Positions 1 through 64,000 of a stretch of 64,000 nucleotides of DNA are shown in pieces (positions within the stretch are counted from its first letter, which is position 1; each line of letters starts with the position of its first letter). The stretch spans positions 202,549 through 266,548 of the forward strand of contig NZ_CM001488.1 of the NCBI RefSeq assembly GCF_000233695.2. Reading direction: 5' to 3'. A program made the position numbers and the translations under genes. Under the pieces are notes generated by a model that worked only from the letters and a program-made list of their open reading frames with translations, did no database searches and was not told where the DNA came from. The stretch is from Desulfobacter postgatei 2ac9. Its GTDB lineage: Bacteria > Desulfobacterota > Desulfobacteria > Desulfobacterales > Desulfobacteraceae.

Positions 1-118
1 TCTTATCCTCCAAAAAAAGAGGCCGTGAATAAATAGCCGCATCGACATTACCATTGCTGTCCGCAGTCGATAAAATACCTGTTCCGTCCGTACTCTCAAA
101 ATAAGATTTAAGTTCCAT
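1..118 (-). CDS. Pyridoxamine 5'-phosphate oxidase-like FMN-binding protein (N-terminal fragment)
   Basis: The first 39 codons of a minus-strand gene are visible; the rest lies outside the window. The start is ATG at 118-116, with a purine-rich GGAAGC just upstream. The opening residues (MELKSYFESTDGTGILSTAD, then a stretch ending in AAIYSRPLF) match the usual N-terminus of short PNPOx-like flavoproteins, in which the 'G-x-L-S/A-T-A-D-x-x-G-x-x-x-A' strand-turn-strand lines the FMN site. Such proteins bind FMN or related cofactors in the cytoplasm, and their substrate is usually unknown. Family assignment comes from pattern recognition of a short piece. Confidence 0.6.
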   Translation of the reverse strand, partial: MELKSYFESTDGTGILSTADSNGNVDAAIYSRPLFLEDK

Positions 119-303
119 TTTTAAGCTTCCTTTTTTTATCTATCTCTTGTTGTAACGCCAATTTTAGCCCAGCATCTCCATAGAAATAATTTCCGGGGGA
201 TTGAGCAACCCATGTACCCAAATCTCAGCCCAACAGGGAAAGCGGCATTGCCAGGGCATCCCCAAATAAACAGGCCGTACATTGCGCCTGCTGCACGATC
301 CAT
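110..303 (-). pseudogene. Decayed start of an ADP-ribosylglycohydrolase family gene
   Basis: Minus-strand translation from ATG 303 reads MDRAAGAMYGLFI, then loses frame. Removing one T in the ATTTGGGG run (about 265-267) restores GLFIGDALAMP, the familiar N-terminal metal-site region of ADP-ribosylglycohydrolases. The match ends after AMP: the expected VHWYY segment is absent and a stop follows within six codons. The remaining downstream frame has no recognisable relation to the family and runs into the start of the next gene. I read this as a remnant of a hydrolase that removed ADP-ribose from proteins. Only about 20 residues carry the identification. Confidence 0.45.
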
Positions 304-348
304 ATATGTTAATTGCGTCGTCATATGATTATCGATTTGTTTCAATTG

Positions 349-540
349 CTAAATGACCTTCATAAATTCCCCAAAAATCCATATCCCAAGAACTATCAAG
401 GCGGACGCATAAGAATTATCGACGCCAACATCCAGCGTAGATACTGATAATATATGTATCATAAAGGCGTGCCAAAAAAAAGCGTTCAGTAACAGGATTA
501 AGATTGGTGCTATATGTGTGACGCCCAAATTTAATATCAT
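349..540 (-). CDS. Short hydrophobic hypothetical protein
   Basis: This is a 63-residue reading frame from ATG 540. It has two hydrophobic stretches of membrane-span length (near residues 8-33 and 44-58) and no motif I recognise. The same frame stays open upstream to 633 without an ATG, and that extension also reads like protein, so the piece may be the 3' part of a larger truncated membrane-protein gene. No convincing ribosome-binding site precedes the ATG. It sits beside a decayed gene, which favours a remnant. No function is proposed. Confidence 0.3.
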   Translation of the reverse strand: MILNLGVTHIAPILILLLNAFFWHAFMIHILSVSTLDVGVDNSYASALIVLGIWIFGEFMKVI

Positions 541-728
541 GCGGATCCACGAAAAATAACGGCAAAAGATCTTGCTCAGTTCCCCGATGATGAGATTAAA
601 ACCCCCATTCTCTTGTCTTGCAATTCTAAACCGTTAAATGTATTCTGATTTTCTGATTTTATATGTAAAGCGGTTATTTTTAATGTTCTAATTTAATGGT
701 GTAACTAAACGGTACGATTTTTTATTGC
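541..728. other. Non-coding A+T-rich gap before the hybrid kinase
   Basis: These bases are A+T rich and separate divergent genes. The promoter of the large kinase gene should lie here, but I see no clear -35/-10 pair and no Shine-Dalgarno sequence before the ATG at 729. Confidence 0.4.
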
Positions 729-3700
729 ATGCAATTCCGGTTGCCTCACCCATTTTATGGATTTTTCATTGCCTGTTGTGTGTTGTGTTTGGCCGTTCTT
801 GCCGGGGATGCCGCAGCCTATGAGATGGGCACTGCGCCGTCATACACCACAGAACGGGTATTAATACTGCATTCTTACCACAAAGGATTCTCCTGGACCG
901 ACAATATCGAAGCAGGTATAAGAACGGCGCTGGAAGGCGAGTCCGTTGAATTTTTCATTGAGTATCTGGACAGCAAGCGTCAGCCGCTCGAAGCGGCAGG
1001 ATCTCACATTCTTGAATATCTGAACTGGAAATATAAAACCCTTCCCATTGATCTGCTGATCCTTTCCGATAACAATGCCCTCACTTTCCTTCAAAGTTAC
1101 AAGAAGAATCTTTTTCCTGACGTTCCGATTGTTTTCTGCGGCATCAATAATTTTCAACCAACCCTCCTTGAAGGATTTGAGCATCGCATCACCGGCGTGG
1201 TGGAAAAAACCGATCCCGTCAGGACCCTCCAACTGATTCGCCTGCTCCAGCCAAAAGCGGAAAAACTTTACCTCATTACCGGAACAACACCCACCGGTGA
1301 AGCTGTTGCAAAAGAAGTGGACGCGGCTTTGACGGCCGACAGCTTTGGATTTACGCCGGTGTGGCTTCGGGGATTGTCCACGGTTGAACTTGAGCAAAAT
1401 CTGTCCGCGGTATCGCCGAACGATGCCGTTTTTCTGGTGCTCTTCAACCGGGATAAAGATGGTGTATACTATAACTATGAGACGGCGGCAGAGCTGGTCG
1501 ATCGCGCCACGTTTGCCCCGGTATACGGCATGTGGGATTTTTACCTGGGCCACGGCATTGTCGGCGGGATGCTGGCCAGTTCCCGGGATCAGGGACTAAG
1601 AGCCGGCGCACTGGCCTTGAAGATTCTGCAGCAAAAAAACATTCCTCCTGTGATCACAGACAGTCCCAATGCCCCTATTTTCCTATGGGACAAACTTCGT
1701 TCCCATGGTTTAAATCCCGATCTGCTGCCACAGGATACCCAAATCCGCAACCGTCCGGATTCAAAAACATGGGCCGTTGCCATTGCCGCCGGGCTGGGGA
1801 TGCTGCTTTTTGCAGTGGCGGGATACAACCTGATCAGACTCTTTTCAAAGACCGACCGTTCTTTCTCCCGGTCTATGCCTGACGTATTTCGCAGCAATGT
1901 GCGCCAGGCGCTTATTCTTCTGAGCGTTGTTTTGGTGACGGGTCTGGCTGTTCAATCCTGGTTTGCTGCTAAAAATGAGATGGCGCAGATACGGCACAGC
2001 ATTTTTAATGAGAGAAAAGATCTGATCCGGACCATGGTCAATCGGGCCGTGGATTATATCAATTATGAACGTTACCGCCTGGGCCGGAAAGGTGCCTCAA
2101 TCCAAGACATTAAAAACCAAATACTTAAAGGTCTGGAAACTTACGTTTATGCCCACGGGGAGGGGTATCTTTTTGTTTTCACTGATCAGGGGGTTGTACT
2201 GCTTAATCGAATCCAGCCTGAACTGGTCGGCAAAAACCTCTTGGACATCACTGATCCCAACGGTATAAAAATCGCACAAAGCTTGATTGACGCAGCCGGT
2301 AAAGCCGGCGGCGGATTTGTTCAATATAAATGGAACAAGCCCAGTCTTGGGCGCGGGGTGCCGAAAATTTCGTTTGCACGGAAAATGAATGACTGGGGCT
2401 GGGTGATTGGAAGCGGCCTTTACCTGGATGATATTGAAAAAAACAGTCAGTTTTTTGCAAAACAGCAGCGCAACGAATTTATTGTGGAACTTTTAATTAT
2501 TTTCAGCCTGACATTAAGCGTGATTTTCCTTTTAAGACTGGTCTCCCGCCGTTTGACCGCAAGTATTGATAAAGAGCTTTTTCTGCTTCAGAAAGCCATT
2601 TCAGATCATGATGTTAATGCTGCTGATTATACCTTTCATGAATTTCAAGCCATCGCAGCGATGGCGGATGACAGTTTCAAAGAGCTGGCCCGGACCCAGG
2701 CATCCCTGATGGAGACAGAATCTCGGCAACGGGAAATTCTTGAACATCTGGATGCCGGCGTGGTTATCATCAGCCGGGCGGATCATCTGATCTGTTATGT
2801 CAATCCGACAGCCGCAAAACTCATCGGTACGGATCCCGATAGGATCATCGGCAATGAATGCATGAAATATATCTGTCCAACGGAAAAAGGAGCCTGCCCC
2901 ATCACGGACCTTGGGCAGATGATGGACAACAGCCCACGGATGCTTTTAAATACAGCCGGTCGTCAAATTCCCATTATGAAAACCGTCCGGCCTTTTACCT
3001 ATAACGGACAGCCGGCTCTTCTGGAAACCTTTGTGGATATCACAGAGCAGCAGAGGGCTGAAGATGCCCTTCGCCGGGAGCGTGAACGCCTGGCCAACGT
3101 AATTACGGGAACGGATGTCGGAACCTGGGAATGGAATGTTCAGACCGGTGAAACAGTATTTAATGAGCGATGGGCCCAGATCTGCGGTTACAGCCTTGGG
3201 GAGCTGTCGCCGGTTTCGATTGACACGTGGACGCATCTGGCGCACCCGGATGATTTAAAAAAGGTAGAAATCCTTTTAGATCGGCATTTCTCAGGAGAAC
3301 TGGACCGTTACGATGCTGAATGCAGGATGAGGCACAAAAACGGACACTGGGTCTGGGTGCAGGATAAAGGCAGGGTGATTTCCATAACCCATGATGGTAA
3401 ACCACTCATGATGTTTGGTACCCATACGGATATCACCGAACGCAAACAGGACCAGGAGAGGCTGCAGCGGTCTTTAGTGGAAACTGAGCAGGCCAACAAG
3501 GCGCTTAAAAAAGCCAGAAACAAATTAATAACCGTTAACGAACATCTGAAAAACCAGACAGCCCTGGCAAAACGGATGGCGGCCGGAGCTGAGATGGCAA
3601 CCCGGGCAAAGAGTGAGTTCCTGGCCAATATGAGTCATGAAATTCGGACGCCCATGAACGGTATCATCGGTATGACAGGGCTGCTGCTGGATACGGATCT

Positions 3701-5621
3701 CTCCGATGAACAACGCCTTTTCACCGGCAATGTCAAGGCAAGTGCCGACGCTCTTTTGACCTTGATCAACGATATTCTGGATTTTTCAAAAATTGAGGCC
3801 GGCAAACTGGATATGGAAATTCTGGATTTTGAATTGCGCCCCTTTCTGGATGATTTTGCCCATATGATGGCCCTGAAAGCCCATGAAAAAGATCTGGAGT
3901 TGATCTGCGAGGTATCGCCCGAGGTTCCGGGACAGCTTCAGGGCGATCCTGGCCGCCTTCGGCAAATCCTGACGAATCTGACTGATAATGCCATTAAGTT
4001 TACCAACGCCGGTGAGGTGGTGATACAGGCGCACCTCAAGCATCAAACCAAAGAAGAGGTCCTCATTTACTTTTCCGTAAAGGATACCGGTGTGGGTATA
4101 GCCCCGGAAAAACAGGGTCATCTGTTTGAACAGTTTACCCAGGTGGATGCTTCCATTACACGCAAATACGGCGGCACAGGGCTGGGTCTTGCCATATCTA
4201 AAAAACTGGCCCAACTGATGGGCGGAGATATCGGCGTTATTTCACCGGTTCCCGAAATCAACAAATTGGCAAGCCGTCCATCGGACAGCCTCCATTCAGG
4301 CTGCCTGTTCTGGTTTACGGCCCAATTTAAACAGCCGCCGTCATCTGCTGAAACCGGCCATGAGCAGAAAATCATGCCGGATCCATTAAAAAATGTCCGT
4401 ATTTTAATTGTTGATGATAACCGAACCAACCGGGAAACATTAGTAAGACAATTGGTCGGCATGGGGGCAAAGGTATCTGAAGCGGCAGATGGTAAAGCCG
4501 CCTTGGAAAAAATAAAGCGCACGGCACAGGAAAATAGACTCTATGACCTTGCGATACTGGATATACAGATGCCCGGCATGACCGGGGACAAGCTTGGCCT
4601 GGCCATCAAAAAAGAGGCGTTCGGGGCAGACATCAAACTGGTGTTGATGCTCTCCATAGGCCGGCGTGGGGATGCGCGTTATTTTCAATCCATCGGTTTT
4701 TCAGGATACCTTACCAAACCGGTGCGTTACTCGGAACTTTCAGACACGCTGGCCTCTGTTCTCTCCGGCGGACAGGCCGGCAAGGAAGAAAATGCCCGCA
4801 TTCGGCATTTAAATGGTGAAATCAAACAGCCCCATGTGAGGATTCTTCTGGCAGAAGACAATATCACAAACCAGATCGTTGCAAAGGGCATTCTGGAAAA
4901 ATTCGGTTACTCTGTGGATGCCGTGGCAAACGGTATTGAGGCGATCCGCGCCCTTGAAAAAATACCGTATGACATGGTATTGATGGATCTGCAGATGTCC
5001 GAACTGGATGGCCTTAAGGCCACCCGGATGATCCGCAATACAGCATCCAACGTTATTAACCCGAATATCCCGGTGGTCGCCATGACGGCCAATGCCATGG
5101 CCGGTGACCGGGAAAAATGCCTGAATGCAGGCATGAATGATTATATCAGCAAACCTGTAGATCCAATTATCCTGGCTGAAAAGATCGAAAAGTGGATTAA
5201 TCGTATCCAGCCGCGTAATCCGGAACGCTCCACCGTGGTTCAGAAAAAAGATAAGAAACATGGGACGGAGACCTTTAATCCGGAGGCGCTGAGAGCCAAT
5301 CTCATGGAAGACAAGCAGCTTATTGCAGCCACCATCCGTACCTTCCTTGATGACATGCCGGGGCAAATCGAGATTCTTTCTCAATTAATCAAACAAGGGC
5401 AGGCGCAAAAAGGTGGCGTCCAGGCCCATAAAATAAAGGGTGCATCCGGTTATGTGGCGGCGGATGCTTTTCAGAAAACCGCCTTCAAAATGGAAGTGGC
5501 GGGCAAAGCCGGGGATCTAAGAGAAGTTGAACAGCTTTTGCCGGAAATAAGTGAGCAGTTTTCCAGACTTAAGAGTGATCTGGAAGATTATGCGGCCCGT
5601 CTTACAGTATTGGATCATTGA
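729..5621 (+). CDS. Multidomain hybrid sensor histidine kinase
   Basis: This is a 1,630-residue membrane sensor kinase. It starts with a signal peptide (cleavage likely after AAA near residue 30), then an ABC substrate-binding-protein-like periplasmic domain (about 40-335) and a membrane span (347-373). A second span (393-415) and a Cache-type sensor (about 420-570, with the repeated-cache feature [14 protein letters not shown]) lead to a third span (583-604). Two PAS/PAC modules follow (about 660-780 and 785-910). The HisKA box has phospho-acceptor His970 in [10 protein letters not shown], followed by an HATPase with DTGVGI and GGTGLGL. Two receivers have Asp1278 and Asp1420, and a C-terminal HPt has His1567. 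The chain thus contains every step of a His-Asp-His-Asp-His relay. The first receiver lacks the canonical Thr/Ala spacing in places and may be a poor acceptor. The ligand is unknown; the substrate-binding domain suggests a small extracellular solute. No clear Shine-Dalgarno precedes the ATG. Confidence 0.9.
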
Positions 5622-5647
5622 TATGAATGGAATCATCAGGCGGCACT

Positions 5648-6442
5648 ATGAATAGTAAAAAAGCGTTTACCGGTGGGTATTATATTTTACTGGTTGAAGA
5701 TGACAAAATGAGTCAGGTGGTTGTCGAAGGCATGATTAAAAAGTTGAATTTAGGCCGGGTTGAAATTGCAGAAAACGGCAAAGAGGCTCTAAAGATGTTT
5801 TGTTCCCATCGCTTTGACCTTATTTTAATGGATGGGGAGATGCCGGAAATGAGCGGCATTGATGCAGCTCTTGCAATCAGAGCCATTGAAAAGGACAAAG
5901 ATCTGTCACGAACACCGATCATTGCTCTGACAGCCCATACCACAGAGGAGGACAAGGCGCTTTTTTTAAATAACGGTATGGATGAGTTTTTGAAAAAACC
6001 CCTGAGCCCAACACGGTTAAACCAGGCAGTTCAAAATGTTATCCTGCAGAGAAGTTTTGAGGCAAAACCCCAAAAGAGCCGGGATTTAGAAACCACTATA
6101 GATCTGCAGCAACTAAACCGGATCATGGCAGGCAATAAATCTCTTTTAGACAATTGCCTGCAGACCTTCGAATCCACCTATCCACCTCTCTTGTCCAAGA
6201 TGACTGCGTGCATTGAAAAAAATGAGTATGATGAATTAAAAGAAAATGCACATCGTTTGAAGGGAATGTTGAAATACTTAGCAGCCCATAATGCCGCCAC
6301 TCTGGCAGAACAACTCGAATCACAGGGAGGTACCGGGAACCCTACAAGCGCCAATCTCACTGTTCAGGTCCAGGCGTTAGATGATGAGTGCCTGAAAATC
6401 ATAGACAGAGTCAAACAGGTATTGGTGGACAATTTTTCCTGA
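5648..6442 (+). CDS. Response regulator with receiver and HPt domains
   Basis: A receiver domain (about residues 10-130, DLILMDGEMPEMSG with acceptor Asp62, Lys in FLKKPLSP) is joined to a C-terminal HPt domain (His202 in AHRLKGMLKY). There is no output domain, so the protein is a phosphotransfer relay or sink. It begins 26 bases after the hybrid kinase and is almost certainly co-transcribed with it, which suggests it takes phosphate from that kinase's last HPt or receiver. I chose ATG 5648 because AGGCGG lies five bases upstream. An in-frame ATG at 5627 would add seven residues but has no ribosome-binding site. Confidence 0.85.
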   Translation: MNSKKAFTGGYYILLVEDDKMSQVVVEGMIKKLNLGRVEIAENGKEALKMFCSHRFDLILMDGEMPEMSGIDAALAIRAIEKDKDLSRTPIIALTAHTTEEDKALFLNNGMDEFLKKPLSPTRLNQAVQNVILQRSFEAKPQKSRDLETTIDLQQLNRIMAGNKSLLDNCLQTFESTYPPLLSKMTACIEKNEYDELKENAHRLKGMLKYLAAHNAATLAEQLESQGGTGNPTSANLTVQVQALDDECLKIIDRVKQVLVDNFS

Positions 6443-6465
6443 TGGCCCGGTGTTCGGGTAAGCAT

Positions 6466-6508
6466 AAAAAAAGGCCGATCTCACATTGTCTAGTGGATCG
6501 GCCTTTTC
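6466..6508. terminator. Bidirectional rho-independent terminator
   Basis: A perfect 10-bp stem (AAGGCCGATC at 6471-6480 with GATCGGCCTT at 6496-6505) is flanked by an A-run on the left and a short T-run on the right. It sits between the converging relay operon (plus) and kor operon (minus) and can serve both. Confidence 0.85.
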
Positions 6509-6554
6509 TCTAATATCGTTGGCTTAACTTAAAGTTCAATCTGTCGATTTGGTT

Positions 6555-7094
6555 TTAAGCAGCCTCTTTTCCCAGAGTAATGCCAATTTCCAGAGCTTTC
6601 TTGTTCATGTCAAAGAAAGCTGGGGGCATGGCATCCTGGATAACACTTATAGCTGATTCGGGTTTACAGATGCCTGTAGCACCGATCAGAGCCCCAAGTA
6701 CACAAACACTGTAAACAATCGGTTTTCCGATTTCTTTAACAACCGTGTCATACATAGGCAACTCTAGGATCTTGGCATTAATATTGCCAGGTTTAACATA
6801 CCTTGGGTCGACTATCATGAGGCCGCCTGGACGAATCAAGTGGGCATATTTATTATAGCCTTCCTGCATCAGGGCGACAAAAACATCAGCCGATTCAACT
6901 TTGGGGTAATAAAGATTGCCGTCTGAAATTAAAATGTCGGCACGGGTAGCGCCGCCACGGGCAGCAGCTCCGTAGCTCTGTGATTGAATAGCGTTTTTGC
7001 CCTCAAAGATTGTAGCTGCTCTGGCAAGGATAATGGCGGTAGTGATAACCCCTTGTCCGCCAGAAGCTGTAAAAACAATTCCTGTTGATTCCAT
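6555..7094 (-). CDS. korC: 2-oxoacid:ferredoxin oxidoreductase, gamma subunit
   Basis: This 179-residue gamma subunit is the last gene of the kor cluster. The family signature TASGGQGVITTAIILARAA is at residues 9-27, with SYGAAARGGATRADI following at about residues 40-54, as in KorC/PorC. It associates with KorA, KorB and the ferredoxin KorD to oxidise a 2-oxoacid with CoA, reducing ferredoxin. It begins five bases after korB, so translation is probably coupled. In complete-oxidising sulfate reducers this enzyme runs the 2-oxoglutarate step of the citric acid cycle. Substrate choice (2-oxoglutarate against branched-chain 2-oxoacids) is inferred from subunit arrangement only. Confidence 0.88.
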   Translation of the reverse strand: MESTGIVFTASGGQGVITTAIILARAATIFEGKNAIQSQSYGAAARGGATRADILISDGNLYYPKVESADVFVALMQEGYNKYAHLIRPGGLMIVDPRYVKPGNINAKILELPMYDTVVKEIGKPIVYSVCVLGALIGATGICKPESAISVIQDAMPPAFFDMNKKALEIGITLGKEAA

Positions 7095-7099
7095 TATGC

Positions 7100-7921
7100 C
7101 TATCCTTTCTTCATTACCTTGTCAATGACGTTTGTTTGGTAAACTTCGCAGTATTCGGGAACATCTTCATCAACAAAAACGCCGCGTTGAATCAGGTCGG
7201 GATTCTCTTCCAGTTTTTTGGACCCCATGGGTACGGTTGCTTCCTTGTACCATTCCATCATCTGGGGCGCCTCACCGGCCTTGTTCTTTCTGCCGAATTG
7301 GGTTGGGCACATGGACAGAATTTCAACTACTGAAAAGCCTTTGTGTTCAATGGCTTTTTTGATTGTATTCTGGGCTTCTTTGGCATGGTAAACGGTAGTT
7401 CTTGCAACAAAAGTGGCACCTGCGCCTTTGGCCAGTTCCACCAGATCAAAGGCACGATCGGGAACACCATAGGGGGCGGTACTTGCTTTTACACCACATC
7501 CGGACATGGGGGAATACTGTCCGCCGGTCATACCGTAGATCCGGTTGTTCATGACGATGGCGGTAATATCGATATTTCTTCTGCAGGCATGGATGAAGTG
7601 GTTGCCGCCGATGGCCGTGGAGTCACCGTCACCAAAGGGGACAATAACTTTCAGGTTGGGGTTGGCAAGCTTAACGCCTGTAGCCGTGGGAAGGGCTCTG
7701 CCGTGCATGGTATGTGCGGTGTTGAAATCCAGATAACCGGAGATTCTTGAGGAACACCCGATACCTGAAACTACGGAGACATCGTCGTTTTTCAGTCCCA
7801 GATCATCAATCGCCCTGAGCAATGCGCTCATGACAATACCGTGTCCACAACCCGGACACCACATATGGGGGAAAAATTGGGCCCGGATATATTTTTTTAC
7901 ATCAAATTGTGTATCGCTCAT
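7100..7921 (-). CDS. korB: 2-oxoacid:ferredoxin oxidoreductase, beta (TPP) subunit
   Basis: This 273-residue catalytic subunit binds thiamine pyrophosphate. The cysteines of WCPGCGHGI (about residues 22-30) and the TPP motif GDGDSTAIGGNHF followed by N-N-R-I-Y-G-M-T-G-G-Q-Y-S are present. Length and motifs match KorB/OorB. The start ATG at 7921 is one base past the stop of korA, so the pair is translationally coupled. With KorA it forms the active site for decarboxylation and acyl transfer to CoA, and KorD carries electrons to ferredoxin. Confidence 0.9.
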   Translation of the reverse strand: MSDTQFDVKKYIRAQFFPHMWCPGCGHGIVMSALLRAIDDLGLKNDDVSVVSGIGCSSRISGYLDFNTAHTMHGRALPTATGVKLANPNLKVIVPFGDGDSTAIGGNHFIHACRRNIDITAIVMNNRIYGMTGGQYSPMSGCGVKASTAPYGVPDRAFDLVELAKGAGATFVARTTVYHAKEAQNTIKKAIEHKGFSVVEILSMCPTQFGRKNKAGEAPQMMEWYKEATVPMGSKKLEENPDLIQRGVFVDEDVPEYCEVYQTNVIDKVMKKG

Positions 7922-7922
7922 G

Positions 7923-9074
7923 CTATACCCCCTTTCCTGTGATCATTCTGATCGCCGCTTTAATATCAGCGGGCTTGATGATTTGGTTGTCAACCCGGTT
8001 AGAGAAGTAAACCTTTTCAGGCTCAGCCACAACACGTTTTACTTCTCTGACAATCTGGCCCATATTCATTTCAGCTACAATAACGGCCTTGGCACCGGCA
8101 CATTTTTCTCTGACAATCTCATCTGCAAAGGGCCATACAACCTGAAGCTCTAAAACGCCGACCTTGATGCCAAACTGATTGCGATAGTCTTCGGCAGCCT
8201 GAAGGGCGGATCTGGTTGTTGTTCCATAGGCAACGATGACATACTCAGCATCGTCCATGTAGTACTCTTTGTACATGGCGATTTCGTTGGCTTTGCTTTC
8301 GATTTTATCTACCAGATGATGGATCAGAGCGTTAACATTCTCAGGACTGACGTCGGGAAAGCCCATAATGTTATGATGAAGGCCGGTGACGTGGAAACGA
8401 TGGCCTGCACCGAAGTCGGACATGGGACGCTGGCCGTTTTCATCGGTAAGATAGGGATAGTATTGTTCACCTACGGGAATATTTGTTCTGATTCTGTCGA
8501 CAACTTTGATCTCGCCGGGTTCGGGAATGACCACTTTTTCTCTCAGGTGCTGGGTGGACTCATCAAACATCAGAACAACAGGTGTCCGGTATTTTTCAGC
8601 CAGATTAAAGGCTTCAACCGTAATTTTAAATACATCCTGGAGGTTGGAAGCTGTCATGGCAATAATGCTGTGATCTCCATGGGATCCCCATCTGGCCTGC
8701 ATTGTGTCACCCTGAGCGACGTGGGTGGGGTTGCCTGTGGATGGTCCGCCTCTCTGGATATTTGCAACAACACAGGGGACCTCAGCCATACAGGCGTATC
8801 CGATACCTTCCTGCTTCAGGGAGAAGCCGGGGCCGGAAGTTGCGGTCATAACCTTTTTTCCGGCAAGAGCTGCGCCGATGATACAGGCCATGGATGCAAT
8901 TTCGTCTTCCATCTGGATAAATTTGCCACCTCTTTTGGGAAGTGCAGCAGCCAGACCTTCTGCAACTTCTGATGACGGCGTGATGGGATAACCTGCAAAA
9001 AAGTCACACCCGGCATAAAGGGCGCCTTCAATGCAAGCATCGCTTCCTGGAATAAATTGAATATTCTTAGTCAT
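7923..9074 (-). CDS. korA: 2-oxoacid:ferredoxin oxidoreductase, alpha subunit
   Basis: This 383-residue alpha subunit has the pyrimidine-binding fold of the family: GSDACIEGALYAGCDFFAGYPITPSSE at the N-terminus, the EDEIASM segment and the central TSGPGFSLKQEGIGYA motif. It forms the heart of the Kor complex with the TPP-binding beta subunit. The start follows the ferredoxin gene by three bases, and GAGGAATAA upstream provides the ribosome-binding site. The order ferredoxin-alpha-beta-gamma is the classic 2-oxoglutarate:ferredoxin oxidoreductase layout. Confidence 0.9.
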   Translation of the reverse strand: MTKNIQFIPGSDACIEGALYAGCDFFAGYPITPSSEVAEGLAAALPKRGGKFIQMEDEIASMACIIGAALAGKKVMTATSGPGFSLKQEGIGYACMAEVPCVVANIQRGGPSTGNPTHVAQGDTMQARWGSHGDHSIIAMTASNLQDVFKITVEAFNLAEKYRTPVVLMFDESTQHLREKVVIPEPGEIKVVDRIRTNIPVGEQYYPYLTDENGQRPMSDFGAGHRFHVTGLHHNIMGFPDVSPENVNALIHHLVDKIESKANEIAMYKEYYMDDAEYVIVAYGTTTRSALQAAEDYRNQFGIKVGVLELQVVWPFADEIVREKCAGAKAVIVAEMNMGQIVREVKRVVAEPEKVYFSNRVDNQIIKPADIKAAIRMITGKGV

Positions 9075-9077
9075 TAT

Positions 9078-9287
9078 TTATTCCTCCTCAACTAAAATTT
9101 GAATTGCCAGATCAGGGCACCGAAGTTCACAAAGCTTACATGCAATGCAGTCTTCAGGGCGGACTGCCACAGCTTTTTCATCGCTGTTCAGTTCCAGAAC
9201 CTGTTTGGGGCAGAAGTGAACGCAAATGCCGCACCCCTTGCACCAGCTCTTGTTAATAATGTGTTTGACGTTTTTTCCTTTTGCCAT
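9078..9287 (-). CDS. korD: Ferredoxin subunit of 2-oxoacid:ferredoxin oxidoreductase
   Basis: This 69-residue protein has two CxxCxxCxxxC cubane motifs: CKGCGICVHFCP and CIACKLCELRCP, so it should carry two [4Fe-4S] clusters. As first gene of the kor operon it is the likely electron exit of the complex. The start is supported by GAGGAA spaced ideally before the ATG. Lysine-rich N-terminus, no signal peptide, cytoplasmic. A stand-alone polyferredoxin is possible, but its position makes the KorD role most likely. Confidence 0.88.
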   Translation of the reverse strand: MAKGKNVKHIINKSWCKGCGICVHFCPKQVLELNSDEKAVAVRPEDCIACKLCELRCPDLAIQILVEEE

Positions 9288-9301
9288 AAATTCCTCATCC
9301 T

Positions 9302-9313
9302 CGGTTTAAACCG
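9302..9313. promoter_or_regulatory. Perfect 12-bp palindrome in the kor leader
   Basis: CGGTTTAAACCG lies about 11-22 bases downstream of the predicted kor transcription start and just before the ribosome-binding site. The position suits a repressor operator, but no regulator is identified. Confidence 0.4.
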
Positions 9314-9330
9314 GATTAAAATTGGGCATG

Positions 9331-9359
9331 TGTTAAAGAAATCTAAATGTGCTTGTCAA
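9331..9359 (-). promoter_or_regulatory. Probable sigma70-type promoter of the kor operon
   Basis: On the minus strand, TTGACA (9359-9354) is separated by exactly 17 bases from TTAACA (9336-9331). The predicted start of transcription is near 9324, giving a leader of about 37 bases before korD. Confidence 0.6.
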
Positions 9360-9630
9360 AACTTTCCAAATGTCATCATCATGGACAGAACTTGTATTGG
9401 AACCAAGGGGCGTCCATAACGAATATGGAAAGGTTGGTCTCAGTTGTTTCATAAGGTTTAAGGGTAAATCTAATTTCAGCATCACTAAAATTTTTTCACC
9501 CATGGTTGATTAAAAATTCACCATCTTGCTCTACCAAAAAAAAAGTCTGTTTACAACTTTTTTCTAATATTTTTTAAATTGGGCCTTAAGGAGCTTGTTT
9601 CTTGCTTTTTGATGCTTTACAGTTTTTAGC
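9360..9630. other. Intergenic region between kor operon and glycosyltransferase
   Basis: Apart from the kor promoter at its left edge this divergent gap shows A+T-rich sequence only. The glycosyltransferase promoter should lie in its right half, but I cannot name a convincing box pair. Confidence 0.35.
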
Positions 9631-10464
9631 ATGATAGAGCAAAAAACAGATACGATCAGTGTAATTATTCCCACTTTCAACCGGGCGTGGACCCTGAAAA
9701 GGGCTGTTGATTCAGCCCTTGCCCAGGACTATCCGCACAGGGAAATCATTGTGGTGGATGACGGGTCGACAGACGGAACCCGGGACCTGCTGGCTGGATA
9801 TAAAGATAAAATCCGGGTCCTGGTCCAGGAAAACAAAGGGGTGAGTGCGGCCCGGAACCTTGGAATTCAAGAAAGCCAAGGCAGCTTTATTGCGCTGCTG
9901 GACTCCGATGATGCCTGGGAAACGAATAAACTTTCCTGCCAGGCCGCCTTTTTTCAATCCAAACCCGGAGCAATGATCTGCCAGACCGAGGAAATCTGGA
10001 TCAGAAACGGAAAACGGGTCAATCCAAAGAAAAAACATAAAAAACCGTCGGGCATGATCTTTGAGCCTTCTTTAAAGCTCTGCCTGGTCAGCCCTTCGGC
10101 TGTGATGATCAGAAAACAACTCTTTGAGCAAAAGGGGGTATTTAACGAGGACTTTCCGGTATGCGAGGATTACGATCTTTGGTTGCGTGTTTCCCATGAC
10201 ACACCAGTCTATTTGATTGACACCCCCTTAACGGTTAAAACCGGGGGGCATGGGGATCAACTGTCCGCGGGCCACTCCCAGGATAAATACCGGATTCAGT
10301 CCATCCTGAATTTGATTGAGTCCAATGTCCTTTCTGCGGATCAGGAACAGGTCGCTTTAAACGTATTTAAAGAAAAGTGCCGGATTTTTGCAAACGGGTG
10401 CATGAAACGGGGCCGCGAAAAAGAGGGTGCTTATTACCTGATGCTTGCTGCAGGTAATAAGTGA
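9631..10464 (+). CDS. Family 2 glycosyltransferase
   Basis: This 277-residue protein has the GT-A fold. It shows SVIIPTFNRAWTLKRAVDS at residues 8-26, the nucleotide-binding EIIVVDDGSTDGTRDLL and the metal-binding LLDSDDAWE (D-x-D). A catalytic acidic region EDYDLWLRVS follows at about residue 183. It transfers a sugar from a nucleotide donor, at the cytoplasmic membrane face in most relatives, to a glycan or lipid. No other envelope-glycan genes are beside it, so acceptor and donor cannot be inferred. No signal peptide or membrane span is visible. Confidence 0.85.
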   Translation: MIEQKTDTISVIIPTFNRAWTLKRAVDSALAQDYPHREIIVVDDGSTDGTRDLLAGYKDKIRVLVQENKGVSAARNLGIQESQGSFIALLDSDDAWETNKLSCQAAFFQSKPGAMICQTEEIWIRNGKRVNPKKKHKKPSGMIFEPSLKLCLVSPSAVMIRKQLFEQKGVFNEDFPVCEDYDLWLRVSHDTPVYLIDTPLTVKTGGHGDQLSAGHSQDKYRIQSILNLIESNVLSADQEQVALNVFKEKCRIFANGCMKRGREKEGAYYLMLAAGNK

Positions 10465-10597
10465 GATTCCGTAACATCCTGTTGAGGGCGCGTAACCATA
10501 TTGATAAACTGATAAACTGGAAATTGATTTTACCAATTGAACATGGCATTCTAAATATATTGTTTAAAAAACAAACTGATGCAAGGAGAATTGCAGA

Positions 10598-11824
10598 ATG
10601 AAATTTCAAAAAATAGTAGATGATATTTACCGCCTTGCGGTTAACATCGAAGACGAGAATTACCTGTTTGAGGGAATATGGCCCATTCCCCACGGTATTT
10701 CAATAAACGCGTATCTGATCAAGGGTGAAAAAAACGTACTCATTGATCTGACCCAGGACATCATGGGGTTTCCCAAGGCCATTACCGGACAGATGGAAGG
10801 GCTCTCCCTGGCTGTGGAGGATATTGATATCATCGTGGTAAACCACATGGAGCCGGACCACGCCGGCTGGCTGCGGGAATTTTGTAAAAAGAATACCAAG
10901 GGCCTGATTTACTGTACCAAAAAAGCGGTTCCCCTGCTTGAGGCCTTTGGCCGGGTGCCGGCCGACCGGGCCGTGGCCATCACGGACGGCATGACCCTGG
11001 AAGTCGGGGAGTACGAACTCCAGTTTTTTGAAACCCCCAACATCCATTGGCCCGAAACCATGATGACCTATGAAACAAAACGGAAAATTTTATTTGCCTG
11101 CGACGCTTTTGGTTCATATGGTAAGGTGACGGAGGACGCCATTTTTGACGACCAGCTCTCCGAGGAAAAACATGCTTTTTTTGAAAATGAGGCGTTACGC
11201 TATTACGCCAATATTGTCGCCGCATTTTCCGGCGCTGTACTCAAAGGGCTGACCAAACTGTCGGGACTGGATGTAAAGATCATCTGTCCCTCCCACGGGA
11301 TTATCTGGCGGGAGAACCCCGGCGTAATCATTGACCATTACAAGCGCTATGCAGAGTACAGCAAGGGGCCGGCAGAAAGGGAAATCACCCTGGTTTGGTC
11401 CAGCATGTACGGCAGTACAAAGTCCATGCTGAACCTTGTGGTTGAGACCATAAGAAAACACAAGATTCCCGTGCATGTTTACCAGGCCCCGGGCGATGAC
11501 ATCGGCTATATCCTGGCCGGTGCCTGGAAGTCCGCCGGGCTTATTTTCGGCATGCCCACTTACGAGTACAAGGTCTTTCCGCCCATGTCCCATGTGATTG
11601 ACGAACTGCTTGTAAAAAAGGTGACCAACAAAAAAGTTTTCAGGTTCGGCTCTTATGGATGGGTCGGCGGGGCCCAGCGGGATTTTGAATCCAAAATTGA
11701 AAAGTCCGGCTGGGATCTGCTCGGATTTTACGAATGGCAAGGGGCGCCCACCAGAGAGGATGAGCAGGCCCTGGTCCAGAAGATCGACGCCTTTTGCGAG
11801 GAACTGATTAAGTTTACCGAGTAG
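10598..11824 (+). CDS. fprA: A-type flavoprotein (flavo-diiron protein)
   Basis: This 408-residue protein has an N-terminal metallo-beta-lactamase fold and a C-terminal flavodoxin domain. Diiron ligands are recognisable in NHMEPDHAG (His83, Glu85, Asp87, His88), in PNIHWPETM, in FACDAFGSYG and in CPSHGIIWR. The FMN loop is SSMYGSTKSM (about residue 267). Proteins of this family, including the rubredoxin:oxygen oxidoreductase of Desulfovibrio, reduce O2 or NO in the cytoplasm. No rubredoxin domain or rubredoxin gene lies beside it, so the donor must come from elsewhere. The start has a strong AAGGAGAA upstream. Confidence 0.9.
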   Translation: MKFQKIVDDIYRLAVNIEDENYLFEGIWPIPHGISINAYLIKGEKNVLIDLTQDIMGFPKAITGQMEGLSLAVEDIDIIVVNHMEPDHAGWLREFCKKNTKGLIYCTKKAVPLLEAFGRVPADRAVAITDGMTLEVGEYELQFFETPNIHWPETMMTYETKRKILFACDAFGSYGKVTEDAIFDDQLSEEKHAFFENEALRYYANIVAAFSGAVLKGLTKLSGLDVKIICPSHGIIWRENPGVIIDHYKRYAEYSKGPAEREITLVWSSMYGSTKSMLNLVVETIRKHKIPVHVYQAPGDDIGYILAGAWKSAGLIFGMPTYEYKVFPPMSHVIDELLVKKVTNKKVFRFGSYGWVGGAQRDFESKIEKSGWDLLGFYEWQGAPTREDEQALVQKIDAFCEELIKFTE

Positions 11825-11834
11825 AAATACTTTC

Positions 11835-11879
11835 ACCACGAAGATCACGAAGATATCAGCTCTTCGTCTCCTTCGTGGT
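11835..11879. repeat. Long imperfect inverted repeat of the 'CACGAAG' type
   Basis: ACCACGAAG-ATC-ACGAAGA on the left arm pairs with TCTTCGT-CTC-CTTCGTGGT on the right, giving 9-bp and 7-bp stems around a 3x3 internal loop. It begins 11 bases after the flavoprotein stop. It may act as a terminator-like mRNA stabiliser, but lacks a T-run. Its internal CACGAAG direct repetition resembles dispersed intergenic repeats known in many Proteobacteria. Its right arm overlaps the end of the adjacent HPt remnant. Confidence 0.55.
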
Positions 11880-12165
11880 AAATCGTCCAAACGTTTTGCG
11901 GATTCAAAAACAAGGGTTGCGCTGATATTGCCTGAAACCCCCTTCAATGATATAGGCAAGTCTTTGCGCGGTTTCCAGCTCCTTGGAGATCAGGGCCTGC
12001 TGGGTTTTATCTGCCGTGTCCGCCTGATTTTCGGCAAATTTTTTTAAAAGTTTTCGGCACAAACACCTGTCCCCCGAGCAGACGATCCAATCCGGCCTGA
12101 ATCTTAATGCCCGGCAGGGGACCCAAATCTTCAGATAATGCGCCGTGGAGGCTTACGTTTATGCC
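11876..12165 (-). pseudogene. Frameshifted HPt domain remnant of a phosphorelay protein
   Basis: Three minus-strand frames join into one HPt domain. The first gives SEDLGPLPGIKIQAGLDRL, the linker typically found before HPt domains of hybrid kinases. The second gives KLLKKFAENQADTAD and ALISKELETAQRLA. The third gives SLKGVSGNISATLVFESAKRL. At least two indels separate them. The phospho-acceptor histidine expected in A-H-T/S-L-K-G is replaced at the second break. Nothing of the receiver or kinase that should precede it is visible upstream, where glyS begins on the other strand. No functional protein can come from it. Confidence 0.7.
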
Positions 12166-12337
12166 ATTGTCCCCTCGGGGGATAAAAATTTTAAAAAACA
12201 GTTCAGCAAAATATAAAAATCATGTATATTCAACATCTTTTTAAGCGTGAAAATTCCAGTGCATCATTCATTATTGATAAATTATAAAGGGCCGGCCCCG
12301 GACACCATCCGGGCGGTTTTGGAACATGGAGTAAAAA

Positions 12338-13759
12338 ATGGCTAAACCAAAAAAAGAAACAACACTGATGGACAAAGTGGTTGGACTTTGCAAACGCAGA
12401 GGGTTCGTATATCCGGGATCTGAAATTTACGGCGGACTTGCCAATGCCTGGGATTTCGGTCCCTTGGGGGTCGAACTGCTTAAAAATCTCAAAGAGGCCT
12501 GGTGGAAAAAATTTGTCACCGAGCGTATTGATATGGTGGGCCTGGATGCCGCCATTCTCATGAATCCGACCACCTGGGAAGCCTCCGGCCATGTGGGCAG
12601 TTTTTCCGATCCCCTGATGGACTGCAAAAAATGTAAATCCAGAGAACGGGCCGACAAGCTTGTGGAAAACTGGCAACATGACAACGGATCTGATGAACAG
12701 CCCGCCAACTGGGCAGGGGAAAAGACCCCGCCCCAGGATATGCTAGATTTTATTAATGCCAAAAACATTACCTGTCCCCAGTGCGGCAGCCTTGACTGGA
12801 CCCTGCCCAAGGCCTTTAATCTGATGTTTAAAACCCAGCAGGGTGTGGTTGAAGGCGAAGGAAAGGAGATCTATCTGCGCCCTGAAACCGCCCAGGGCAT
12901 CTTTGTCAATTTTAAAAATATCCATACCACCTCACGCAAAAAGATCCCCTTTGGCATTGCCCAGATCGGCAAGGCATTCAGGAACGAAATTACACCCGGC
13001 AACTTTGTATTCAGGACCCGTGAATTTGAGCAGATGGAAATTGAATATTTCTGTAAACCTGGCACCGAGCTTGAGTTCCATGCCTTCTGGAAAAAATTCT
13101 GCATGGACTGGTACCTGGGCCTGGGCGTTACCCCGGACAACCTTAGATTTCGCGACCATGACCAGGCGGAATTGTCCCATTACTCCAATGCCACGGCCGA
13201 TATTGAATACCACTATCCCTTTGGCTGGGGGGAATTGTGCGGCATCGCGTCCCGGACCAACTATGACTTAAGCCAGCACATGGAGTACTCTTCCAAAGAT
13301 CTGCAGTATTTTGACGAGGCAACCAGGGAAAAGTACATCCCTTTTGTCATTGAACCCTCTCTGGGGGTTCAGCGTTCCGCTCTGGTATTTTTGTGCGACG
13401 CCTATGAAGAAGAAGAGATGAAAGAAGGAGATACCCGGGTGGTACTGCATCTTCACAACCAGTTGGCCCCTGTGAAAATTGCGGTGTTGCCCCTGGCCAA
13501 AAAAATTGCCGACAATGCAAAATCTGTCTTTGACAACCTGGTACGGCAACTGGGACTGAACATGGACTTTGATGTCCAGGGCAGCATCGGCAAGCGATAC
13601 CGCCGCCAGGACGAGGCCGGCACCCCATATTGCGTCACCTTTGACTATGAATCCCTTGATGACAATGCCGTCACCATCCGGGAACGGGATTCCATGGATC
13701 AGCAGCGGATGAAGATAGAGGAACTGGTGCCCTTTTTCCGGGAAAAATTTACATATTAA
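12338..13759 (+). CDS. glyS: Glycyl-tRNA synthetase (class II, homodimeric type)
   Basis: This 473-residue synthetase charges tRNA-Gly. It belongs to the alpha2 eukaryote/archaea-like form rather than the alpha2beta2 form of many other bacteria. Visible are [24 protein letters not shown] at the N-terminus, CKKC (about residue 95) and CPQC (about 146) of the insertion domain, and the class II motif 2 region [25 protein letters not shown] (about 211-235). Motif 3 is [14 protein letters not shown], and a C-terminal anticodon-binding domain follows. A GGAG ribosome-binding site precedes the ATG. The standard gene name for this form varies. Confidence 0.93.
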
Positions 13760-13773
13760 CAAAGTTTGATTTT

Positions 13774-14313
13774 ATGACACTGTATTCATACAAAAATATT
13801 GCGCCGGAGGTCCACGACTCTGTTTTTATAGCGCCTGGTGCCAAGGTTATAGGTGATGTGCAGATCGGCCCGGATTCTTCAGTCTGGTTTCAAACGGTTC
13901 TCAGGGGAGATGTCGCTGAAATCCGCATTGGTGAACGCACAAATATTCAGGATCTTTGCATGGGCCATGTGGCCAGGGAGACTCCTTTGATCATCGGAAA
14001 CGACGTCACCATCGGCCATAACTGCTGTGTACACGGATGCACGATTGGGGACCGCTGTCTGATCGGTATGGGCGCCGTTCTCTTGAACAACAGCGTGATC
14101 GGGGAAGGCTGCGTCATTGCCGCCGGCACCGTTGTCCTGGAAAAAACGATCATTCCGCCATATTCACTTGTTACAGGGTCGCCGGGCAAAGTAAAAAGAG
14201 CTTACGAGAACCGGGAAGAGATTGATCAGATGATGAAAAAAGCCTCGCATAACTATCTGGGACACGCCAGGGAGTATAGTTCCACGGATCTGTTTTATGA
14301 GATGAAAAAATAA
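13774..14313 (+). CDS. Gamma-carbonic anhydrase-like hexapeptide-repeat protein
   Basis: This 179-residue left-handed beta-helix protein carries repeated hexapeptides such as VIGDVQIGPDSSVWF, IGERTNIQDLC and IGNDVTIGHNCCVHG. The first metal-ligand region of the family and GMGAVLLNNSVIGEGCVIAAGTVV are present. The His of HNCCVHG suits the metal site. Relatives (YrdA, PaaY, CaiE and gamma-carbonic anhydrases) bind zinc or iron as trimers in the cytoplasm, but many lack proven carbonic anhydrase activity. It follows glyS by 14 bases and is likely co-transcribed. Confidence 0.85.
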   Translation: MTLYSYKNIAPEVHDSVFIAPGAKVIGDVQIGPDSSVWFQTVLRGDVAEIRIGERTNIQDLCMGHVARETPLIIGNDVTIGHNCCVHGCTIGDRCLIGMGAVLLNNSVIGEGCVIAAGTVVLEKTIIPPYSLVTGSPGKVKRAYENREEIDQMMKKASHNYLGHAREYSSTDLFYEMKK

Positions 14314-14315
14314 TG

Positions 14316-14355
14316 ATAATCCCCTGTCTCGGAAAGCGCAGGGGATATTTTTTTG
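14316..14355 (+). terminator. Rho-independent terminator after the gamma-CA-like gene
   Basis: ATCCCCTG (14319-14326) pairs with CAGGGGAT (14339-14346), followed by TTTTTTTT. It ends the glyS transcript. The A-rich left flank is too weak to judge for the opposite strand. Confidence 0.8.
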
Positions 14356-14369
14356 TCTTTAGATAATGT

Positions 14370-15191
14370 TTATGCCCCTGTCCAACCCTTTTCAAGCCCC
14401 ATGGCCCGGCCCAGCAATTGTGTAAGAAGAATGGCGGGAAGGGGGGTGCTTGATCCGGATTTCAGGATAAGCTTCCGGCCGTGTTCAAATTGCATGTGGC
14501 AATAATTACATGCCGTACAGATTATATCCGCCCCTTCCTGTTCTGCTGTTTCATATTTTGCCAGGATAAAGCCATCGGCCAGAGGGGTGTTTTTATCCAA
14601 TAAGGGATTGCCGCAGCATTCCAGGCGTTTGGACCAGTTTACAGGTTCCGCCCCGGTCAGTGTGATAATCCGTTCAAATATCGTCGGTGCATCGGGGTGC
14701 TCATCGAACCCGGTGATGGTTGAGGGACGCAGCGCATGACAGCCGTAGCTTGGGGCCACTTTTATCCCGTCAAGGGGACGGGTGATGCTTTGACGTATAA
14801 GGTCTTGATCGATCTCCCGGTCCAGCAGGGTCAGCATGTGATGGATTTTGACACCCCCGTCATAATACAGTCCTTCCTTTTGCAATAGCCAGTTGATCAT
14901 GGCTTGTTTGTCGGGATCATTTTTAAAATGATATTCTGCCTGTTTAAGGGAGCCGAAACAGCACTTGCACAGGGTCAGTACAGGCAGATTATGGGCCTGG
15001 GCGATGGCCAGGTTCCGTATGGCCAGCAAAAGAAAGGCATCCATATTTTTCTCTTTAACAGGGTATCCGCAACAGCCAAAATCAAGCTCTTCCACCTCAA
15101 CATTGAGCCTGGATAAAACTGCTTTGGCAGACTTTGGGTGCTGGGGAATGTCAAATCCGGTTCTGCATCCTGAGAATAGCGCGTACTTCAT
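14370..15191 (-). CDS. HdrB-like heterodisulfide reductase subunit (two CCG domains)
   Basis: This 273-residue protein has two cysteine-rich CCG domains. The first holds SGCRTG, the FGCCGYP motif and CKCCFGSLK. The second holds SYGCHALRP, LECCGNPLLD and CTACNYCHMQ. In HdrB such motifs bind a pair of non-cubane [4Fe-4S] clusters that reduce disulfides. Its start overlaps the stop of the upstream membrane HdrC-like gene by four bases (ATGA), so the two are one functional unit at the membrane's cytoplasmic face. The true substrate in a sulfate reducer is unknown. The name heterodisulfide reductase is by family only. Confidence 0.85.
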   Translation of the reverse strand: MKYALFSGCRTGFDIPQHPKSAKAVLSRLNVEVEELDFGCCGYPVKEKNMDAFLLLAIRNLAIAQAHNLPVLTLCKCCFGSLKQAEYHFKNDPDKQAMINWLLQKEGLYYDGGVKIHHMLTLLDREIDQDLIRQSITRPLDGIKVAPSYGCHALRPSTITGFDEHPDAPTIFERIITLTGAEPVNWSKRLECCGNPLLDKNTPLADGFILAKYETAEQEGADIICTACNYCHMQFEHGRKLILKSGSSTPLPAILLTQLLGRAMGLEKGWTGA

Positions 15192-16888
15192 ATTCCAAAT
15201 TCCTGATGGTGTACTATGTTTTTAAGTTGGTAAAAAATATCGGTAATCCTTACCCCCTGGGGACAATTTTCCTGGCATTTATAACAGGTCAGGCAGTTCC
15301 AGACAATGGAGGCATCCTTTGCCAGTTCGGTTTGCCCCAGAACAAGGGCATGGATGACCTGGTGGGGTGCTGATCCGAACTCCCGGGTTTCGCCTGTAAC
15401 AGCGACCACCGGGCATGAATTGGTACAGATCAGGCAAGTGTAACAGTTTGAAAACGTAGCCCCCTGGAAGGATTTTTTCAAGGATTCAACCACAGGGTTT
15501 TCCCCGGGTTTGATCACCAAAGGCGTGTCAAGTGCGGGCTTTTTAGATTCATGTTTTTTGAGAAGTTCCCTTATCCGGATAACGGGATCCGGAAGAGATT
15601 CCATCTCCAGCCGATCCCTGGTTGCTTTCCATATATCCTGCAGATTCAGTCCGGCAGGACAGAGCTGGGAGCATTTGTTGCACATGGTGCAGATAAAACT
15701 GCCCTGGGAAAAGGCATCCCTTGATTCAGGATCCATCGGCCGTCCCCATGCAGATTCCCGGATGCGGATTACACGTTCCGAGGGAAACACCCACGGGTTG
15801 TCAAAAATTTCATATAAAGGTCCCACGGCACAATGGCTGGTGCAGGTGCCGCACTCGGTGCAGGCGGAAAGATCAAAAACCCGGCGGGTGGCCTTATTCT
15901 CATCGCGTTCTATTTGCTGGCCTGCAATCCCTGAAATTATAAGGCTTACCGGCGTTGTCAGGATATGCAGGAACTTGCTGAAAGGCAGGTAGGCCAAGCC
16001 AAAAAAACAGCTTAAAAAGTGGATCTTCAGTATCAGTGCATCCAGGCGGTGCCTGTTGAAAAAACCGGCAACAGGTTTCATGGCAATGGAGAGAGGATAG
16101 GATACAAAGGCCTCCTTTGGATTGGAGTGGCAAACTGTACAATTGTCTTCATTCAGGATACGTCCTTCTTCCATGAGTTCCGGGGTGACCTGGACGACCT
16201 CCCCGGGGAACTGGACATTGAACTCTTCCTGCCATACGGCCTTAAGCGCCGGAAGTTCCTCCTCGTCCAAGGAACCATATTCCTCCACCATGTCGTAAAA
16301 TATACCGGAAGAGATGATCTTGGCGGCTTCCAGGCCAAAACCGGATATCATGATGAGTCCAAGCAGGGCGATTGCCAGGTAATCCCGGTGCCTGCTGATC
16401 TGTTTTAAACGAAAATTGGTTTTCCTGCGATATATGGCAATGCCCACCCCCACCATCACCATGACACCGGCGATATTTCGAAGGAACATAAAAGGGCTCA
16501 GGGTGGATTGGTAACCTGGGAAAATCACTTCGCTGACATAGCCTTCAAGGGCATGGAAGAAAAATAACCCTGCAAACCCCCAGTAAATACAGATGTGCAT
16601 AAACCACTTCAGAAAATTCTGGCGCATCAGCGGCAATTGAAGCACGACATCCAGAAGAACCGCCTTGAAAAGATGAAGAATCCGGACAGGTGAGACCAGG
16701 ATACCGGACAGGCCCAACAAAAACGCGTTGATGCGGCTTGTCGTAGTAAATCCGGTCCGCTGCGGTCCGATGCTTAACCGGAAAAACCCAATAATCCTGT
16801 AAATGATTCCGATGAGGAACACTGCCGACGCAATAGAAAAGCTCCAGGTATAAAGATTGAAACCGGTTAATAAATCATACAATGGCAT
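15188..16888 (-). CDS. Membrane HdrC-type iron-sulfur protein with c-heme motif
   Basis: This is a 566-residue fusion. The N-terminal half has about six membrane spans (near 14-36, 55-83, 92-112, 137-153, 169-187, 285-318) like NarI/DsrM-type cytochrome b subunits. Between the fifth and sixth spans is CTVCH (residues 250-254), a c-type heme attachment motif. After the last span come four CxxCxxCxxxC motifs at C343, C400, C482 and C532, arranged as two HdrC-like pairs. The loop holding CTVCH should be periplasmic if the cluster domain is cytoplasmic. Quinol or periplasmic electrons would thus pass to the HdrB partner encoded next. A dsrMK-like or quinone-coupled Hdr role is inferred. The protein is larger than a plain HdrC. 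Confidence 0.8.
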   Translation of the reverse strand: MPLYDLLTGFNLYTWSFSIASAVFLIGIIYRIIGFFRLSIGPQRTGFTTTSRINAFLLGLSGILVSPVRILHLFKAVLLDVVLQLPLMRQNFLKWFMHICIYWGFAGLFFFHALEGYVSEVIFPGYQSTLSPFMFLRNIAGVMVMVGVGIAIYRRKTNFRLKQISRHRDYLAIALLGLIMISGFGLEAAKIISSGIFYDMVEEYGSLDEEELPALKAVWQEEFNVQFPGEVVQVTPELMEEGRILNEDNCTVCHSNPKEAFVSYPLSIAMKPVAGFFNRHRLDALILKIHFLSCFFGLAYLPFSKFLHILTTPVSLIISGIAGQQIERDENKATRRVFDLSACTECGTCTSHCAVGPLYEIFDNPWVFPSERVIRIRESAWGRPMDPESRDAFSQGSFICTMCNKCSQLCPAGLNLQDIWKATRDRLEMESLPDPVIRIRELLKKHESKKPALDTPLVIKPGENPVVESLKKSFQGATFSNCYTCLICTNSCPVVAVTGETREFGSAPHQVIHALVLGQTELAKDASIVWNCLTCYKCQENCPQGVRITDIFYQLKNIVHHQEFGI

Positions 16889-17132
16889 TGATCATCTCCC
16901 AGTAAAATTTAGGATGATATCCCAGAAGGCCCGAATCCGGGCAGCAAGGGATGTTACATAAATGCTACTCCATATAAATATTGCTCAAAAACCAGCACAA
17001 AAGCAACTTGATGGCATATTATAATAAGGCAATATTGTCAATTGTAGTCTTTAGTAAATACTTATATTCTTAATTTTAGCAGCTTGGTTTTATGGATTTG
17101 ACAACCCTAATACTGCCTGTTAAATTGACCGC
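16889..17132. other. Divergent intergenic region
   Basis: This A+T-rich gap separates the hdr pair (minus) from the CoA-ester lyase (plus). A TTGACA lies on the minus strand at 17041-17036, but the matching -10 at 17-bp spacing (TATGCC) is poor. The plus-strand promoter is described separately. Confidence 0.35.
17098..17126 (+). promoter_or_regulatory. Strong promoter placed for a leaderless transcript
   Basis: TTGACA (17098-17103), a 17-bp spacer and TAAATT (17121-17126) form a good sigma70-type promoter. Transcription should start about seven bases downstream of the -10, at or next to the ATG at 17133. Confidence 0.6.
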
Positions 17133-18059
17133 ATGGAAAATAAAACAAGAATGAATAAACCCTGCCGAACGTTGCTTTCCGTACCCGGAAACAAGACCAA
17201 AATGCATGCCAAGGCTGCGGCTTCCAATGTTGATGTCATCATGCTGGACTTGGAAGACAGCGTGCCGGCCGATGAAAAAGAAGTCGCCCGTAAAACGGTT
17301 ATTGATTCGCTTCGTTCTTTGGATTTTAACGAAAAATGCGTCGCCCTTCGCATAAACAGCCTGGACACGCCTTTTGCCTATAAAGATTTGATCCAGGTCG
17401 CCGAAGCCGCCGGTGATCGTCTCCAAACCGTTGTGGTGCCCAAGGTAAATCATGAGGCGGATATCCATTTTGCGAGCCGCTTATTGGACGGCATTGAAAT
17501 GGCATTGGGACAAACAAGGCAGATCCGGATCCAGGCCTGTATCGAGACCGCCCAGGGACTTTCCCGGATTAACGAAATTGCCTCGGCCGATGCCAGGCTC
17601 TCTTCCCTGTCATTCGGCATTGCCGATTATCAGGCCAGCATCGGGGCAGCGCTGGTCTCTTTGTCCGGCCACGGAGAAAACGAGGAGCAGGTTTACCCCG
17701 GTCACCGGTGGCATTTTCAACTCAGCCGGATGGTCATGGCTGCCAAGGCCAACGGGCTTATGGCCCTGGATGCCCCCTTTGGAAACTTTAAGGATGACGA
17801 CGGCCTGAAAAAATCAACCGCCCTGGCCAAGGCCCTTGGGTGTGACGGCAAATGGGTAATCCACCCTGACCAGATTGACACGGTCAACCAGGTGTTTACC
17901 CCTGCAGCGGAAGAGATCCGGCGGGCCAGGCGAATTCTGGACGCGGCAGATGATCGGTCCCGGGGCGCCGTGGCTGTGGACGGCCGAATGGTGGACCAGG
18001 CCACCATTCGCATTGCCCGCAGAGTTTGGGATCAGGCAGTTTTTCTTGGAAAGGTTTAA
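17133..18059 (+). CDS. CitE/HpcH-HpaI family CoA-ester lyase
   Basis: This 308-residue TIM-barrel enzyme shows the family signatures RTLLSVPGNKTKM, the Mg-binding VIMLDLEDSVP, KVNHEADIH and IQACIETAQGL, plus WVIHPDQID near the C-terminus. Relatives cleave or form (S)-citramalyl-CoA, malyl-CoA, or citryl units in citrate lyase. No citrate lyase alpha or gamma gene is near, so a stand-alone acyl-CoA lyase is more likely. ATG 17133 has no Shine-Dalgarno, and neither does the in-frame ATG at 17151. The promoter position predicts translation from a leaderless mRNA starting at 17133. Confidence 0.85.
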   Translation: MENKTRMNKPCRTLLSVPGNKTKMHAKAAASNVDVIMLDLEDSVPADEKEVARKTVIDSLRSLDFNEKCVALRINSLDTPFAYKDLIQVAEAAGDRLQTVVVPKVNHEADIHFASRLLDGIEMALGQTRQIRIQACIETAQGLSRINEIASADARLSSLSFGIADYQASIGAALVSLSGHGENEEQVYPGHRWHFQLSRMVMAAKANGLMALDAPFGNFKDDDGLKKSTALAKALGCDGKWVIHPDQIDTVNQVFTPAAEEIRRARRILDAADDRSRGAVAVDGRMVDQATIRIARRVWDQAVFLGKV

Positions 18060-18154
18060 ATAACAAATCTTCTTGACACCCTGACCTCCTTTATACTACA
18101 GAAGCACCTAACCCATGTCCAGAAGGGCATACAAAACAAAAGCAGTTAAATAAC

Positions 18155-19501
18155 TTATAAAGAGCTCAATATTTCCGAAAAGGTAGGATGCGCATGTATT
18201 ATCCCTTTAAATTCCTCCATCTTGATCTTTTTTTCAACCGCAAGCACCATTTCATGAATTATCTCAGCCGCCCCTGCGCCGATTATCGAGCTGCCTAATA
18301 TCACACCGCTGTTTGCACATACGATTATCTTGGCAAATCCTGAATCGTTACCCTCTATCTTAGCCTTTGGATTTGCTTTGAAAAAGGCCTTTTTCACTTC
18401 TATATCAAATCCCTTCTCTTTGGCTTCTTTTTCTTTAATTCCATAGCTTCCGATTGCCGGGTTGGAAAAGACAACAGAGGGGGTGACATGGCTATTGACT
18501 TCAGATGAGTGGTTTATGATATTTTGCACGGCGATCTTAGCCTCGGCATATGCCGTATGAGCATACGCAAGCGTCTCTATACAGTCGCCGACGGCATATA
18601 TACTTTTATTTGCTGTTTGAAATGACTCATTAACTTCTATAAATCCTTTCTCATTCACTTTTACCGAACAATTTTCAATACCGAGCCCTTGGGTATACGG
18701 GATTCTTCCTGTTGCACAAAGTACTGTTTCACACATGATAATATCCTGCATCTGCCCGCTGATATGCAGTTCTACGCCATCTTCTTTTTGCTGCGCCTTT
18801 TGTACAAAAGAGGAGGTCAGGACATTAATGCGTTGCTTTTTAAACCCTCGCATCAATGCAGCTGCGATATCCGCATCTTCAGAAGGAACAAGCTGCGATA
18901 GATACTCGACCAGCGTCACGTCAACGCCGAAAGCGTTAAAAAACGTTGCAAACTCACATCCTATGGCACCCCCTCCTATAATAGCAATAGATTCAGGCAG
19001 CTTTTCAAGTTTGAATATTTCACGGTTTGAAATGATATTTTTGCCATCTATTGGCAGCAAAGGAAGGTCTTTGACCTGTGAACCTGTTGCAATGATGCAT
19101 TTATCAAAAGTGATCTTTTCTCCCGCAACTTCAATAGTTTTATCATCCACAAAATGTGCAGTGCCGTATAAAAACTCTATGCCGGCTTGTTTCATCATCC
19201 ATAAGAGACCAGATCTCAGCTCATTCTTTAAAAGGTCTGTTCTATTTTTAAGACGCTTTAGATCCAAACCGCTTACTTCAATATCCAAGCCGTTTTCTTT
19301 AAAAAAAGAGGCTTTTGAAAAATATTGTGCACTTCTTAAATAGTTTTTGGTCGGGATACATCCTTCATTTAAGCAGGTTCCTCCTATACGCGCCTCTATC
19401 TGCTCTATAACCAGGGTTTTTACTCCCGCTCTTGCCAGCTGCAAAGCGGCTTCATAACCGCCCGGACCTGCCCCGATTACAACGGCTTCATGATTTCTCA
19501 T
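18155..19501 (-). CDS. lpdA: Dihydrolipoyl dehydrogenase (E3)
   Basis: This 448-residue FAD enzyme reoxidises dihydrolipoamide of the E2 encoded in the same operon, passing electrons to NAD. The FAD-binding VVIGAGPGGYEAALQLA is at the N-terminus, and the redox disulfide is in GGTCLNEGCIPTK (about residues 41-53). The NAD fold IAIIGGGAIGCEFATFF and the C-terminal HAHPTFSE with its active-site His-Glu pair are also present. It is the last gene of the operon and overlaps the preceding transferase gene by 14 bases. No terminator is obvious after it. Confidence 0.93.
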   Translation of the reverse strand: MRNHEAVVIGAGPGGYEAALQLARAGVKTLVIEQIEARIGGTCLNEGCIPTKNYLRSAQYFSKASFFKENGLDIEVSGLDLKRLKNRTDLLKNELRSGLLWMMKQAGIEFLYGTAHFVDDKTIEVAGEKITFDKCIIATGSQVKDLPLLPIDGKNIISNREIFKLEKLPESIAIIGGGAIGCEFATFFNAFGVDVTLVEYLSQLVPSEDADIAAALMRGFKKQRINVLTSSFVQKAQQKEDGVELHISGQMQDIIMCETVLCATGRIPYTQGLGIENCSVKVNEKGFIEVNESFQTANKSIYAVGDCIETLAYAHTAYAEAKIAVQNIINHSSEVNSHVTPSVVFSNPAIGSYGIKEKEAKEKGFDIEVKKAFFKANPKAKIEGNDSGFAKIIVCANSGVILGSSIIGAGAAEIIHEMVLAVEKKIKMEEFKGIIHAHPTFSEILSSL

Positions 19502-20321
19502 CTCTTCTCCTTATCAAATACTCATCCACTTGCTCTGCATCGATATTCCATTCTTTCCTGGCATATTTGTGCATCATAAGTTTTTTGGCTCTGTGCGCTT
19601 CTTTCATGCTTAATGTACTCTCTACAACATCCACGTCAAAGGTTTCACAAAAGGACTCTATCAGCAACTTTACAAGCTCTTGGTGATCTTTTGTGACGCC
19701 AAGCTTCATTAGCGATGCTGCTTTCTTTAAACCTGAATTTTCCAAAAAAAGAGGCTCAAAACACCTTTCATCAAAACTTAACGGTATGCTTCCGTGCTGA
19801 AAACAGGCCTGCTTGATATAGCGCTGGGCGTTACCGCCTATTTTTCTGCCCTCTATCAAAATATCATAAGCCTCATTTGAGGCAAGGCAGATATTTGACC
19901 TTGCGGTGTTTAATTTCATATCAACTGCAAACCTGGCTTTGCAGCCGAGCTTTTGATAAAAACGAATAAGAAATCTGCACAGATATCCGTAACTTTGGTT
20001 TGGACCTCTGCCTTTTAAAAATGCAGGAGGCATTATAAGCGAATAAGAAAGTTCATTTCCGTGTACAAATATACCTCCGCCAGTCATTCTGCGCACAAAA
20101 GGAATTTTCTGTTTTTGAAGCATCTCCATATCAAGGCTTTTATGCGGCTTGCTGAATCGTCCCAGACTAAGCGCTTTGTGCCATCTATAAAGCCTTAATA
20201 TCGGCATGTCGTTTTGGTTGAAACTATACAGCAGCGCCTCATCAACGGCCATATTCCAGCCAGCTTCTGCTATACCTGTTTCAACTCCCCGCCATCTTTT
20301 CAAACTATACCCTTCATACAT
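19488..20321 (-). CDS. LipM-like octanoyl/lipoyl transferase (LplA/LipB superfamily)
   Basis: This 277-residue protein has the biotin/lipoate A/B ligase fold. It shows NMAVDEALLY, the acyl-binding VRRMTGGGIFVHGNELSYSL (R-R-x-T-G-G-G) and GRKIGGNAQ with Lys160. NICLASNEAYD carries Cys145 where LipM-type octanoyltransferases have their catalytic cysteine, and its length matches LipM (about 278). True LplA ligases normally lack this cysteine and are longer. LipM takes octanoyl from acyl carrier protein, and an ACP gene lies immediately upstream, which supports that reading. It should modify the E2 lipoyl domain. A lipoate ligase role cannot be excluded. Confidence 0.75.
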   Translation of the reverse strand: MYEGYSLKRWRGVETGIAEAGWNMAVDEALLYSFNQNDMPILRLYRWHKALSLGRFSKPHKSLDMEMLQKQKIPFVRRMTGGGIFVHGNELSYSLIMPPAFLKGRGPNQSYGYLCRFLIRFYQKLGCKARFAVDMKLNTARSNICLASNEAYDILIEGRKIGGNAQRYIKQACFQHGSIPLSFDERCFEPLFLENSGLKKAASLMKLGVTKDHQELVKLLIESFCETFDVDVVESTLSMKEAHRAKKLMMHKYARKEWNIDAEQVDEYLIRRRDEKS

Positions 20322-20324
20322 AGA

Positions 20325-20576
20325 TTAATTCAATTTTATCCGCTCGACAAAGTACTCTGTCATACCGTTTAGTGTATCAACCTTTCCATAGTCCGCTTCG
20401 GGAACCTGTACCCCAAGCTGTTCATATAAAGCAGTAAGAAGGTGTAAAAAATCATACGAATCGATCTCTAAAGCGTTTTGCAGATTTTCATCTGATGGGA
20501 TATCATCATATTCAAGATCGGGAGCGATTATTCGTATCTGCTGAATTATGGATGTTTTGATCTGTTCTTTGTTCAT
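20325..20576 (-). CDS. Acyl carrier protein
   Basis: This 83-residue acidic protein has the phosphopantetheine site EIDSYDF with Ser40 and the usual four-helix pattern. Its sequence is diverged from the housekeeping AcpP (which has DSLD at this site), so it is probably a specialised carrier. Its start overlaps the E2 gene stop by four bases, and its stop lies three bases before the LipM-like gene. The coupling suggests it carries the octanoyl or lipoyl group for E2. That role is an inference from position. Confidence 0.8.
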   Translation of the reverse strand: MNKEQIKTSIIQQIRIIAPDLEYDDIPSDENLQNALEIDSYDFLHLLTALYEQLGVQVPEADYGKVDTLNGMTEYFVERIKLN

Positions 20577-21730
20577 AGCAGCTCCTTGGGATTTTGTAAA
20601 ATGCGGTTGAATTTATCAAGGAAAAGCGCCCCCGTACGGCCGTCCGTAGCTCTATGGTCACCGGCTAACGTAGCTTTCATGACCTTTTGTACAATAACTT
20701 TGTTCTCCTGCACCCAAGGCGTATCGATAATTTTACCCAAGCCTATAAGCGCAACCTGAGGCGGATAGATGACGCCATAGACATTTTCCACACCAAGATC
20801 ACCCAGATTTGTGATCGTAATGCTCTGCTGTGTCAGTTCTGCTCCGCGCAACTTGCCGGCTCTTGTGCGCATGATAAGATCATCCAGTGCCTGCATGGTC
20901 CGGCTCAAATTCATATCTTTTGCACCGAGCAAAGCCGGCGTGATCACTCCTTTTTTACGAAGTGCAATGGCAATACCGGGGTGAATTTCTTTGCAAACTT
21001 GATGATAACCTTCTTGCCAGTAACCGTTTAATTCAGGTACCGCTTCAAGTGCCAGCACGACTGCACGGATAATCATGGCTGCAGGTAAAATACGCGCCTT
21101 GATAGTAAGATTTTTATTTATCTCTTCCAGCCAAGACAGGGCAGGACTCATATTGACCGAAGCAGAAAGGTAATAGTGTGGAATCTCGGCATTGGAAAGA
21201 CTCATAGCAGATGCTATAGCCTGGCGCATTTTATCTGCTGAGGGCGTTTTCAATTCGGTTTTGGCAACTGATTCTATCTGGCTTAAGTGTATTTCTCCTT
21301 CACTTGTTTTTGCAAGATCAGCCAGATCAAGACCAAGCTGACGTGCTTTTTTACGTGCAGCAGGTGAGGCTTTGATACGCTGAGGCGGTGTTGTATCTTG
21401 ATATCGGTCCGGCGTGGCTTTTTCTAAAGGAGCTAAAGGAATTGCTTCAGTCTGCGCTTGCGCAGCAGTTACTGACGATACGGTTATATTTTCTTCGTCT
21501 GAGCGTATTAACGCAAGAGGCGTGCCTACGTTGCACTCGGTTTCAGGTTCAACCAAAATCTTTTCAATGATACCGTCCTGGAAAACCTCGATCTCAATGA
21601 CACCCTTGCTTGTCTCTATTTCGGCTATCACCTGGCCTTTTGTCACTCTATCGCCGACCTTGACCTTCCACTGCATTAATATGGCAGATTTCATATCTGC
21701 GCCAAGGCTGGGCATTAGAAATTCGCTCAT
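20573..21730 (-). CDS. pdhC: Dihydrolipoamide acetyltransferase (E2)
   Basis: This 385-residue E2 has one N-terminal lipoyl domain (residues 1-75, lipoyl Lys42 in [10 protein letters not shown]). A short linker leads to a peripheral subunit-binding domain ([17 protein letters not shown], about 113-150), then the catalytic domain ending in DHRATDG with His359 and Asp363. It transfers the acetyl group from E1 to CoA in the complex core. The start overlaps the E1 beta stop by four bases. An acetoin dehydrogenase E2 is the main alternative; the E1 sequences favour pyruvate. Confidence 0.88.
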
Positions 21731-22716
21731 GCTTCCTCCATGATCTGCCTTGCCATGGCGACTATTTTTACAGGTTGGGGGAGTGCGGCATCTTCTAAAT
21801 GTTTGGCATAAGGAAATGGAACTTCAGCGCTGCAGACCCTTCCCATCGGTGCATCAAGTTCAAAAAAAGCCTGCTCGTTGATACGCGCCATGATCTCGGC
21901 AGAAATGCTGCCTGATCTCCATCCTTCATCGACGATCATTACGCGGTGTGTCTTCTTTACGGAAGTCATGATCGTTTCATCATCAAGGGGTCGCAACGAG
22001 CGAAGGTCTATCACTTCGGCATCGATCTCTTCTTTTTCCAATATCTTTGCGGCATCCAATGCTTTGAAAAGATTGATCCCGTATGCAAGGATCGTCAGGT
22101 CTTTGCCCGGGCGTTTGACAACTGCTTTTTTGATGGGCAGAGGCTTGGCATTTGTATCAAGAGTTCCCTGGGAGTTATAAAGCAGTGAGTTCTCAAAGAT
22201 AAGTACCGGGTCAGGATCGTTAAGTGCCGATTCTATCATACTGTAGGCATCTTGTACCGTTGCAGGCGTCAGGACTTTGAGCCCCGGGATATGCGCATAC
22301 CAGCCTTCCAGAGAGTGGGAGTGCTGGGCTGCAAGCTGCTTTCCGCCGCCTGTTGACATACGGATAACCAAAGGAACGTTGAACTGCCCACCTGACATAT
22401 GCAGCAGTGTTGCGGCGTTGTTCATGATTTGATCCAGGGCCAATAGGCTGAAATTTACCGTCATAATCTCTACGATCGGTCTCATCCCGTTCAATGCCGC
22501 ACCGATACCCGCGCCCGTATATGCCGATTCGCACAGGGGCGTATCAATGATACGCTCTTTGCCGAACTCTTCCAAAAGACCTTTGCTTACGGCAAAACAT
22601 CCGCCGTAACGGCCTACATCTTCTCCCATTAAAAAGACCCTATCATCTTTTTGCATAGCATTTCTGATGCCTTCGCGTACAGCTTCCCGGTAAGTGGTCT
22701 GGTTATTCTCTTTCAT
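21727..22716 (-). CDS. pdhB: Pyruvate dehydrogenase E1 component, beta subunit
   Basis: This 329-residue subunit has the expected transketolase-like signatures: [31 protein letters not shown] at the N-terminus and [35 protein letters not shown] (substrate channel His), [10 protein letters not shown] and [11 protein letters not shown] also appear. It pairs with the alpha subunit encoded immediately upstream (four-base overlap) to bind TPP and decarboxylate the 2-oxoacid. Acetoin dehydrogenase beta subunits are similar in length, so substrate is assigned with some caution. Confidence 0.88.
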
Positions 22717-23681
22717 TGTACTTCCTCCGGTGAATAGACAAATTTTTCAAGATCGCTGATTGGTTCCAGTGTTCCATTTTCTGCAAACGTCACGGCGTCA
22801 TCAATGGTCTTTGTGATCTCATCTTCGATCTCTTGCGCGTTGATTTTTGACCATAACCCTCTCTCTTCAAGGTTTTTCTTAAAAGTTACCAGCGGTCCTT
22901 TATCTTTCCACTCATTGACTTCTGTTTTTTTACGGTAAAGTTCTGCATCAAACATTGAATGTGCTCTAAAACGGTATGTGAGACATTCAAGAAACACGGG
23001 CCCTTTGCCTGATTTGATATCTTCAACGGCATTTTTTGCAGACTCGGCGACCTGTGTCACATCCATCCCGTCAACCTGAAAAGAATTTATACGGTAGCTT
23101 GCCGCTTTTTTGGAAAGATTGACTTCCGACTCGGAGAATTCCAAAGCGGTACCCATCGCGTAATAGTTGTTTTCGCATATGAAAAGAACCGGTAACTGCC
23201 ACAATGATGCCAGATTTAGAGATTCGTGGAATTCACCCTCTGCTACGGCACCGTCTCCAAAGAAGCAGGCTGTTACCCGGTCGCGTTTCATCATTTTATC
23301 CGCAAGCGCCATACCAACGGCTAAAGGCAGGCCTCCGCCTACAATGGCATTGCCGCCGTAAAATCTGCGCTTTGCATCAAAAATATGCATAGAGCCGCCG
23401 CGCCCTCCGGCACAACCTTCTACTTTTCCGTACATTTCAGCCATGATGCTTTTAGCTGATATTCCCCGAGCCAATGCATGCCCGTGTTCCCTGTAAGTTG
23501 CGATCACGGCATCTTCGGCAGACAAAGCATGCATTACGCCTACGGCAATCGCTTCTTCCCCGATATATAGATGCAAAAAGCCCCTGATCTTTTCGCTGCT
23601 GTAGAGCTCGATACATTTTTCCTCAAAACGTCGTATCAAAAGCATTTGAGAATAAAATTTTTTGGCTAATTTTATATCCAT
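22713..23681 (-). CDS. pdhA: Pyruvate dehydrogenase E1 component, alpha subunit
   Basis: This 322-residue alpha subunit binds TPP through [17 protein letters not shown] followed by the I-C-E-N-N element. [39 protein letters not shown] and the [12 protein letters not shown] loop are typical of the bacterial and mitochondrial-like heterotetrameric pyruvate dehydrogenases. It lies 22 bases after the acetyl-CoA synthetase gene. In a strict anaerobe, NAD-linked pyruvate dehydrogenase is less common than pyruvate:ferredoxin oxidoreductase. That fits acquisition or use under particular redox conditions. Confidence 0.88.
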
Positions 23682-23703
23682 GACAATCTCCTGTAAATGA
23701 GGG

Positions 23704-25455
23704 TTATTGTTCTAAGGTCGAGGTGTCCCCCTCGGCCAAGCCAAGCTCTCTTGCCTTTATCAGCCTGCGCATGATTTTGCCGCTGCGTGTTTTTGGCAGA
23801 TTTTCCTTAAACTCGATCTCTTTGGGTGCAACGGCAGCGCCAAGTTTTTTACGTCCAAAGCCTATCAATTCGCGTTTGAGATCTTCGTTTGCTTCAACAC
23901 CGGCTTTTAGAGAAACAAAAGCCTTAACCAGCTGGCCGATTATGGGGTCGGGTTTTCCGATAACGCCGACTTCCGCAACTGCGGGGTGTTCCATCAATGC
24001 ACTTTCTACTTCAAAAGGTCCTACCATATGCCCTGACGTTTTTATGATATCATCGGCACGCCCGACAAACCAGAAGTAGCCATCCTCATCTTTATAGGCC
24101 AGGTCACCTGAAATATACCGGCCGCCTTTAAAGCATTTGTTATATTTTTCCTCATTATGAAGATATGCCCTGAACATTGAGGGCCATCCCGGTTTTAAGG
24201 CCAGGTCTCCCTCGGCTCCGGGTTCAATTATTTCCGTTACACTGCCATCATCTTCTACTTTTATTATCGACGCTTCAATGCCCGGAAGAGGCCTGCCCAT
24301 TGATCCTGGTTTAACTGTTTGTGATATCAGGTTTGAGATCATGATACCGCCTGTTTCGGTCTGCCACCAGTTATCATGAATCGGCATTTTAAGTTTTTCC
24401 AGGCCCCACAGTACGGCTTCTGGATTTAACGGTTCGCCTACGCTTTGAATCAGGCGCAGCTTTGAAAGATCGTATTCAAGTGTCGGTTCGGATTCGATCC
24501 TCATCAGACGCCTGATCGCAGTCGGAGCCGTGTACCATACGGTAACTTTTTCATCTTGTAAAATGCTATACCATCTTTGGGCATTGAACTCTGCTTCATC
24601 GGCAATATTCGTTACCCCATGCAGCCACGGGGCAATGATGCCGTATGACGTTCCGGTCACCCAGCCCGGATCGGCCGTGCACCAGAAAACATCATCTAAA
24701 TGCAGGTCCAATACATATTTTCCACTCATCCAGTGGGTATAAAGCGCCTTGTGAACATGAACGACTCCTTTTGGCATTCCTGTGGTTCCGCTGGTAAAAT
24801 GAAGTATAGACATATCCTCGGGATCGGTGGGCTCGATCTCAAACTCATCGGAAGCCTCTTTTAAAAGGCGAGGCAGTGAAAGAATTTTTTCACTTTGGTC
24901 ATATTGCTCATCTATTACTAATATATATTGAAGATCGGGAAGCTGATCCATAATAGGAAGTATCTTTTTTTCAAAGAGTTTCTTTGTGGTCAGAAGTGCT
25001 TTTGCATCACCGCGGAGCATCCGCTGTAAAATAGGCTCGGGTCCGAATTGTGAAAAAAGAGGGCAGATCACATTTCGGTTTTTTAAGATTCCTATTGCTG
25101 CAATGTAGAGCTCGGGTACTCTTGGCGAGAGGGTAAATATTCTTTCGCCCTTTGCAAGTCCGAGCGATCTTAGGATATTGGCGAATTTAGCCGTCTCTTT
25201 TTTCATTTTAGCAAAGCTAAACTCTTGCTTTTGGCTGTTTTGGCCAAGCCACACCAAAGCGGTTTTATTTGCCAGTTTTGAGTTGGCATGGCGGTCTATG
25301 GCTTCATGGGCGATATTGAGCCCTCCGCAGGGCAGTCCTTCAAATTGTTCGCCTATTTTTTCCCATTCAAAAGATTTTTTCTCTTTTTCATAGTCGATCA
25401 GGTTCGGGGTAACTTTAAGATCAGATATATTTTTTTCGATCCAATTCTTTTCCAT
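23704..25455 (-). CDS. acsA: Acetyl-CoA synthetase (AMP-forming)
   Basis: This 583-residue adenylate-forming enzyme activates acetate to acetyl-CoA with ATP. Motifs present are [16 protein letters not shown] (P-loop), [33 protein letters not shown] and the C-terminal [13 protein letters not shown] with the regulatory acetylation lysine. I start it at ATG 25455, where AAAGGACA sits six bases upstream. The longer frame to 25545 adds 30 residues without a ribosome-binding site. It heads the pdh operon, so acetate activation and pyruvate oxidation share one transcript. Length fits AcsA of Bacillus type rather than the 650-residue Acs. Confidence 0.88.
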
Positions 25456-25614
25456 TTTTTTGTCCTTTGAAAAGTCCGGATTAATAAGAAGTATGTTAAA
25501 TGATAAATTGGCAGCATTGAGGAGTGATTGTTCTTTTACAACCATGAAATCCTCAAGCCCCAGTGTTGTTTTGTATCACGAAAGTTAAATTCAATCTGGA
25601 ATCTCGTACGATAA
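25456..25614. other. Junction between acs operon promoter region and IS
   Basis: This A+T-rich stretch should hold the acs-pdh promoter, but no convincing box pair is seen on the minus strand. The right part merges with imperfect similarity to the outer end of the neighbouring IS (about 25580-25614). The IS may therefore have landed just upstream of, or replaced, the native promoter. Confidence 0.4.
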
Positions 25615-27297
25615 TACTCGATGATCCAGTTTTTTGGGATTAGACAATGTCACAATATTGGGAAATGTAAAGGCTGGTCAAGTCGATGGTATAATACCAA
25701 CTATTCCAGCTGATATCTCACCCATCGGTTGGCCAGCCTCCACTGAGCAGAATAAAATAAGTTTTACTTGAATACAAGGGTTCCATTGCGATATATGCTT
25801 CATTTCTGCAAATAATAAATGAGGCGGATGTGTTAATAGAGAAGCTGTTGCCGTTTGTTGAAAATTATACCGAGTCACTGAATACTGAGTTAACAGAGTC
25901 TTCCCCTGGGATGACCTTAAGTAAATCACAAAAATTCTGGCTGGGTTTCTGCATCACTGGAATCATTTTAACTAACAGCATCAATTGGACTGCTTTTTCC
26001 CGTATCAGCATAGGACGGTATAAAAAAACAGCTCTTTCCTGGATGTTTCGCCATTCTAAAATTGCTTGGGAGCATTTGTTCCACCTCAGCCTCAAAATTA
26101 TTTTCAAAGTATATGATATCACCAAAGGTGTTGTCAGTATTGATGATTCCGATAAAAAACGCAGTAAATGCACAACAAAAATTTTTGGCGCCAACAAAAT
26201 AAAAGACAAATCAACAGGCGGTTTTTGCATGGGTCAAGGCTTGGTATTTTTGGTATTGATAACACCGAAAATAACCATTCCAATAGGCTACGCCTTTCAT
26301 GTTCCTGATCCAAAAATCAGCGAATGGGTCAAGGAGGATAAAAGGTTAAAAAGGCTGGAGTACCAAAATCAGAACGCTCGAAAAAGCCGGTGCGATCAGA
26401 TGAATATCCAACTATTTCAAGTATTTCTATAGCTCTTTTAAAAACCTTTGTACAGCAACACCCTGAAATAAAAATAGAAGCAATTGTTGCAGATGCCTTG
26501 TATGGTAATGCTGAGTTCATGGATGAGGCTTCAAAAATTGCAGGAAGCGCTCAAGTCATTAGTCAAATAAGGTACAATCAAAATATTTCATTCAAAAACA
26601 GTAAAAAATCAGTGGAAAAATATTTTGAAAATATTCAACCGATTCAAAAAACCATACATATACGCGGAGGCAAAGGGGTTGTTGTACTTATTAAAAGTGC
26701 CAGAATACATGTGTGTGCCCATAGAAAAAAACGATTTGTCATTGCAATAAAATACACTGGAGAAGAGGACTATCGGTACCTTGTCGCTTCGGACCTGACC
26801 TGGCGATATGCTGATATAATAGATGCTTTTACACTCAGATGGTTAGTAGAGGTTTTTATTCAAGACCACAAGGGTAATGAAGGGTGGGGAAATTTGACCA
26901 AACAACCTGGTAAAGATGGGTCTTACAGAAGTTTGACCCTGAGTCTGTTGGTTGATCATTGTCTCCTCCTTCATCCGGACCAGGTGGCCTCGATAAATAA
27001 CAAACTGCCCGCAAAAACTGTTGGCAGCCTATGTGATATCGTCAAAGTTGACAGCATCTTATCCTTTGTCGAACAAATCATTCACAGTGATGACCCAGAA
27101 TCCCATTTCAAGCAGATCTCGGTATTTTTAAAAGAGCATTTTGTAAAGTCAAATGATTCCAAAAAACACATGAATCTAAAACCTTGGGGAAATTATCAAT
27201 CCTCCCCATCATTAAAATATAAAGCATTCTGTTAACATGGGGATAATAACTGGTAGATACGTTCCATGTCAATTTTTAAAAACTGGATCATCGAGTA
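25615..27297 (+). mobile_element. Insertion sequence with 20-bp perfect terminal inverted repeats
   Basis: TACTCGATGATCCAGTTTTT at 25615-25634 is repeated in inverted orientation at 27278-27297. Weaker similarity continues outward for about 30 bases on both sides, so the real ends may lie beyond these coordinates. The element encloses a transposase split over two frames (25761-27235). Target-site duplication is not clear. The transposase is of IS4-superfamily type; I cannot name the family with confidence. Confidence 0.75.
25761..27235 (+). pseudogene. IS4-superfamily DDE transposase, split by a -1 frameshift
   Basis: Frame 1 runs from an open region at 25761 (GTG at 25830 possible start) to 26432 and carries SIDDSDKKRSK, the first DDE aspartate. 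Frame 2 carries IVADALYGNAEF (second Asp) and LRWLVEVFIQDHKGNEGW (Glu) and ends at 27235. Both frames join perfectly if the ribosome slips back one base at AAAAA (26348-26352), giving KKAGVPKSERSKKP across the joint. Either one A was lost or the shift is programmed. The domain content is otherwise complete, with three acidic residues and a normal length of about 470 residues. Confidence 0.75.
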
Positions 27298-27309
27298 ATA
27301 GTCAATGTT

Positions 27310-27446
27310 ATTTTTCCAGTCAAGTTCAAGATTGGTGCTAAACAGATTGCAGGGGCAAAAAAGATCAAAGATACCAGGCGTCTCTGCAGACAACATGGTA
27401 TGGAACTGATTTCATCTCATAAAGCAAATCGTAAGAAGCCCAAAAA
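27310..27446 (+). pseudogene. IS5-family transposase C-terminal fragment
   Basis: One frame reads KFKIGAKQIAGAKKIKDT and then RQHGMELISSHKANRKKP. The last part is the R/L-G-x-E-L-I-x-x-H-x-x-N-R-K-K-P signature found shortly before the catalytic Glu of IS5-type (IS427 group) DDE transposases. The expected W-K-V-E-R-L-F-A-W continuation is missing, because the sequence passes directly into IS630-type debris at about 27435. Confidence 0.5.
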
Positions 27447-27672
27447 GAGATCGAAATATTGAAACATGAAGAGGATGCAGAGATCATTGATCTGTATTCT
27501 TTTGATGAATCCGGCGTTACCGGTGTACCTGAAATTCCATATACCTGGCTGGATGAAGATGAGCCCAGTTGATTCCGAGTGGAAAAACCTCAAGAATCAA
27601 GGTTTTGGAATTTTTAGGTAGGCAGAATGACTTTATTTTAGTAATAGAAAATTATATTTGTCTATGTGCTTA
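27435..27672 (+). pseudogene. Truncated IS630-family transposase copy
   Basis: EAQKEIEILKHEEDAEII, LYSFDESGVTGVPEIPY and WLDEDE match, with few differences, the IS630 transposase at 31345-32356. Stops and frameshifts follow. After a deletion of most of the C-terminal half, the element's end is still recognisable as ATATTTGTCTATGTGCTTA (27654-27672), close to the inverted repeat of the other copy. Its 5' half is absent. Confidence 0.75.
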
Positions 27673-27760
27673 TGGAAAAAAGCCAACAAAAAAATGTATT
27701 GGAACTATAATATCACGATGCGAACAAAACGCGGCAAGATAAAAAAGACAGGAGCTAAAT

Positions 27761-30484
27761 ATGCAGAAAATTCATGAAAAATTATGGCATAGTCTGTCAT
27801 TAACGGATGTTGTTTCCGAACTTGAATCTCACGAATCAAAAGGGCTCAGTGATCAGTTGGCTAAGGACCGCGCGGCACAGTTTGGGCTCAATGAACTTAC
27901 ACGCGCTAAAGGACAGGGGGTGGTTATCCGGTTTTTGTTACAATTAAAACAGCCCCTTGTCATTATACTTCTGGCGGCGTCCTTAATTACTTTGTTTCTG
28001 GCAGAATATGTCGATGCCGGGGTTATCTTTGCCGTAGTCATTGTCAATGCTATTATCGGTTTTATCCAAGAGGATAAAGCAATGAAGGCTATCGAGGCAC
28101 TGTCCGGCGCCATGACCAGTGAAGCTACAATCATAAGAAATGGAGAAAAAAAACGAATCCAGGCTGTGCAAATTGTTCCCGGCGATTTAGTCCTGCTGCA
28201 ATCCGGCGATAAAGTACCGGCCGATCTTCGATTGATCCAAACCAGGGAACTGCAGATAGATGAAAGCGCCCTGACTGGAGAAAGCGTACCTGTTCAAAAA
28301 GAAAAGGCCGTGCTAAATTCAGACATGCCCATCGGTGATCGACGAAACATGGCTTATTCCTCCACCTTGGTAACTTTCGGAAGCGGCCGTGGTATTGTTG
28401 TTGCTACCGGTGACAGCACAGAGATTGGTCGAATCAATAAGCTTATTGCAGCAACTGATGTTCTCGAGACCCCACTGACCCGAAAAATCCATGACTTTTC
28501 CGGTATTCTGCTTTATGCCATTCTGGCTATGGCCGCCTTCACCTTTGTGATCGGTTTGGTGCGTGGTCAGGATTTAGTTGATATATTCATGGCTTCAGTG
28601 GCGTTGGCAGTCGGTGCCATTCCCGAGGGTCTGCCCGCAGCCATTACCATTACGCTGGCCATAGGTGTCTCCCGGATGGCAAAACGTAACGCCATCATCC
28701 GAAAACTTCCCGCAGTAGAAACCTTAGGCTCTACAATGATAATCTGTTCGGATAAAACCGGAACCCTGACCCAGAACCAGATGACGGTTCAAGATATCGT
28801 GGCCGGCGGACATCGCTATGCGATATCCGGCGTGGGTTACCATGCTGAGGGGGAAATTACACCTGGGGAAAACTCATTTGATACCACAGCCAACATGTCG
28901 CTTCACGCCCTTTTGAAAGCTGGTCTGCTCTGCAATGACTCTACACTTAAGAGAGACGGTGAAAGATGGCGGGTGGAAGGCGATCCCACCGAGGGCGCCT
29001 TGATCGTATCCGCCATGAAAGCAGGGTATGACCTCAGTGTTCTGGAAAAGGAAATGCCACGGCTGGATACGATTCCGTTTGAGTCTGCCCGTCAGTATAT
29101 GGCGACCCTTCACGATCAGGGAGAAGGAAAGCCCCGATTGCTTTTTGTCAAAGGATCAATTGAAAGCATCTGTTTGGATTGTGCCACAATGATGGGACCG
29201 GACGGCGAACCTGATGTTCCAACCCAAGGAGCTGTAGCGGACTGGGTGGAATTAATGGCTGACAAAGGCCTGAGAGTGCTGGCTTTTGCCCAAAAAGAGA
29301 TGCCTCCTGACACCACCCGCATCACCCATGCCGACGTGGAAGAGGGTCTTCTTTTCATTGGCCTAAAAGGGATGATTGATCCACCCCGACCAGAAGCTAT
29401 CGAAGCGGTCGCTACCTGCCAAAGAGCTGGAATCCGTGTAAAAATGATCACCGGTGATCACGCCGTCACTGCCGGTGCCATCGCGCGTCAGATCGGACTT
29501 TGCGGTGACACCTGTTCATATCATACCCGAGAGGTGTTGACTGGCCTTGATATTGGCGAACTGGATGATGGACAATTGACAGAGACTGCGGATGATACAG
29601 CAGTGTTTGCCCGTGTGTCACCGGAACAAAAGCTGCGGCTGGTAGAGGCCTTGCAGAAGAAAAATTATGTCGTGGCCATGACCGGCGATGGGGTCAATGA
29701 TGCCCCGGCCTTACGCAAGGCTGATATCGGTGTGGCTATGGGTCTTGCAGGTACCGAAGTGGCCAAAGAATCGGCTGATATGATACTCACCGACGATAAT
29801 TTTGCTACCATTAAAGCCGCTGTGGAAGAAGGCCGAGGGGTGTTTGACAATCTGATTAAATTTATTACCTGGACCCTACCAACTAACGGCGGTGAAGGTT
29901 TGGTTATTCTTACCGCCATTATGCTTGGAACTAAGCTGCCTATACTGCCATTGCAGATCCTATGGATTAATATGACCACAGCCCTATTATTGGGGCTGAT
30001 GCTGGCTTTTGAACCTAAGGAGAGCGGCATTATGGTACGCCCGCCGAGAGATCCGTCTATGCCGATATTAACAGCACCTTTAATTAGACGAATTGTCATG
30101 GTCAGTTTACTGCTTGTGATCGGCAGCTTTGGCTTTTTTGAACTTGAAATTGCCCTGACTGATGGTAATGAGGCTCTGGCCCGTACCGTGGCCGTTAATA
30201 TGTTTGTATTTGGAGAGATGTTTTACCTTTTCAACTGCCGTTCCATGACCCATCCGGTCTGGACGCTGGGACTGTTCAGTAATCCACTGCTCTGGGCCGG
30301 TGTGGGTATCATGACTTTAATGCAGATGCTCTATACCTATCTGCCGGTTTTTAACACCATTTTTCAAAGCGCTCCAATGGGGCAGAGGCAATGGGGGCTT
30401 GTCTTGTTAAGCAGTCTGATCATCTTCGTTGTGGTTGAACTTGAAAAAAAAATCAGTCGCAAAAGTATTCAAATTAAACAATAG
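27761..30484 (+). CDS. P2-type cation-transporting ATPase
   Basis: This 907-residue membrane pump has an N-terminal cation-ATPase domain, then TM spans near 58-75 and 78-95. The actuator motif ESALTGESVPVQKE and the PEGLPAAITI helix (TM4) with following kinks are seen. The phosphorylation site is Asp331 in CSDKTGTLTQ. The HAD hinge TGDGVNDAPALRKADIGVAMG follows, and six C-terminal spans complete the chain. It resembles P2A/P2B Ca2+ or Na+/K+-type pumps, though ion specificity cannot be deduced. A GGAG lies before the ATG. The gene is intact and flanked on both sides by IS and kinase debris, so it may be part of a transferred segment. Confidence 0.88.
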   Translation: MQKIHEKLWHSLSLTDVVSELESHESKGLSDQLAKDRAAQFGLNELTRAKGQGVVIRFLLQLKQPLVIILLAASLITLFLAEYVDAGVIFAVVIVNAIIGFIQEDKAMKAIEALSGAMTSEATIIRNGEKKRIQAVQIVPGDLVLLQSGDKVPADLRLIQTRELQIDESALTGESVPVQKEKAVLNSDMPIGDRRNMAYSSTLVTFGSGRGIVVATGDSTEIGRINKLIAATDVLETPLTRKIHDFSGILLYAILAMAAFTFVIGLVRGQDLVDIFMASVALAVGAIPEGLPAAITITLAIGVSRMAKRNAIIRKLPAVETLGSTMIICSDKTGTLTQNQMTVQDIVAGGHRYAISGVGYHAEGEITPGENSFDTTANMSLHALLKAGLLCNDSTLKRDGERWRVEGDPTEGALIVSAMKAGYDLSVLEKEMPRLDTIPFESARQYMATLHDQGEGKPRLLFVKGSIESICLDCATMMGPDGEPDVPTQGAVADWVELMADKGLRVLAFAQKEMPPDTTRITHADVEEGLLFIGLKGMIDPPRPEAIEAVATCQRAGIRVKMITGDHAVTAGAIARQIGLCGDTCSYHTREVLTGLDIGELDDGQLTETADDTAVFARVSPEQKLRLVEALQKKNYVVAMTGDGVNDAPALRKADIGVAMGLAGTEVAKESADMILTDDNFATIKAAVEEGRGVFDNLIKFITWTLPTNGGEGLVILTAIMLGTKLPILPLQILWINMTTALLLGLMLAFEPKESGIMVRPPRDPSMPILTAPLIRRIVMVSLLLVIGSFGFFELEIALTDGNEALARTVAVNMFVFGEMFYLFNCRSMTHPVWTLGLFSNPLLWAGVGIMTLMQMLYTYLPVFNTIFQSAPMGQRQWGLVLLSSLIIFVVVELEKKISRKSIQIKQ

Positions 30485-30517
30485 CCTGATTTAAAAGCTG
30501 CAAATATATTTTTTGAT

Positions 30518-31210
30518 TTACAATACCTTCGCCACTAAGCAGCCTCTGATTTCCTCAATGAAGGCGGGTTGACTTGTCTTCGGCAGCTCCGAGCGAAGGG
30601 CAGGAAACAGCAGTGTGAACTTTGTTCCGTTTTCATCAGACGCAACAAAGATTTCTCCTTGGTGGTCGAGAACCGTATTTTTTACTATAGTCAAGCCAAG
30701 ACCACTGCCGGACCTTCCCATCTTCTTCTTGCTGAAAAAGGGATCAAAGATTTTATTCAGGCAATCTTCAGGTATCCCTTTGCCGACGTCCAGCACTTCA
30801 AGCATCACATATTCGCCCGAGGACAGATTCTGTTCCGTGTACCCGTCTTTCGTATTGATATTCAGGAGCTGGCATTCCTCCCGGATTCCCCTGGAAATGG
30901 TTAAGAGGTCACTGACCACGGCAGAGGCGTTTTGGCCGGATTCTTTAATAATGGCAAGGCTTGCTTGCTCGGATTTTAGGGGACAGGGTGTCGTCCATAA
31001 GAAGTATTTCAGGATACGTGGCAATGCCTGCCAGGCTGTTGTTCAGATCATGGGCAACACTGCCCGCAAGATCTCCTAGGTTTTTTAGTTTTTTTAAGTG
31101 GTTAAGTTCTTTTTTAAGGACCTGCAATTTTTTTTGATCTGATATATCCCGTATGATGCCATGAAATGTATCCTGCCAGTAAACAAAGCAGCCCAAATTT
31201 GCAGAAGTCG
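30518..31210 (-). pseudogene. Histidine kinase remnant with internal deletion and frameshift
   Basis: Minus-strand pieces give a PAS/PAC tail (WQDTFHGIIRDISDQKKLQ), a HisKA-type box GDLAGSVAHDLNNSLAGIA with its phospho-acceptor His, a linker ending in a wrong frame near 31000, then NASAVVSDLLTISRGI. From there the sequence jumps to GYTEQNLSSGEYV, EVLDVGKGIPEDCLNKIFDPFF and GRSGSGLGLTIVKNTV. About 70 residues with the ATP-binding N-box are missing between these, so the kinase cannot bind ATP. The 5' part ends within 110 bases of an IS630 element, which may have removed it. Confidence 0.75.
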
Positions 31211-31316
31211 GGTAATTTTACGCAAGAAATTCATGCATCTGGGGAAATTCAGAACTGTGTTATTTTTTTCGGAAGACGGCATTAATCCGGGCTTGTTTCA
31301 ATTATTGATTTGTACA

Positions 31317-32442
31317 TAAGTACATGGACAAATATAAATCCAGGTTAAGAAAACGAAATTGTAAATTCCTTACCGACGCTTGCCAATATATTATTCAACT
31401 CAGTTTTCAAAAATTCAAATCCTTTATAAGCAGATGTTGATAGCCAAAAGTACTTGATATGTTTCCATAAAATTTCAATCAGATTCAACTCCGGTGAATA
31501 TTTGGGGATAAAGTATAGAAAAGGCCTCTTTCTTCCCATGTCCCAATTTGAGATTTAAAAATGGCGCTGTGATGTATTGGAGCATTATCCAGAACAACAA
31601 TGGTTCTTTTGTTATGTAACGTGAAAACGCATCAAAGCAGGCGGTTACAATATCTGAAGTAACTGAGCAGTCAAAAACGCAAGGAAAGAAATCATTTTGC
31701 TTATTCAAGAATCCCAACACATTGATTCTTGAGGTTTTTCCACTCGGAAGCAAAAGCTGCTCATCCTCATCTTGCCAGGCATATGGAATCTCAGGCACGC
31801 CGGTAAAGCCAGATTCATCAAAATAATACAAGTCAATGATATTTGCCTGATCTTCATCTTTCAAGATTTCAATTTCCTTTTGCGCTTCCCTGAACTCGTT
31901 CTCATTGCGTTTGCTTTTGAGAGATTTCCGTCCTCGACACCAACGCAGTTTTTTTTTTATAATCCGTTTCAGGGTTTTTACGCTGACTTTTTTACCAAAT
32001 TTTTCCTGTATTTCAGTAATGGCACTTTTAAGTTGTCTTGGATTTTTCTTCACAATATCAATAACTTCATCATGCATCTCACTATGGATCAGCGGCGTTC
32101 TTCCAGAACGTGGTTTATCAATTAAAGAGTCAAATTGATATTTTTCCCATCCATCAATCCACTTCGAAACTGTTTCCTGAGTGGTCAAACATATTTGTGA
32201 AATCTGACTGATACTATACCCAGAGTTGCTCAATCGGATTGCTTGAGCCCTGAGTTTAGTACGGTTTGACTCTTCATCCGAAAATTCAATAAGTGACAGC
32301 CATTTTAATGCCAACGGCTCAATTGGAGAAATAAATTTTTTACCCGTACGTCTCATCTGATATCCTTGCTATGCAAATTTAAAAAAACAATGATTTGTTG
32401 CAAAGCAAGATTATACAGGAATTATATTTGTCCACCTACTTA
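31317..32442 (-). mobile_element. IS630-family element with terminal inverted repeats
   Basis: Left end 31317-31341 and right end 32418-32442 are inverted copies with 22 of 25 positions identical (core GGACAAATATAA). Each ends in TA, the target dinucleotide duplicated by IS630/Tc1-mariner elements. The element is 1.1 kb, normal for the family, and contains one transposase gene on the minus strand. Confidence 0.8.
31345..32356 (-). pseudogene. IS630-family transposase with two frameshifts
   Basis: The first frame (from ATG 32356) has a helix-turn-helix N-terminus and YYFDESGFTGVPEIPY with the first catalytic Asp. At an AAAA run (about 31605-31612) it loses frame; a -1 shift restores RTIVVLDNAPIHHS, the second Asp motif. 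A further lost base near 31515-31525 is needed to reach LYFIPKYSPELNLIEILW, which has the final Glu. The -1 site could be programmed, but the second lesion should inactivate the protein. Length without lesions would be about 337 residues. Confidence 0.75.
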
Positions 32443-32532
32443 GTTAAGGGGTATTTGAACTTTCATCTAAAATAACTCAAAAACGCAACAGATAACAAGA
32501 AAATATTCTTTTGAAATTAAAGGTCTCTTCCG

Positions 32533-32571
32533 GCGTCACTCCTTTGGCGGGGGATGACAGAACAGTGACGC
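32533..32571. promoter_or_regulatory. Inverted repeat upstream of the sigma54 promoter, possible enhancer site
   Basis: GCGTCACT (32533-32540) and AGTGACGC (32564-32571) are perfect 8-bp inverted copies 23 bases apart. Their centre is about 142 bases upstream of the predicted sigma54 start, a usual distance for an enhancer-binding activator. An mRNA hairpin is an alternative only if a promoter lies further upstream. Confidence 0.45.
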
Positions 32572-32668
32572 AGAACCCTGCAAGTTTTTCCTCTTTGTTG
32601 ATTTATGTTAAATACAAATTTGGCGTAATGTATTTAAATTTAATTGAATATTTTTGTGAAAGTATGCC

Positions 32669-32684
32669 TGGCATGATTGTTGCT
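32669..32684 (+). promoter_or_regulatory. Sigma54 (RpoN) promoter of the diguanylate cyclase gene
   Basis: TGGCATGATTGTTGCT matches the consensus TGGCACG-N4-TTGCW at all but one defined base, with the -24 GG and -12 GC exactly spaced. The predicted start near 32695 leaves a leader of about 52 bases to the ATG at 32747. Confidence 0.7.
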
Positions 32685-32746
32685 TTTTTATAATTTTAAT
32701 ATTTACAAAAAGGCAAAAAATTTAATTTTATAAAAAAGGAAGGGTC

Positions 32747-33826
32747 ATGAGTACAACGCTTGATAGATTCAGCCATCAATTATCAGCTGTTTTCGGCCTG
32801 GTATTCGGATCTTCCCTGAATAGGGCCCATGCACAGAACAAACTGGCCCGCCATATTGTGGCTCTGAATGGAAAAACATCTCCCGCAGAAATTATAACTG
32901 AAGTGGCGGACTGCCTGAAAGGTATTCTTGGGTACAGGCTATTTGCCTTTGTGAATAAAAAGAATGCCGGAGTGGATGTCTGGCTGGATCCCAGAATGTA
33001 TAAACGCTCCATAGAAGATATTATCATAAGAGATTTCCAGATTAAGGACGCCAAGGATCTCACCTATCTCAATACGCATAAAGACCGGGGGGCGTGCCTG
33101 GAAAAATTCAATCTGGATTCCCTGGTGCATTACGACCATAAAGAAGAAAATTGTTATTCACGGCTTTATATGATGCCCCGCAGGCCCATCTCCGCATTCC
33201 ATGATGATGTTGTCCGCATTGTTCTCCAGGGCTGCAGCGCAGCCCTTTCAAGGCAGATTAAGATCGAGCAGCTCAAAGATGCCGCCACCATTGATCCTTT
33301 AACCGGCTGCTATAATCGCAGGGCTTTTGAGGCCCAGCTCATAGGCCATGCAGCCGCTGCCGACCGGCACAAAAAACCATTGTCTGTTGTCATGTTTGAT
33401 CTGGATCATTTTAAATCTTTAAACGATACTTACGGCCACTTAGGCGGCGATGAGGTGTTAAAGCAAGTCAGCGGTCTGGTTCGCCGGAATATACGTACAG
33501 AGGATATTTTTGCCAGGTATGGCGGTGAAGAATTTATCGCCATCCTGTCGGAAACCGATAAAATCCATGCCATTGAACTTGCAGACAGACTCAGACAAAA
33601 GATTTCCGCATTGCGTATCCCGTTCAATAATCGTACCATACGCGTGACTGCCAGTTTTGGCGTGGCTCAGTTGGGGGGCGATGCCGATATCGTGAAACTG
33701 GTTGAAGATGCCGATTCCATGCTTTATAAAGCAAAATTCAACGGACGCAATACGGTTATGCCGGGACTGATAAAGGTGCATAGGGATGAGAATGCACAAT
33801 CATCGATCCTGGCAAAAGTTCATTGA
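32747..33826 (+). CDS. GGDEF diguanylate cyclase
   Basis: This 359-residue protein has an N-terminal sensory-like region (1-170, GAF-like, no membrane spans) and a C-terminal GGDEF domain with TIDPLTGCYNRRAFE. The active site GGEEF is at residues 259-263 and the inhibitory I-site RTED is at 250-253, five residues before it. It should make cyclic di-GMP with product inhibition. A purine-rich AAAGGAAGG precedes the ATG. Expression probably depends on sigma54 and an enhancer-binding activator. No phosphodiesterase or effector is adjacent. Confidence 0.9.
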   Translation: MSTTLDRFSHQLSAVFGLVFGSSLNRAHAQNKLARHIVALNGKTSPAEIITEVADCLKGILGYRLFAFVNKKNAGVDVWLDPRMYKRSIEDIIIRDFQIKDAKDLTYLNTHKDRGACLEKFNLDSLVHYDHKEENCYSRLYMMPRRPISAFHDDVVRIVLQGCSAALSRQIKIEQLKDAATIDPLTGCYNRRAFEAQLIGHAAAADRHKKPLSVVMFDLDHFKSLNDTYGHLGGDEVLKQVSGLVRRNIRTEDIFARYGGEEFIAILSETDKIHAIELADRLRQKISALRIPFNNRTIRVTASFGVAQLGGDADIVKLVEDADSMLYKAKFNGRNTVMPGLIKVHRDENAQSSILAKVH

Positions 33827-33857
33827 CCCCGCCAAAAAGGCTGTTTTGGGATGGGCG

Positions 33858-34475
33858 CTACCAGGGGTTTTCTTTCCGCCATGTTTTTGGACTCTTGTAC
33901 GCCTTCCCCTGTGACCACATACCTGATCTTCTGCGTCTGGCATCAGCTTCAGCTTTCCTGTAGGAAGCGGGATCAAGCGTTTTAGGTAATTTACCCCGGT
34001 AAACTTCGGCAAGGCCCTGGCGGACCATGGCCAGATTAATGTTCACGTCCTGGGAAAAAATTTCCGCCAGAATCCGGTTGTACCCGCCGGTACCGTATTG
34101 TTTCAAGCGGACTTTTTTTCCCTGAATGAGTCGTTCTAAAAACTTTTTTGCCTGTTGGGAATAGGGCTGCCCCTTCTTTTTTGACCCGCCGGTCTCCGGG
34201 GCGTCAATGGCCACCATGCGGATTCGAAATTCAAGATCCTCCCCCTGAACCTGAACCGTATCCCCGTCAAAAACTTTTATGACCGTAAAATTGGATTTAT
34301 CTATGGTGGAACTGACGGATTCCGGTATTTGCGTCGCCGTTTTATCATAAGGAGAGCTGACATTGGAAAAGTGCCGGATGCCGTTTTCGTCGATCCAGCT
34401 GTAAACATCACACCTGGCCTGGGATACGCTTAAGGCCAAAAGGACGGTTACAAGAATTTGAATGGCTGGCCGCAT
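33858..34475 (-). CDS. Secreted SNase-type nuclease with DUF4124 domain
   Basis: This 205-residue protein starts with a signal peptide (RPAIQILVTVLLALSVSQARC; cleavage near residue 23), then the short DUF4124 region VYSWIDENGIRHFSN and a staphylococcal-nuclease fold: VFDGDTVQV, RIRMVAIDAPETGG and GGYNRILAEIF carry the catalytic Asp/Arg/Glu/Arg. It should act in the periplasm or outside the cell. I start it at ATG 34475. The longer frame to 34643 overlaps the end of the neighbouring methyltransferase gene and would bury the signal peptide. It lies eight bases after that gene and is probably co-transcribed. No strong ribosome-binding site is seen. Confidence 0.85.
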   Translation of the reverse strand: MRPAIQILVTVLLALSVSQARCDVYSWIDENGIRHFSNVSSPYDKTATQIPESVSSTIDKSNFTVIKVFDGDTVQVQGEDLEFRIRMVAIDAPETGGSKKKGQPYSQQAKKFLERLIQGKKVRLKQYGTGGYNRILAEIFSQDVNINLAMVRQGLAEVYRGKLPKTLDPASYRKAEADARRRRSGMWSQGKAYKSPKTWRKENPW

Positions 34476-34483
34476 GGATTTCT

Positions 34484-35296
34484 TTATGGTTTTTTTGTCA
34501 GGGTTAGGGCTCCCCACATTTTTTCTTCCCGTTCCCAGTCTATGGAAAATCCCATGGTGCTGTAATAATTTTTTAAGTCGTCCATTTCCCAGGCCCTCAC
34601 CCCTGAAAGAATCAGGTATCCGCCGGGCACCAGAATTGAACAAATATCAGATGCGATCTGTTTAAGGGTGGGAATTCTTAAATTGGCCATAACAAGGGAG
34701 AGCCTTAAATCCCGGGGCGTCATGATGTCGTGGATGACGTTTATCCGGTTTTCAAGGCCGTTGGCTGCAACATTCCGGCAGGCTTCGCTGACGGCATTGG
34801 GGTCTGTTTCCCAAGCCGTGCACCGGGACATGCCTGCAAGGCAGGCGGCAATGGCAAGCACCCCTGAACCTGTGCCGATATCTCCTGCCTTACAGCCTTG
34901 AAGATGATCTGACGCCCCGGTTGAAAAAAAAAGTCTGTCCAGGGCGGCCAGGCAAAGCCGGGTGGTGGGGTGATGCCCGGTACCAAAGGAGATGCCGGCG
35001 ACTATGCGGATATCTATATCATTTGGGCCTGCAACGCTTTCAATATCAGGGGGCAGAATAAAAAACCGGTCCGTGATCCGGACCGGTTTTGAAAAGCTTT
35101 CCATGACATAGGTGGACCCATACAAATCCTGGTAGTCCACATCCTGGCTCTGAACAAGGGATGTAAGCACTTTTTTTGCCTGGAATGGTGTCAGGGAAAA
35201 TTCCCGGCTGATTTGACGGATATAAGCCCTGGCTGTCAGGCGTGCCGTGGCATCATTGAGAATACCCAGGGCTCGCTTCCGGTCAAAGAGGGTCAT
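34484..35296 (-). CDS. prmA: PrmA-like 50S protein L11 methyltransferase
   Basis: This 270-residue class I methyltransferase has an N-terminal substrate domain followed by the SAM fold: VAGISFGTGHHPTTRLCLAAL, GDIGTGSGVLAIAACLAG (motif I), WETDPNAV and MANLRI at the catalytic loop. The order and the GTGxHxTT motif are those of PrmA, but the usual N-P-P-Y/F-like loop is changed to N-L-R, so another protein substrate is possible. ATG 35296 follows GAGGG and lies inside the loop of a perfect hairpin. The longer frame from 35368 has no good start. It overlaps the preceding gene's 3' end by 14 bases. Confidence 0.8.
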   Translation of the reverse strand: MTLFDRKRALGILNDATARLTARAYIRQISREFSLTPFQAKKVLTSLVQSQDVDYQDLYGSTYVMESFSKPVRITDRFFILPPDIESVAGPNDIDIRIVAGISFGTGHHPTTRLCLAALDRLFFSTGASDHLQGCKAGDIGTGSGVLAIAACLAGMSRCTAWETDPNAVSEACRNVAANGLENRINVIHDIMTPRDLRLSLVMANLRIPTLKQIASDICSILVPGGYLILSGVRAWEMDDLKNYYSTMGFSIDWEREEKMWGALTLTKKP

Positions 35297-35309
35297 GTCC
35301 CTCTTTGAC
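35282..35309 (-). promoter_or_regulatory. Perfect 11-bp hairpin covering the prmA start codon
   Basis: GTCAAAGAGGG and CCCTCTTTGAC are perfect inverted copies with a six-base loop that contains the prmA ATG. In the minus-strand mRNA the GAGGG ribosome-binding site would be paired. The same bases encode the end of the upstream gene (VKEGHDPL plus stop), so ribosomes ending there would open the stem. Confidence 0.75.
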
Positions 35310-35642
35310 AAGCAGTTTTGTATACCATTGGGCAAAATCAAACATGCCCCTGATTTTCTCCTCGTCATTTATTATGCCAAGGCACATTTCAAGGGCACCC
35401 TGGGCATAGCTGTTGGAATAATCATCCGCATCAATGGCTGTGAGAAACTCACGGATCAGCTCCTGGGAGGTTCGTTTGGTTTTATCCTTGCGGATGTCAA
35501 TGGGATCTTTGGGTTCCTGAAACGGGTCCCATTTGTCATAGCCTGTTTTGATTATCTGCCGCTGGCCTCGTTTTCCCATGGCATCGAAAATGGCTTTTTT
35601 TCTTTCTTCAATTTCTTCGCGGGAGAAGTGTGTCTCAGCCAT
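35283..35642 (-). CDS. Conserved-looking hypothetical protein
   Basis: This 119-residue protein is hydrophilic and charged, with no signal peptide or membrane span. It has an N-terminal helical region (EEIEERKKAIFDAMGKRG), the segment KTGYDKWDPFQEPKDPIDI and a C-terminal helical half. I recognise no domain; similar genes occur in sulfate reducers, though I cannot search. It overlaps the upstream YkgJ gene by eight bases and the downstream prmA start by 14. That makes a translationally coupled three-gene unit. A co-factor for the methyltransferase is possible but not shown. Confidence 0.65.
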   Translation of the reverse strand: MAETHFSREEIEERKKAIFDAMGKRGQRQIIKTGYDKWDPFQEPKDPIDIRKDKTKRTSQELIREFLTAIDADDYSNSYAQGALEMCLGIINDEEKIRGMFDFAQWYTKLLVKEGHDPL

Positions 35643-36285
35643 CTTTTTTTACTCCAAGAAATTCATCGTTAAACAGGGTAACCATGGCCATGGATACGGG
35701 AATAAGCAGTTCATGCATCCGAATGTTGGTTGAATTAATATCTTTTACCAGTTCGGCAGACAAAAGCTGGAGCTGGGTGTATATTTTGTCCATGTTCAGG
35801 GTGGGATAGGCCTTACCCTGGACAAAATTGGTCCGGCCACAGATGTGGGAAGCGCCTGCCGTGGAGGTAGGAATCCCGTATACCCGACAGGTAATAGGGC
35901 GGTACTCGTACATCAGGCACAGATTGTTTTCCCCCAGAAGGGGACAGCGGACCCGTTCCTGGGACATTTTTCCAACAATTTCAATCTGATCAGCTCCTTC
36001 CCTGACTTTTTTGTATGCCTCTCGCTTCATTTTGACCAAAGCACGGTCTGTTTTATCGGCAATGGCAAGCAGATTGGCCTTTTCATTGCCTGAAAATTTT
36101 TCATTAAATTTGTGATTCAGATACAGCGCCTCAATCAGGGTCAGATCAAAAATGGCATAGCAGCAGTCCGAGCATTTTTCCCTGCAGAACACCTCTTTGG
36201 GAAACTCCTTTTTAACCCGGTCAAAGACCTGGTCAATCATGCTGACAATCGCTTCGTATTTTACAAAATGTTTATCTAAGTCCAT
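35635..36285 (-). CDS. YkgJ-family cysteine cluster protein
   Basis: This 216-residue protein has the family cysteine pattern C-x3-C-x2-C-C in CREKCSDCCYAIF, then CPLLGENNLC and YRPITCRVYG, which probably bind a zinc ion or Fe-S cluster. The start ATG 36285 follows AAAGG, and it lies 11 bases after the mnmE stop. The longer frame to 36432 lies over mnmE and is not used. YkgJ relatives act in varied roles with no proven common function. It probably shares the mnmE transcript. Confidence 0.75.
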   Translation of the reverse strand: MDLDKHFVKYEAIVSMIDQVFDRVKKEFPKEVFCREKCSDCCYAIFDLTLIEALYLNHKFNEKFSGNEKANLLAIADKTDRALVKMKREAYKKVREGADQIEIVGKMSQERVRCPLLGENNLCLMYEYRPITCRVYGIPTSTAGASHICGRTNFVQGKAYPTLNMDKIYTQLQLLSAELVKDINSTNIRMHELLIPVSMAMVTLFNDEFLGVKKDG

Positions 36286-36295
36286 GGGTATACCT

Positions 36296-37672
36296 TTACT
36301 TACCAATGCAAAAATTATTGAAAACAGCATCAAGGATGTCCAAAGATGCGGTATCTCCGGTAATTGTTCCCAGATCGTCAATACAATTCTTAACATCCAG
36401 CGCCAGGGTCTCTTCCTCCTGACCGTTTTCAAGCCCTTCCATCATCGTTGTCATATGCCCAAGGGCCTGAACCAGGGCGTTTTTATGCCTCAGATTGGGA
36501 ATGACCGCATCATTTCCAATTTCCAGATTGCCGATGCAGGTCTCCAGAAGTTTTGTTCTCAGTGTATTTATGCCTTTTCCTGTGAGCGCGGAAACCTCGA
36601 GGGGGCAAGGGTCTGAATATTTTTCGGGCAGTTGGGGAATATCAAGTTTATCAGCCAGGTCCATTTTATTGATGGCAAAAAAGACCGGCTTATCTTCCGG
36701 AAGAATCTTTGATACGGTTTTTCCGGGAAAGGGTTTTCCGGGTTCAATCACATACAGGACAATATCCGCAGCATCTATCTGATCCCTGGCCTTTTCAATG
36801 CCGATGATCTCCACAAGATCATCTGTCTGGTGGATACCCGCCGTATCAACAATGACAAAGGGAATACCCTCAATAGTCAGGCTGTCTTCAATGGGGTCCC
36901 GGGTGGTACCGGGAATGGCCGTGACAATGGATTTTTCCTTTTCCAGAATCCGGTTCATGATGCTGGATTTTCCAACATTGGGCTCCCCGCAGATGGCCAG
37001 GCGTATGCCGGTTTTTAAAAAACAGGCATCCTTGTGTTGTTGGATAAGACTCCCAATGTTGTCTGCAACGGATTGAAGGGTGGTTTTGTCCTCAATGGTG
37101 TAGGAAAACGCGCCTGCGTCATCGGGAAAATCAATGGCAGCCTCAAGTCGGGCCAGAAACTGAGTCAAGACAGATATCATATCCCGGATATTTTGGCGCA
37201 GCACACCAAGGTTCTGGGAGGCGGCAAATTTAAGGGATGAGTCTGACCGCGCATTAATGATGTCTGCCACAGCTTCGGCCTGGGTCAGGTCAATACGGCC
37301 GTTTAAAAAGGCTCGCCGGGTAAATTCTCCGGGTTCTGCAGGGCGTGCCCCAAGACTGAACAGCAGATCTAATATACGCCGAAGAACAATGGTGCCGGAG
37401 TGGGCCTGGATCTCCACAACATCCTCAGCCGTATAGGAACGCGGGGCTTTCATGGGGATGACAAGCACTTCGTCAACCGTGGTATCTCCGTCGCATATAA
37501 AGCCGTGGCTTACCCTGTGGGAGATAAATTGCGGTGCCCTTTTTTCCCCATCGGCCGGTGTCTTTGAAAAAATTTTAGCAGCCAGATCAAAGGAGGTGGG
37601 TCCTGAAATCCGAATGACACCGATGCCACCGCTTCCAAACGGGGTGGCTATTGCGGCAATTGTATCAGTCAT
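36296..37672 (-). CDS. mnmE: tRNA uridine-5-carboxymethylaminomethyl modification GTPase
   Basis: This 458-residue GTPase works with MnmG (partly encoded at the window's right end) to modify the wobble uridine of tRNAs. It has the N-terminal folate-binding domain (IAAIATPFGSGGIGVIRISG), the G domain with GEPNVGKSSIMN (P-loop), GTTRDPIEDS and DTAGIH, then NKMDL and the invariant C-terminal FCIGK with its cysteine. It directly follows jag, one base apart, in the conserved rnpA-yidD-yidC-jag-mnmE order. Confidence 0.95.
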   Translation of the reverse strand: MTDTIAAIATPFGSGGIGVIRISGPTSFDLAAKIFSKTPADGEKRAPQFISHRVSHGFICDGDTTVDEVLVIPMKAPRSYTAEDVVEIQAHSGTIVLRRILDLLFSLGARPAEPGEFTRRAFLNGRIDLTQAEAVADIINARSDSSLKFAASQNLGVLRQNIRDMISVLTQFLARLEAAIDFPDDAGAFSYTIEDKTTLQSVADNIGSLIQQHKDACFLKTGIRLAICGEPNVGKSSIMNRILEKEKSIVTAIPGTTRDPIEDSLTIEGIPFVIVDTAGIHQTDDLVEIIGIEKARDQIDAADIVLYVIEPGKPFPGKTVSKILPEDKPVFFAINKMDLADKLDIPQLPEKYSDPCPLEVSALTGKGINTLRTKLLETCIGNLEIGNDAVIPNLRHKNALVQALGHMTTMMEGLENGQEEETLALDVKNCIDDLGTITGDTASLDILDAVFNNFCIGK

Positions 37673-38707
37673 TTACTTTTTGAACCGCTTTTTTCCTCTG
37701 TAGGAGTTGCGTTTTTTTGGGAAAATAACCAGGCGTCTGTAGTAACCGTCACCCATGCTCTGGGTGCGGACCTGAGCATCTTCCTTTAGGGCAAGGTGGA
37801 CAATACGGCGATCCTGGGCACTCATCTGGTTAATGGTGGCAGGCCGTCCGGTTTTTTTGGCCTTTTCCGCCATTTTTAAGGCCAGGTGCTTTAGATTTGC
37901 CTTCCGGGTTTCCATATAGCCTTCAATATCAACTTTAACCCTGACACGGGCTTCGCTCTGGCGGTTGATGATTTTATCCGCAAGAAACTGCATGGCGTCG
38001 AGGGTCTGTCCCTTACGCCCAATCAGAATGCCGGTATTGCCACCGCTGATTTGAAGAGTGAGTTTGTTCTCCTCGGTTATGCCTTCAACATGTGCATCTT
38101 CGGTGATCAGGTCTACCATTTTTTGTACTGTTTTAACACCTAGATCAATGGATGCCTGGGAGACCGGCTCAGGGGGCAGTTCCTCTTTGTCCGGCTTTTC
38201 AGGCCTGGGTGTCGGGCTGGCATCCCACCGGCCCGTATCTTCATCATCTTCAAGTAGCGGCTCATCATCTTCAAATAGCAGCTGATCATCTTCAAGTAGA
38301 GACTCAGTATCTTCAAGTAGCGGCTCGTTCTCCGGATTCTGAATTTCTTTATCAAGACTCTCAGGTGTCTCTTGCGGTTCTTTTTCTTTTAACGGCTTTG
38401 GTTTCGATGCCGGCTTTTGGGTTGCAGGGGGGGATTGTTTGGGTTTCGGTTTGGGATCGCTCTGGCCAAAGGCCTCATCCACAATGGAAAGAATGCCCTC
38501 TTTGTCTTCCTTTGATGGCTGTACCTTTTGGGTCGGAACCGTCACACGGATCCGGGCGTCTTTGCGGCCGACGATACCGAAAATACCGGTTGTTCCCGTT
38601 GAGATCACATTGTATTTTAATTCTTTTTTGGGGATGTTAAGCTGCCTGCATGCCGCCTCAACGGCTGATGTGACATTCTTTCCGGTAAATTCAAGAGGTT
38701 GGTTCAT
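37673..38707 (-). CDS. khpB: Jag/KhpB RNA-binding protein
   Basis: This 344-residue protein has an N-terminal Jag_N domain (residues 1-50, EFTGKNVTSAVEAACRQL), then a long Pro/Glu-rich linker, a KH domain (about 210-270, GGNTGILIGRKGQTLDAMQF) and an R3H domain (about 275-340, QDRRIVHLALKEDAQVRTQSMGDG). It binds RNA and works with KhpA and YidC. The linker contains a four-copy 21-bp tandem repeat giving a strongly acidic stretch. The protein is longer than typical family members (about 210-250) because of this linker. It lies nine bases after the yidC gene. Confidence 0.92.
   Translation of the reverse strand: MNQPLEFTGKNVTSAVEAACRQLNIPKKELKYNVISTGTTGIFGIVGRKDARIRVTVPTQKVQPSKEDKEGILSIVDEAFGQSDPKPKPKQSPPATQKPASKPKPLKEKEPQETPESLDKEIQNPENEPLLEDTESLLEDDQLLFEDDEPLLEDDEDTGRWDASPTPRPEKPDKEELPPEPVSQASIDLGVKTVQKMVDLITEDAHVEGITEENKLTLQISGGNTGILIGRKGQTLDAMQFLADKIINRQSEARVRVKVDIEGYMETRKANLKHLALKMAEKAKKTGRPATINQMSAQDRRIVHLALKEDAQVRTQSMGDGYYRRLVIFPKKRNSYRGKKRFKK
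38243..38326. repeat. Four-copy 21-bp tandem repeat inside khpB
   Basis: Four consecutive 21-base units, each starting ATCATCTTCAA or the variant AGTATCTTCAA on the plus strand. They encode seven-residue acidic units E/Q-x-L-L/F-E-D-D/T. Being a multiple of three, copy-number change keeps the frame, so the linker length could vary between strains. Confidence 0.9.
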
Positions 38708-38716
38708 GCGTCCTCC

Positions 38717-40390
38717 TTAGGCTAAGATCTTTTGTGTGTAATACTGCTGGCCCATTGAAATGATATTGTTGACAAACATGTACAGAACCAGTCCTGCCGG
38801 AAAGTTGATAAACAGAACCGTCATGAATATGGGCATAAGCATCATCATTTTTGCCTGCATGGGATCTCCGGCCGTAGGTGTCATTTTCTGCTGGAGCAGG
38901 AATGATGCACCCATGAGAAGCGTCAGCACAGGAATACCGTAAGGGGCGTCCATGAAAGGGATGGAAAAATTAAAGTGAAACAGGCGGTCCGGACCGGACA
39001 GATCCTGAATCCATCCCACAAATGGTGCGTGGCGCAACTCAATGGCCATGTAGAGCATTCGGTACAGGGCAAAGAAAATGGGCATCTGTACCAGCAGCGG
39101 CAGGCACCCGGAAGCCGGGTTGACCTTGTATGTTTTGTACAATGCCATAATTTCCTGATTCATGCGTTGCTTGTCGTTTTTGTACTTTTCCCGGATTTGC
39201 ATCATTAAAGGCTGTACTTTTTTCATCTCATTCATGGACTTGTAGCTTTTGGTGCCCAGGGGCCAGAAAATCAGTTTAATGAAGATGGTCAGAAGAATGA
39301 TGGCCACCCCGTAATTGGGGAGAATGTCATGGATAAAGTTCATGGCAATGAGCAGCGGCGTGGCCAGGATATCAAAAAAACCGAAATTAACGGATTTTTT
39401 TAAAAAATTGTCATACTGGCTTAAAATTTTATGGCTTTTGGGGCCCATATACAGGGTAAAGGACAACTGGTTTTGTTTATCCGGATCCAATCTGGGCATT
39501 TGGGAAACCAGTCGGTTGGTTACAACGTCATTGGCAAAGGAGAGCTTCAGGGTGGCTGTCTCCGGGGTGTCCGGCATCACTGCCGTCAGGAAATAACGGG
39601 TGGTGTAACCGACCCAGCCCACAACACCCGAATACGTGTCCTTGTCTTCAATATCCTTGGGATCGATGGTGGTAAACTTGTTGTCAAGATAGGCTGCCGG
39701 CCCTTCAAATGCGAACCGGGAGCGTTGCTTGACCTCTTCATCGAAATAACCTGGAACACTGATGCTGATGGCGTCGTTGACCGGTATGTCCGAACCATTC
39801 TGAACAATGATGTTACAATGGATAAGGTAGGAGTCCGCCTTGAAGGTCAGCACTTTTTTTACGGTAATACCGTCCGGGTTTGTCCAGGAAAAGGTAATAT
39901 TTTTTTCCCCTTGGTTCAGGGAAATATCCTTGCTGTCCGCATCGGATGAGAAAACAGCATCGGCCAGTCCCCTGATACTGCCCTGGGTGGTATTAATTGA
40001 AAAAATACCCCCGGTAAGATCGGCCAGTTCCTTGGTTACCAGTTGTTTTGCAGGAGAGCCCTCATCATTGGTTTCCCTGTAATCATTCAGGGTCAGGCTT
40101 GTTACCGCAGCTTTATGCTCACTGACGCCAATGGTGTAGTAGGGGGTGGACAACGTAATAGTACGAAAGTCCCGTAAGCCGACCTGGTTTCCAGGGACAG
40201 GTGCGGGTACTGCCTCCGGGGTGACGTTCGAAACCTTGGCCGAGTCGGGTACAGGCGAATCCATCGTCTGTAAAGGAGCTTCCTGGTTTTGATTATCAGG
40301 CTGGGGTGTAGGTGCGAAAAAAAACTGATAGCCGAAAAGGACTACAACTGACAGAGCCACAGCTAAGAATAATCGTTTTTGCTCATCCAT
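38717..40390 (-). CDS. yidC: Membrane protein insertase YidC
   Basis: This 557-residue insertase has an N-terminal span (KRLFLAVALSVVVLFGYQFFF), a large periplasmic domain (about residues 60-320), then five C-terminal spans including IIL-LTIFIKLIFWPLGT and PVLTLLMGASFLLQQKMT. The conserved positive residue in the hydrophilic groove is likely the Lys of FIKLIFWPL. It inserts and folds inner-membrane proteins. ATG 40390 has AGGAGAGAAG at ideal spacing; the 11 residues before it in the same frame are not used. Confidence 0.95.
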   Translation of the reverse strand: MDEQKRLFLAVALSVVVLFGYQFFFAPTPQPDNQNQEAPLQTMDSPVPDSAKVSNVTPEAVPAPVPGNQVGLRDFRTITLSTPYYTIGVSEHKAAVTSLTLNDYRETNDEGSPAKQLVTKELADLTGGIFSINTTQGSIRGLADAVFSSDADSKDISLNQGEKNITFSWTNPDGITVKKVLTFKADSYLIHCNIIVQNGSDIPVNDAISISVPGYFDEEVKQRSRFAFEGPAAYLDNKFTTIDPKDIEDKDTYSGVVGWVGYTTRYFLTAVMPDTPETATLKLSFANDVVTNRLVSQMPRLDPDKQNQLSFTLYMGPKSHKILSQYDNFLKKSVNFGFFDILATPLLIAMNFIHDILPNYGVAIILLTIFIKLIFWPLGTKSYKSMNEMKKVQPLMMQIREKYKNDKQRMNQEIMALYKTYKVNPASGCLPLLVQMPIFFALYRMLYMAIELRHAPFVGWIQDLSGPDRLFHFNFSIPFMDAPYGIPVLTLLMGASFLLQQKMTPTAGDPMQAKMMMLMPIFMTVLFINFPAGLVLYMFVNNIISMGQQYYTQKILA

Positions 40391-40477
40391 CTTCTCTCCT
40401 AAAAACAAGGGGGGTTGTTTCAAAACTGTAAAGAAGAGGAAGCAGGTGACGCTTAACAGGTTGTTTTTAAAGCTATT

Positions 40478-40690
40478 TTAAGGAACCGGATCATAACCGC
40501 CAGGTCGGAACGGGTGGCAACGCAATATTCTTTTTATTGCTAAAATGCTGCCTTTTATACTGCCATATTTTTGAATCGCTTCCAGGGCATAGTGCGAACA
40601 TGATGGCACATACCTGCAATGGTTGCCAAGGAGCGGCGATATAAAAATCTGATAAAACCTGATCAATATGGATAACATCGGCCTGCTCAT
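40478..40690 (-). CDS. yidD: Membrane protein insertion efficiency factor YidD
   Basis: This 70-residue protein has the characteristic [34 protein letters not shown] segment and the C-terminal [12 protein letters not shown]. It assists YidC-dependent insertion at the membrane. It directly abuts rnpA (stop and start adjacent) in the same order found in most bacteria. Confidence 0.93.
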
Positions 40691-41038
40691 TTATGTCGAT
40701 GCAATTTTTTCAAAAAGTTTATTAAGCTTTTCATTAATCTGTTTATTGGACAGTGCTGTCAGACCTTTTCTTGCAATTATGCTGATGTCGTTTGTTCCGG
40801 ATGCAAAATTTTTCCTGTGTCTGAAATATTCTCTTACAAGCCTTTTTATTCTGTTGCGCGCGACTGCATTCCCCACTTTTTTAGATACGGTAATTCCAAT
40901 TCGATTGTTTTTTTCTGTTCCCTTGGAAACAGCAGCTATAAAATAACTGGTTCGTATCTTTCTGCCATGTTGTGAAAGCGTTAAAAATTCGGCCCGTTTC
41001 CGGAGCCGAGCATCTTTGGGTAAAGAAAAGTTACTCAA
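40691..41038 (-). CDS. rnpA: Ribonuclease P protein component
   Basis: This 115-residue basic protein carries the RNase P motif KVGNAVARNRIKRLVREYFR (residues 57-76) and the N-terminal LPKDARLRKRAEFLTL. It binds the RNA subunit for 5' maturation of tRNA. It follows rpmH by 16 bases and precedes yidD. Confidence 0.93.
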   Translation of the reverse strand: MSNFSLPKDARLRKRAEFLTLSQHGRKIRTSYFIAAVSKGTEKNNRIGITVSKKVGNAVARNRIKRLVREYFRHRKNFASGTNDISIIARKGLTALSNKQINEKLNKLFEKIAST

Positions 41039-41054
41039 TACACCCCTGAAAGAT

Positions 41055-41192
41055 TTAAACTGTGGTCAGTCTTTTTCTTCCCTTGGCCCGCCTGGCATTA
41101 ATGATGCGTTTGCCGCCCGGGGTGGACATTCTTTTCAGGAATCCGTGTTTTCTAGTTCTTTTCCGGTTGCTTGGCTGATAAGTGCGTTTCAT
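41055..41192 (-). CDS. rpmH: 50S ribosomal protein L34
   Basis: A 45-residue basic protein: it begins [20 protein letters not shown] and continues [20 protein letters not shown] before RLTTV. The sequence is the near-universal L34. At 45 codons it is shorter than a typical length filter and easily missed. It heads the rnpA-yidD-yidC-jag-mnmE unit, as usual. Confidence 0.97.
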
Positions 41193-41266
41193 AAAATTCT
41201 TGTTCCTTGTCCTGTCTTGTTATTAATTGTCAATATATCAGTTGCATAAACTGCAATAAACATGGA

Positions 41267-41295
41267 ATACTAATCCATATATTCATTAATGTCAA
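41267..41295 (-). promoter_or_regulatory. Promoter of the rpmH-rnpA-yidD-yidC operon
   Basis: On the minus strand TTGACA (41295-41290), exactly 17 bases, then TAGTAT (41272-41267). The transcription start near 41260 leaves a leader of about 68 bases to rpmH. Confidence 0.65.
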
Positions 41296-41363
41296 TCAAA
41301 CAGACGTTGGTTTTTAAAAATCAAATAGAAAAATAAGGGCGGGCGGATGTTATTGAATCGTCC

Positions 41364-42947
41364 CTATGGCAGATCTTCTTCTTTTGAAGGATTAGGGGAA
41401 AGGGACTCAAATATATGGTATTCCTCAATATGATAATGGGGTTCCGGGTAAATGGAAATAGGTTTTGAAAATTTTGATTCCAGGGAAACCCGTAGATGGT
41501 TTTCACTGCCGTGGAAAAGTTGGGCAATTTCCGGATGTACTTTTACCGTAAACCTGTTGCCCATCATATCCTTGGCTTCGGCGGCCAGATCCCTGTAAAT
41601 TTTGTAGCAGATGGATTTGCCCGACAGCAGGTAGCCGTTTCCATTACAGTAAAAACAGGGTTCACAAAGGGTCCGGGTCAGATTGCGGCGGGTGCGTTTG
41701 CGCGTCATCTGAACCAGACCAAGTTCCGTAAGGGGGAGAATATTTGTCTGGCTTTTATCTTTTTTCATGGCTTCGTGCATCTGGGCCATGACCTTGTCCT
41801 TGTGGGCGGTTTTACGCATGTCAATGAAGTCAATGATAATGATGCCGCCGATATTGCGCAGCCGGATCTGGTAGGCAATCTCCTTGACTGCTTCCAGGTT
41901 GGTTTTCAGGACGGTTTCATCAAAGTTGCGTTTGCCTACATACCGTCCGGTGTTCACGTCAATGGCCACGAGTGCTTCGGTCTGCTCAATGACAATATAC
42001 CCGCCTGATTTGAGCCAGACTTTTTTTTTCAGTGCCCGGGTGATATCCCCTTCAATATTGTACGCGTCAAAAATGGATTCCTTTCCCTGGTAAAGTTCAA
42101 CGGAAAGGTTGAGATCGGGCATCAGTTTTTTCAAAAAATTCTGGACGCGTTCATATTCCCTTTTTGAATCAATGATCAGTTTGTCCGCTTCATTGGCCAG
42201 AAGATCCCTGACAGCCCGGAATGTGGCATTAAGATCTTTGTAAACCAGGGCGGTGGCCGATATGGTTCGGCTTCTTTCCTGGATATCCTGCCAGGTATTG
42301 TTTAAAAATTCGATCTCGTTTGACAATGTGGCTTCATCAATGTCCTTGGCCTGGGTTCTGAAAATATAGCCGAAATTATTTTTACGCAGCCCTTTGAGCA
42401 TTTCCCGCAGCCGGATTCGTTCTGTTTCATCCGTAATTCGCTTGGAAATGCCGATATGATCCACCGTGGGCATGAGCACCATATATCTGCCGGCCAGGGA
42501 AATATGAGTGGTGACCCGTGGGCCCTTGGACCCGATGGATGATTTTGCCACCTGGACCAGAATTTCCTGGCCTTCCACAAGAAGTCCCTGGATGGCGCAC
42601 TCCGGTGCGGGTGCTTTCCAGGAGTCGGATTCTTCGTCTATCTCATCAACCACCAGTCCATCATCCGGTTCTTCGGCATCCGTGTCCTGTTCCAGCTGTC
42701 TGCACAGTTTAAGACTGGCGGAATCCAGTACATCATCCACATAAAGAAATGCAGCCTGGTCAAATCCGATATCCACAAACGCAGCCTGCATACCCGGCAG
42801 TACCCGCTGGACCCTGCCTTTGTAAATGTTTCCTGAAATACTTGTGTCATCCCTGCGTTCATTAAAAACTTCAACAATGGTCCCGTCTTCCAGCAGGGCG
42901 ACCCGGGTTTCATGGGGAGCACAATTGACAACAAGCTCTTTGAGCAT
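41364..42947 (-). CDS. rng: Ribonuclease G (RNase E/G family)
   Basis: This 527-residue endoribonuclease has an S1 RNA-binding domain (about 37-120) and the catalytic DNase I-like region. QTEALVAIDVNTGRYVGK and IGGIIIIDFIDMRKTAHKDKV hold the metal-binding Asp residues. LTELGLVQMTRKRTR follows, and CEPCFYCNGNGY supplies the Zn-link cysteines. It processes rRNA and mRNA. The C-terminal extension of RNase E is missing, which favours RNase G. It lies 25 bases after the radical SAM gene, a common pairing. Confidence 0.93.
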   Translation of the reverse strand: MLKELVVNCAPHETRVALLEDGTIVEVFNERRDDTSISGNIYKGRVQRVLPGMQAAFVDIGFDQAAFLYVDDVLDSASLKLCRQLEQDTDAEEPDDGLVVDEIDEESDSWKAPAPECAIQGLLVEGQEILVQVAKSSIGSKGPRVTTHISLAGRYMVLMPTVDHIGISKRITDETERIRLREMLKGLRKNNFGYIFRTQAKDIDEATLSNEIEFLNNTWQDIQERSRTISATALVYKDLNATFRAVRDLLANEADKLIIDSKREYERVQNFLKKLMPDLNLSVELYQGKESIFDAYNIEGDITRALKKKVWLKSGGYIVIEQTEALVAIDVNTGRYVGKRNFDETVLKTNLEAVKEIAYQIRLRNIGGIIIIDFIDMRKTAHKDKVMAQMHEAMKKDKSQTNILPLTELGLVQMTRKRTRRNLTRTLCEPCFYCNGNGYLLSGKSICYKIYRDLAAEAKDMMGNRFTVKVHPEIAQLFHGSENHLRVSLESKFSKPISIYPEPHYHIEEYHIFESLSPNPSKEEDLP

Positions 42948-42972
42948 AACAAATCCTTATGGTCTACTTAAG

Positions 42973-45504
42973 TTAACCCTTCAATTTCTTTATTCTTGCA
43001 TCCTGTACAACTGTATCATCAACATCAAACCCCCCGGCCAGAATTTCTGCAGGCCTCACGATGCGTTCATTATAGGATGTCAGCGTCATTTCAAGGCGGA
43101 TAGGGGATATCAGCCGTACAGATGAAAGCGCTTTTCGCAAATTTGTCTTTCGAATTTTACCCTTTTTGCTGATATCTTCAACCATAAATTCAGACAGGGC
43201 CAGAAACCGGTCCAGGTCGGGCTGACCGATACAGGGGGCTTCAAACGAGATCTCATAGGTGTCCCGGTCCCGGGGTATGGGGGTTTGCGGTGATTTACGA
43301 AAAAGCGTGCAGTTTGTAATCTCAATGCCCCGGGGTAGTTGGGTGTTCAGACCGGAGATAATTCTGTGGGGCTTCAATCCTTTTTCAAGATAGATGTAAA
43401 GCGTTTCCTCCTCGCTTTCCATGCCTAAAGGCAGGGCGGTTGCAAAGGAGATACGCATGGACGGATTAAACCCCTTGGAGTATTTTACGGCAAAGCCTGT
43501 GCGCTTGACTGCCCGTTCGAAAATGGTCGCCATTTCCAGGTGGCCGAAAAATCTGGCGTCTTCCAGTTTGGAAAATTTCAATTCATATTTGATAAACGCA
43601 TCGTCCGGCAGGCGGGCCGGTTGCGCGCCTATCCTTTTATCCGGGCTTTTATCTGAAAGCGCGTCCTGAGCCGCATTATTTTTTTGAACCACCGGGGCAA
43701 TGGTTTTAAAGTTGCAAATGCCGCACCCGGTGCAGGCGTTCTCCCGGCAGTCCGGTGTCAGGGCGATCTGTTCGGCTTTTTTTAATTCGCTTTCCAGGAA
43801 CGCTTTTTTAATGCCGGAATCAATGTGGTCCCAGGGCAGGGGTTCGCCAGGGGTTCTTTGGCGGGAGGTATAAAAGGCAGGATCAATGCCTGTGGCTTCA
43901 AAGGCCTGTTCCCACAGGCTGAAATTGAAACGGTCACTCCATCCGTCCAGGCGGCATCCCAGTTCAAATGCCTTGATCAGTAAGGGCGACAGGGCCCGGT
44001 CTCCCCTGGCCCAGACCCCTTCCAGAAGGCTCATTTTGGGGTCCTGCCATTTCAGATTGACCTTGGGATGCCGCAGATTGTCCTTCAGGTACTGCAGTTT
44101 TTCACGGGTTTGCTCCAGGGTCATCTGGGCATGGCGTTGGAATGGGGTGTGGGCTTTGGGTATAAAGCAGGTAACCGATACGTTGATCATCTGCTTTCCT
44201 TTGGTGTATTTGGAGGCCAGGCGCCGGGAAAGATCTGCAATCCCCTGGATATCATCCATCTGTTCAAAGGGAAGGCCTGTCATAAAGTACAGCTTGATGT
44301 TTTTCCAGCCCAGAGAGAGGGCGTTTTCAACGGTTTTTGCAATGCTCTCTTCGGTGAGGTTCTTGTTGATGATGTCTCGCAGGCGCTGGGTTCCGGCCTC
44401 GGGCGCAATGGTAAAACCGGTTTTACGGACACTTTTGATCAGTTCCATGAGCTGGGGTGTCAGTTTTTCCGCCCGGATGGACGGCAGGCTGATGGCATTG
44501 CACTGGCCCTGGCTCAGCAACAGAAGTTCTTCCATGAGTGTTGGCAGTTGCGAATAATCTCCGGTGCTCAAAGAGAGCAGGGAGATATCCGAGTAGCCCG
44601 TGTTTGCCAGAGATTTTTGGGTGATTTTAAGAAGATCTTCCAGGCTTCGTTCCCGAACAGGCCTGTAAATCATTCCCGCCTGGCAAAATCGGCAGCCCCT
44701 GGAACATCCCCGGGCGATTTCCAGGCGCAGACGGTCATGGACCGGTTTTCCAAAGGGCACAATCGGTGAAATGGGAAAATCTTCAACGGTCAGTTCCGTC
44801 AGGATAGCCCGCCTGATAAGAGAGTGGTCCTCATACAGCGGGGTCAGAACCTGGTGGCCTTCACCATCCCGGAAAACGGTAAAAAAGGATGGTACATATA
44901 CGCCCTCAATCCGGGAAAGTATCCTGAGCAATGTCTTTTTTTTGCCGTCGCCCTGTTTTTTGAACGCAATCACGGCATCTGCCACCCGGGTAATAACCTG
45001 TTCTCCGTCCCCGATGACAAAGGCATCGAAAAAATCAGCCAAGGGTTCGGGATTAAAGGCGCAGGGGCCGCCGGCAATGATCAGGGGAAAGGTATCATCC
45101 CGCTGATCCGCGTAAAAGGGGATACCGGACAGATCAAACAGGGTCAGAATATTGGTGAAATTGAGTTCATATAAAAGACTGACGCCGATGATATCAAATT
45201 GATCCAGGGGGGTTCGGGTCTCCATGGAAAGGCAGGGCACCTTTTTTTCCCGCATGAGGGCTTCCATGTCCGGGGCCGGGGCAAAGAATCGTTCTGCTGC
45301 AATATCTTCCCGGTTGTTCAGAATGGAATAAAGAATTTGAAGTCCAAAGTGGGATGTGCCGATTTCATACAGGTCCGGAAAGGCCAGGGCAAAGGTTAGA
45401 TCAACCTGGGACAGGTCTTTTTTCACTGTGTTGATTTCATTGCCGGAATACCGGGTCGGGGTCTGGACCCGGTTAAGGATGTATTGATAATTTTTCTCAT
45501 GCAT
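42973..45504 (-). CDS. B12-type radical SAM protein with DUF2344 domain
   Basis: This 843-residue protein joins a TIGR03960-type radical SAM half and a C-terminal DUF2344 half (TIGR03936). The first half has a B12-binding-like N-terminus and RGCSRGCRFCQAGMIYRPVRERS (Cys triad near 263-270). The second half contains KYELKFSKLEDARFFGHLEMATIFERA and GFNPSMRISFATALPLGME. Between them is CTGCGICNF. It is fused here as in many Gram-negative anaerobes. Function is unproven; the consistent neighbour RNase G points to a nucleic-acid modification, possibly of tRNA. Confidence 0.85.
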   Translation of the reverse strand: MHEKNYQYILNRVQTPTRYSGNEINTVKKDLSQVDLTFALAFPDLYEIGTSHFGLQILYSILNNREDIAAERFFAPAPDMEALMREKKVPCLSMETRTPLDQFDIIGVSLLYELNFTNILTLFDLSGIPFYADQRDDTFPLIIAGGPCAFNPEPLADFFDAFVIGDGEQVITRVADAVIAFKKQGDGKKKTLLRILSRIEGVYVPSFFTVFRDGEGHQVLTPLYEDHSLIRRAILTELTVEDFPISPIVPFGKPVHDRLRLEIARGCSRGCRFCQAGMIYRPVRERSLEDLLKITQKSLANTGYSDISLLSLSTGDYSQLPTLMEELLLLSQGQCNAISLPSIRAEKLTPQLMELIKSVRKTGFTIAPEAGTQRLRDIINKNLTEESIAKTVENALSLGWKNIKLYFMTGLPFEQMDDIQGIADLSRRLASKYTKGKQMINVSVTCFIPKAHTPFQRHAQMTLEQTREKLQYLKDNLRHPKVNLKWQDPKMSLLEGVWARGDRALSPLLIKAFELGCRLDGWSDRFNFSLWEQAFEATGIDPAFYTSRQRTPGEPLPWDHIDSGIKKAFLESELKKAEQIALTPDCRENACTGCGICNFKTIAPVVQKNNAAQDALSDKSPDKRIGAQPARLPDDAFIKYELKFSKLEDARFFGHLEMATIFERAVKRTGFAVKYSKGFNPSMRISFATALPLGMESEEETLYIYLEKGLKPHRIISGLNTQLPRGIEITNCTLFRKSPQTPIPRDRDTYEISFEAPCIGQPDLDRFLALSEFMVEDISKKGKIRKTNLRKALSSVRLISPIRLEMTLTSYNERIVRPAEILAGGFDVDDTVVQDARIKKLKG

Positions 45505-45587
45505 GATAGTGAATTTCTTTATATTCTAAACCTTTACTTTACCTGTTTAAAAATCAGTAACTATATATTTTTAAAACGGAAATTGCA

Positions 45588-46967
45588 ATGAAAAGAACCA
45601 AGATAAAGGCTGTACTGGATATGGCCGCCTCACCGGGTGAGGTTTTTGTACAGGGATGGGTCCGGACCAAAAGGGACGCAAAAGATTTTAGTTTTATTGA
45701 ACTCAATGACGGTTCCTGTCTGGCCAATATCCAGGTGATTGCCGGAAAGGGCCTGCCTAAATACGGTCAGGTGGAAAAACTGACCACAGGTTCTGCGGCC
45801 GGGGTAACCGGGCAGCTGGCGGCATCGCCCGGCAAGGGCCAGAAATGGGAAATCCAGGCCACGACCGTGGATGTAATCAGCATTGCGCCGGAAACTTATC
45901 CGTTGCAGAAAAAGCGGCATACCGACGAGTTTTTGCGCAGCATTGCCCACCTTCGGCCCCGGACCAACAAATACGGTGCCGCTTTCAGGATCAGATCCCG
46001 GATGGCCCAGGCCATTCATACCTTTTATCTGGACAAGGGATTTCATTATCTTCACTCCCCGTTGATCACAGGCTCTGACTGCGAGGGTGCAGGAGAAATG
46101 TTCCGGGTCACCGCCCTTGATCCGGCTGATGTTCAAAAACAGGGGAAAATGGATTTTTCCAGGGATTTTTTCGGCCAGGAGGCCAATCTCACCGTATCCG
46201 GACAGCTCTCTGCCGAAATGTTTGCCCTTGCCCTGGGTGATGTCTATACATTTAGCCCAACCTTCAGGGCGGAAAATTCCAATACCCGGCGCCATGCCGC
46301 AGAATTCTGGATGCTGGAACCGGAAATGGCCTTTTGTGATCTTGAGGGCGATATGGACCATGCCGAAGAACTGGTTAAATATTTGGTCAGCTATGCCATG
46401 GAACACTGCAAAGAGGATCTGGACCTGTTCATGCGTTTTGTGGACAAAACCCTGGGCCAGCAGCTGGAAACACTCATCAGTAAGCCCTTTGCCCGGCTCT
46501 CTTACACTGACGCCGTGGAGATTTTGAAAAAATGCGGCAAAACATTTGAATATCCGGTTGAGTACGGCATTGACCTGCAGTCTGAACACGAGCGGTTTCT
46601 GGCTGAAGAACATTTTAAGAGACCGGTATTTCTTACTGATTATCCAAGACAGATCAAACCCTTTTACATGCGCATGAACGATGACGGCCAAACCGTAGCT
46701 GCCATGGATCTTCTGGTTCCGGGCATCGGCGAACTCATCGGGGGCAGTCAGCGCGAGGAGCGCTTAAACGTGTTGGATGCCCGGATGGATGAGATTGGTC
46801 TTGATAAAGATCCCTACTGGTGGTACCTGGATTCCCGCAGGTTCGGCACCGTGCCCCACGCAGGCTTTGGCATGGGGTTTGAGCGGTTTTTAATGATGAT
46901 TACCGGAATTTCCAATATCCGGGATGTGATTGCATTTCCCAGAACCCCGGGTTCCATTGATTTTTAG
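45588..46967 (+). CDS. asnS: Asparaginyl-tRNA synthetase
   Basis: This 459-residue class IIb synthetase has an N-terminal OB-fold anticodon-binding domain (VFVQGWVRTKRDAKDFSFIELNDG) and FRIRSRMAQAIHTFYLDKGFHYLHSPLITGSDCEGAGEMF (motif 1 and following). Motif 2 is FRAENSNTRRHAAEFWMLEPEM and motif 3 is GFGMGFERFLMMITG. It charges tRNA-Asn directly, so the organism does not depend only on transamidation for Asn-tRNA. It is divergent from the radical SAM gene with 83 bases between, so promoters should lie there. Confidence 0.95.
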   Translation: MKRTKIKAVLDMAASPGEVFVQGWVRTKRDAKDFSFIELNDGSCLANIQVIAGKGLPKYGQVEKLTTGSAAGVTGQLAASPGKGQKWEIQATTVDVISIAPETYPLQKKRHTDEFLRSIAHLRPRTNKYGAAFRIRSRMAQAIHTFYLDKGFHYLHSPLITGSDCEGAGEMFRVTALDPADVQKQGKMDFSRDFFGQEANLTVSGQLSAEMFALALGDVYTFSPTFRAENSNTRRHAAEFWMLEPEMAFCDLEGDMDHAEELVKYLVSYAMEHCKEDLDLFMRFVDKTLGQQLETLISKPFARLSYTDAVEILKKCGKTFEYPVEYGIDLQSEHERFLAEEHFKRPVFLTDYPRQIKPFYMRMNDDGQTVAAMDLLVPGIGELIGGSQREERLNVLDARMDEIGLDKDPYWWYLDSRRFGTVPHAGFGMGFERFLMMITGISNIRDVIAFPRTPGSIDF

Positions 46968-47225
46968 GCCATGCCGGAATACTGAAAATAAAAAGGAGGA
47001 TAGGAACGGGGATGAAATAACTTGGACATTTCATTGAGCCACACCGTTGGATAACGATACCGTCTAATTTTTTCATTTGCGCAATAAGCATTATTTTTGT
47101 AGCTACTAAATTTGTTGAAAATGAATGATTGGTGATGCGATCGCTTTAATTGATAAGAGGCCGGGATTAGATTAGAATTTCAACCCCAACCTCCCATTTT
47201 GTGATGTGGTTTTGAAAAGGAAAGT
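46968..47225. other. Intergenic region between asnS and rsgA
   Basis: Between converging asnS and rsgA there is A+T-rich sequence with GGAGG (46995-46999) but no convincing ORF behind it. I see no clear terminator stem. Confidence 0.35.
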
Positions 47226-48332
47226 TTATTCAAAGGACTTCTTTTTGTTTATGGATTTGATATTCATGGATACATCTCTCCATCTCTCCTTTTCCACACG
47301 ATCTGCGCTTTTGTTTTTTCGGGCGCAGATATATTCCAGCTCTCGTTTCATTTTAAGGTAGTTTTCCAGTCTGGCTTCGGTCAACTCTCCTTCCTGGACA
47401 GCTTGGAGAACCCGGCAGCCGGGTTCATGGGCGTGGGTGCAGTCTGAAAAACGGCATCCGGCCGCGAACTCTTCTATTTCCGGGAAGGTAGATTCAACCC
47501 CCTGGTCAATATCCCAGAAACTGATTTCACGGATGCCCGGATTGTCAATGATCATTCCGCCCTGGGGCATCATGATCAGATCCCGGGATGTGGTGGTGTG
47601 CGTTCCTTTTCCGACACTGGCGCTAACCTCGCCGGTGGCCTGGACGTTTTCACCGCACAGCCGGTTGATCAGGGTTGATTTGCCTGTGCCGGAAGATCCC
47701 ACCATAACGCTCGTCCGGCCATGCGCCAGATAGGGCGTCAACTCGGAAAGTCCTGAATCATTGAACGCAGATACCAGATGTACGGGCACGCCGAATGCGA
47801 TAGATTCCGCTTCGTTTACAAAATGTTCGGGATCCTGGTGAAGATCTCCCTTTGTCAGGATAATTACCGGGGTCAGTTCGCAATTATAAACCAGGGTCAG
47901 GTAGCGCTCCAGGCGGCGCAGGTTAAAATCGCGATCAAGGCCGGTAACTATGAATACGCTGTCAAGATTGGCCGCGATTGTCTGTTCCCGGTACTCGCCT
48001 GTTTTTCGGCTATGCATGCCTGCAGCGCCTCGGGTCAGTGCATTTTTTCGCGACAATATCCCTTCTATAGCGGTTTGTCTGACCAACACCCAGTCGCCGA
48101 CCACCGGGTATGTGCTGCTGTTCTCCTGTTGAAGTTTGCCGGCCGGGGTTGCCAGGATCTCTTTTTTACCGTCATTGATAAAAAAATATCTTTTCCTGAC
48201 CCCGGTTACCCGGGCCGGAAAAAAAGAATTTTTGTCAAACCTTTTCAGCTGTGTCTGGAAATGGGATGACCAGCCCAAATGGGAGAGATATTTAAAATTA
48301 TTGTCTTGTTGTAATGAATTTTTGTTGCTCAT
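47226..48332 (-). CDS. rsgA: Ribosome small-subunit-dependent GTPase A
   Basis: This 368-residue circularly permuted GTPase has an OB-fold N-terminus (residues 35-105). The G4 motif ILTKGDL comes before the P-loop MVGSSGTGKSTLINRL and IIDNPGIREI (G3). A zinc-binding C-terminus follows with CRFSDCTHAHEPGCRV. It acts late in 30S subunit assembly. The long N-terminus and the C-terminal basic helix (RKNKSADRVEKERWR) are within family range. Confidence 0.93.
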   Translation of the reverse strand: MSNKNSLQQDNNFKYLSHLGWSSHFQTQLKRFDKNSFFPARVTGVRKRYFFINDGKKEILATPAGKLQQENSSTYPVVGDWVLVRQTAIEGILSRKNALTRGAAGMHSRKTGEYREQTIAANLDSVFIVTGLDRDFNLRRLERYLTLVYNCELTPVIILTKGDLHQDPEHFVNEAESIAFGVPVHLVSAFNDSGLSELTPYLAHGRTSVMVGSSGTGKSTLINRLCGENVQATGEVSASVGKGTHTTTSRDLIMMPQGGMIIDNPGIREISFWDIDQGVESTFPEIEEFAAGCRFSDCTHAHEPGCRVLQAVQEGELTEARLENYLKMKRELEYICARKNKSADRVEKERWRDVSMNIKSINKKKSFE

Positions 48333-48495
48333 TGTTATATCCTGCCTGTCTTCGATTTTGGTTTACAGGGCTACCGCACAGACCAGCCCCTGGCTGCAAT
48401 TACTGCGATATAATTTAAATTAAGTGTCGCTGCCGACAGAAAAGAAAATGAGAACAGCAGAGATTCAATTTTGAATTCTGCAGAGGAAAAAGGGG

Positions 48496-48517
48496 TAAGT
48501 TAAAAATTTTTAACTTA
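48496..48517. promoter_or_regulatory. 22-bp perfect palindrome (A+T rich)
   Basis: The 10-base half AAGTTAAAAA is followed directly by its reverse complement TTTTTAACTT, and one further base on each side also pairs. It has no spacer. On DNA it could be an operator. As RNA the T-rich sequence might end transcripts weakly. Confidence 0.5.
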
Positions 48518-48551
48518 AAATAGGACAGTTTGGGTTCTAATATAACATGGA

Positions 48552-48623
48552 TCAAACAACCGCCCTCATCCTTGTCTCCTTGTCGGCAGCTTTTGATACA
48601 ATATCAAATGATTTCATTGACAT
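48552..48623 (-). CDS. Possible 23-residue peptide gene or yajQ start remnant
   Basis: ATG 48623 follows AAGGAGG at ideal spacing, an unusually good ribosome-binding site for an intergenic stretch. TTGACA about 70 bases upstream may be its promoter (-10 weak). The peptide is MSMKSFDIVSKAADKETRMR plus AVV. SFDIVSK is also the N-terminus of YajQ-family nucleotide-binding proteins, so this may be the left-over start of a yajQ gene. Either reading is tentative. Confidence 0.35.
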   Translation of the reverse strand: MSMKSFDIVSKAADKETRMRAVV

Positions 48624-48866
48624 AAAACCTCCTTGATGCTGGTGCAAATGCTTCCTTCTTACAGGATCGGCACTTATTCTGTCAAGATATATTAGCTGTC
48701 AGGTTTTAGTTGATTGACTCAATTTTACTTGGAAATAAAACTTTCTCAACTTTGGAGAACTCTTGTCCACCTTTTTTTACAAGACTACGCTAAAAACTGT
48801 CCGAAGCATTGTAATTTAAAAATTCACGATTTATAAAGCAGCCTTGTTCCGGAAAGGAGAGATGAA

Positions 48867-50003
48867 ATGACAAACAGCATATTTATTATCCCTAAACCCT
48901 ATAATGAACCTGTCAAGATGTATGCGCCGGGCAGTCCGGAACGTGGGGCATTGTCCGCAGCGCTTGGCCGCCAGATGGCAGACCAGGTGGAAATTCCGGT
49001 GATTATCAACGGCGAAGAGATTAAAACCGGTGATGTCCGTGATGTGGTTTGCCCCCATGACCACAGTCATGTGTTGGGTAAAGTACATATGGCAGCCATA
49101 GCCGATAACCTGCCCACCTCACCGGCGATGATGGGGAACACCGTTGTGTGGAAGCCTTCCACCACGGCTGTTTTGTCCAACTACTATGTGATGCAGATCC
49201 TTAAGGAAGCCGGACTTCCCGGCGGCGTTATCAACTTTATTCCGGGCCGCGGTTCCCAGATCGGTGATATCCTGTTCACCCACCAGGATTTTGCCGGCAT
49301 GCACTTTACCGGCTCCACCGCTCTCTTCCAGAATCTTTGAAAAAAAGCGGCCGAAAATATTGAAACCTATGTTTCCTATCCCAAAATCGTGGGTGAAACC
49401 GGTGGTAAGGGTTATATCTTTGCCCATACCAGTGCGGATAAGGTGGGCCCTGTGACTGATTTCACAAACTTTGTGAATGCCGTGATTGACGAAAAATCCT
49501 TCGATAAAATTGACGGTTACATTTCACGGGCACAGGAATCGTTGGATGCTGAAGTAATCATCGGCGGTCAGCGGGACAAGTCCAAGGGCTATTTTGTTCA
49601 TCCCACGGTGATTCTGGCAAAAATACCGGACTATGAATCCATGGCCGAAGAGATATTCGGGCCGGTACTTACTGTGTATCTCTATGCGGATAATGACTTT
49701 GACGCCACCCTGGAGATCCTGAACAATACAAGTCTATATGCCCTGACCGGTGCTGTTTTTGCCAGGGATCGCTCAGTGATCAATATCCTGATGAACCGCT
49801 TGACCCACACCGCCGGCAATTTTTACATTAATGATAAACCCACAGGCGCCGTGGTCGGCCAGCAGCCCTTTGGCGGGGCCCGCAAAAGCGGTACCAACGA
49901 TAAAGCCGGGTCCTATCTGAACCTGATCCGCTGGACATCACCCCGGACCATCAAGGAGACCCTGGTACCCCCCAAAAATTACGATTATCCGTTCATGGGA
50001 TAA
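48867..50003 (+). pseudogene. pruA: L-glutamate gamma-semialdehyde dehydrogenase pseudogene (pruA-like)
   Basis: This proline-catabolic aldehyde dehydrogenase is damaged three times. Between DHSHVLGKVHMA and AIADNLPTSPA about 110 residues are gone, in frame. In FTGSTALFQNL-stop-KKAAENIE the codon normally read as Trp is TGA (49338-49340). Between GETGGKGYIFAHTSAD and KVGPVTDFTNF about 50 residues are gone, also in frame, taking the catalytic Cys (G-Q-K-C-S). The remaining parts, including VVWKPSTTAVLS and EEIFGPVLTVY, are close to normal. Without Cys and most of the NAD fold the product cannot act. The good GGAGAG ribosome-binding site and clean ends suggest recent inactivation. Confidence 0.85.
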
Positions 50004-50031
50004 TCATGGGATAACAAGGATCTGACAAAAA

Positions 50032-50193
50032 TCATTTGTTTTTGGCTATTACCCAAATGGCATGCACAATACCCGGAATATAGCCAAGAAGGGTTAGAAG
50101 AATATTCAACCAGAAGTGCATTCCAATGCCGACCTGGAAAAACACACCCACCGGTGGAAGAATAACGGCCATAATGATTTTCAAAAGTTCCAT
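50032..50193 (-). CDS. YqaE/Pmp3-family membrane protein
   Basis: This 53-residue protein has two membrane spans with the family pattern IMAVILPPVGVFFQVGIG and WLNILLTLLGYIPGIVHAIW. It is of the YqaE/Pmp3 (UPF0057) type, small stress-related proteins of the cytoplasmic membrane. The start is ATG 50193; a good ribosome-binding site is lacking upstream (TAAGGATAAT at about 8-16 bases). At 53 codons it is easily missed. It converges on the pruA-like pseudogene. Confidence 0.85.
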   Translation of the reverse strand: MELLKIIMAVILPPVGVFFQVGIGMHFWLNILLTLLGYIPGIVHAIWVIAKNK

Positions 50194-50424
50194 GTTATTA
50201 TCCTTATTTTAATTTTATTAATTTCTGTTTGACTATACCACATTTCACTCAAGAGAAAATATCAAAATTTAAAATACTTTTGGACATCTTTCTTTTTTTC
50301 CCTTATGATTTCAGCTTGTTTTGTCTAAACCATACTTAAAAAGAATGGTTATAATTTTCCGCGCAAAGGTTGCGGAAAACCAACATAACAGTCGGAACAA
50401 CCACCGGCTGGAAGGAAAAGAGTT

Positions 50425-50934
50425 ATGAGCGAAGCGATTAAATCAGGGGATACCATTGCTGTGGATTATACAGGAAAATTTGAAAACGGGGATGTGTTCG
50501 ACTCTTCCGAAGGCAGGCAGCCGCTGACCTTCACCGTTGATACAGGCATGCTGATCAAAGGCTTTGACCAAGCCGTCATCGGTATGAAAAAAGGGGAATC
50601 AAAAACCGTAACCATTCCGCCTGAAATGGGATACGGCCCAAGAGACGAGGAGGCCATGGTGGAGATCCCAAGGGCCCAGTTCCCACAGGATATGGCGCTG
50701 ACAGAAGGGCTTGAGCTTCAGCTTCAGAATCCTGCAGGCCAACCGGTTCCTGCGCGCATAGCAAGTATAAACGAAACAAATGTCACCATGGACGTAAATC
50801 ATTTTCTGGCCGGAAAAACCCTTGTTTTTGATATCACCATTGCTGAAACCGGACTGGAGCCCCCGGCCGGCAGCTGTGGAACCAAAAGCGGGGGCTGCGA
50901 TTCGGGGTGCTGCGGATCCTGTAAGTGTAATTAA
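50425..50934 (+). CDS. slyD: SlyD-like FKBP peptidyl-prolyl isomerase
   Basis: This 169-residue protein has the FKBP N-terminus (GDTIAVDYTGKFENGDVFDSS), an IF-like chaperone insert (about 75-125) and LAGKTLVFDITI. A cysteine-rich tail with GSCGTKSGGCDSGCCGSCKC is likely a nickel/zinc-binding region. It folds proteins and may supply metal, e.g. for hydrogenases, as in SlyD. The tail holds seven cysteines and no histidines, unlike the His-rich tail of E. coli SlyD. GGAAGGAAAAG precedes the ATG at ideal spacing. Confidence 0.88.
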   Translation: MSEAIKSGDTIAVDYTGKFENGDVFDSSEGRQPLTFTVDTGMLIKGFDQAVIGMKKGESKTVTIPPEMGYGPRDEEAMVEIPRAQFPQDMALTEGLELQLQNPAGQPVPARIASINETNVTMDVNHFLAGKTLVFDITIAETGLEPPAGSCGTKSGGCDSGCCGSCKCN

Positions 50935-50962
50935 TATTAAGATTTAATCCTGGAGCATCGCA

Positions 50963-51538
50963 ATGGTCAATAAAAGTCTCATTTTGACAGTTGATGACAA
51001 ACCTCAGAATCTTCAGTTCCTTGGGAAGCTGCTTTCCAATAACGGATATGAAGTTGCCATGGCCCAGAGCGGGGCCCAGGCACTGACGTTTTTAAAATCA
51101 GAATTGCCGGATCTGATCCTTTTAGATGTCATGATGCCCGAGATGGATGGGTATGAGGTTTGTGAAAAATTGAAGGCCGAATTTCCCACCCGTAATATTC
51201 CGGTGATTTTTTTAACGGCCAAGTCTGATGCCCAGGATATTGTAAAAGGGTTTGATGTGGGCGGGGTGGATTATGTAACAAAACCCTTTCATTCGGCTGA
51301 ACTTCTGGCCCGCATTAAAACCCATATCGAACTTAAAACCCTGCGCGGCCTTTTGCCCATGTGTTCACACTGCAAAAAAATCCGGGATGATAAGGGATTT
51401 TGGAATGATGTGGACAGTTATTTTGAGACCCACTCCCATGTGACCTTTACCCACGGTATCTGTCCGGTATGCATGGACAAGCTGTATAAGGGGTATGACT
51501 GGTATAAAAAAAGAAAACAGCCTGATGCCGATGAATAA
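50963..51538 (+). CDS. Response regulator with C-terminal cysteine motif
   Basis: This 191-residue protein has a receiver domain (acceptor Asp55 in DLILLDVMMPEMDG, Lys in VTKPFHSAEL). A C-terminal segment follows with LPMCSHCKKIRDDKGFW and HGICPVCMDKLY. The two C-x2-C pairs suggest a zinc site or a redox sensor rather than DNA binding. No kinase is adjacent. Similar receiver-plus-CSHCKKIRDD proteins recur in Desulfobacterota with unknown output. It follows the FKBP gene by 28 bases. Confidence 0.8.
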   Translation: MVNKSLILTVDDKPQNLQFLGKLLSNNGYEVAMAQSGAQALTFLKSELPDLILLDVMMPEMDGYEVCEKLKAEFPTRNIPVIFLTAKSDAQDIVKGFDVGGVDYVTKPFHSAELLARIKTHIELKTLRGLLPMCSHCKKIRDDKGFWNDVDSYFETHSHVTFTHGICPVCMDKLYKGYDWYKKRKQPDADE

Positions 51539-51763
51539 GAGGACCGTTTTGGCGGCGTGTCTGTTGCACCTCCTACCATAACAATTTTCATTCGCTTGCA
51601 AAATAGTTATAATTCAGTTATTTAACTGTTTTTTTGCGGGTTTGATTGCTTTTTTCCAAGATTGCGTTATGTTAATATCGTTTATTTAAGATCACGGAGA
51701 AAAAGGGCTGGTTTTGTAACATGGCCGTTGAATATTTACCCTTTTGGATCAAGAGGACTGAGC
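51539..51763. other. Intergenic region before the methyltransferase
   Basis: A+T-rich sequence. The in-frame extension from 51662 (34 extra residues) is not used, because the ATG at 51764 has AGAGGA upstream. No other structure is evident. Confidence 0.3.
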
Positions 51764-52537
51764 ATGTCATATGAATTTGATTTCAAGGCGGCCCAGGCCT
51801 ATGATGCCTTTTTTGAAAAAGGCGGGGCCAGGCACCGCCTTGACCTTGAAATCAAACTGATCAGCTCCCTGATTAGCCCCATTCCGGGTAAGCGCCTGTT
51901 GGACATTGGGTGCGGCACGGGGTTAAGTCTTGAACCTTTTGTGGATCTGGGCATGAATCTGACCGGTGTTGACCCTTCCGCGTATATGCTGGACAAGGCT
52001 GCTGAGCGGCTCGGACATCGCGTTGACCTGCACCGTGGTACGGCCGAGGATCTGCCCTTTGACGATAATTCTTTTGATACGGCATTGCTATTTTTCAGTC
52101 TTGAATTTTCAAACCGGCCGGCCAAGGCCATTGAAGAGGCCTGCCGGGTGGCCCGGGAACAGGTGGTCATCGGTGTCCATAACCGGTATGCCCCCCAGAA
52201 TATGGCCCGGCGGCTGAAAGGTTTCTTTTTTCCGGATATGTACAGTCATGCCCATTTTTTTAGTGTGTGGGAGTTGAAAATCATGATGAACTCAATATTG
52301 GGAAAAGTACCGGTAAAATGGCGGACAACCGTACAATTCCCATTTCTGTCCGGAAGTCTGATCTCCAAACTGGAGAGTCTTCGCTTTATCCAGTGGTCTT
52401 ACTGGGGCAGTTTTATTGGTATGCGCATCAAACCTGTGCCTAAGTTTCGCACCCGCCCCCTGGTCCTGAAAACCAGGAATCATAAAATCAATGAGCCGGC
52501 CGCAGGCCTGGCGTTAGGATTCAGAATAAAAGAATGA
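51764..52537 (+). CDS. Class I SAM-dependent methyltransferase
   Basis: This 257-residue Methyltransf_11-type enzyme has LLDIGCGTGLSLEPF (SAM motif I, about residue 45), the acidic VDPSAYMLDKAAERL and LPFDDNSFDTALLFFSLEFSNRP. The C-terminal half is not assigned. It overlaps the AmmeMemoRadiSam radical SAM gene by four bases, so they are translated together. Substrate unknown. The start is ATG 51764 with AGAGGACTGAGC upstream. Confidence 0.8.
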   Translation: MSYEFDFKAAQAYDAFFEKGGARHRLDLEIKLISSLISPIPGKRLLDIGCGTGLSLEPFVDLGMNLTGVDPSAYMLDKAAERLGHRVDLHRGTAEDLPFDDNSFDTALLFFSLEFSNRPAKAIEEACRVAREQVVIGVHNRYAPQNMARRLKGFFFPDMYSHAHFFSVWELKIMMNSILGKVPVKWRTTVQFPFLSGSLISKLESLRFIQWSYWGSFIGMRIKPVPKFRTRPLVLKTRNHKINEPAAGLALGFRIKE

Positions 52538-53556
52538 TACGTGCCCGTCTTTATGAACCCCTGTCTGATGGTGCGGTGAAATGTCTGGCCTGCAATCATT
52601 ATTGCACTATTGCGCCGGGACATACCGGCGTTTGTGGTGTCCGCGAGAACCGGGATGGCCAGCTCTTTTCCCTGGTGTATGACCGGGTGATTGCAGCCGC
52701 CGTGGACCCCATTGAAAAAAAACCCATTTTTCATTTCAAACCCGGCTCGCTCTCCTTTTCCATTGCCGCGCCCGGATGCAATTTTAAGTGCCGGTTCTGC
52801 CAGAATGCCGATATCTCCCAGGTCCGTGGCCGGGGTGCAGACCCTTTTACAGGCCGCCTTGCCGGCAAGGCAATGACGCCGGAAGCGATTGTCGCAAAGG
52901 CTGTGGAACAAGGATGCCAAAGTATCTCCTACACCTATACCGAACCCACGGTTTTTTTTGAGCTGGTCCTGGATACGGCAATGCTGGCCAAGGATGCAGG
53001 GCTGGCCAATATCCTTGTTACCAACGGATTTATGAGTCCTAAACTGCTGCAGGCCTCCGCCGCAGTGATTGATGTGGCCAATGTGGATCTTAAATCTTTT
53101 TCTGACGGGTTTTACACCCGGTATTGCAACGGCCGGCTGGAACCGGTTAAACAGACGCTGAAAACCATGGTGGATTTAGGCATCATGGTGGAGGTCACCA
53201 CCCTGCTGATCCCGGGACTTAATGACGATCCCAACGAACTTCGACAGATGGCTTCCTTCATTGCCGGGGAATTGGGGCCTTCGACCCCCTGGCATCTATC
53301 CCGGTTTCATCCGGCATTTCAGTTGACCCAGACGGGGCCGACACCTGTGGAGACCCTTGAAAAAGCCTGCGATATCGGACTTTCAGCCGGACTGTTTCAT
53401 GTGTACACCGGCAATGTGCCCGGTGCCAGGGAAAACACCTGCTGTTCAACTTGTGGCCGGATTGTTGTCAAACGATTTGGCTATTCAGTGGAAAATTTTC
53501 TAACCCAGACCAATAAATGTCCCGGGTGCGGGTCGCCTGTGTTCGGGATCTATTAA
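52534..53556 (+). CDS. amrS: AmmeMemoRadiSam system radical SAM enzyme
   Basis: This 340-residue protein shows the N-terminal CLACNHYCTIAPGHTGVCGVREN, the radical SAM triad GCNFKCRFCQN (Cys82, Cys86, Cys89) and a C-terminal CSTCGRIV and CPGCGSPVFG rubredoxin-like zinc motif. It belongs to the radical SAM enzyme of the AMMECR1-MEMO1 triad, whose reaction is still unclear. Its partners AMMECR1 and MEMO1 are not in the window. The start overlaps the methyltransferase stop by four bases. Confidence 0.85.
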   Translation: MIRARLYEPLSDGAVKCLACNHYCTIAPGHTGVCGVRENRDGQLFSLVYDRVIAAAVDPIEKKPIFHFKPGSLSFSIAAPGCNFKCRFCQNADISQVRGRGADPFTGRLAGKAMTPEAIVAKAVEQGCQSISYTYTEPTVFFELVLDTAMLAKDAGLANILVTNGFMSPKLLQASAAVIDVANVDLKSFSDGFYTRYCNGRLEPVKQTLKTMVDLGIMVEVTTLLIPGLNDDPNELRQMASFIAGELGPSTPWHLSRFHPAFQLTQTGPTPVETLEKACDIGLSAGLFHVYTGNVPGARENTCCSTCGRIVVKRFGYSVENFLTQTNKCPGCGSPVFGIY

Positions 53557-53587
53557 AACTCGATGGTCGAGTGAGAAGATATTTTTC

Positions 53588-54976
53588 ATGCGTTCAGTTT
53601 TCGACATCCTGGGCACCATCCAGGCGAGTAATCCCGTCTCCTCCATCCTTGAAACGCTTTGGACCGCAGGCTTTCAAGCCTTTCTGGCCGGAGGGGCCGT
53701 CCGGGACGCCCTTTTGGGCATAGTGCCCGGGGATGTGGATATTCTGACCAATGCCCTGCCCCAAGACCTGGCCAGGCTGTTTGCCGACCAGGATTCTAAA
53801 TATGTGGGAAAATCCTTTGCCGTCACCCTGGTCAACAAGGTGGAGGTAGCGACCTGCAGACCCGCAGACAGCAAAGCTATGGATGCCGGGCATACCTTTC
53901 CGACCAGCGACCTTGGCCGCCGGGATCTCACCATCAACAGCATGGCCTGGGACCCCGAAACCCGGACCCTGGCAGACCCCTTTGACGGACAAAAGGACAT
54001 TGAGAACAGGACGATCCGGTTCACCCGGGATCCGTTTGATCGGATCGAAGAAGACCCCGTGCGCATGGTCAGGGCCTGCCGGTTTGCTGCCCGTTTCGGG
54101 TTTAAAATTGAGCCGGACGCCTTTAATGCCATCCGTGCCCATGTCCATAAAATTACTGCCCAATGGAACGCAGACCGGATTCAAAGGGAAATTGTCAAGG
54201 CAATGGGTATGGACAAACCTTCGGGGTTTTTTAATCTACTTCATGATACAGGTCTTCTTGCGCACATTTTGCCGAGCCTTGACCGGTGCTATGGTCTGGA
54301 CGGCGGTCCCCACCACGCCGAAACCGTATTTGAGCATAACCTTCTGGTGGGAGATGCCCTGCCGGCATCCAGGCCCATACTGAGGCTGGCAGGTTTTCTT
54401 CATGACACAGGGAAAATGGATGCGCTGGAAATCAAGGAGGGCCGGAACACTTTCCCGGGACATCAGAAGTGTACCCGGGCCATGATGGCCGACCTTGAGC
54501 GTCTCCGATTTTCCAAAAAGGAGATAGACTATATCTACGCCCTGGTTCGGGGACACATGCGTCCTTTGAAAGCAGATACTTCCCCGAAAGCGGTACGCAG
54601 GCTTCTGGCCATGCTGGATGACCTAAACTTGTCCTACCAGGATTTTTTACGCATGCGGATTGCCGACAAAAAAGGCAATCTGAATCCCGTCAAAAAGCCA
54701 TATTCTCTCGGGGACATCCGCCTGCGTCTGGGCAAAATACTGGACGCCATTAATGCACAGACGCCATTTAATATGAATGACCTTGACATTTCAGGCCGGG
54801 ACATCCAGGACATTCTGGGCCTCTCCCAGGGGCCGGCCATTGGAAAGGTTAAAGCTTTTTTATTTGAGCAGGTGCTGGATGACCCGGCCCTTAATCAGAA
54901 ACAGACCCTGGAAGATCTGGTCCGGCAGATGGCCCGAAACCACTTTACAGATTCGGACGGCAAGGCTATAAATTAG
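53588..54976 (+). CDS. cca: CCA tRNA nucleotidyltransferase with HD domain
   Basis: This 462-residue class II nucleotidyltransferase has FLAGGAVRDALLGIVPGDVDILTNA (G-G and D-x-D active site), RRDLTINSMAWDP and DRIEEDPVRMVRACRFAARFGF (neck). The HD domain LRLAGFLHDTGKMD follows. It adds or repairs the tRNA 3'-CCA end; poly(A) polymerase I is the main alternative. The tRNA-Met in this window already encodes CCA, so repair may be the main role here. It lies 31 bases after amrS. Confidence 0.88.
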   Translation: MRSVFDILGTIQASNPVSSILETLWTAGFQAFLAGGAVRDALLGIVPGDVDILTNALPQDLARLFADQDSKYVGKSFAVTLVNKVEVATCRPADSKAMDAGHTFPTSDLGRRDLTINSMAWDPETRTLADPFDGQKDIENRTIRFTRDPFDRIEEDPVRMVRACRFAARFGFKIEPDAFNAIRAHVHKITAQWNADRIQREIVKAMGMDKPSGFFNLLHDTGLLAHILPSLDRCYGLDGGPHHAETVFEHNLLVGDALPASRPILRLAGFLHDTGKMDALEIKEGRNTFPGHQKCTRAMMADLERLRFSKKEIDYIYALVRGHMRPLKADTSPKAVRRLLAMLDDLNLSYQDFLRMRIADKKGNLNPVKKPYSLGDIRLRLGKILDAINAQTPFNMNDLDISGRDIQDILGLSQGPAIGKVKAFLFEQVLDDPALNQKQTLEDLVRQMARNHFTDSDGKAIN

Positions 54977-55022
54977 ACCCGGCAGCGCATGGTGCAAATA
55001 CTTATACGATAGGGGATAGATT

Positions 55023-56252
55023 ATGGGGGAGATTGTTCTTATCAGCATTACGGGCAAGGATCAAAAAGGTCTTACGGCGCGAATTTCAACCATCCTTGCC
55101 CAATATCAGGTGAGCATTCTGGATATTGGACAGGCTGTAATTCATGAACATATCTCCCTTGGCATGCTGGTGGATATTCCATATTCCCAGGATTTTTCCC
55201 TGATGTTCAAGGATCTGATTTTTGAAGGGCATAAGATGGGACTGGCCGTAGATGTTGTGCCCGTGGATTCTAATGATTACGAAACCTGGGTCCAGACCCA
55301 GGGCAAGGAGCGCAGGATTATTACGGTTATGGGCCGGGCCATTACCACTGCCCAGATTTCAGCTGTTTCCTCGGTGATTACCGATCATGATCTAAACATT
55401 GATTCCATTACCCGTATGTCCGGCCGCAGATCCCTGAAAAGGCCTTTGGAACCTCCTATGGCCTGTATCCAGTTCGCCGTGTCCGGTACACCCAGAAGCA
55501 TACCGGATATGAAGGGCAGGTTCATTCACATCTCCCAGGACCTGGGTATTGATATCTCCTTTCATGATGACAATATATACCGAAAGAACCGCAAGCTTGT
55601 TGTGTTTGATATGGATTCCACATTGATCCAGGCCGAGGTGATTGATGAACTGGCAAAACTGGCCGGTGTCGGGGATCAGGTGGCCAAAATCACGGAGTCT
55701 GCCATGCGCGGGGAGATTGATTTCAAGGAAAGTTTCAGACGTCGTGTGGCCCTGCTCAAAGGATTAAAGGAAGAGAAGATCAAGAACCTTGCCCGGACCC
55801 TTCCCCTAACCGACGGGGCCGATCTTGTTACCCGGACCCTGAAGGGGTTGGGCTACAAGCTTGCCATTCTTTCCGGCGGTTTTACCTTTGTGGGCAATTA
55901 TCTTAAAGAAACCCTGGGGTTTGATTATGTATTTGCCAATACCCTTGAAATAGAGAACGGCGAAGTCACAGGCCGGGTTTCCGGAGACATTGTGGATGGG
56001 CAGAAAAAGGCAGACCTTTTGCGCGAACTTGCAAAAAAAGAAAATCTGTCCATCCAGCAGACCATTGCCGTGGGTGACGGGGCTAATGACCTGCCCATGA
56101 TTTCCATTGCCGGCCTTGGTGTGGCCTTTAACGCCAAGCCCATTGTCCGGGAAAAAGCGGCCAATGCCATTTCCACCATGGGCCTGGATGGACTCTTGTT
56201 TCTGCTGGGCATCCATGAACGCGAAATCCCTGATCCGAACAGCACCAGTTGA
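55023..56252 (+). CDS. serB: Phosphoserine phosphatase with two ACT domains
   Basis: This 409-residue protein begins with two ACT-type regulatory domains (VLISITGKDQKGLTARIS and RRIITVMGRAIT). A HAD phosphatase follows with VVFDMDSTLIQAEVIDEL (catalytic Asp near residue 196), LAILSGGFTFVGNYL and AVGDGANDLPMI. It makes serine from phosphoserine, and the ACT part probably senses serine. The ACT pair makes it longer than the E. coli form. Confidence 0.93.
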   Translation: MGEIVLISITGKDQKGLTARISTILAQYQVSILDIGQAVIHEHISLGMLVDIPYSQDFSLMFKDLIFEGHKMGLAVDVVPVDSNDYETWVQTQGKERRIITVMGRAITTAQISAVSSVITDHDLNIDSITRMSGRRSLKRPLEPPMACIQFAVSGTPRSIPDMKGRFIHISQDLGIDISFHDDNIYRKNRKLVVFDMDSTLIQAEVIDELAKLAGVGDQVAKITESAMRGEIDFKESFRRRVALLKGLKEEKIKNLARTLPLTDGADLVTRTLKGLGYKLAILSGGFTFVGNYLKETLGFDYVFANTLEIENGEVTGRVSGDIVDGQKKADLLRELAKKENLSIQQTIAVGDGANDLPMISIAGLGVAFNAKPIVREKAANAISTMGLDGLLFLLGIHEREIPDPNSTS

Positions 56253-56477
56253 AAAATCACATCTTTTATTGTTTGTTGTGTCCGTCAGAACATGGGGGGT
56301 CTATAAAAGTGGGCTCCACACAATAAAGCATTTTTCTGTGAACTTATGGGTTATTACCCACAATGCTTTTGTTATTGAATGCTTTGAAAAAGGCCTGGGC
56401 AACAGTAGATATCATTGTGCTTACTCGCTGTGAAAAAATATCCGAACAGCGTACTTTATTGCCTAAAAATCAATTAC
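56253..56477. other. Intergenic region after serB
   Basis: 225 bases with no ORF that I accept. A possible weak hairpin follows serB, but no T-run terminator is seen. Confidence 0.3.
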
Positions 56478-56639
56478 TTACAGTGCTGATTCTATCTCAC
56501 TTATCAGTTCCCCGCAAAATGGGCATATTTTCATTTGATTCTCTTCTATCGTCCCGTCAAAAAAAAACCAGTCCCCGCCACATTCTGATTCGTAATGATT
56601 TTCATTGGCATCAACAATTTTCCACTCGCATTTTTCCAT
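56478..56639 (-). CDS. Small zinc-ribbon protein (53 residues)
   Basis: ATG 56639 opens a 53-codon frame: the product begins MEKCEWKIVDANENHYESEC, then GGDWFFFDGTIEENQMK, and ends KICPFCGELISEIESAL. It has cysteines at 4, 20, 39 and 42. The C-P-F-C-G motif and the 'DG-T-x-E-x-N' stretch before it are like small Zn-ribbon proteins found in phages and sulfate reducers. GGATGG lies a few bases upstream of the start. It is below usual length cut-offs. Function is unknown; a zinc-binding role follows from the motif. Confidence 0.7.
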   Translation of the reverse strand: MEKCEWKIVDANENHYESECGGDWFFFDGTIEENQMKICPFCGELISEIESAL

Positions 56640-56876
56640 ATTTCCATCCTGTATGTTGTATGTTATAGAAGTTAAAATCCAACTTTACAGAAAAAGGAGA
56701 TAACCAAAGGCGAAAGAGAATTCTCCACTCATTAAGTTACTATTTATTTGATTATACTTAATTAATGGATTTTTATAAAAAAGTCTGGGTAAGTTACTCA
56801 GATCTTTCAAGCTTTGTTGTGGGCTATGTCTGGCAGTTGATATGTCAGGTCGGCCCATGGCTGTTATAAAAAAGGA

Positions 56877-56912
56877 AGTTCCCAAACAATTCCCCGTCCG
56901 GGAACTTTTTTA
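56877..56912. terminator. Terminator after the cold-shock gene
   Basis: AAGTTCCC (56877-56884) pairs with GGGAACTT (56900-56907). On the minus strand TTTTTT follows the stem, and the plus strand also has a T-run, so it may be bidirectional. Confidence 0.75.
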
Positions 56913-56929
56913 ACAGGTCATACCGCTGA

Positions 56930-57133
56930 CTATAGCGCGGTTACATTTACTGCAGAAGGACCTTTCTGACCTTGTTCAATATTGAATGAAACACGCTCCC
57001 CTTCTTTCAGGGATTTAAAACCTGGTTTATTGATAGCAGAGTGATGCACGAAGACATCTTTCCCTCCATCATCTTGTTCGATAAATCCAAAACCTTTTGA
57101 GTCATTAAACCATTTCACTGTACCTGTAGCCAT
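56930..57133 (-). CDS. cspA: Cold-shock protein (CspA family)
   Basis: This 67-residue protein is a single cold-shock domain: [19 protein letters not shown] (RNP1 K-G-F-G-F-I) and DVFVHHSAI (RNP2 V-F-V-H-H), and the C-terminal [10 protein letters not shown]. It binds RNA and single-stranded DNA as an RNA chaperone. ATG 57133 is chosen because AGGAG lies upstream and the family starts here. The 14 extra residues of the longer frame are not used. Confidence 0.95.
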
Positions 57134-57243
57134 ATTGGCGATCTCCTGTAATGGAAATAAAAAAATAAGTTTCAAGCCATTTTAATCCTGTTGGAAAAGT
57201 TGCATCTTAAATACTTGTGCCAGCTTGAAACAGAGATATCATA

Positions 57244-57273
57244 GCTATAAATGGGGATAGAGGTGAAAGTCAA
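57244..57273 (-). promoter_or_regulatory. Probable promoter of the cold-shock gene
   Basis: On the minus strand TTGACT (57273-57268) and TATAGC (57249-57244) are 18 bases apart. This leaves an untranslated leader of about 100 bases, typical of cold-shock genes. Confidence 0.5.
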
Positions 57274-57338
57274 GTGTTAAATGGTAATTTAAGTTAAAGA
57301 ACTAAATATAACATTTCCTTTAACGAGCCGTTCAAATA

Positions 57339-58028
57339 CTATGTGTAGGGGGTCGGATCTGGGATACCGGCTTCTCTAAATCCTTTTTTACGGTGCAGGC
57401 AAGCGTCGCATCTGCCGCAGGAACGGCCTTGGTCGTCCGGATCATAACAGGAGATGGTCAGGCTGTAGTCTACGCCTAACCTGTGTCCAGTGGTGATTAT
57501 TTCAGATTTTGACATTTGGATCAAAGGGGTTTCAATGGTCAAAACCGTCTGTTTTGTTACCCCGGTTTTTGTGGCCAGATTGGCCATGGTCTGGAAGGCT
57601 TCAATGAACTTTGGCCTGCAGTCCGGGTATCCTGAATAATCCACGGCTGTGACACCGATGAAAATGGCTTCGGCTTTAAGTACCTCGGCCCAGGCCATGG
57701 CATAGGATAAAAAGATGGTGTTTCTGGCCGGTACATAGGTGACGGGAATCCGGGTTTGATCAATCTGCGCCACGTTGTCGTGTTTGGGCACGGCAATGTC
57801 ATCCGTGAGCGCAGAACCCCCGAACTGGCGCAGGTCAATGTCCATAATTTTATGATCAATGGTTCCCAAATGGCAAGCCACTTTCTTTGCACATTCCAAC
57901 TCCACGCTGTGGCGCTGGCCATATCTGAAACTTAAACTGTAAATATCGTACCCCATGTCCCTGGCAATGGCCATGGCAGTGGTAGAGTCAATACCTCCGG
58001 ATGAAAGAACAACGGCTTTTTTGGTCAT
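57339..58028 (-). CDS. queC: 7-cyano-7-deazaguanine synthase
   Basis: This 229-residue ATP-dependent enzyme makes preQ0 from 7-carboxy-7-deazaguanine. The PP-loop [17 protein letters not shown] is at the N-terminus. [29 protein letters not shown] and the C-terminal zinc motif [21 protein letters not shown] complete the family features. It is the last gene of a queD-queE-queC operon and lies three bases after queE. Confidence 0.95.
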
Positions 58029-58031
58029 GGT

Positions 58032-58676
58032 TTATACTCCTCTTAAATCCGGATCCCAGATGATTTTGTGTTGTTGAAGAGACAGTCTTGCGCCCAGCCT
58101 CTCTTTAAGTATCCATGCAGCCAGGTCCGAAAGCTCAATCGCTTCGAAAACCGGACAGATGTGTACCTTCTCTCTGGGATGATTCACAAGGTGTGTCTTA
58201 ATGAAGGATGCGGCATATTCATAGTCCTGTCTTGATCCCACCACGAATTTAATTTCATCCCGGGCTGTCATGTGATTCAAGTTGTCTAAAAGAAATGATC
58301 CGGCTTCACCGGATGAGGGGCATTTGACATCCATGATGCGAATACAGGCCCGATCCACAGATGCAATGCTTAAACTCCCATTGGTTTCCAGCAGCACCTG
58401 AAATCCTTTTTCCAGAAGTGCGGATATCAATGCGGGGGTCTGGGTCTGAATCAACGGCTCGCCGCCGGTAATTTCAACCATGGGGCATTCAAAGGCCGCC
58501 ACCCGGCCCACGATCTGATCTATGGTCATGGAAACAGGTTGTACTGCGGCATAGGTGGTGTCGCACCAGGAACAGGAGAGGTTGCACCCGGACAGCCGGA
58601 CGAAGACGCAGGCAAGGCCCGCACGGGTAGATTCCCCCTGCAGACTGTAAAAAATCTCGCAGATCTCCAAAGACAC
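58032..58676 (-). CDS. queE: 7-carboxy-7-deazaguanine synthase
   Basis: This 214-residue radical SAM enzyme converts carboxytetrahydropterin to 7-carboxy-7-deazaguanine. The cluster-binding motif SGCNLSCSWCDT has Cys31, Cys35 and Cys38 in the C-x3-C-x2-C spacing. YSLQGESTRAG and ITGGEPLIQ are typical of the family. It directly follows queD (no gap) and precedes queC, and it acts in the same pathway between them. Confidence 0.93.
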   Translation of the reverse strand: MSLEICEIFYSLQGESTRAGLACVFVRLSGCNLSCSWCDTTYAAVQPVSMTIDQIVGRVAAFECPMVEITGGEPLIQTQTPALISALLEKGFQVLLETNGSLSIASVDRACIRIMDVKCPSSGEAGSFLLDNLNHMTARDEIKFVVGSRQDYEYAASFIKTHLVNHPREKVHICPVFEAIELSDLAAWILKERLGARLSLQQHKIIWDPDLRGV

Positions 58677-59057
58677 TTATATCTCCTGGTAGGATGATCC
58701 GCAGCTCGGACTTTCGAATACCATGATTTTTTGGATCTTGATGAATTCGGTGTTTAGACGCCTGGACAATTCCGAGTAGAGAAATTTGGCCAGGTTCTCA
58801 GCCGTGGGATTGATTGATCCAAATTCGGCAATCTCATTAAGATTGGTGTGATCCAGTCTGCTTAAAACATCCTTGAGCACACTTTTAACATCCCTGAAAT
58901 CTATGCCCATGCCCAGCTGGTTGAGTTTGGTGCATCGGATGTGTGCTTCAACAACCCAGTTATGGCCGTGCAGATTTGAGCAGTTGCCGTCATAGCCCCT
59001 CAGGGAATGAGCTGCTGCAAAATGGTCTTGGACACAAATTTCATATACGCCTGGCAT
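58677..59057 (-). CDS. queD: 6-carboxy-5,6,7,8-tetrahydropterin synthase
   Basis: This 126-residue enzyme opens the queuosine precursor pathway from dihydroneopterin triphosphate. It has the zinc ligands His17, His30 and His32 in AAHSLRGYDGNCSNLHGHNW with catalytic Cys26. DHTNLNE and the C-terminal ESPSCG are also present. First gene of the operon. queF, which reduces preQ0, is not in the window. Confidence 0.93.
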   Translation of the reverse strand: MPGVYEICVQDHFAAAHSLRGYDGNCSNLHGHNWVVEAHIRCTKLNQLGMGIDFRDVKSVLKDVLSRLDHTNLNEIAEFGSINPTAENLAKFLYSELSRRLNTEFIKIQKIMVFESPSCGSSYQEI

Positions 59058-59326
59058 AAATAAGGTACTCCCTTGTTAATAACGGCCATGGGCCGACCTG
59101 GTCATTAACACCCAGGCTTAACTCACAGCAAAACATGAAAGTAACTTAACAACTTATTGGGACTTTCATATAAAATAGCCTGGTGCTTTGAAAAATCTAT
59201 CATAAATTTGGGTCTGAATCAAAAATGTCAAGGTGGTTAAATTTTTACTTTTCAAATTCATGCATGGATTTCATAATTGGGGTGTGAATCTCAAAATATG
59301 AAAAGGGCAGAGGAGAAAATAAGACC
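59058..59326. other. Divergent intergenic region (queD / homocysteine methyltransferase)
   Basis: Divergent genes share this gap, which must hold both promoters. The minus-strand leader of queD contains the pairable GGCCATGGGCC (59083-59093), but I see no preQ1 riboswitch core. No ORF is supported. Confidence 0.4.
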
Positions 59327-60265
59327 ATGGTCGATGTTATCCGCGCGTATCTTGAACAGCAGAAATATCTGATCATTGACGGGGGGCTCGGCACGGAGCT
59401 TGAGCGCCGGGGGTGTAATCTTGATGATCCGCTATGGTCGGCTCGGCTTCTGGCAGACAATCCTGACATGATTGCAGCAGTTCATAGCGACTATCTTCAT
59501 GCCGGTGCGGACTGTCTGATTACGGCAAGTTACCAGGCCACATTCCAGGGTCTGGCGCGCCGGGGGTACACCCCGGAACAGGTCAAAAATCTTATCCGGT
59601 CTGCCGTGACGCTGGCAAAAAACATCGTGGATGCTTTCTGGGCTGATCCCGTCAACCGGGTCAATCGGCTTAAACCCCTGGTGGCTGCGTCTGTGGGGCC
59701 CTATGGAGCCTTTCTGGCGGACAGGTCAGAATACACGGGCAAGTACAGCATAAGTGAAGATGAACTGGTTGATTTTCACAAAGAGAGATTGAAAATACTG
59801 GTTTCAGCCGGGCCCGATCTTCTGGCCTGCGAAACCCTGCCTTGTTTTGCCGAAGCCAGAGCCCTTGTCCGGCTACTGGAGGATCTGGATGCGCCCCCGG
59901 CCTGGTTTAGCTTCAGTGCAAGGGACGGACAGCACATCAGCAGCGGAGAGGCGCTTCGCGATTGCGCCCAATGGCTGGATGGAAAACCCTGTGTGGCTGC
60001 CATAGGTATCAACTGTACAGATCCCCTTCATGTGGCATCCCTTGTCAGAGAGATCCGGTCGATGACTGAAAAACCCGTGGTGGTATACCCCAATAAAGGC
60101 AGAGTGTATAATAGTTTAACCAATGCGTGGACCCCGAAGTCGGATCTGCCCTCGTTTGGTGAAATGGCGGTGCAGTGGGCAAAAGATGGGGCCAGGCTCA
60201 TCGGGGGATGTTGCCGGACAACGCCGGAGGATATCCGCCAACTTGCCTTAGCACTGAAACCATAG
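59327..60265 (+). CDS. mmuM: Homocysteine S-methyltransferase
   Basis: This 312-residue zinc enzyme has the GTELERRG motif. Zinc cysteines are in IGINCTDP and LIGGCCRTTP, as in MmuM and the MetH N-terminal domain. It makes methionine from homocysteine with S-methylmethionine or SAM as donor. It starts 26 bases after GGAG-like sequence at about 59312. No methylmethionine permease is next to it. Confidence 0.88.
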   Translation: MVDVIRAYLEQQKYLIIDGGLGTELERRGCNLDDPLWSARLLADNPDMIAAVHSDYLHAGADCLITASYQATFQGLARRGYTPEQVKNLIRSAVTLAKNIVDAFWADPVNRVNRLKPLVAASVGPYGAFLADRSEYTGKYSISEDELVDFHKERLKILVSAGPDLLACETLPCFAEARALVRLLEDLDAPPAWFSFSARDGQHISSGEALRDCAQWLDGKPCVAAIGINCTDPLHVASLVREIRSMTEKPVVVYPNKGRVYNSLTNAWTPKSDLPSFGEMAVQWAKDGARLIGGCCRTTPEDIRQLALALKP

Positions 60266-60274
60266 GGGGTATAA

Positions 60275-60302
60275 AATCAAAAAAGCCCCTGAGGACAGGG
60301 GC
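60275..60302 (-). terminator. Terminator for the minus-strand tRNA
   Basis: GCCCCTG (60285-60291) pairs with CAGGGGC (60296-60302) around AGGA. On the minus strand the stem is followed by TTTTTTG, making a standard terminator downstream of the tRNA. Confidence 0.8.
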
Positions 60303-60314
60303 CATTGTAGAGTC

Positions 60315-60391
60315 TGGTAGCGACGCAGGGAATTGAACCCCGGACACTGCGGATATGAGCCGCATGCTCTGACCATCTGAGCTACGTCGCC
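60315..60391 (-). tRNA. tRNA-Met (CAU), elongator-like
   Basis: The minus strand folds as a 77-base cloverleaf: acceptor GGCGACG/CGTCGCT (G1-U72 wobble), D-arm AGCTCAGATGGTCAGAGC, anticodon stem GCGG/CCGC with loop CTCATAT (anticodon CAU) and T-arm with GGTTCAATTCC. CCA is encoded. The acceptor start and D-loop suit elongator Met rather than initiator (which starts C1-A72). Isoleucine tRNA with lysidine cannot be excluded. Confidence 0.93.
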
Positions 60392-60495
60392 ACAAAAAAC
60401 CAGAATTTTATAGCATAATGTCATGATTTATGTCAAATAAAATTTTAATTTGTTTTAATAATTTTCCTTTAATACATGATTCATGTGTGGCTGAT

Positions 60496-62010
60496 TTATT
60501 CTTGAGCAGGTTCAAAGCCCTCTACTGCCACGGTGAAGTTGGACAGATCCTCGGGCAAATTGGAAAAAACCAGCATAAACATAACCGAAGCGCCAGGCTT
60601 GATATTGACATTGGTGTTTTGATTTCCCTGTCTTACGCCCATCTGTTTGGTTATGTCCGAGATATTGCCGGACATAAGAGTCTCTTCGGGAATTATATTT
60701 CCGCAATAAGCTATCAGCGTTTTTGCTTTGGTGTTGTCCTTTGTCATCAGGGTTCCTTTGAGCTGGATGTAGCTGACAGCAATATTGGACGGATTTTTAA
60801 TCCTGCCTGTGACAACGAACAGATCTCCTGCGCTTTTATTGGAAACAAAACGTCCATTGATACTGGGTTCGTCCGGTATGGGGTCAAGTGGCGGCTGGGG
60901 TGCCTGTTTGGGAGCAAGCCATTCAGTGATAAAGGGAATCTGAATGTCGGACACCACCGGAATGGTTACACCAAGGCGGATGATTGCCACATAGGCAGCC
61001 AGAATCAGCAGCACTAGCACCAGCAGAATCTTAACCGGCAAGCTTAGTCCTTTTTTCTCCTTTGCGCTTGGTTTCTCACGGACACTTTGTTCGGACAGCG
61101 TCGTGATAAAGGCCTCCTGGCCCATTGATGTCCCTATCGTGGTATTGATTTCGTCATCTGTGGGGGCCAGCAGGTTTTCAGACCGATATGTATTCTCTTC
61201 CACTTCAGGGTCCGCAATGGTTATACCGGCGTCTTGGGGTTCGGTCTCCTGTTCCAGCACCTTGTCATATTCTGCAAATTTATCGTGCTCTGCGGCGGTC
61301 TGTTCAATCTCCTCGTCCGCTTCCTGATCATCCGAATCCAGTTCAAGGTCATCAATGGACGACTTCTCTTCGACTGGGTCATCCATGTCCAAGGACAACT
61401 CTTCTAGCTCAAGATCTTCCACTGTGTCGTCATCCTGGGCAAAACTGATTTCAATATCAGCCATATCTGAATCTGAGGATACTGATATTGGCCCAGAAGC
61501 ACTTCCATTTTTAATTTCTTGAAATTCAAAATCCTGGGCGTCGAGTTTAAGAGCATTATCCTGAAAATCCAGTTCCGGTTCATCTATCTCAAAATCAGCG
61601 GTTTCGAAATCAAGGCTGTCTTCGTCAAAGTCCTTTGCCGAACCTTCAATTTCCTGATACTGAAAATCCGCTGATTCCGTGTCTGTCTGTCGTTCTGGCG
61701 GATTCTGTTCAAATTTCGCCTCATCGAATTCAATTTCTGAGAAATCAATATCCGCATCTTCCAGGTCAGCGTCCTGGCTGTATGAATCGCTCTCGATATT
61801 GAAATCGTCTTGGATCTCCGGTTCCTCAACGGAAATATCGTTTTCTTGAGGTTTCGGCAGGTCGGGGGGGATCTCAATTTTCGGACCGTCCAGTGGGAAG
61901 GCTGTAAAAACATGCCGACACTTACTGCATTTAACCTTTGAACCCTCAGGCTTAATCAGGGCGTCATCAAGGACAAATCGGGTTGAGCACGCTTCGCAGG
62001 TAATTATCAT
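60496..62010 (-). CDS. MJ0042-type zinc-ribbon protein with DUF3426 domain
   Basis: This 504-residue protein begins with a zinc ribbon (ITCEACSTRFVLDD ... GSKVKCSKCRHVFTAFP, two C-x2-C pairs). A long, strongly acidic middle follows (about 60-300, rich in Asp/Glu), then one membrane span (about 330-352, ILLVLVLLILAAYVAI). The C-terminal DUF3426 domain (FVSNKSAGDLFVVTGRIKNPS to NFTVAVEGFEP) would lie outside the cytoplasm. Such proteins are common in Deltaproteobacteria; role unknown. Its tail stretch FSNLPEDLSNFTV fits the family end. It is probably transcribed after hpt and dnaJ. Confidence 0.85.
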   Translation of the reverse strand: MIITCEACSTRFVLDDALIKPEGSKVKCSKCRHVFTAFPLDGPKIEIPPDLPKPQENDISVEEPEIQDDFNIESDSYSQDADLEDADIDFSEIEFDEAKFEQNPPERQTDTESADFQYQEIEGSAKDFDEDSLDFETADFEIDEPELDFQDNALKLDAQDFEFQEIKNGSASGPISVSSDSDMADIEISFAQDDDTVEDLELEELSLDMDDPVEEKSSIDDLELDSDDQEADEEIEQTAAEHDKFAEYDKVLEQETEPQDAGITIADPEVEENTYRSENLLAPTDDEINTTIGTSMGQEAFITTLSEQSVREKPSAKEKKGLSLPVKILLVLVLLILAAYVAIIRLGVTIPVVSDIQIPFITEWLAPKQAPQPPLDPIPDEPSINGRFVSNKSAGDLFVVTGRIKNPSNIAVSYIQLKGTLMTKDNTKAKTLIAYCGNIIPEETLMSGNISDITKQMGVRQGNQNTNVNIKPGASVMFMLVFSNLPEDLSNFTVAVEGFEPAQE

Positions 62011-62040
62011 TGGGCATCCCCTTAATTTGAATAATTAACT

Positions 62041-62556
62041 TTATAATTTTAAATCAAAGATTGCCGGCAGGTTTCTGTATTTTTCATTGTAGTCCAGCCC
62101 ATAGCCCACGATAAACCCCTCATCAAGGCGGAAACATGCATAATCCACATTGATTTGGGCTTCCCGTCGTTCGCTTTTATCAATCAGCGCACATATTTTT
62201 ATGGACCGGGGATTTAACCGCTGCATGAATTCGATCATCTTGGCAAGGGTCCGGCCTGTATCCACGATATCTTCCACCAGCAGTACATCTCGTCCTTTTA
62301 GTTCAAGGTCCGGCTGCTTTGTAAATACGATCTGCCCGGTAGATGATGTGCCTTCGTAAGATGATGCCCCCACCAGATCAATTTCATGATCAATGGAGAT
62401 CTGCCGGACAAGATCGGCCAGAAAAATAAAAGACCCTTTGAGCACCCCTACAACCACGAGATCAAGACCTTTATAGTCTTGGGTGATTTTTTGTCCGATT
62501 TCCCGGGTTTTTTCCTTGATTTCCTGTTGGGAAATCAAGGGGATTAATTCGGGCAT
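62041..62556 (-). CDS. hpt: Hypoxanthine phosphoribosyltransferase
   Basis: This 171-residue type I PRTase has VLLVEDIVDTGRTLAKM (PRPP-binding loop) and the N-terminal LVVVGVLKGSFIFLADL. GYGLDYNEKYRNLPAIFDL at the C-terminus is typical of the bacterial enzyme. It salvages hypoxanthine and guanine. It starts six bases after the dnaJ-like gene. Confidence 0.93.
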   Translation of the reverse strand: MPELIPLISQQEIKEKTREIGQKITQDYKGLDLVVVGVLKGSFIFLADLVRQISIDHEIDLVGASSYEGTSSTGQIVFTKQPDLELKGRDVLLVEDIVDTGRTLAKMIEFMQRLNPRSIKICALIDKSERREAQINVDYACFRLDEGFIVGYGLDYNEKYRNLPAIFDLKL

Positions 62557-62562
62557 GTTAAA

Positions 62563-63525
62563 TTATAAACCTGTTTCCTTTAGTTCTTTGATTAGCTTTT
62601 GCTGTTTGGAGTTTAAAATCTTCGGCATCTCTATATTAACCACAACATAGAGATCTCCGCAACCATTTCCTTTCATATGGGGAATTCCCATGCCCGGTAA
62701 ACGCATTTTTGCCTTGTGTCCGGTCCCCGGCGGCAATGTCAGATTTATGGTTTTTCCTGAAGGGGTGTTCACCTCAATCTTATCTCCTAGAAGAGCTTGG
62801 GTGAGCCGGACATCCTTTGTCATCAGGATGTCGTTTTCCTCCAGGGTAATGCCCTGGGGCAGGGCAGGACTGGACTTGATGTAAAGGTTGCCGGCCGGAC
62901 CGCCGTGTGCGCCTGATTCGCCTTTGCCGGCCAGTCTGATTTTTTTGCCCTGGGTCAGGCCTTTGGGAATTTTCACCTCAATGGCTTTGGCCTCCCCGTT
63001 CTGGGAGATGGTAATGGTTTTGCCGGCACCATTGATCAGTTCGTCCAGGGTTAATGGGATTTCATATTCCAGATCTTTGCCCCGGGTCGGGGATTTGCGA
63101 CCATAACCGGCTCCAGGCCCCGCCGCGTTCTGGAAAAAGGGATTCCCCCCCATGCCGGAAAATGAAGTCTTTGCCCCGCCCTGTCTAAATCCAGAGGAAA
63201 AACCGCCGGACCGGTTGAATCCACCGCCTCCGCCAAAACCAAACTCCTTGAGAATATCGCCCAGATCAAAGTTTCTGAAAATATCCTCCTGGGAAAACCT
63301 TTGCTGGAAGTCGGCAGATCCGTAAGTGTCATACTGTTTTCTTTTTTCAGGGTCGCTGAGAACCGCGTAGGCTTCGGAAGTGGCTTTGAACTTATCTTCC
63401 AGATCCTTGTCCCCTTTGGTTTTATCCGGATGGTATTTGAGGGCAAGTTTTCTGTAAGCCTTTTTTATATCAGCGGCTGTCGCCGTTTTATCTACCCCGA
63501 GTGTTTTGTAGTAATCTTGCGCCAT
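62563..63525 (-). CDS. DnaJ-like chaperone (CbpA type)
   Basis: This 320-residue protein has a J-domain (residues 1-70, with YHPDKTKGD and the HPD motif), a Gly/Phe-rich linker (about 95-150) and the two C-terminal substrate-binding domains (KDLEYEIPLTLDELINGAGKTITI and following). The zinc-finger region of type I DnaJ is missing, so it is a type II co-chaperone of DnaK such as CbpA. dnaK is not in the window. Confidence 0.9.
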   Translation of the reverse strand: MAQDYYKTLGVDKTATAADIKKAYRKLALKYHPDKTKGDKDLEDKFKATSEAYAVLSDPEKRKQYDTYGSADFQQRFSQEDIFRNFDLGDILKEFGFGGGGGFNRSGGFSSGFRQGGAKTSFSGMGGNPFFQNAAGPGAGYGRKSPTRGKDLEYEIPLTLDELINGAGKTITISQNGEAKAIEVKIPKGLTQGKKIRLAGKGESGAHGGPAGNLYIKSSPALPQGITLEENDILMTKDVRLTQALLGDKIEVNTPSGKTINLTLPPGTGHKAKMRLPGMGIPHMKGNGCGDLYVVVNIEMPKILNSKQQKLIKELKETGL

Positions 63526-63638
63526 GTTATATCTGATTCCTTTGCCGTTGGCTGTATGGTTGTTTTATTAGTACAAATGTGTAATAAAAATAAGGCCCAA
63601 GCCATCGAAGTCAAGGGGAGGAAAGACCTTCCTTTGTA
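63526..63638. other. Gap between mnmG and the dnaJ-like gene
   Basis: This short gap lies between two minus-strand genes and could hold the dnaJ promoter. I find no clear boxes. Confidence 0.3.
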
Positions 63639-64000
63639 TCAAAGGGATCGGCTTTGCCTGAATGCGCTGATGGCAACCATCAGAACGGAGATAGCCGCCG
63701 GGGTCATTCCGTCAATGCGGGATGCCTGGCCCAGAGATGTCGGGCAGATCCGGTTGAGTTTCTCCCTGATCTCATTGGACAGGCCGTGGGCCGCATCAAA
63801 GGAAAATTCAGGCGGAATTTTTATCCGTTCCAGATCCTCAAACTTTTTAATTTCATTATGCTGACGCCGGATATACCCTTCATATTTGATTTCAATTTCC
63901 ACCTGCCGGACCGCGCGGTCCTGGACAGGTTCGGGAGCGGGGGCAATCTGCTTTAAAAGATTGTAACTGAGCTCCGCACGTTTAAGCAACTGGGTTAACG
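63639..64000 (-). CDS. mnmG: MnmG (GidA) C-terminal part
   Basis: The last 120 or so codons of MnmG, which works with MnmE on tRNA wobble uridines. VEIEIKYEGYIRRQHNEI, LERIKIPPEF and GLSNEIREKLNRICPTSLGQASRIDGMTPAAISVL are the classical C-terminal signature used for tRNA and MnmE binding. The frame is open to the window edge, so the gene continues to the right. The apparent TTG start at 63989 is internal. Confidence 0.93.
   Translation of the reverse strand, partial: LTQLLKRAELSYNLLKQIAPAPEPVQDRAVRQVEIEIKYEGYIRRQHNEIKKFEDLERIKIPPEFSFDAAHGLSNEIREKLNRICPTSLGQASRIDGMTPAAISVLMVAISAFRQSRSL

Follow-up and report, generated by a model that had tools for sequence, protein, structure and literature searches.

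A recurrent pyruvate dehydrogenase gene unit with an acyl carrier protein gene at E2, and a local LipM-like addition in Desulfobacter postgatei

The window, a 64,000-nucleotide stretch of the Desulfobacter postgatei 2ac9 genome, contains seven minus-strand genes in the order acs, E1alpha, E1beta, E2, acyl carrier protein (ACP), LipM-like transferase, and E3, spaced or overlapping by at most 22 bases (Table 1). The coordinates agree with the first-pass annotation of the window in this order and tight packing, and in the placement of the ACP gene directly ahead of the LipM-like gene. The acs product is 583 aa long when started from the Met at 25455, a start shared by its relative in a genome of the same genus (G420); the longest open reading frame opens at 25545. 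Promoter-like sites (23 versus a shuffle mean of 14.2, sd 3.6) and terminator-like sites (11 versus a shuffle mean of 8.2, sd 2.9) were counted, and no conclusion is drawn from either. Two open reading frames at 25830-26432 and 26390-27235 look transposase-like by eye, and neither has a Pfam match.

Table 1. Genes of the operon, with the profile match behind each assignment and the spacing to the preceding gene
Feature	Coordinates	Strand	Profile evidence	Spacing
acs, acsA-type acetate--CoA ligase (AMP-forming)	25455-23704	-	NF003313 / PRK04319, 921 bits vs cut-off 729	
Pyruvate dehydrogenase E1alpha	23681-22713	-	TIGR03182, 447 bits vs cut-off 394	22-base gap after acs
Pyruvate dehydrogenase E1beta	22716-21727	-	NF006667 / PRK09212, 412 bits vs cut-off 321	4-base overlap with E1alpha
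E2	21730-20573	-	PF00364, PF02817, PF00198	4-base overlap with E1beta
Acyl carrier protein (ACP)	20576-20325	-	PF00550	4-base overlap with E2
LipM-like octanoyltransferase	20321-19488	-	PF21948	3-base gap after ACP
E3 dihydrolipoyl dehydrogenase	19501-18155	-	TIGR01350, 448 bits vs cut-off 409	14-base overlap with LipM-like gene

The E2 has one lipoyl domain (Lys42), a partial match to the E3-binding domain, and an acyltransferase core with the DHRxxDG motif (His359, Asp363), and it is the sole PF00198 match in its genome. The ACP scores 28.5 bits on PF00550 (cut-off 20.8) and has Ser40 in a DS motif, and the transferase is a 277 aa protein with a single catalytic domain (PF21948, residues 22-226). 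These three proteins fall under every curated NCBIfam cut-off shown, yet above those of Pfam (PF00198, PF00364, PF00550, PF21948). The best NCBIfam scores are 223 of 445 on TIGR01349 (pyruvate dehydrogenase E2) for the E2, 30 of 71 for the ACP, and 76 of 280 on TIGR00545 for the transferase; the E2 of a Methylocystis unit is likewise below all NCBIfam E2 cut-offs shown (208 of 445 on TIGR01349). The operon ACP reaches about 26-27 bits of 70 on TIGR00517, the fatty-acid ACP profile, while a second ACP in the same genome, a separate fatty-acid ACP, scores 79 bits, which rules out the operon protein as the fatty-acid ACP (AcpP).

Twenty-five acs-E1alpha-E1beta-E2-ACP units, the window included, were found in Desulfobacterota, Pseudomonadota (Alpha-, Beta-, and Gammaproteobacteria), and Actinomycetota, with gene order and strand identical throughout. 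Both acs and the ACP gene are present in every unit, and the ACP gene overlaps or adjoins E2 in all 25, with a 4-base overlap in 23; no ACP was detected at any of ten control E1/E2 loci (tblastn, three ACP queries, E <= 1e-6). When the ACP-LipM-PDH arrangement singled out by the first-pass annotation was sought in other genomes, its ACP-PDH part recurred and its LipM part largely did not: a LipM-like gene lies near two of the 25 units (in one of them split by an insertion), 23 have none within the stretch read around the unit, and an E3 gene is near the unit in the window only. On these counts, what recurs is the ACP-linked pyruvate dehydrogenase core of the operon, and the LipM-like and E3 genes are a local addition to it. 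Units often sit among stress-protein genes, and one adjoins genes for fabI, phosphate acetyltransferase, and acetate kinase.

The units were drawn from a plasmid sample (40 records with an E2 match, 19 of them read, 16 with units and three, L122, L124, and L125, without) and a genome sample (11 of 395 genomes above the E2 threshold: seven with the unit, G179 and G056 without, G363 and G268 left out). A search of 86 genomes of the family added G420, and a scan of genome contigs with the transferase added Desulfobacter latus (G407). At most four candidates were scored per genome in the 395-genome E2 search, so units may have been missed there. A degenerate Rhodococcus opacus locus (L057), in which no acs or E1alpha was found, was excluded from the 25. 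One stop lies inside a tblastn match in each of L081 and L119, and no such stop was seen in the other 23 units.

The proposal of a pyruvate dehydrogenase-type complex stands, given the E1 tree, the E1alpha score, and the E2 lipoyl Lys and His/Asp pair. In the tree (25 rows covering 18 of the 25 units, L116-L121 and L123 left out, with long branches among the controls), the 18 units form one clade (support 100/100) that joins two pyruvate dehydrogenase E1s at 100/98, one annotated as such (Sphingobium) and one whose label was assigned in this analysis (G179), and three acetoin E1s fall outside. The E1alpha of the window is above the TIGR03182 cut-off, and those of two acetoin operons are below it (343 and 335 bits). 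Acetoin dehydrogenase, which acs beside E1/E2 recalls through the acoE operons, is ruled out by the tree and these scores. The E1 is predicted to decarboxylate pyruvate and acetylate the lipoyl arm of E2.

Across the 25 units, the E2 keeps the lipoyl Lys and the catalytic His in all and the Asp in 23, with all three in the window, and the phosphopantetheine Ser of the ACP is kept in all 25. Between three Desulfobacter genomes, the ACP has a dN/dS of 0.32-0.41, against 0.11-0.22 for the other four unit genes; it is less constrained than they are, and by the same values it is constrained also where the LipM-like gene is absent or split. Together with the gene content, order, and E2/ACP overlap, these observations suggest that a well-known enzyme complex also exists in a form tied to a carrier protein. 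We give an even chance to the five-gene unit encoding a pyruvate dehydrogenase whose own holo-ACP is produced in step with E2, and our best guess is that the ACP is an acyl acceptor for E2. It would dock on E2 and take acetyl, or another acyl group, onto its phosphopantetheine arm, replacing CoA or working alongside it, while Acs would use acetate to supply the same C2 pool. Reoxidation of the lipoyl arm would fall to E3. No consumer of acetyl-ACP is evident in the operon.

Position 201 of E2 bears on this transfer. It is Leu, Val, or Ile in all 25 units and Arg or Lys in six of seven other E2s, and we take the equivalent Arg to contact CoA in the Azotobacter and bovine enzymes. As a hint of carrier transfer, the position is weakened by the Leu in the seventh of those other E2s and by the Arg in RenI, the renieramycin E2 homologue, which belongs to a class of module where the C2 unit passes to a carrier. 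CoA arrives at E2 from the core interior (PMC8421416), so an ACP serving as acceptor would have to enter the core, which counts against the proposal. The His/Asp active site of the window E2 is also normal, and its acceptor may therefore be CoA, with some other role for the ACP.

One such role is that of a structural or regulatory subunit, engaged in docking or in sensing the acyl/CoA state. The overlap with the E2 gene and the co-conservation of the two would fit it, and ACPs serve as structural subunits elsewhere, complex I ACPs being among the PDB matches of the operon ACP. The phosphopantetheine Ser kept in all 25 units speaks against it; structural ACPs can also retain this residue, so its conservation does not decide the matter, and we regard the structural role as doubtful.

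The LipM-like protein looks like a genuine octanoyltransferase. Cys145, ahead of a GRK motif and at what we take to be the catalytic Cys position of LipM, is kept in all 30 aligned sequences (the window and the best 29 of the 61 further genomes that gave a match in a search of 395). Of the 17 closest relatives, 15 lie near lipA and 12 near glycine-cleavage genes; the window enzyme belongs to a line otherwise found with the glycine cleavage system, and this setting and the conserved Cys underlie the octanoyltransferase assignment. Lipoate salvage by an LplA ligase is ruled out by the TIGR00545 score and by 75 of 550 on LplAB, and no Pfam match to the LplA accessory domain was found in the protein. 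The scan of genome contigs with the transferase gave matches only in two D. latus contigs. The plasmid search with it gave 31 records, all under 60% identity (22-28% for the 20 listed), and among the matches listed only the Streptomyces BHT-5-2 record contains one of the units read as well, far from the match. Lipoyl synthase is encoded elsewhere in the genome, as anticipated: lipA lies at G000:C1:647957-648808, beside lipB and unlinked to the operon. The LipM-type enzyme would load octanoate from the general octanoyl-ACP onto the E2 lysine, and LipA would then insert the sulfurs; LipB probably acts on the H protein and could probably stand in for LipM.

The same protein might instead be a GcvH-to-E2 amidotransferase that does not depend on an ACP, for LipL is also a single-domain member of this family with a catalytic Cys. 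In Bacillus subtilis, GcvH is the only protein that LipM modifies, and LipL carries the modification over to E2 (PMC6067878, PMC10332631); GcvH is encoded in the genome of the window. The nearest relatives lie near lipA and glycine-cleavage genes, as would be expected of LipM, and a LipL-like function seems unlikely.

The first-pass annotation had paired the ACP and the transferase as a private octanoylation module for the window E2, with the ACP as octanoyl donor. In its favour, their genes are 3 bases apart, Cys145 is present, the E2 is the only PF00198 protein of its genome, and B. subtilis LipM prefers C8-ACP over C8-CoA (PMC9307952). Against it, E. coli LipB accepts octanoate from non-cognate ACPs (PMC9307952), which makes a private donor unnecessary. 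The pairing is not supported across the units, 23 of which have the ACP while the stretch read around them lacks a LipM-like gene. G420 has an ACP 90% identical to that of the window, yet its genome gave no match to LipM at E <= 1e-8, and in D. latus the ACP frame is open and the LipM-like gene split by an insertion. LipB occurs in each of the nine Desulfobacterota genomes that have the unit, and the genome of the window also encodes a fatty-acid ACP. A private donor is quite improbable. Loading of the ACP by Acs as an acetyl-ACP synthetase, for a separate lipid or polymer pathway, has in its favour the constancy of acs and the unit that adjoins fabI and the genes for phosphate acetyltransferase and acetate kinase, but acs is the gene farthest from that of the ACP, which overlaps E2 instead, and by its profile score the window Acs is an ordinary acetate--CoA ligase, making this very unlikely.

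The fuller proposal, an ACP-dependent pyruvate dehydrogenase in at least three phyla that passes acetyl to holo-ACP instead of or beside CoA, with Desulfobacter having also recruited a glycine-cleavage-type LipM to lipoylate E2, is offered tentatively. Textbooks give acetyl-CoA as the product of pyruvate dehydrogenase, and an ACP gene tied to E2 implies that the complex has another function besides. We found no description of an acs-PDH-ACP operon or of transfer from pyruvate dehydrogenase to a carrier in the titles and abstract openings of open-licence literature.

Among known systems, the PDH-like modules of tetrahydroisoquinoline antibiotics (NapB/NapD, QncN/QncL) leave a C2 unit on a carrier protein. 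RenH/RenI, of the same kind, share E1 and E2 domains with the unit, but they are remote (32-35% and 22% identity), and no ACP like that of the unit was found beside them. Acetoin dehydrogenase operons with an acetyl-CoA synthetase, such as that with acoE of Ralstonia, likewise combine acs with E1alpha, E1beta, and E2; the unit differs in its ACP and in an E1 that groups with pyruvate dehydrogenase. With the canonical E1alpha/beta pyruvate dehydrogenase the unit has in common a sister E1 clade, the lipoyl Lys, the DHRxxDG core, and the E3-binding domain match. It differs in the acs gene that precedes E1 and the ACP gene at E2, an arrangement of all 25 units and none of the ten controls, and in the low NCBIfam E2 scores of the window and Methylocystis units. 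The transferase resembles LipM of the B. subtilis type in its single PF21948 domain, its Cys followed by GRK, and its relatives near lipA and glycine-cleavage genes, but it lies in a pyruvate dehydrogenase operon rather than with those genes and coexists with LipB, a combination that Tanabe et al. describe as very rare (PMC10332631). The point is of interest since GcvH is the sole reported target of B. subtilis LipM (PMC6067878), and finding a LipM in a pyruvate dehydrogenase operon of a genome that also has LipB would suggest that its target has changed.

The acs-PDH-ACP unit (PDH, pyruvate dehydrogenase; ACP, acyl carrier protein) is, through its ACP, of more interest than the LipM-like transferase that adjoins it in the window. 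Units were gathered by E2 searches followed by reading of the stretches, giving 25: nine in Desulfobacterota (the window, Desulfobacter latus, another Desulfobacter genome designated G420, and six other genomes), seven in Alpha-, three in Beta- and one in Gammaproteobacteria, and five in Actinomycetota. All 25 have acs, E1alpha, E1beta, E2, and ACP in this order on one strand, with E1alpha and E1beta fused in one reading frame in five, and with the start that we chose for the ACP, its gene overlaps the E2 stop by 4 bases in 23. A Tropicibacter plasmid record found by a plasmid search with the ACP carries acsA, E1, E2, and ACP consecutively with no lipoate gene adjoining, and its own annotation starts the ACP 15 bases further on. 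No ACP match (E ≤ 1e-6) was found in any of ten control loci bearing an E1 or E2 outside the unit group, and no earlier description of the unit was found in the titles and abstract openings of the papers that literature searches listed. Among ten annotated plasmid units, universal stress protein or Hsp20 genes lay within the stretch read in seven (L081, L083, L084, L085, L087, L116, and L123; absent from L056, L082, and L086), neighbors that hint at use of the unit under stress. Some of these seven also have CBS, Crp/Fnr, nicotinate phosphoribosyltransferase, or DUF2267 genes.

The E1 and E2 components are of the pyruvate dehydrogenase type. In a phylogeny built from concatenated E1alpha and E1beta sequences (25 rows, covering 18 of the 25 units), all 18 unit E1s formed one clade (100/100) neighbored by two PDH E1s (100/98; one annotated as such, the other, from G179, by our own label), and three acetoin E1s stood apart, several control branches being long. 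The window's E1alpha passed the PDH equivalog cut-off, as did those of one unit from Methylocystis and one PDH from Sphingobium; two acetoin-operon E1alphas fell under it. An E1 from an Agrobacterium plasmid (L098) lay outside both groups. The unit E2s keep the lipoyl lysine and catalytic histidine (25/25 each) and the catalytic aspartate (23/25), which is replaced by histidine and glycine in the Sinorhizobium and one Leisingera unit (L085, L087). By our thresholds, 14 core positions set the 25 unit E2s apart from seven others; at position 201 every unit has Leu, Val, or Ile, compared with Arg or Lys in six of the seven, and the equivalent Arg is presumably a CoA contact in Azotobacter E2p and bovine E2b.

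We propose that ordinary PDH chemistry would proceed as far as acetyl-dihydrolipoyl-E2, from which the dedicated ACP would take up the acetyl group on its phosphopantetheine, instead of or alongside CoA. The components and the overlap of their genes are the established part of this mechanism. The ACP arm ends in the same chemical group as CoA, and the ACP serine is kept in 25 of 25 units. CoA reaches E. coli E2p from inside the core, which has openings about 30-40 Å wide (excerpt of PMC8421416), so the ACP would have to get there. That the ACP is a structural or regulatory subunit of the complex is rather unlikely. Its frame is open in all three Desulfobacter genomes with the unit (84-90% identity), and its dN/dS of 0.32-0.41 versus 0.11-0.22 for the other four genes shows it to be under constraint, though less than they are.

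It is improbable that the ACP serves as octanoate donor. The first-pass annotation had read the ACP and the transferase as a private octanoylation pair for this E2, which was not borne out: the PDH-ACP part of the arrangement recurs in all 25 units, while a LipM-like gene was present in two and E3 in one (stretches of 5.9 to 24 kb). LipB is present in all nine Desulfobacterota genomes with a unit, the window's genome has a separate fatty-acid ACP above its cut-off (79 bits versus 26 for the operon ACP), and non-cognate ACPs serve as octanoate source for E. coli LipB (excerpt of PMC9307952); a dedicated donor is therefore not required, nor is it the usual pattern. The supposition of the first-pass annotation that LipA comes from elsewhere held, the genome's lipA lying outside the operon, side by side with lipB. 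GcvH has one strong and two weak matches in this genome. LipB and LipM in one genome are described as very rare by Tanabe et al. (excerpt of PMC10332631).

The transferase is a single-domain PF21948 protein with matches in 62 of 395 genomes, its own included, and Cys145 is identical in it and its 29 best relatives from Desulfobacterota. Among the 17 closest (L036-L052; flanks of about 9 kb each side, less in L042, L045, L049, and L052), lipA lay near 15 and glycine-cleavage P genes near 12; because octanoyltransferases need LipA, this setting appears to be that of an octanoyltransferase rather than a salvage ligase. The window gene, unlike these, sits with PDH. Among 12 more distant relatives, lipA and gcvH each lay near four (flanks ≤1.5 kb), and neither was found within 9 kb of two of them (L053, L055). 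Within the genus the transferase is the less firmly attached component: E2 is present in three of 19 genomes and the transferase in two. G420 has the five unit genes with no transferase match at E ≤ 1e-8. Genome contigs matching at 85-90% identity were two from D. latus, between which the frame is split; their ends bear 22-base complementary termini adjoining an 8-base direct repeat, a pattern such as would be seen after insertion of a transposable element. The halves have dN/dS of 0.25 and 0.54 against the window, and behind them an ABC transporter gene set was found instead of E3. Of the remaining six Desulfobacterota genomes with the unit, G132 alone gave a transferase match at E ≤ 1e-20 (31% identity, far from the unit, internal stop).

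Gene reading confirmed the seven genes of the window operon on the minus strand where they had been placed, with spacings from acs to E3 of 22, -4, -4, -4, 3, and -14 bases. Curated cut-offs were exceeded by acs, E1alpha, E1beta, and E3; E2, ACP, and transferase have Pfam domain matches, yet fell under every curated NCBIfam cut-off shown. The E2 is the sole one in its genome. Outside acquisition would fit the low G+C here and the presence of E2 in few genomes of the genus; the negative GC skew of the same region may simply reflect minus-strand coding.

Coordinates of features in the window and in other stretches
Feature	Sequence	Position	Strand	Remark
E3	window	18155-19501	-	
Transferase	window	19488-20321	-	
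Low G+C, operon and upstream flank	window	18000-28000		38-47% per 2 kb, mostly below adjoining bins on both sides (about 50%)
Two overlapping ORFs upstream of acs	window	25830-27235	+	different frames; transposase-like to eye; no Pfam match
Split transferase, D. latus	L002; L001	5813-5948; 1-135		
ATP-synthase-like gene set, G420	L078	1060-5553		directly before unit; ORF 3092-4618 matches alpha/beta family
lipB-lipA, G132	L073	13884-15450	divergent	beside unit; sole such case among 25
PDH-like E1-E2-E3 operon, Agrobacterium plasmid	L098	9897-10871		by sugar transport genes, then annotated lipA

Loading of the ACP by Acs, whose gene opens every unit, is highly doubtful. The finding is genuine, and half of it is accounted for: a LipM-type octanoyltransferase has been added to an ACP-linked PDH unit that recurs. 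As precedent for transfer to a carrier, PDH-like modules in the naphthyridinomycin and quinocarcin pathways reportedly pass a C2 unit to one. E1 and E2 domains are also present in the renieramycin plasmid's RenH and RenI, and this E2 homologue retains Arg at position 201.
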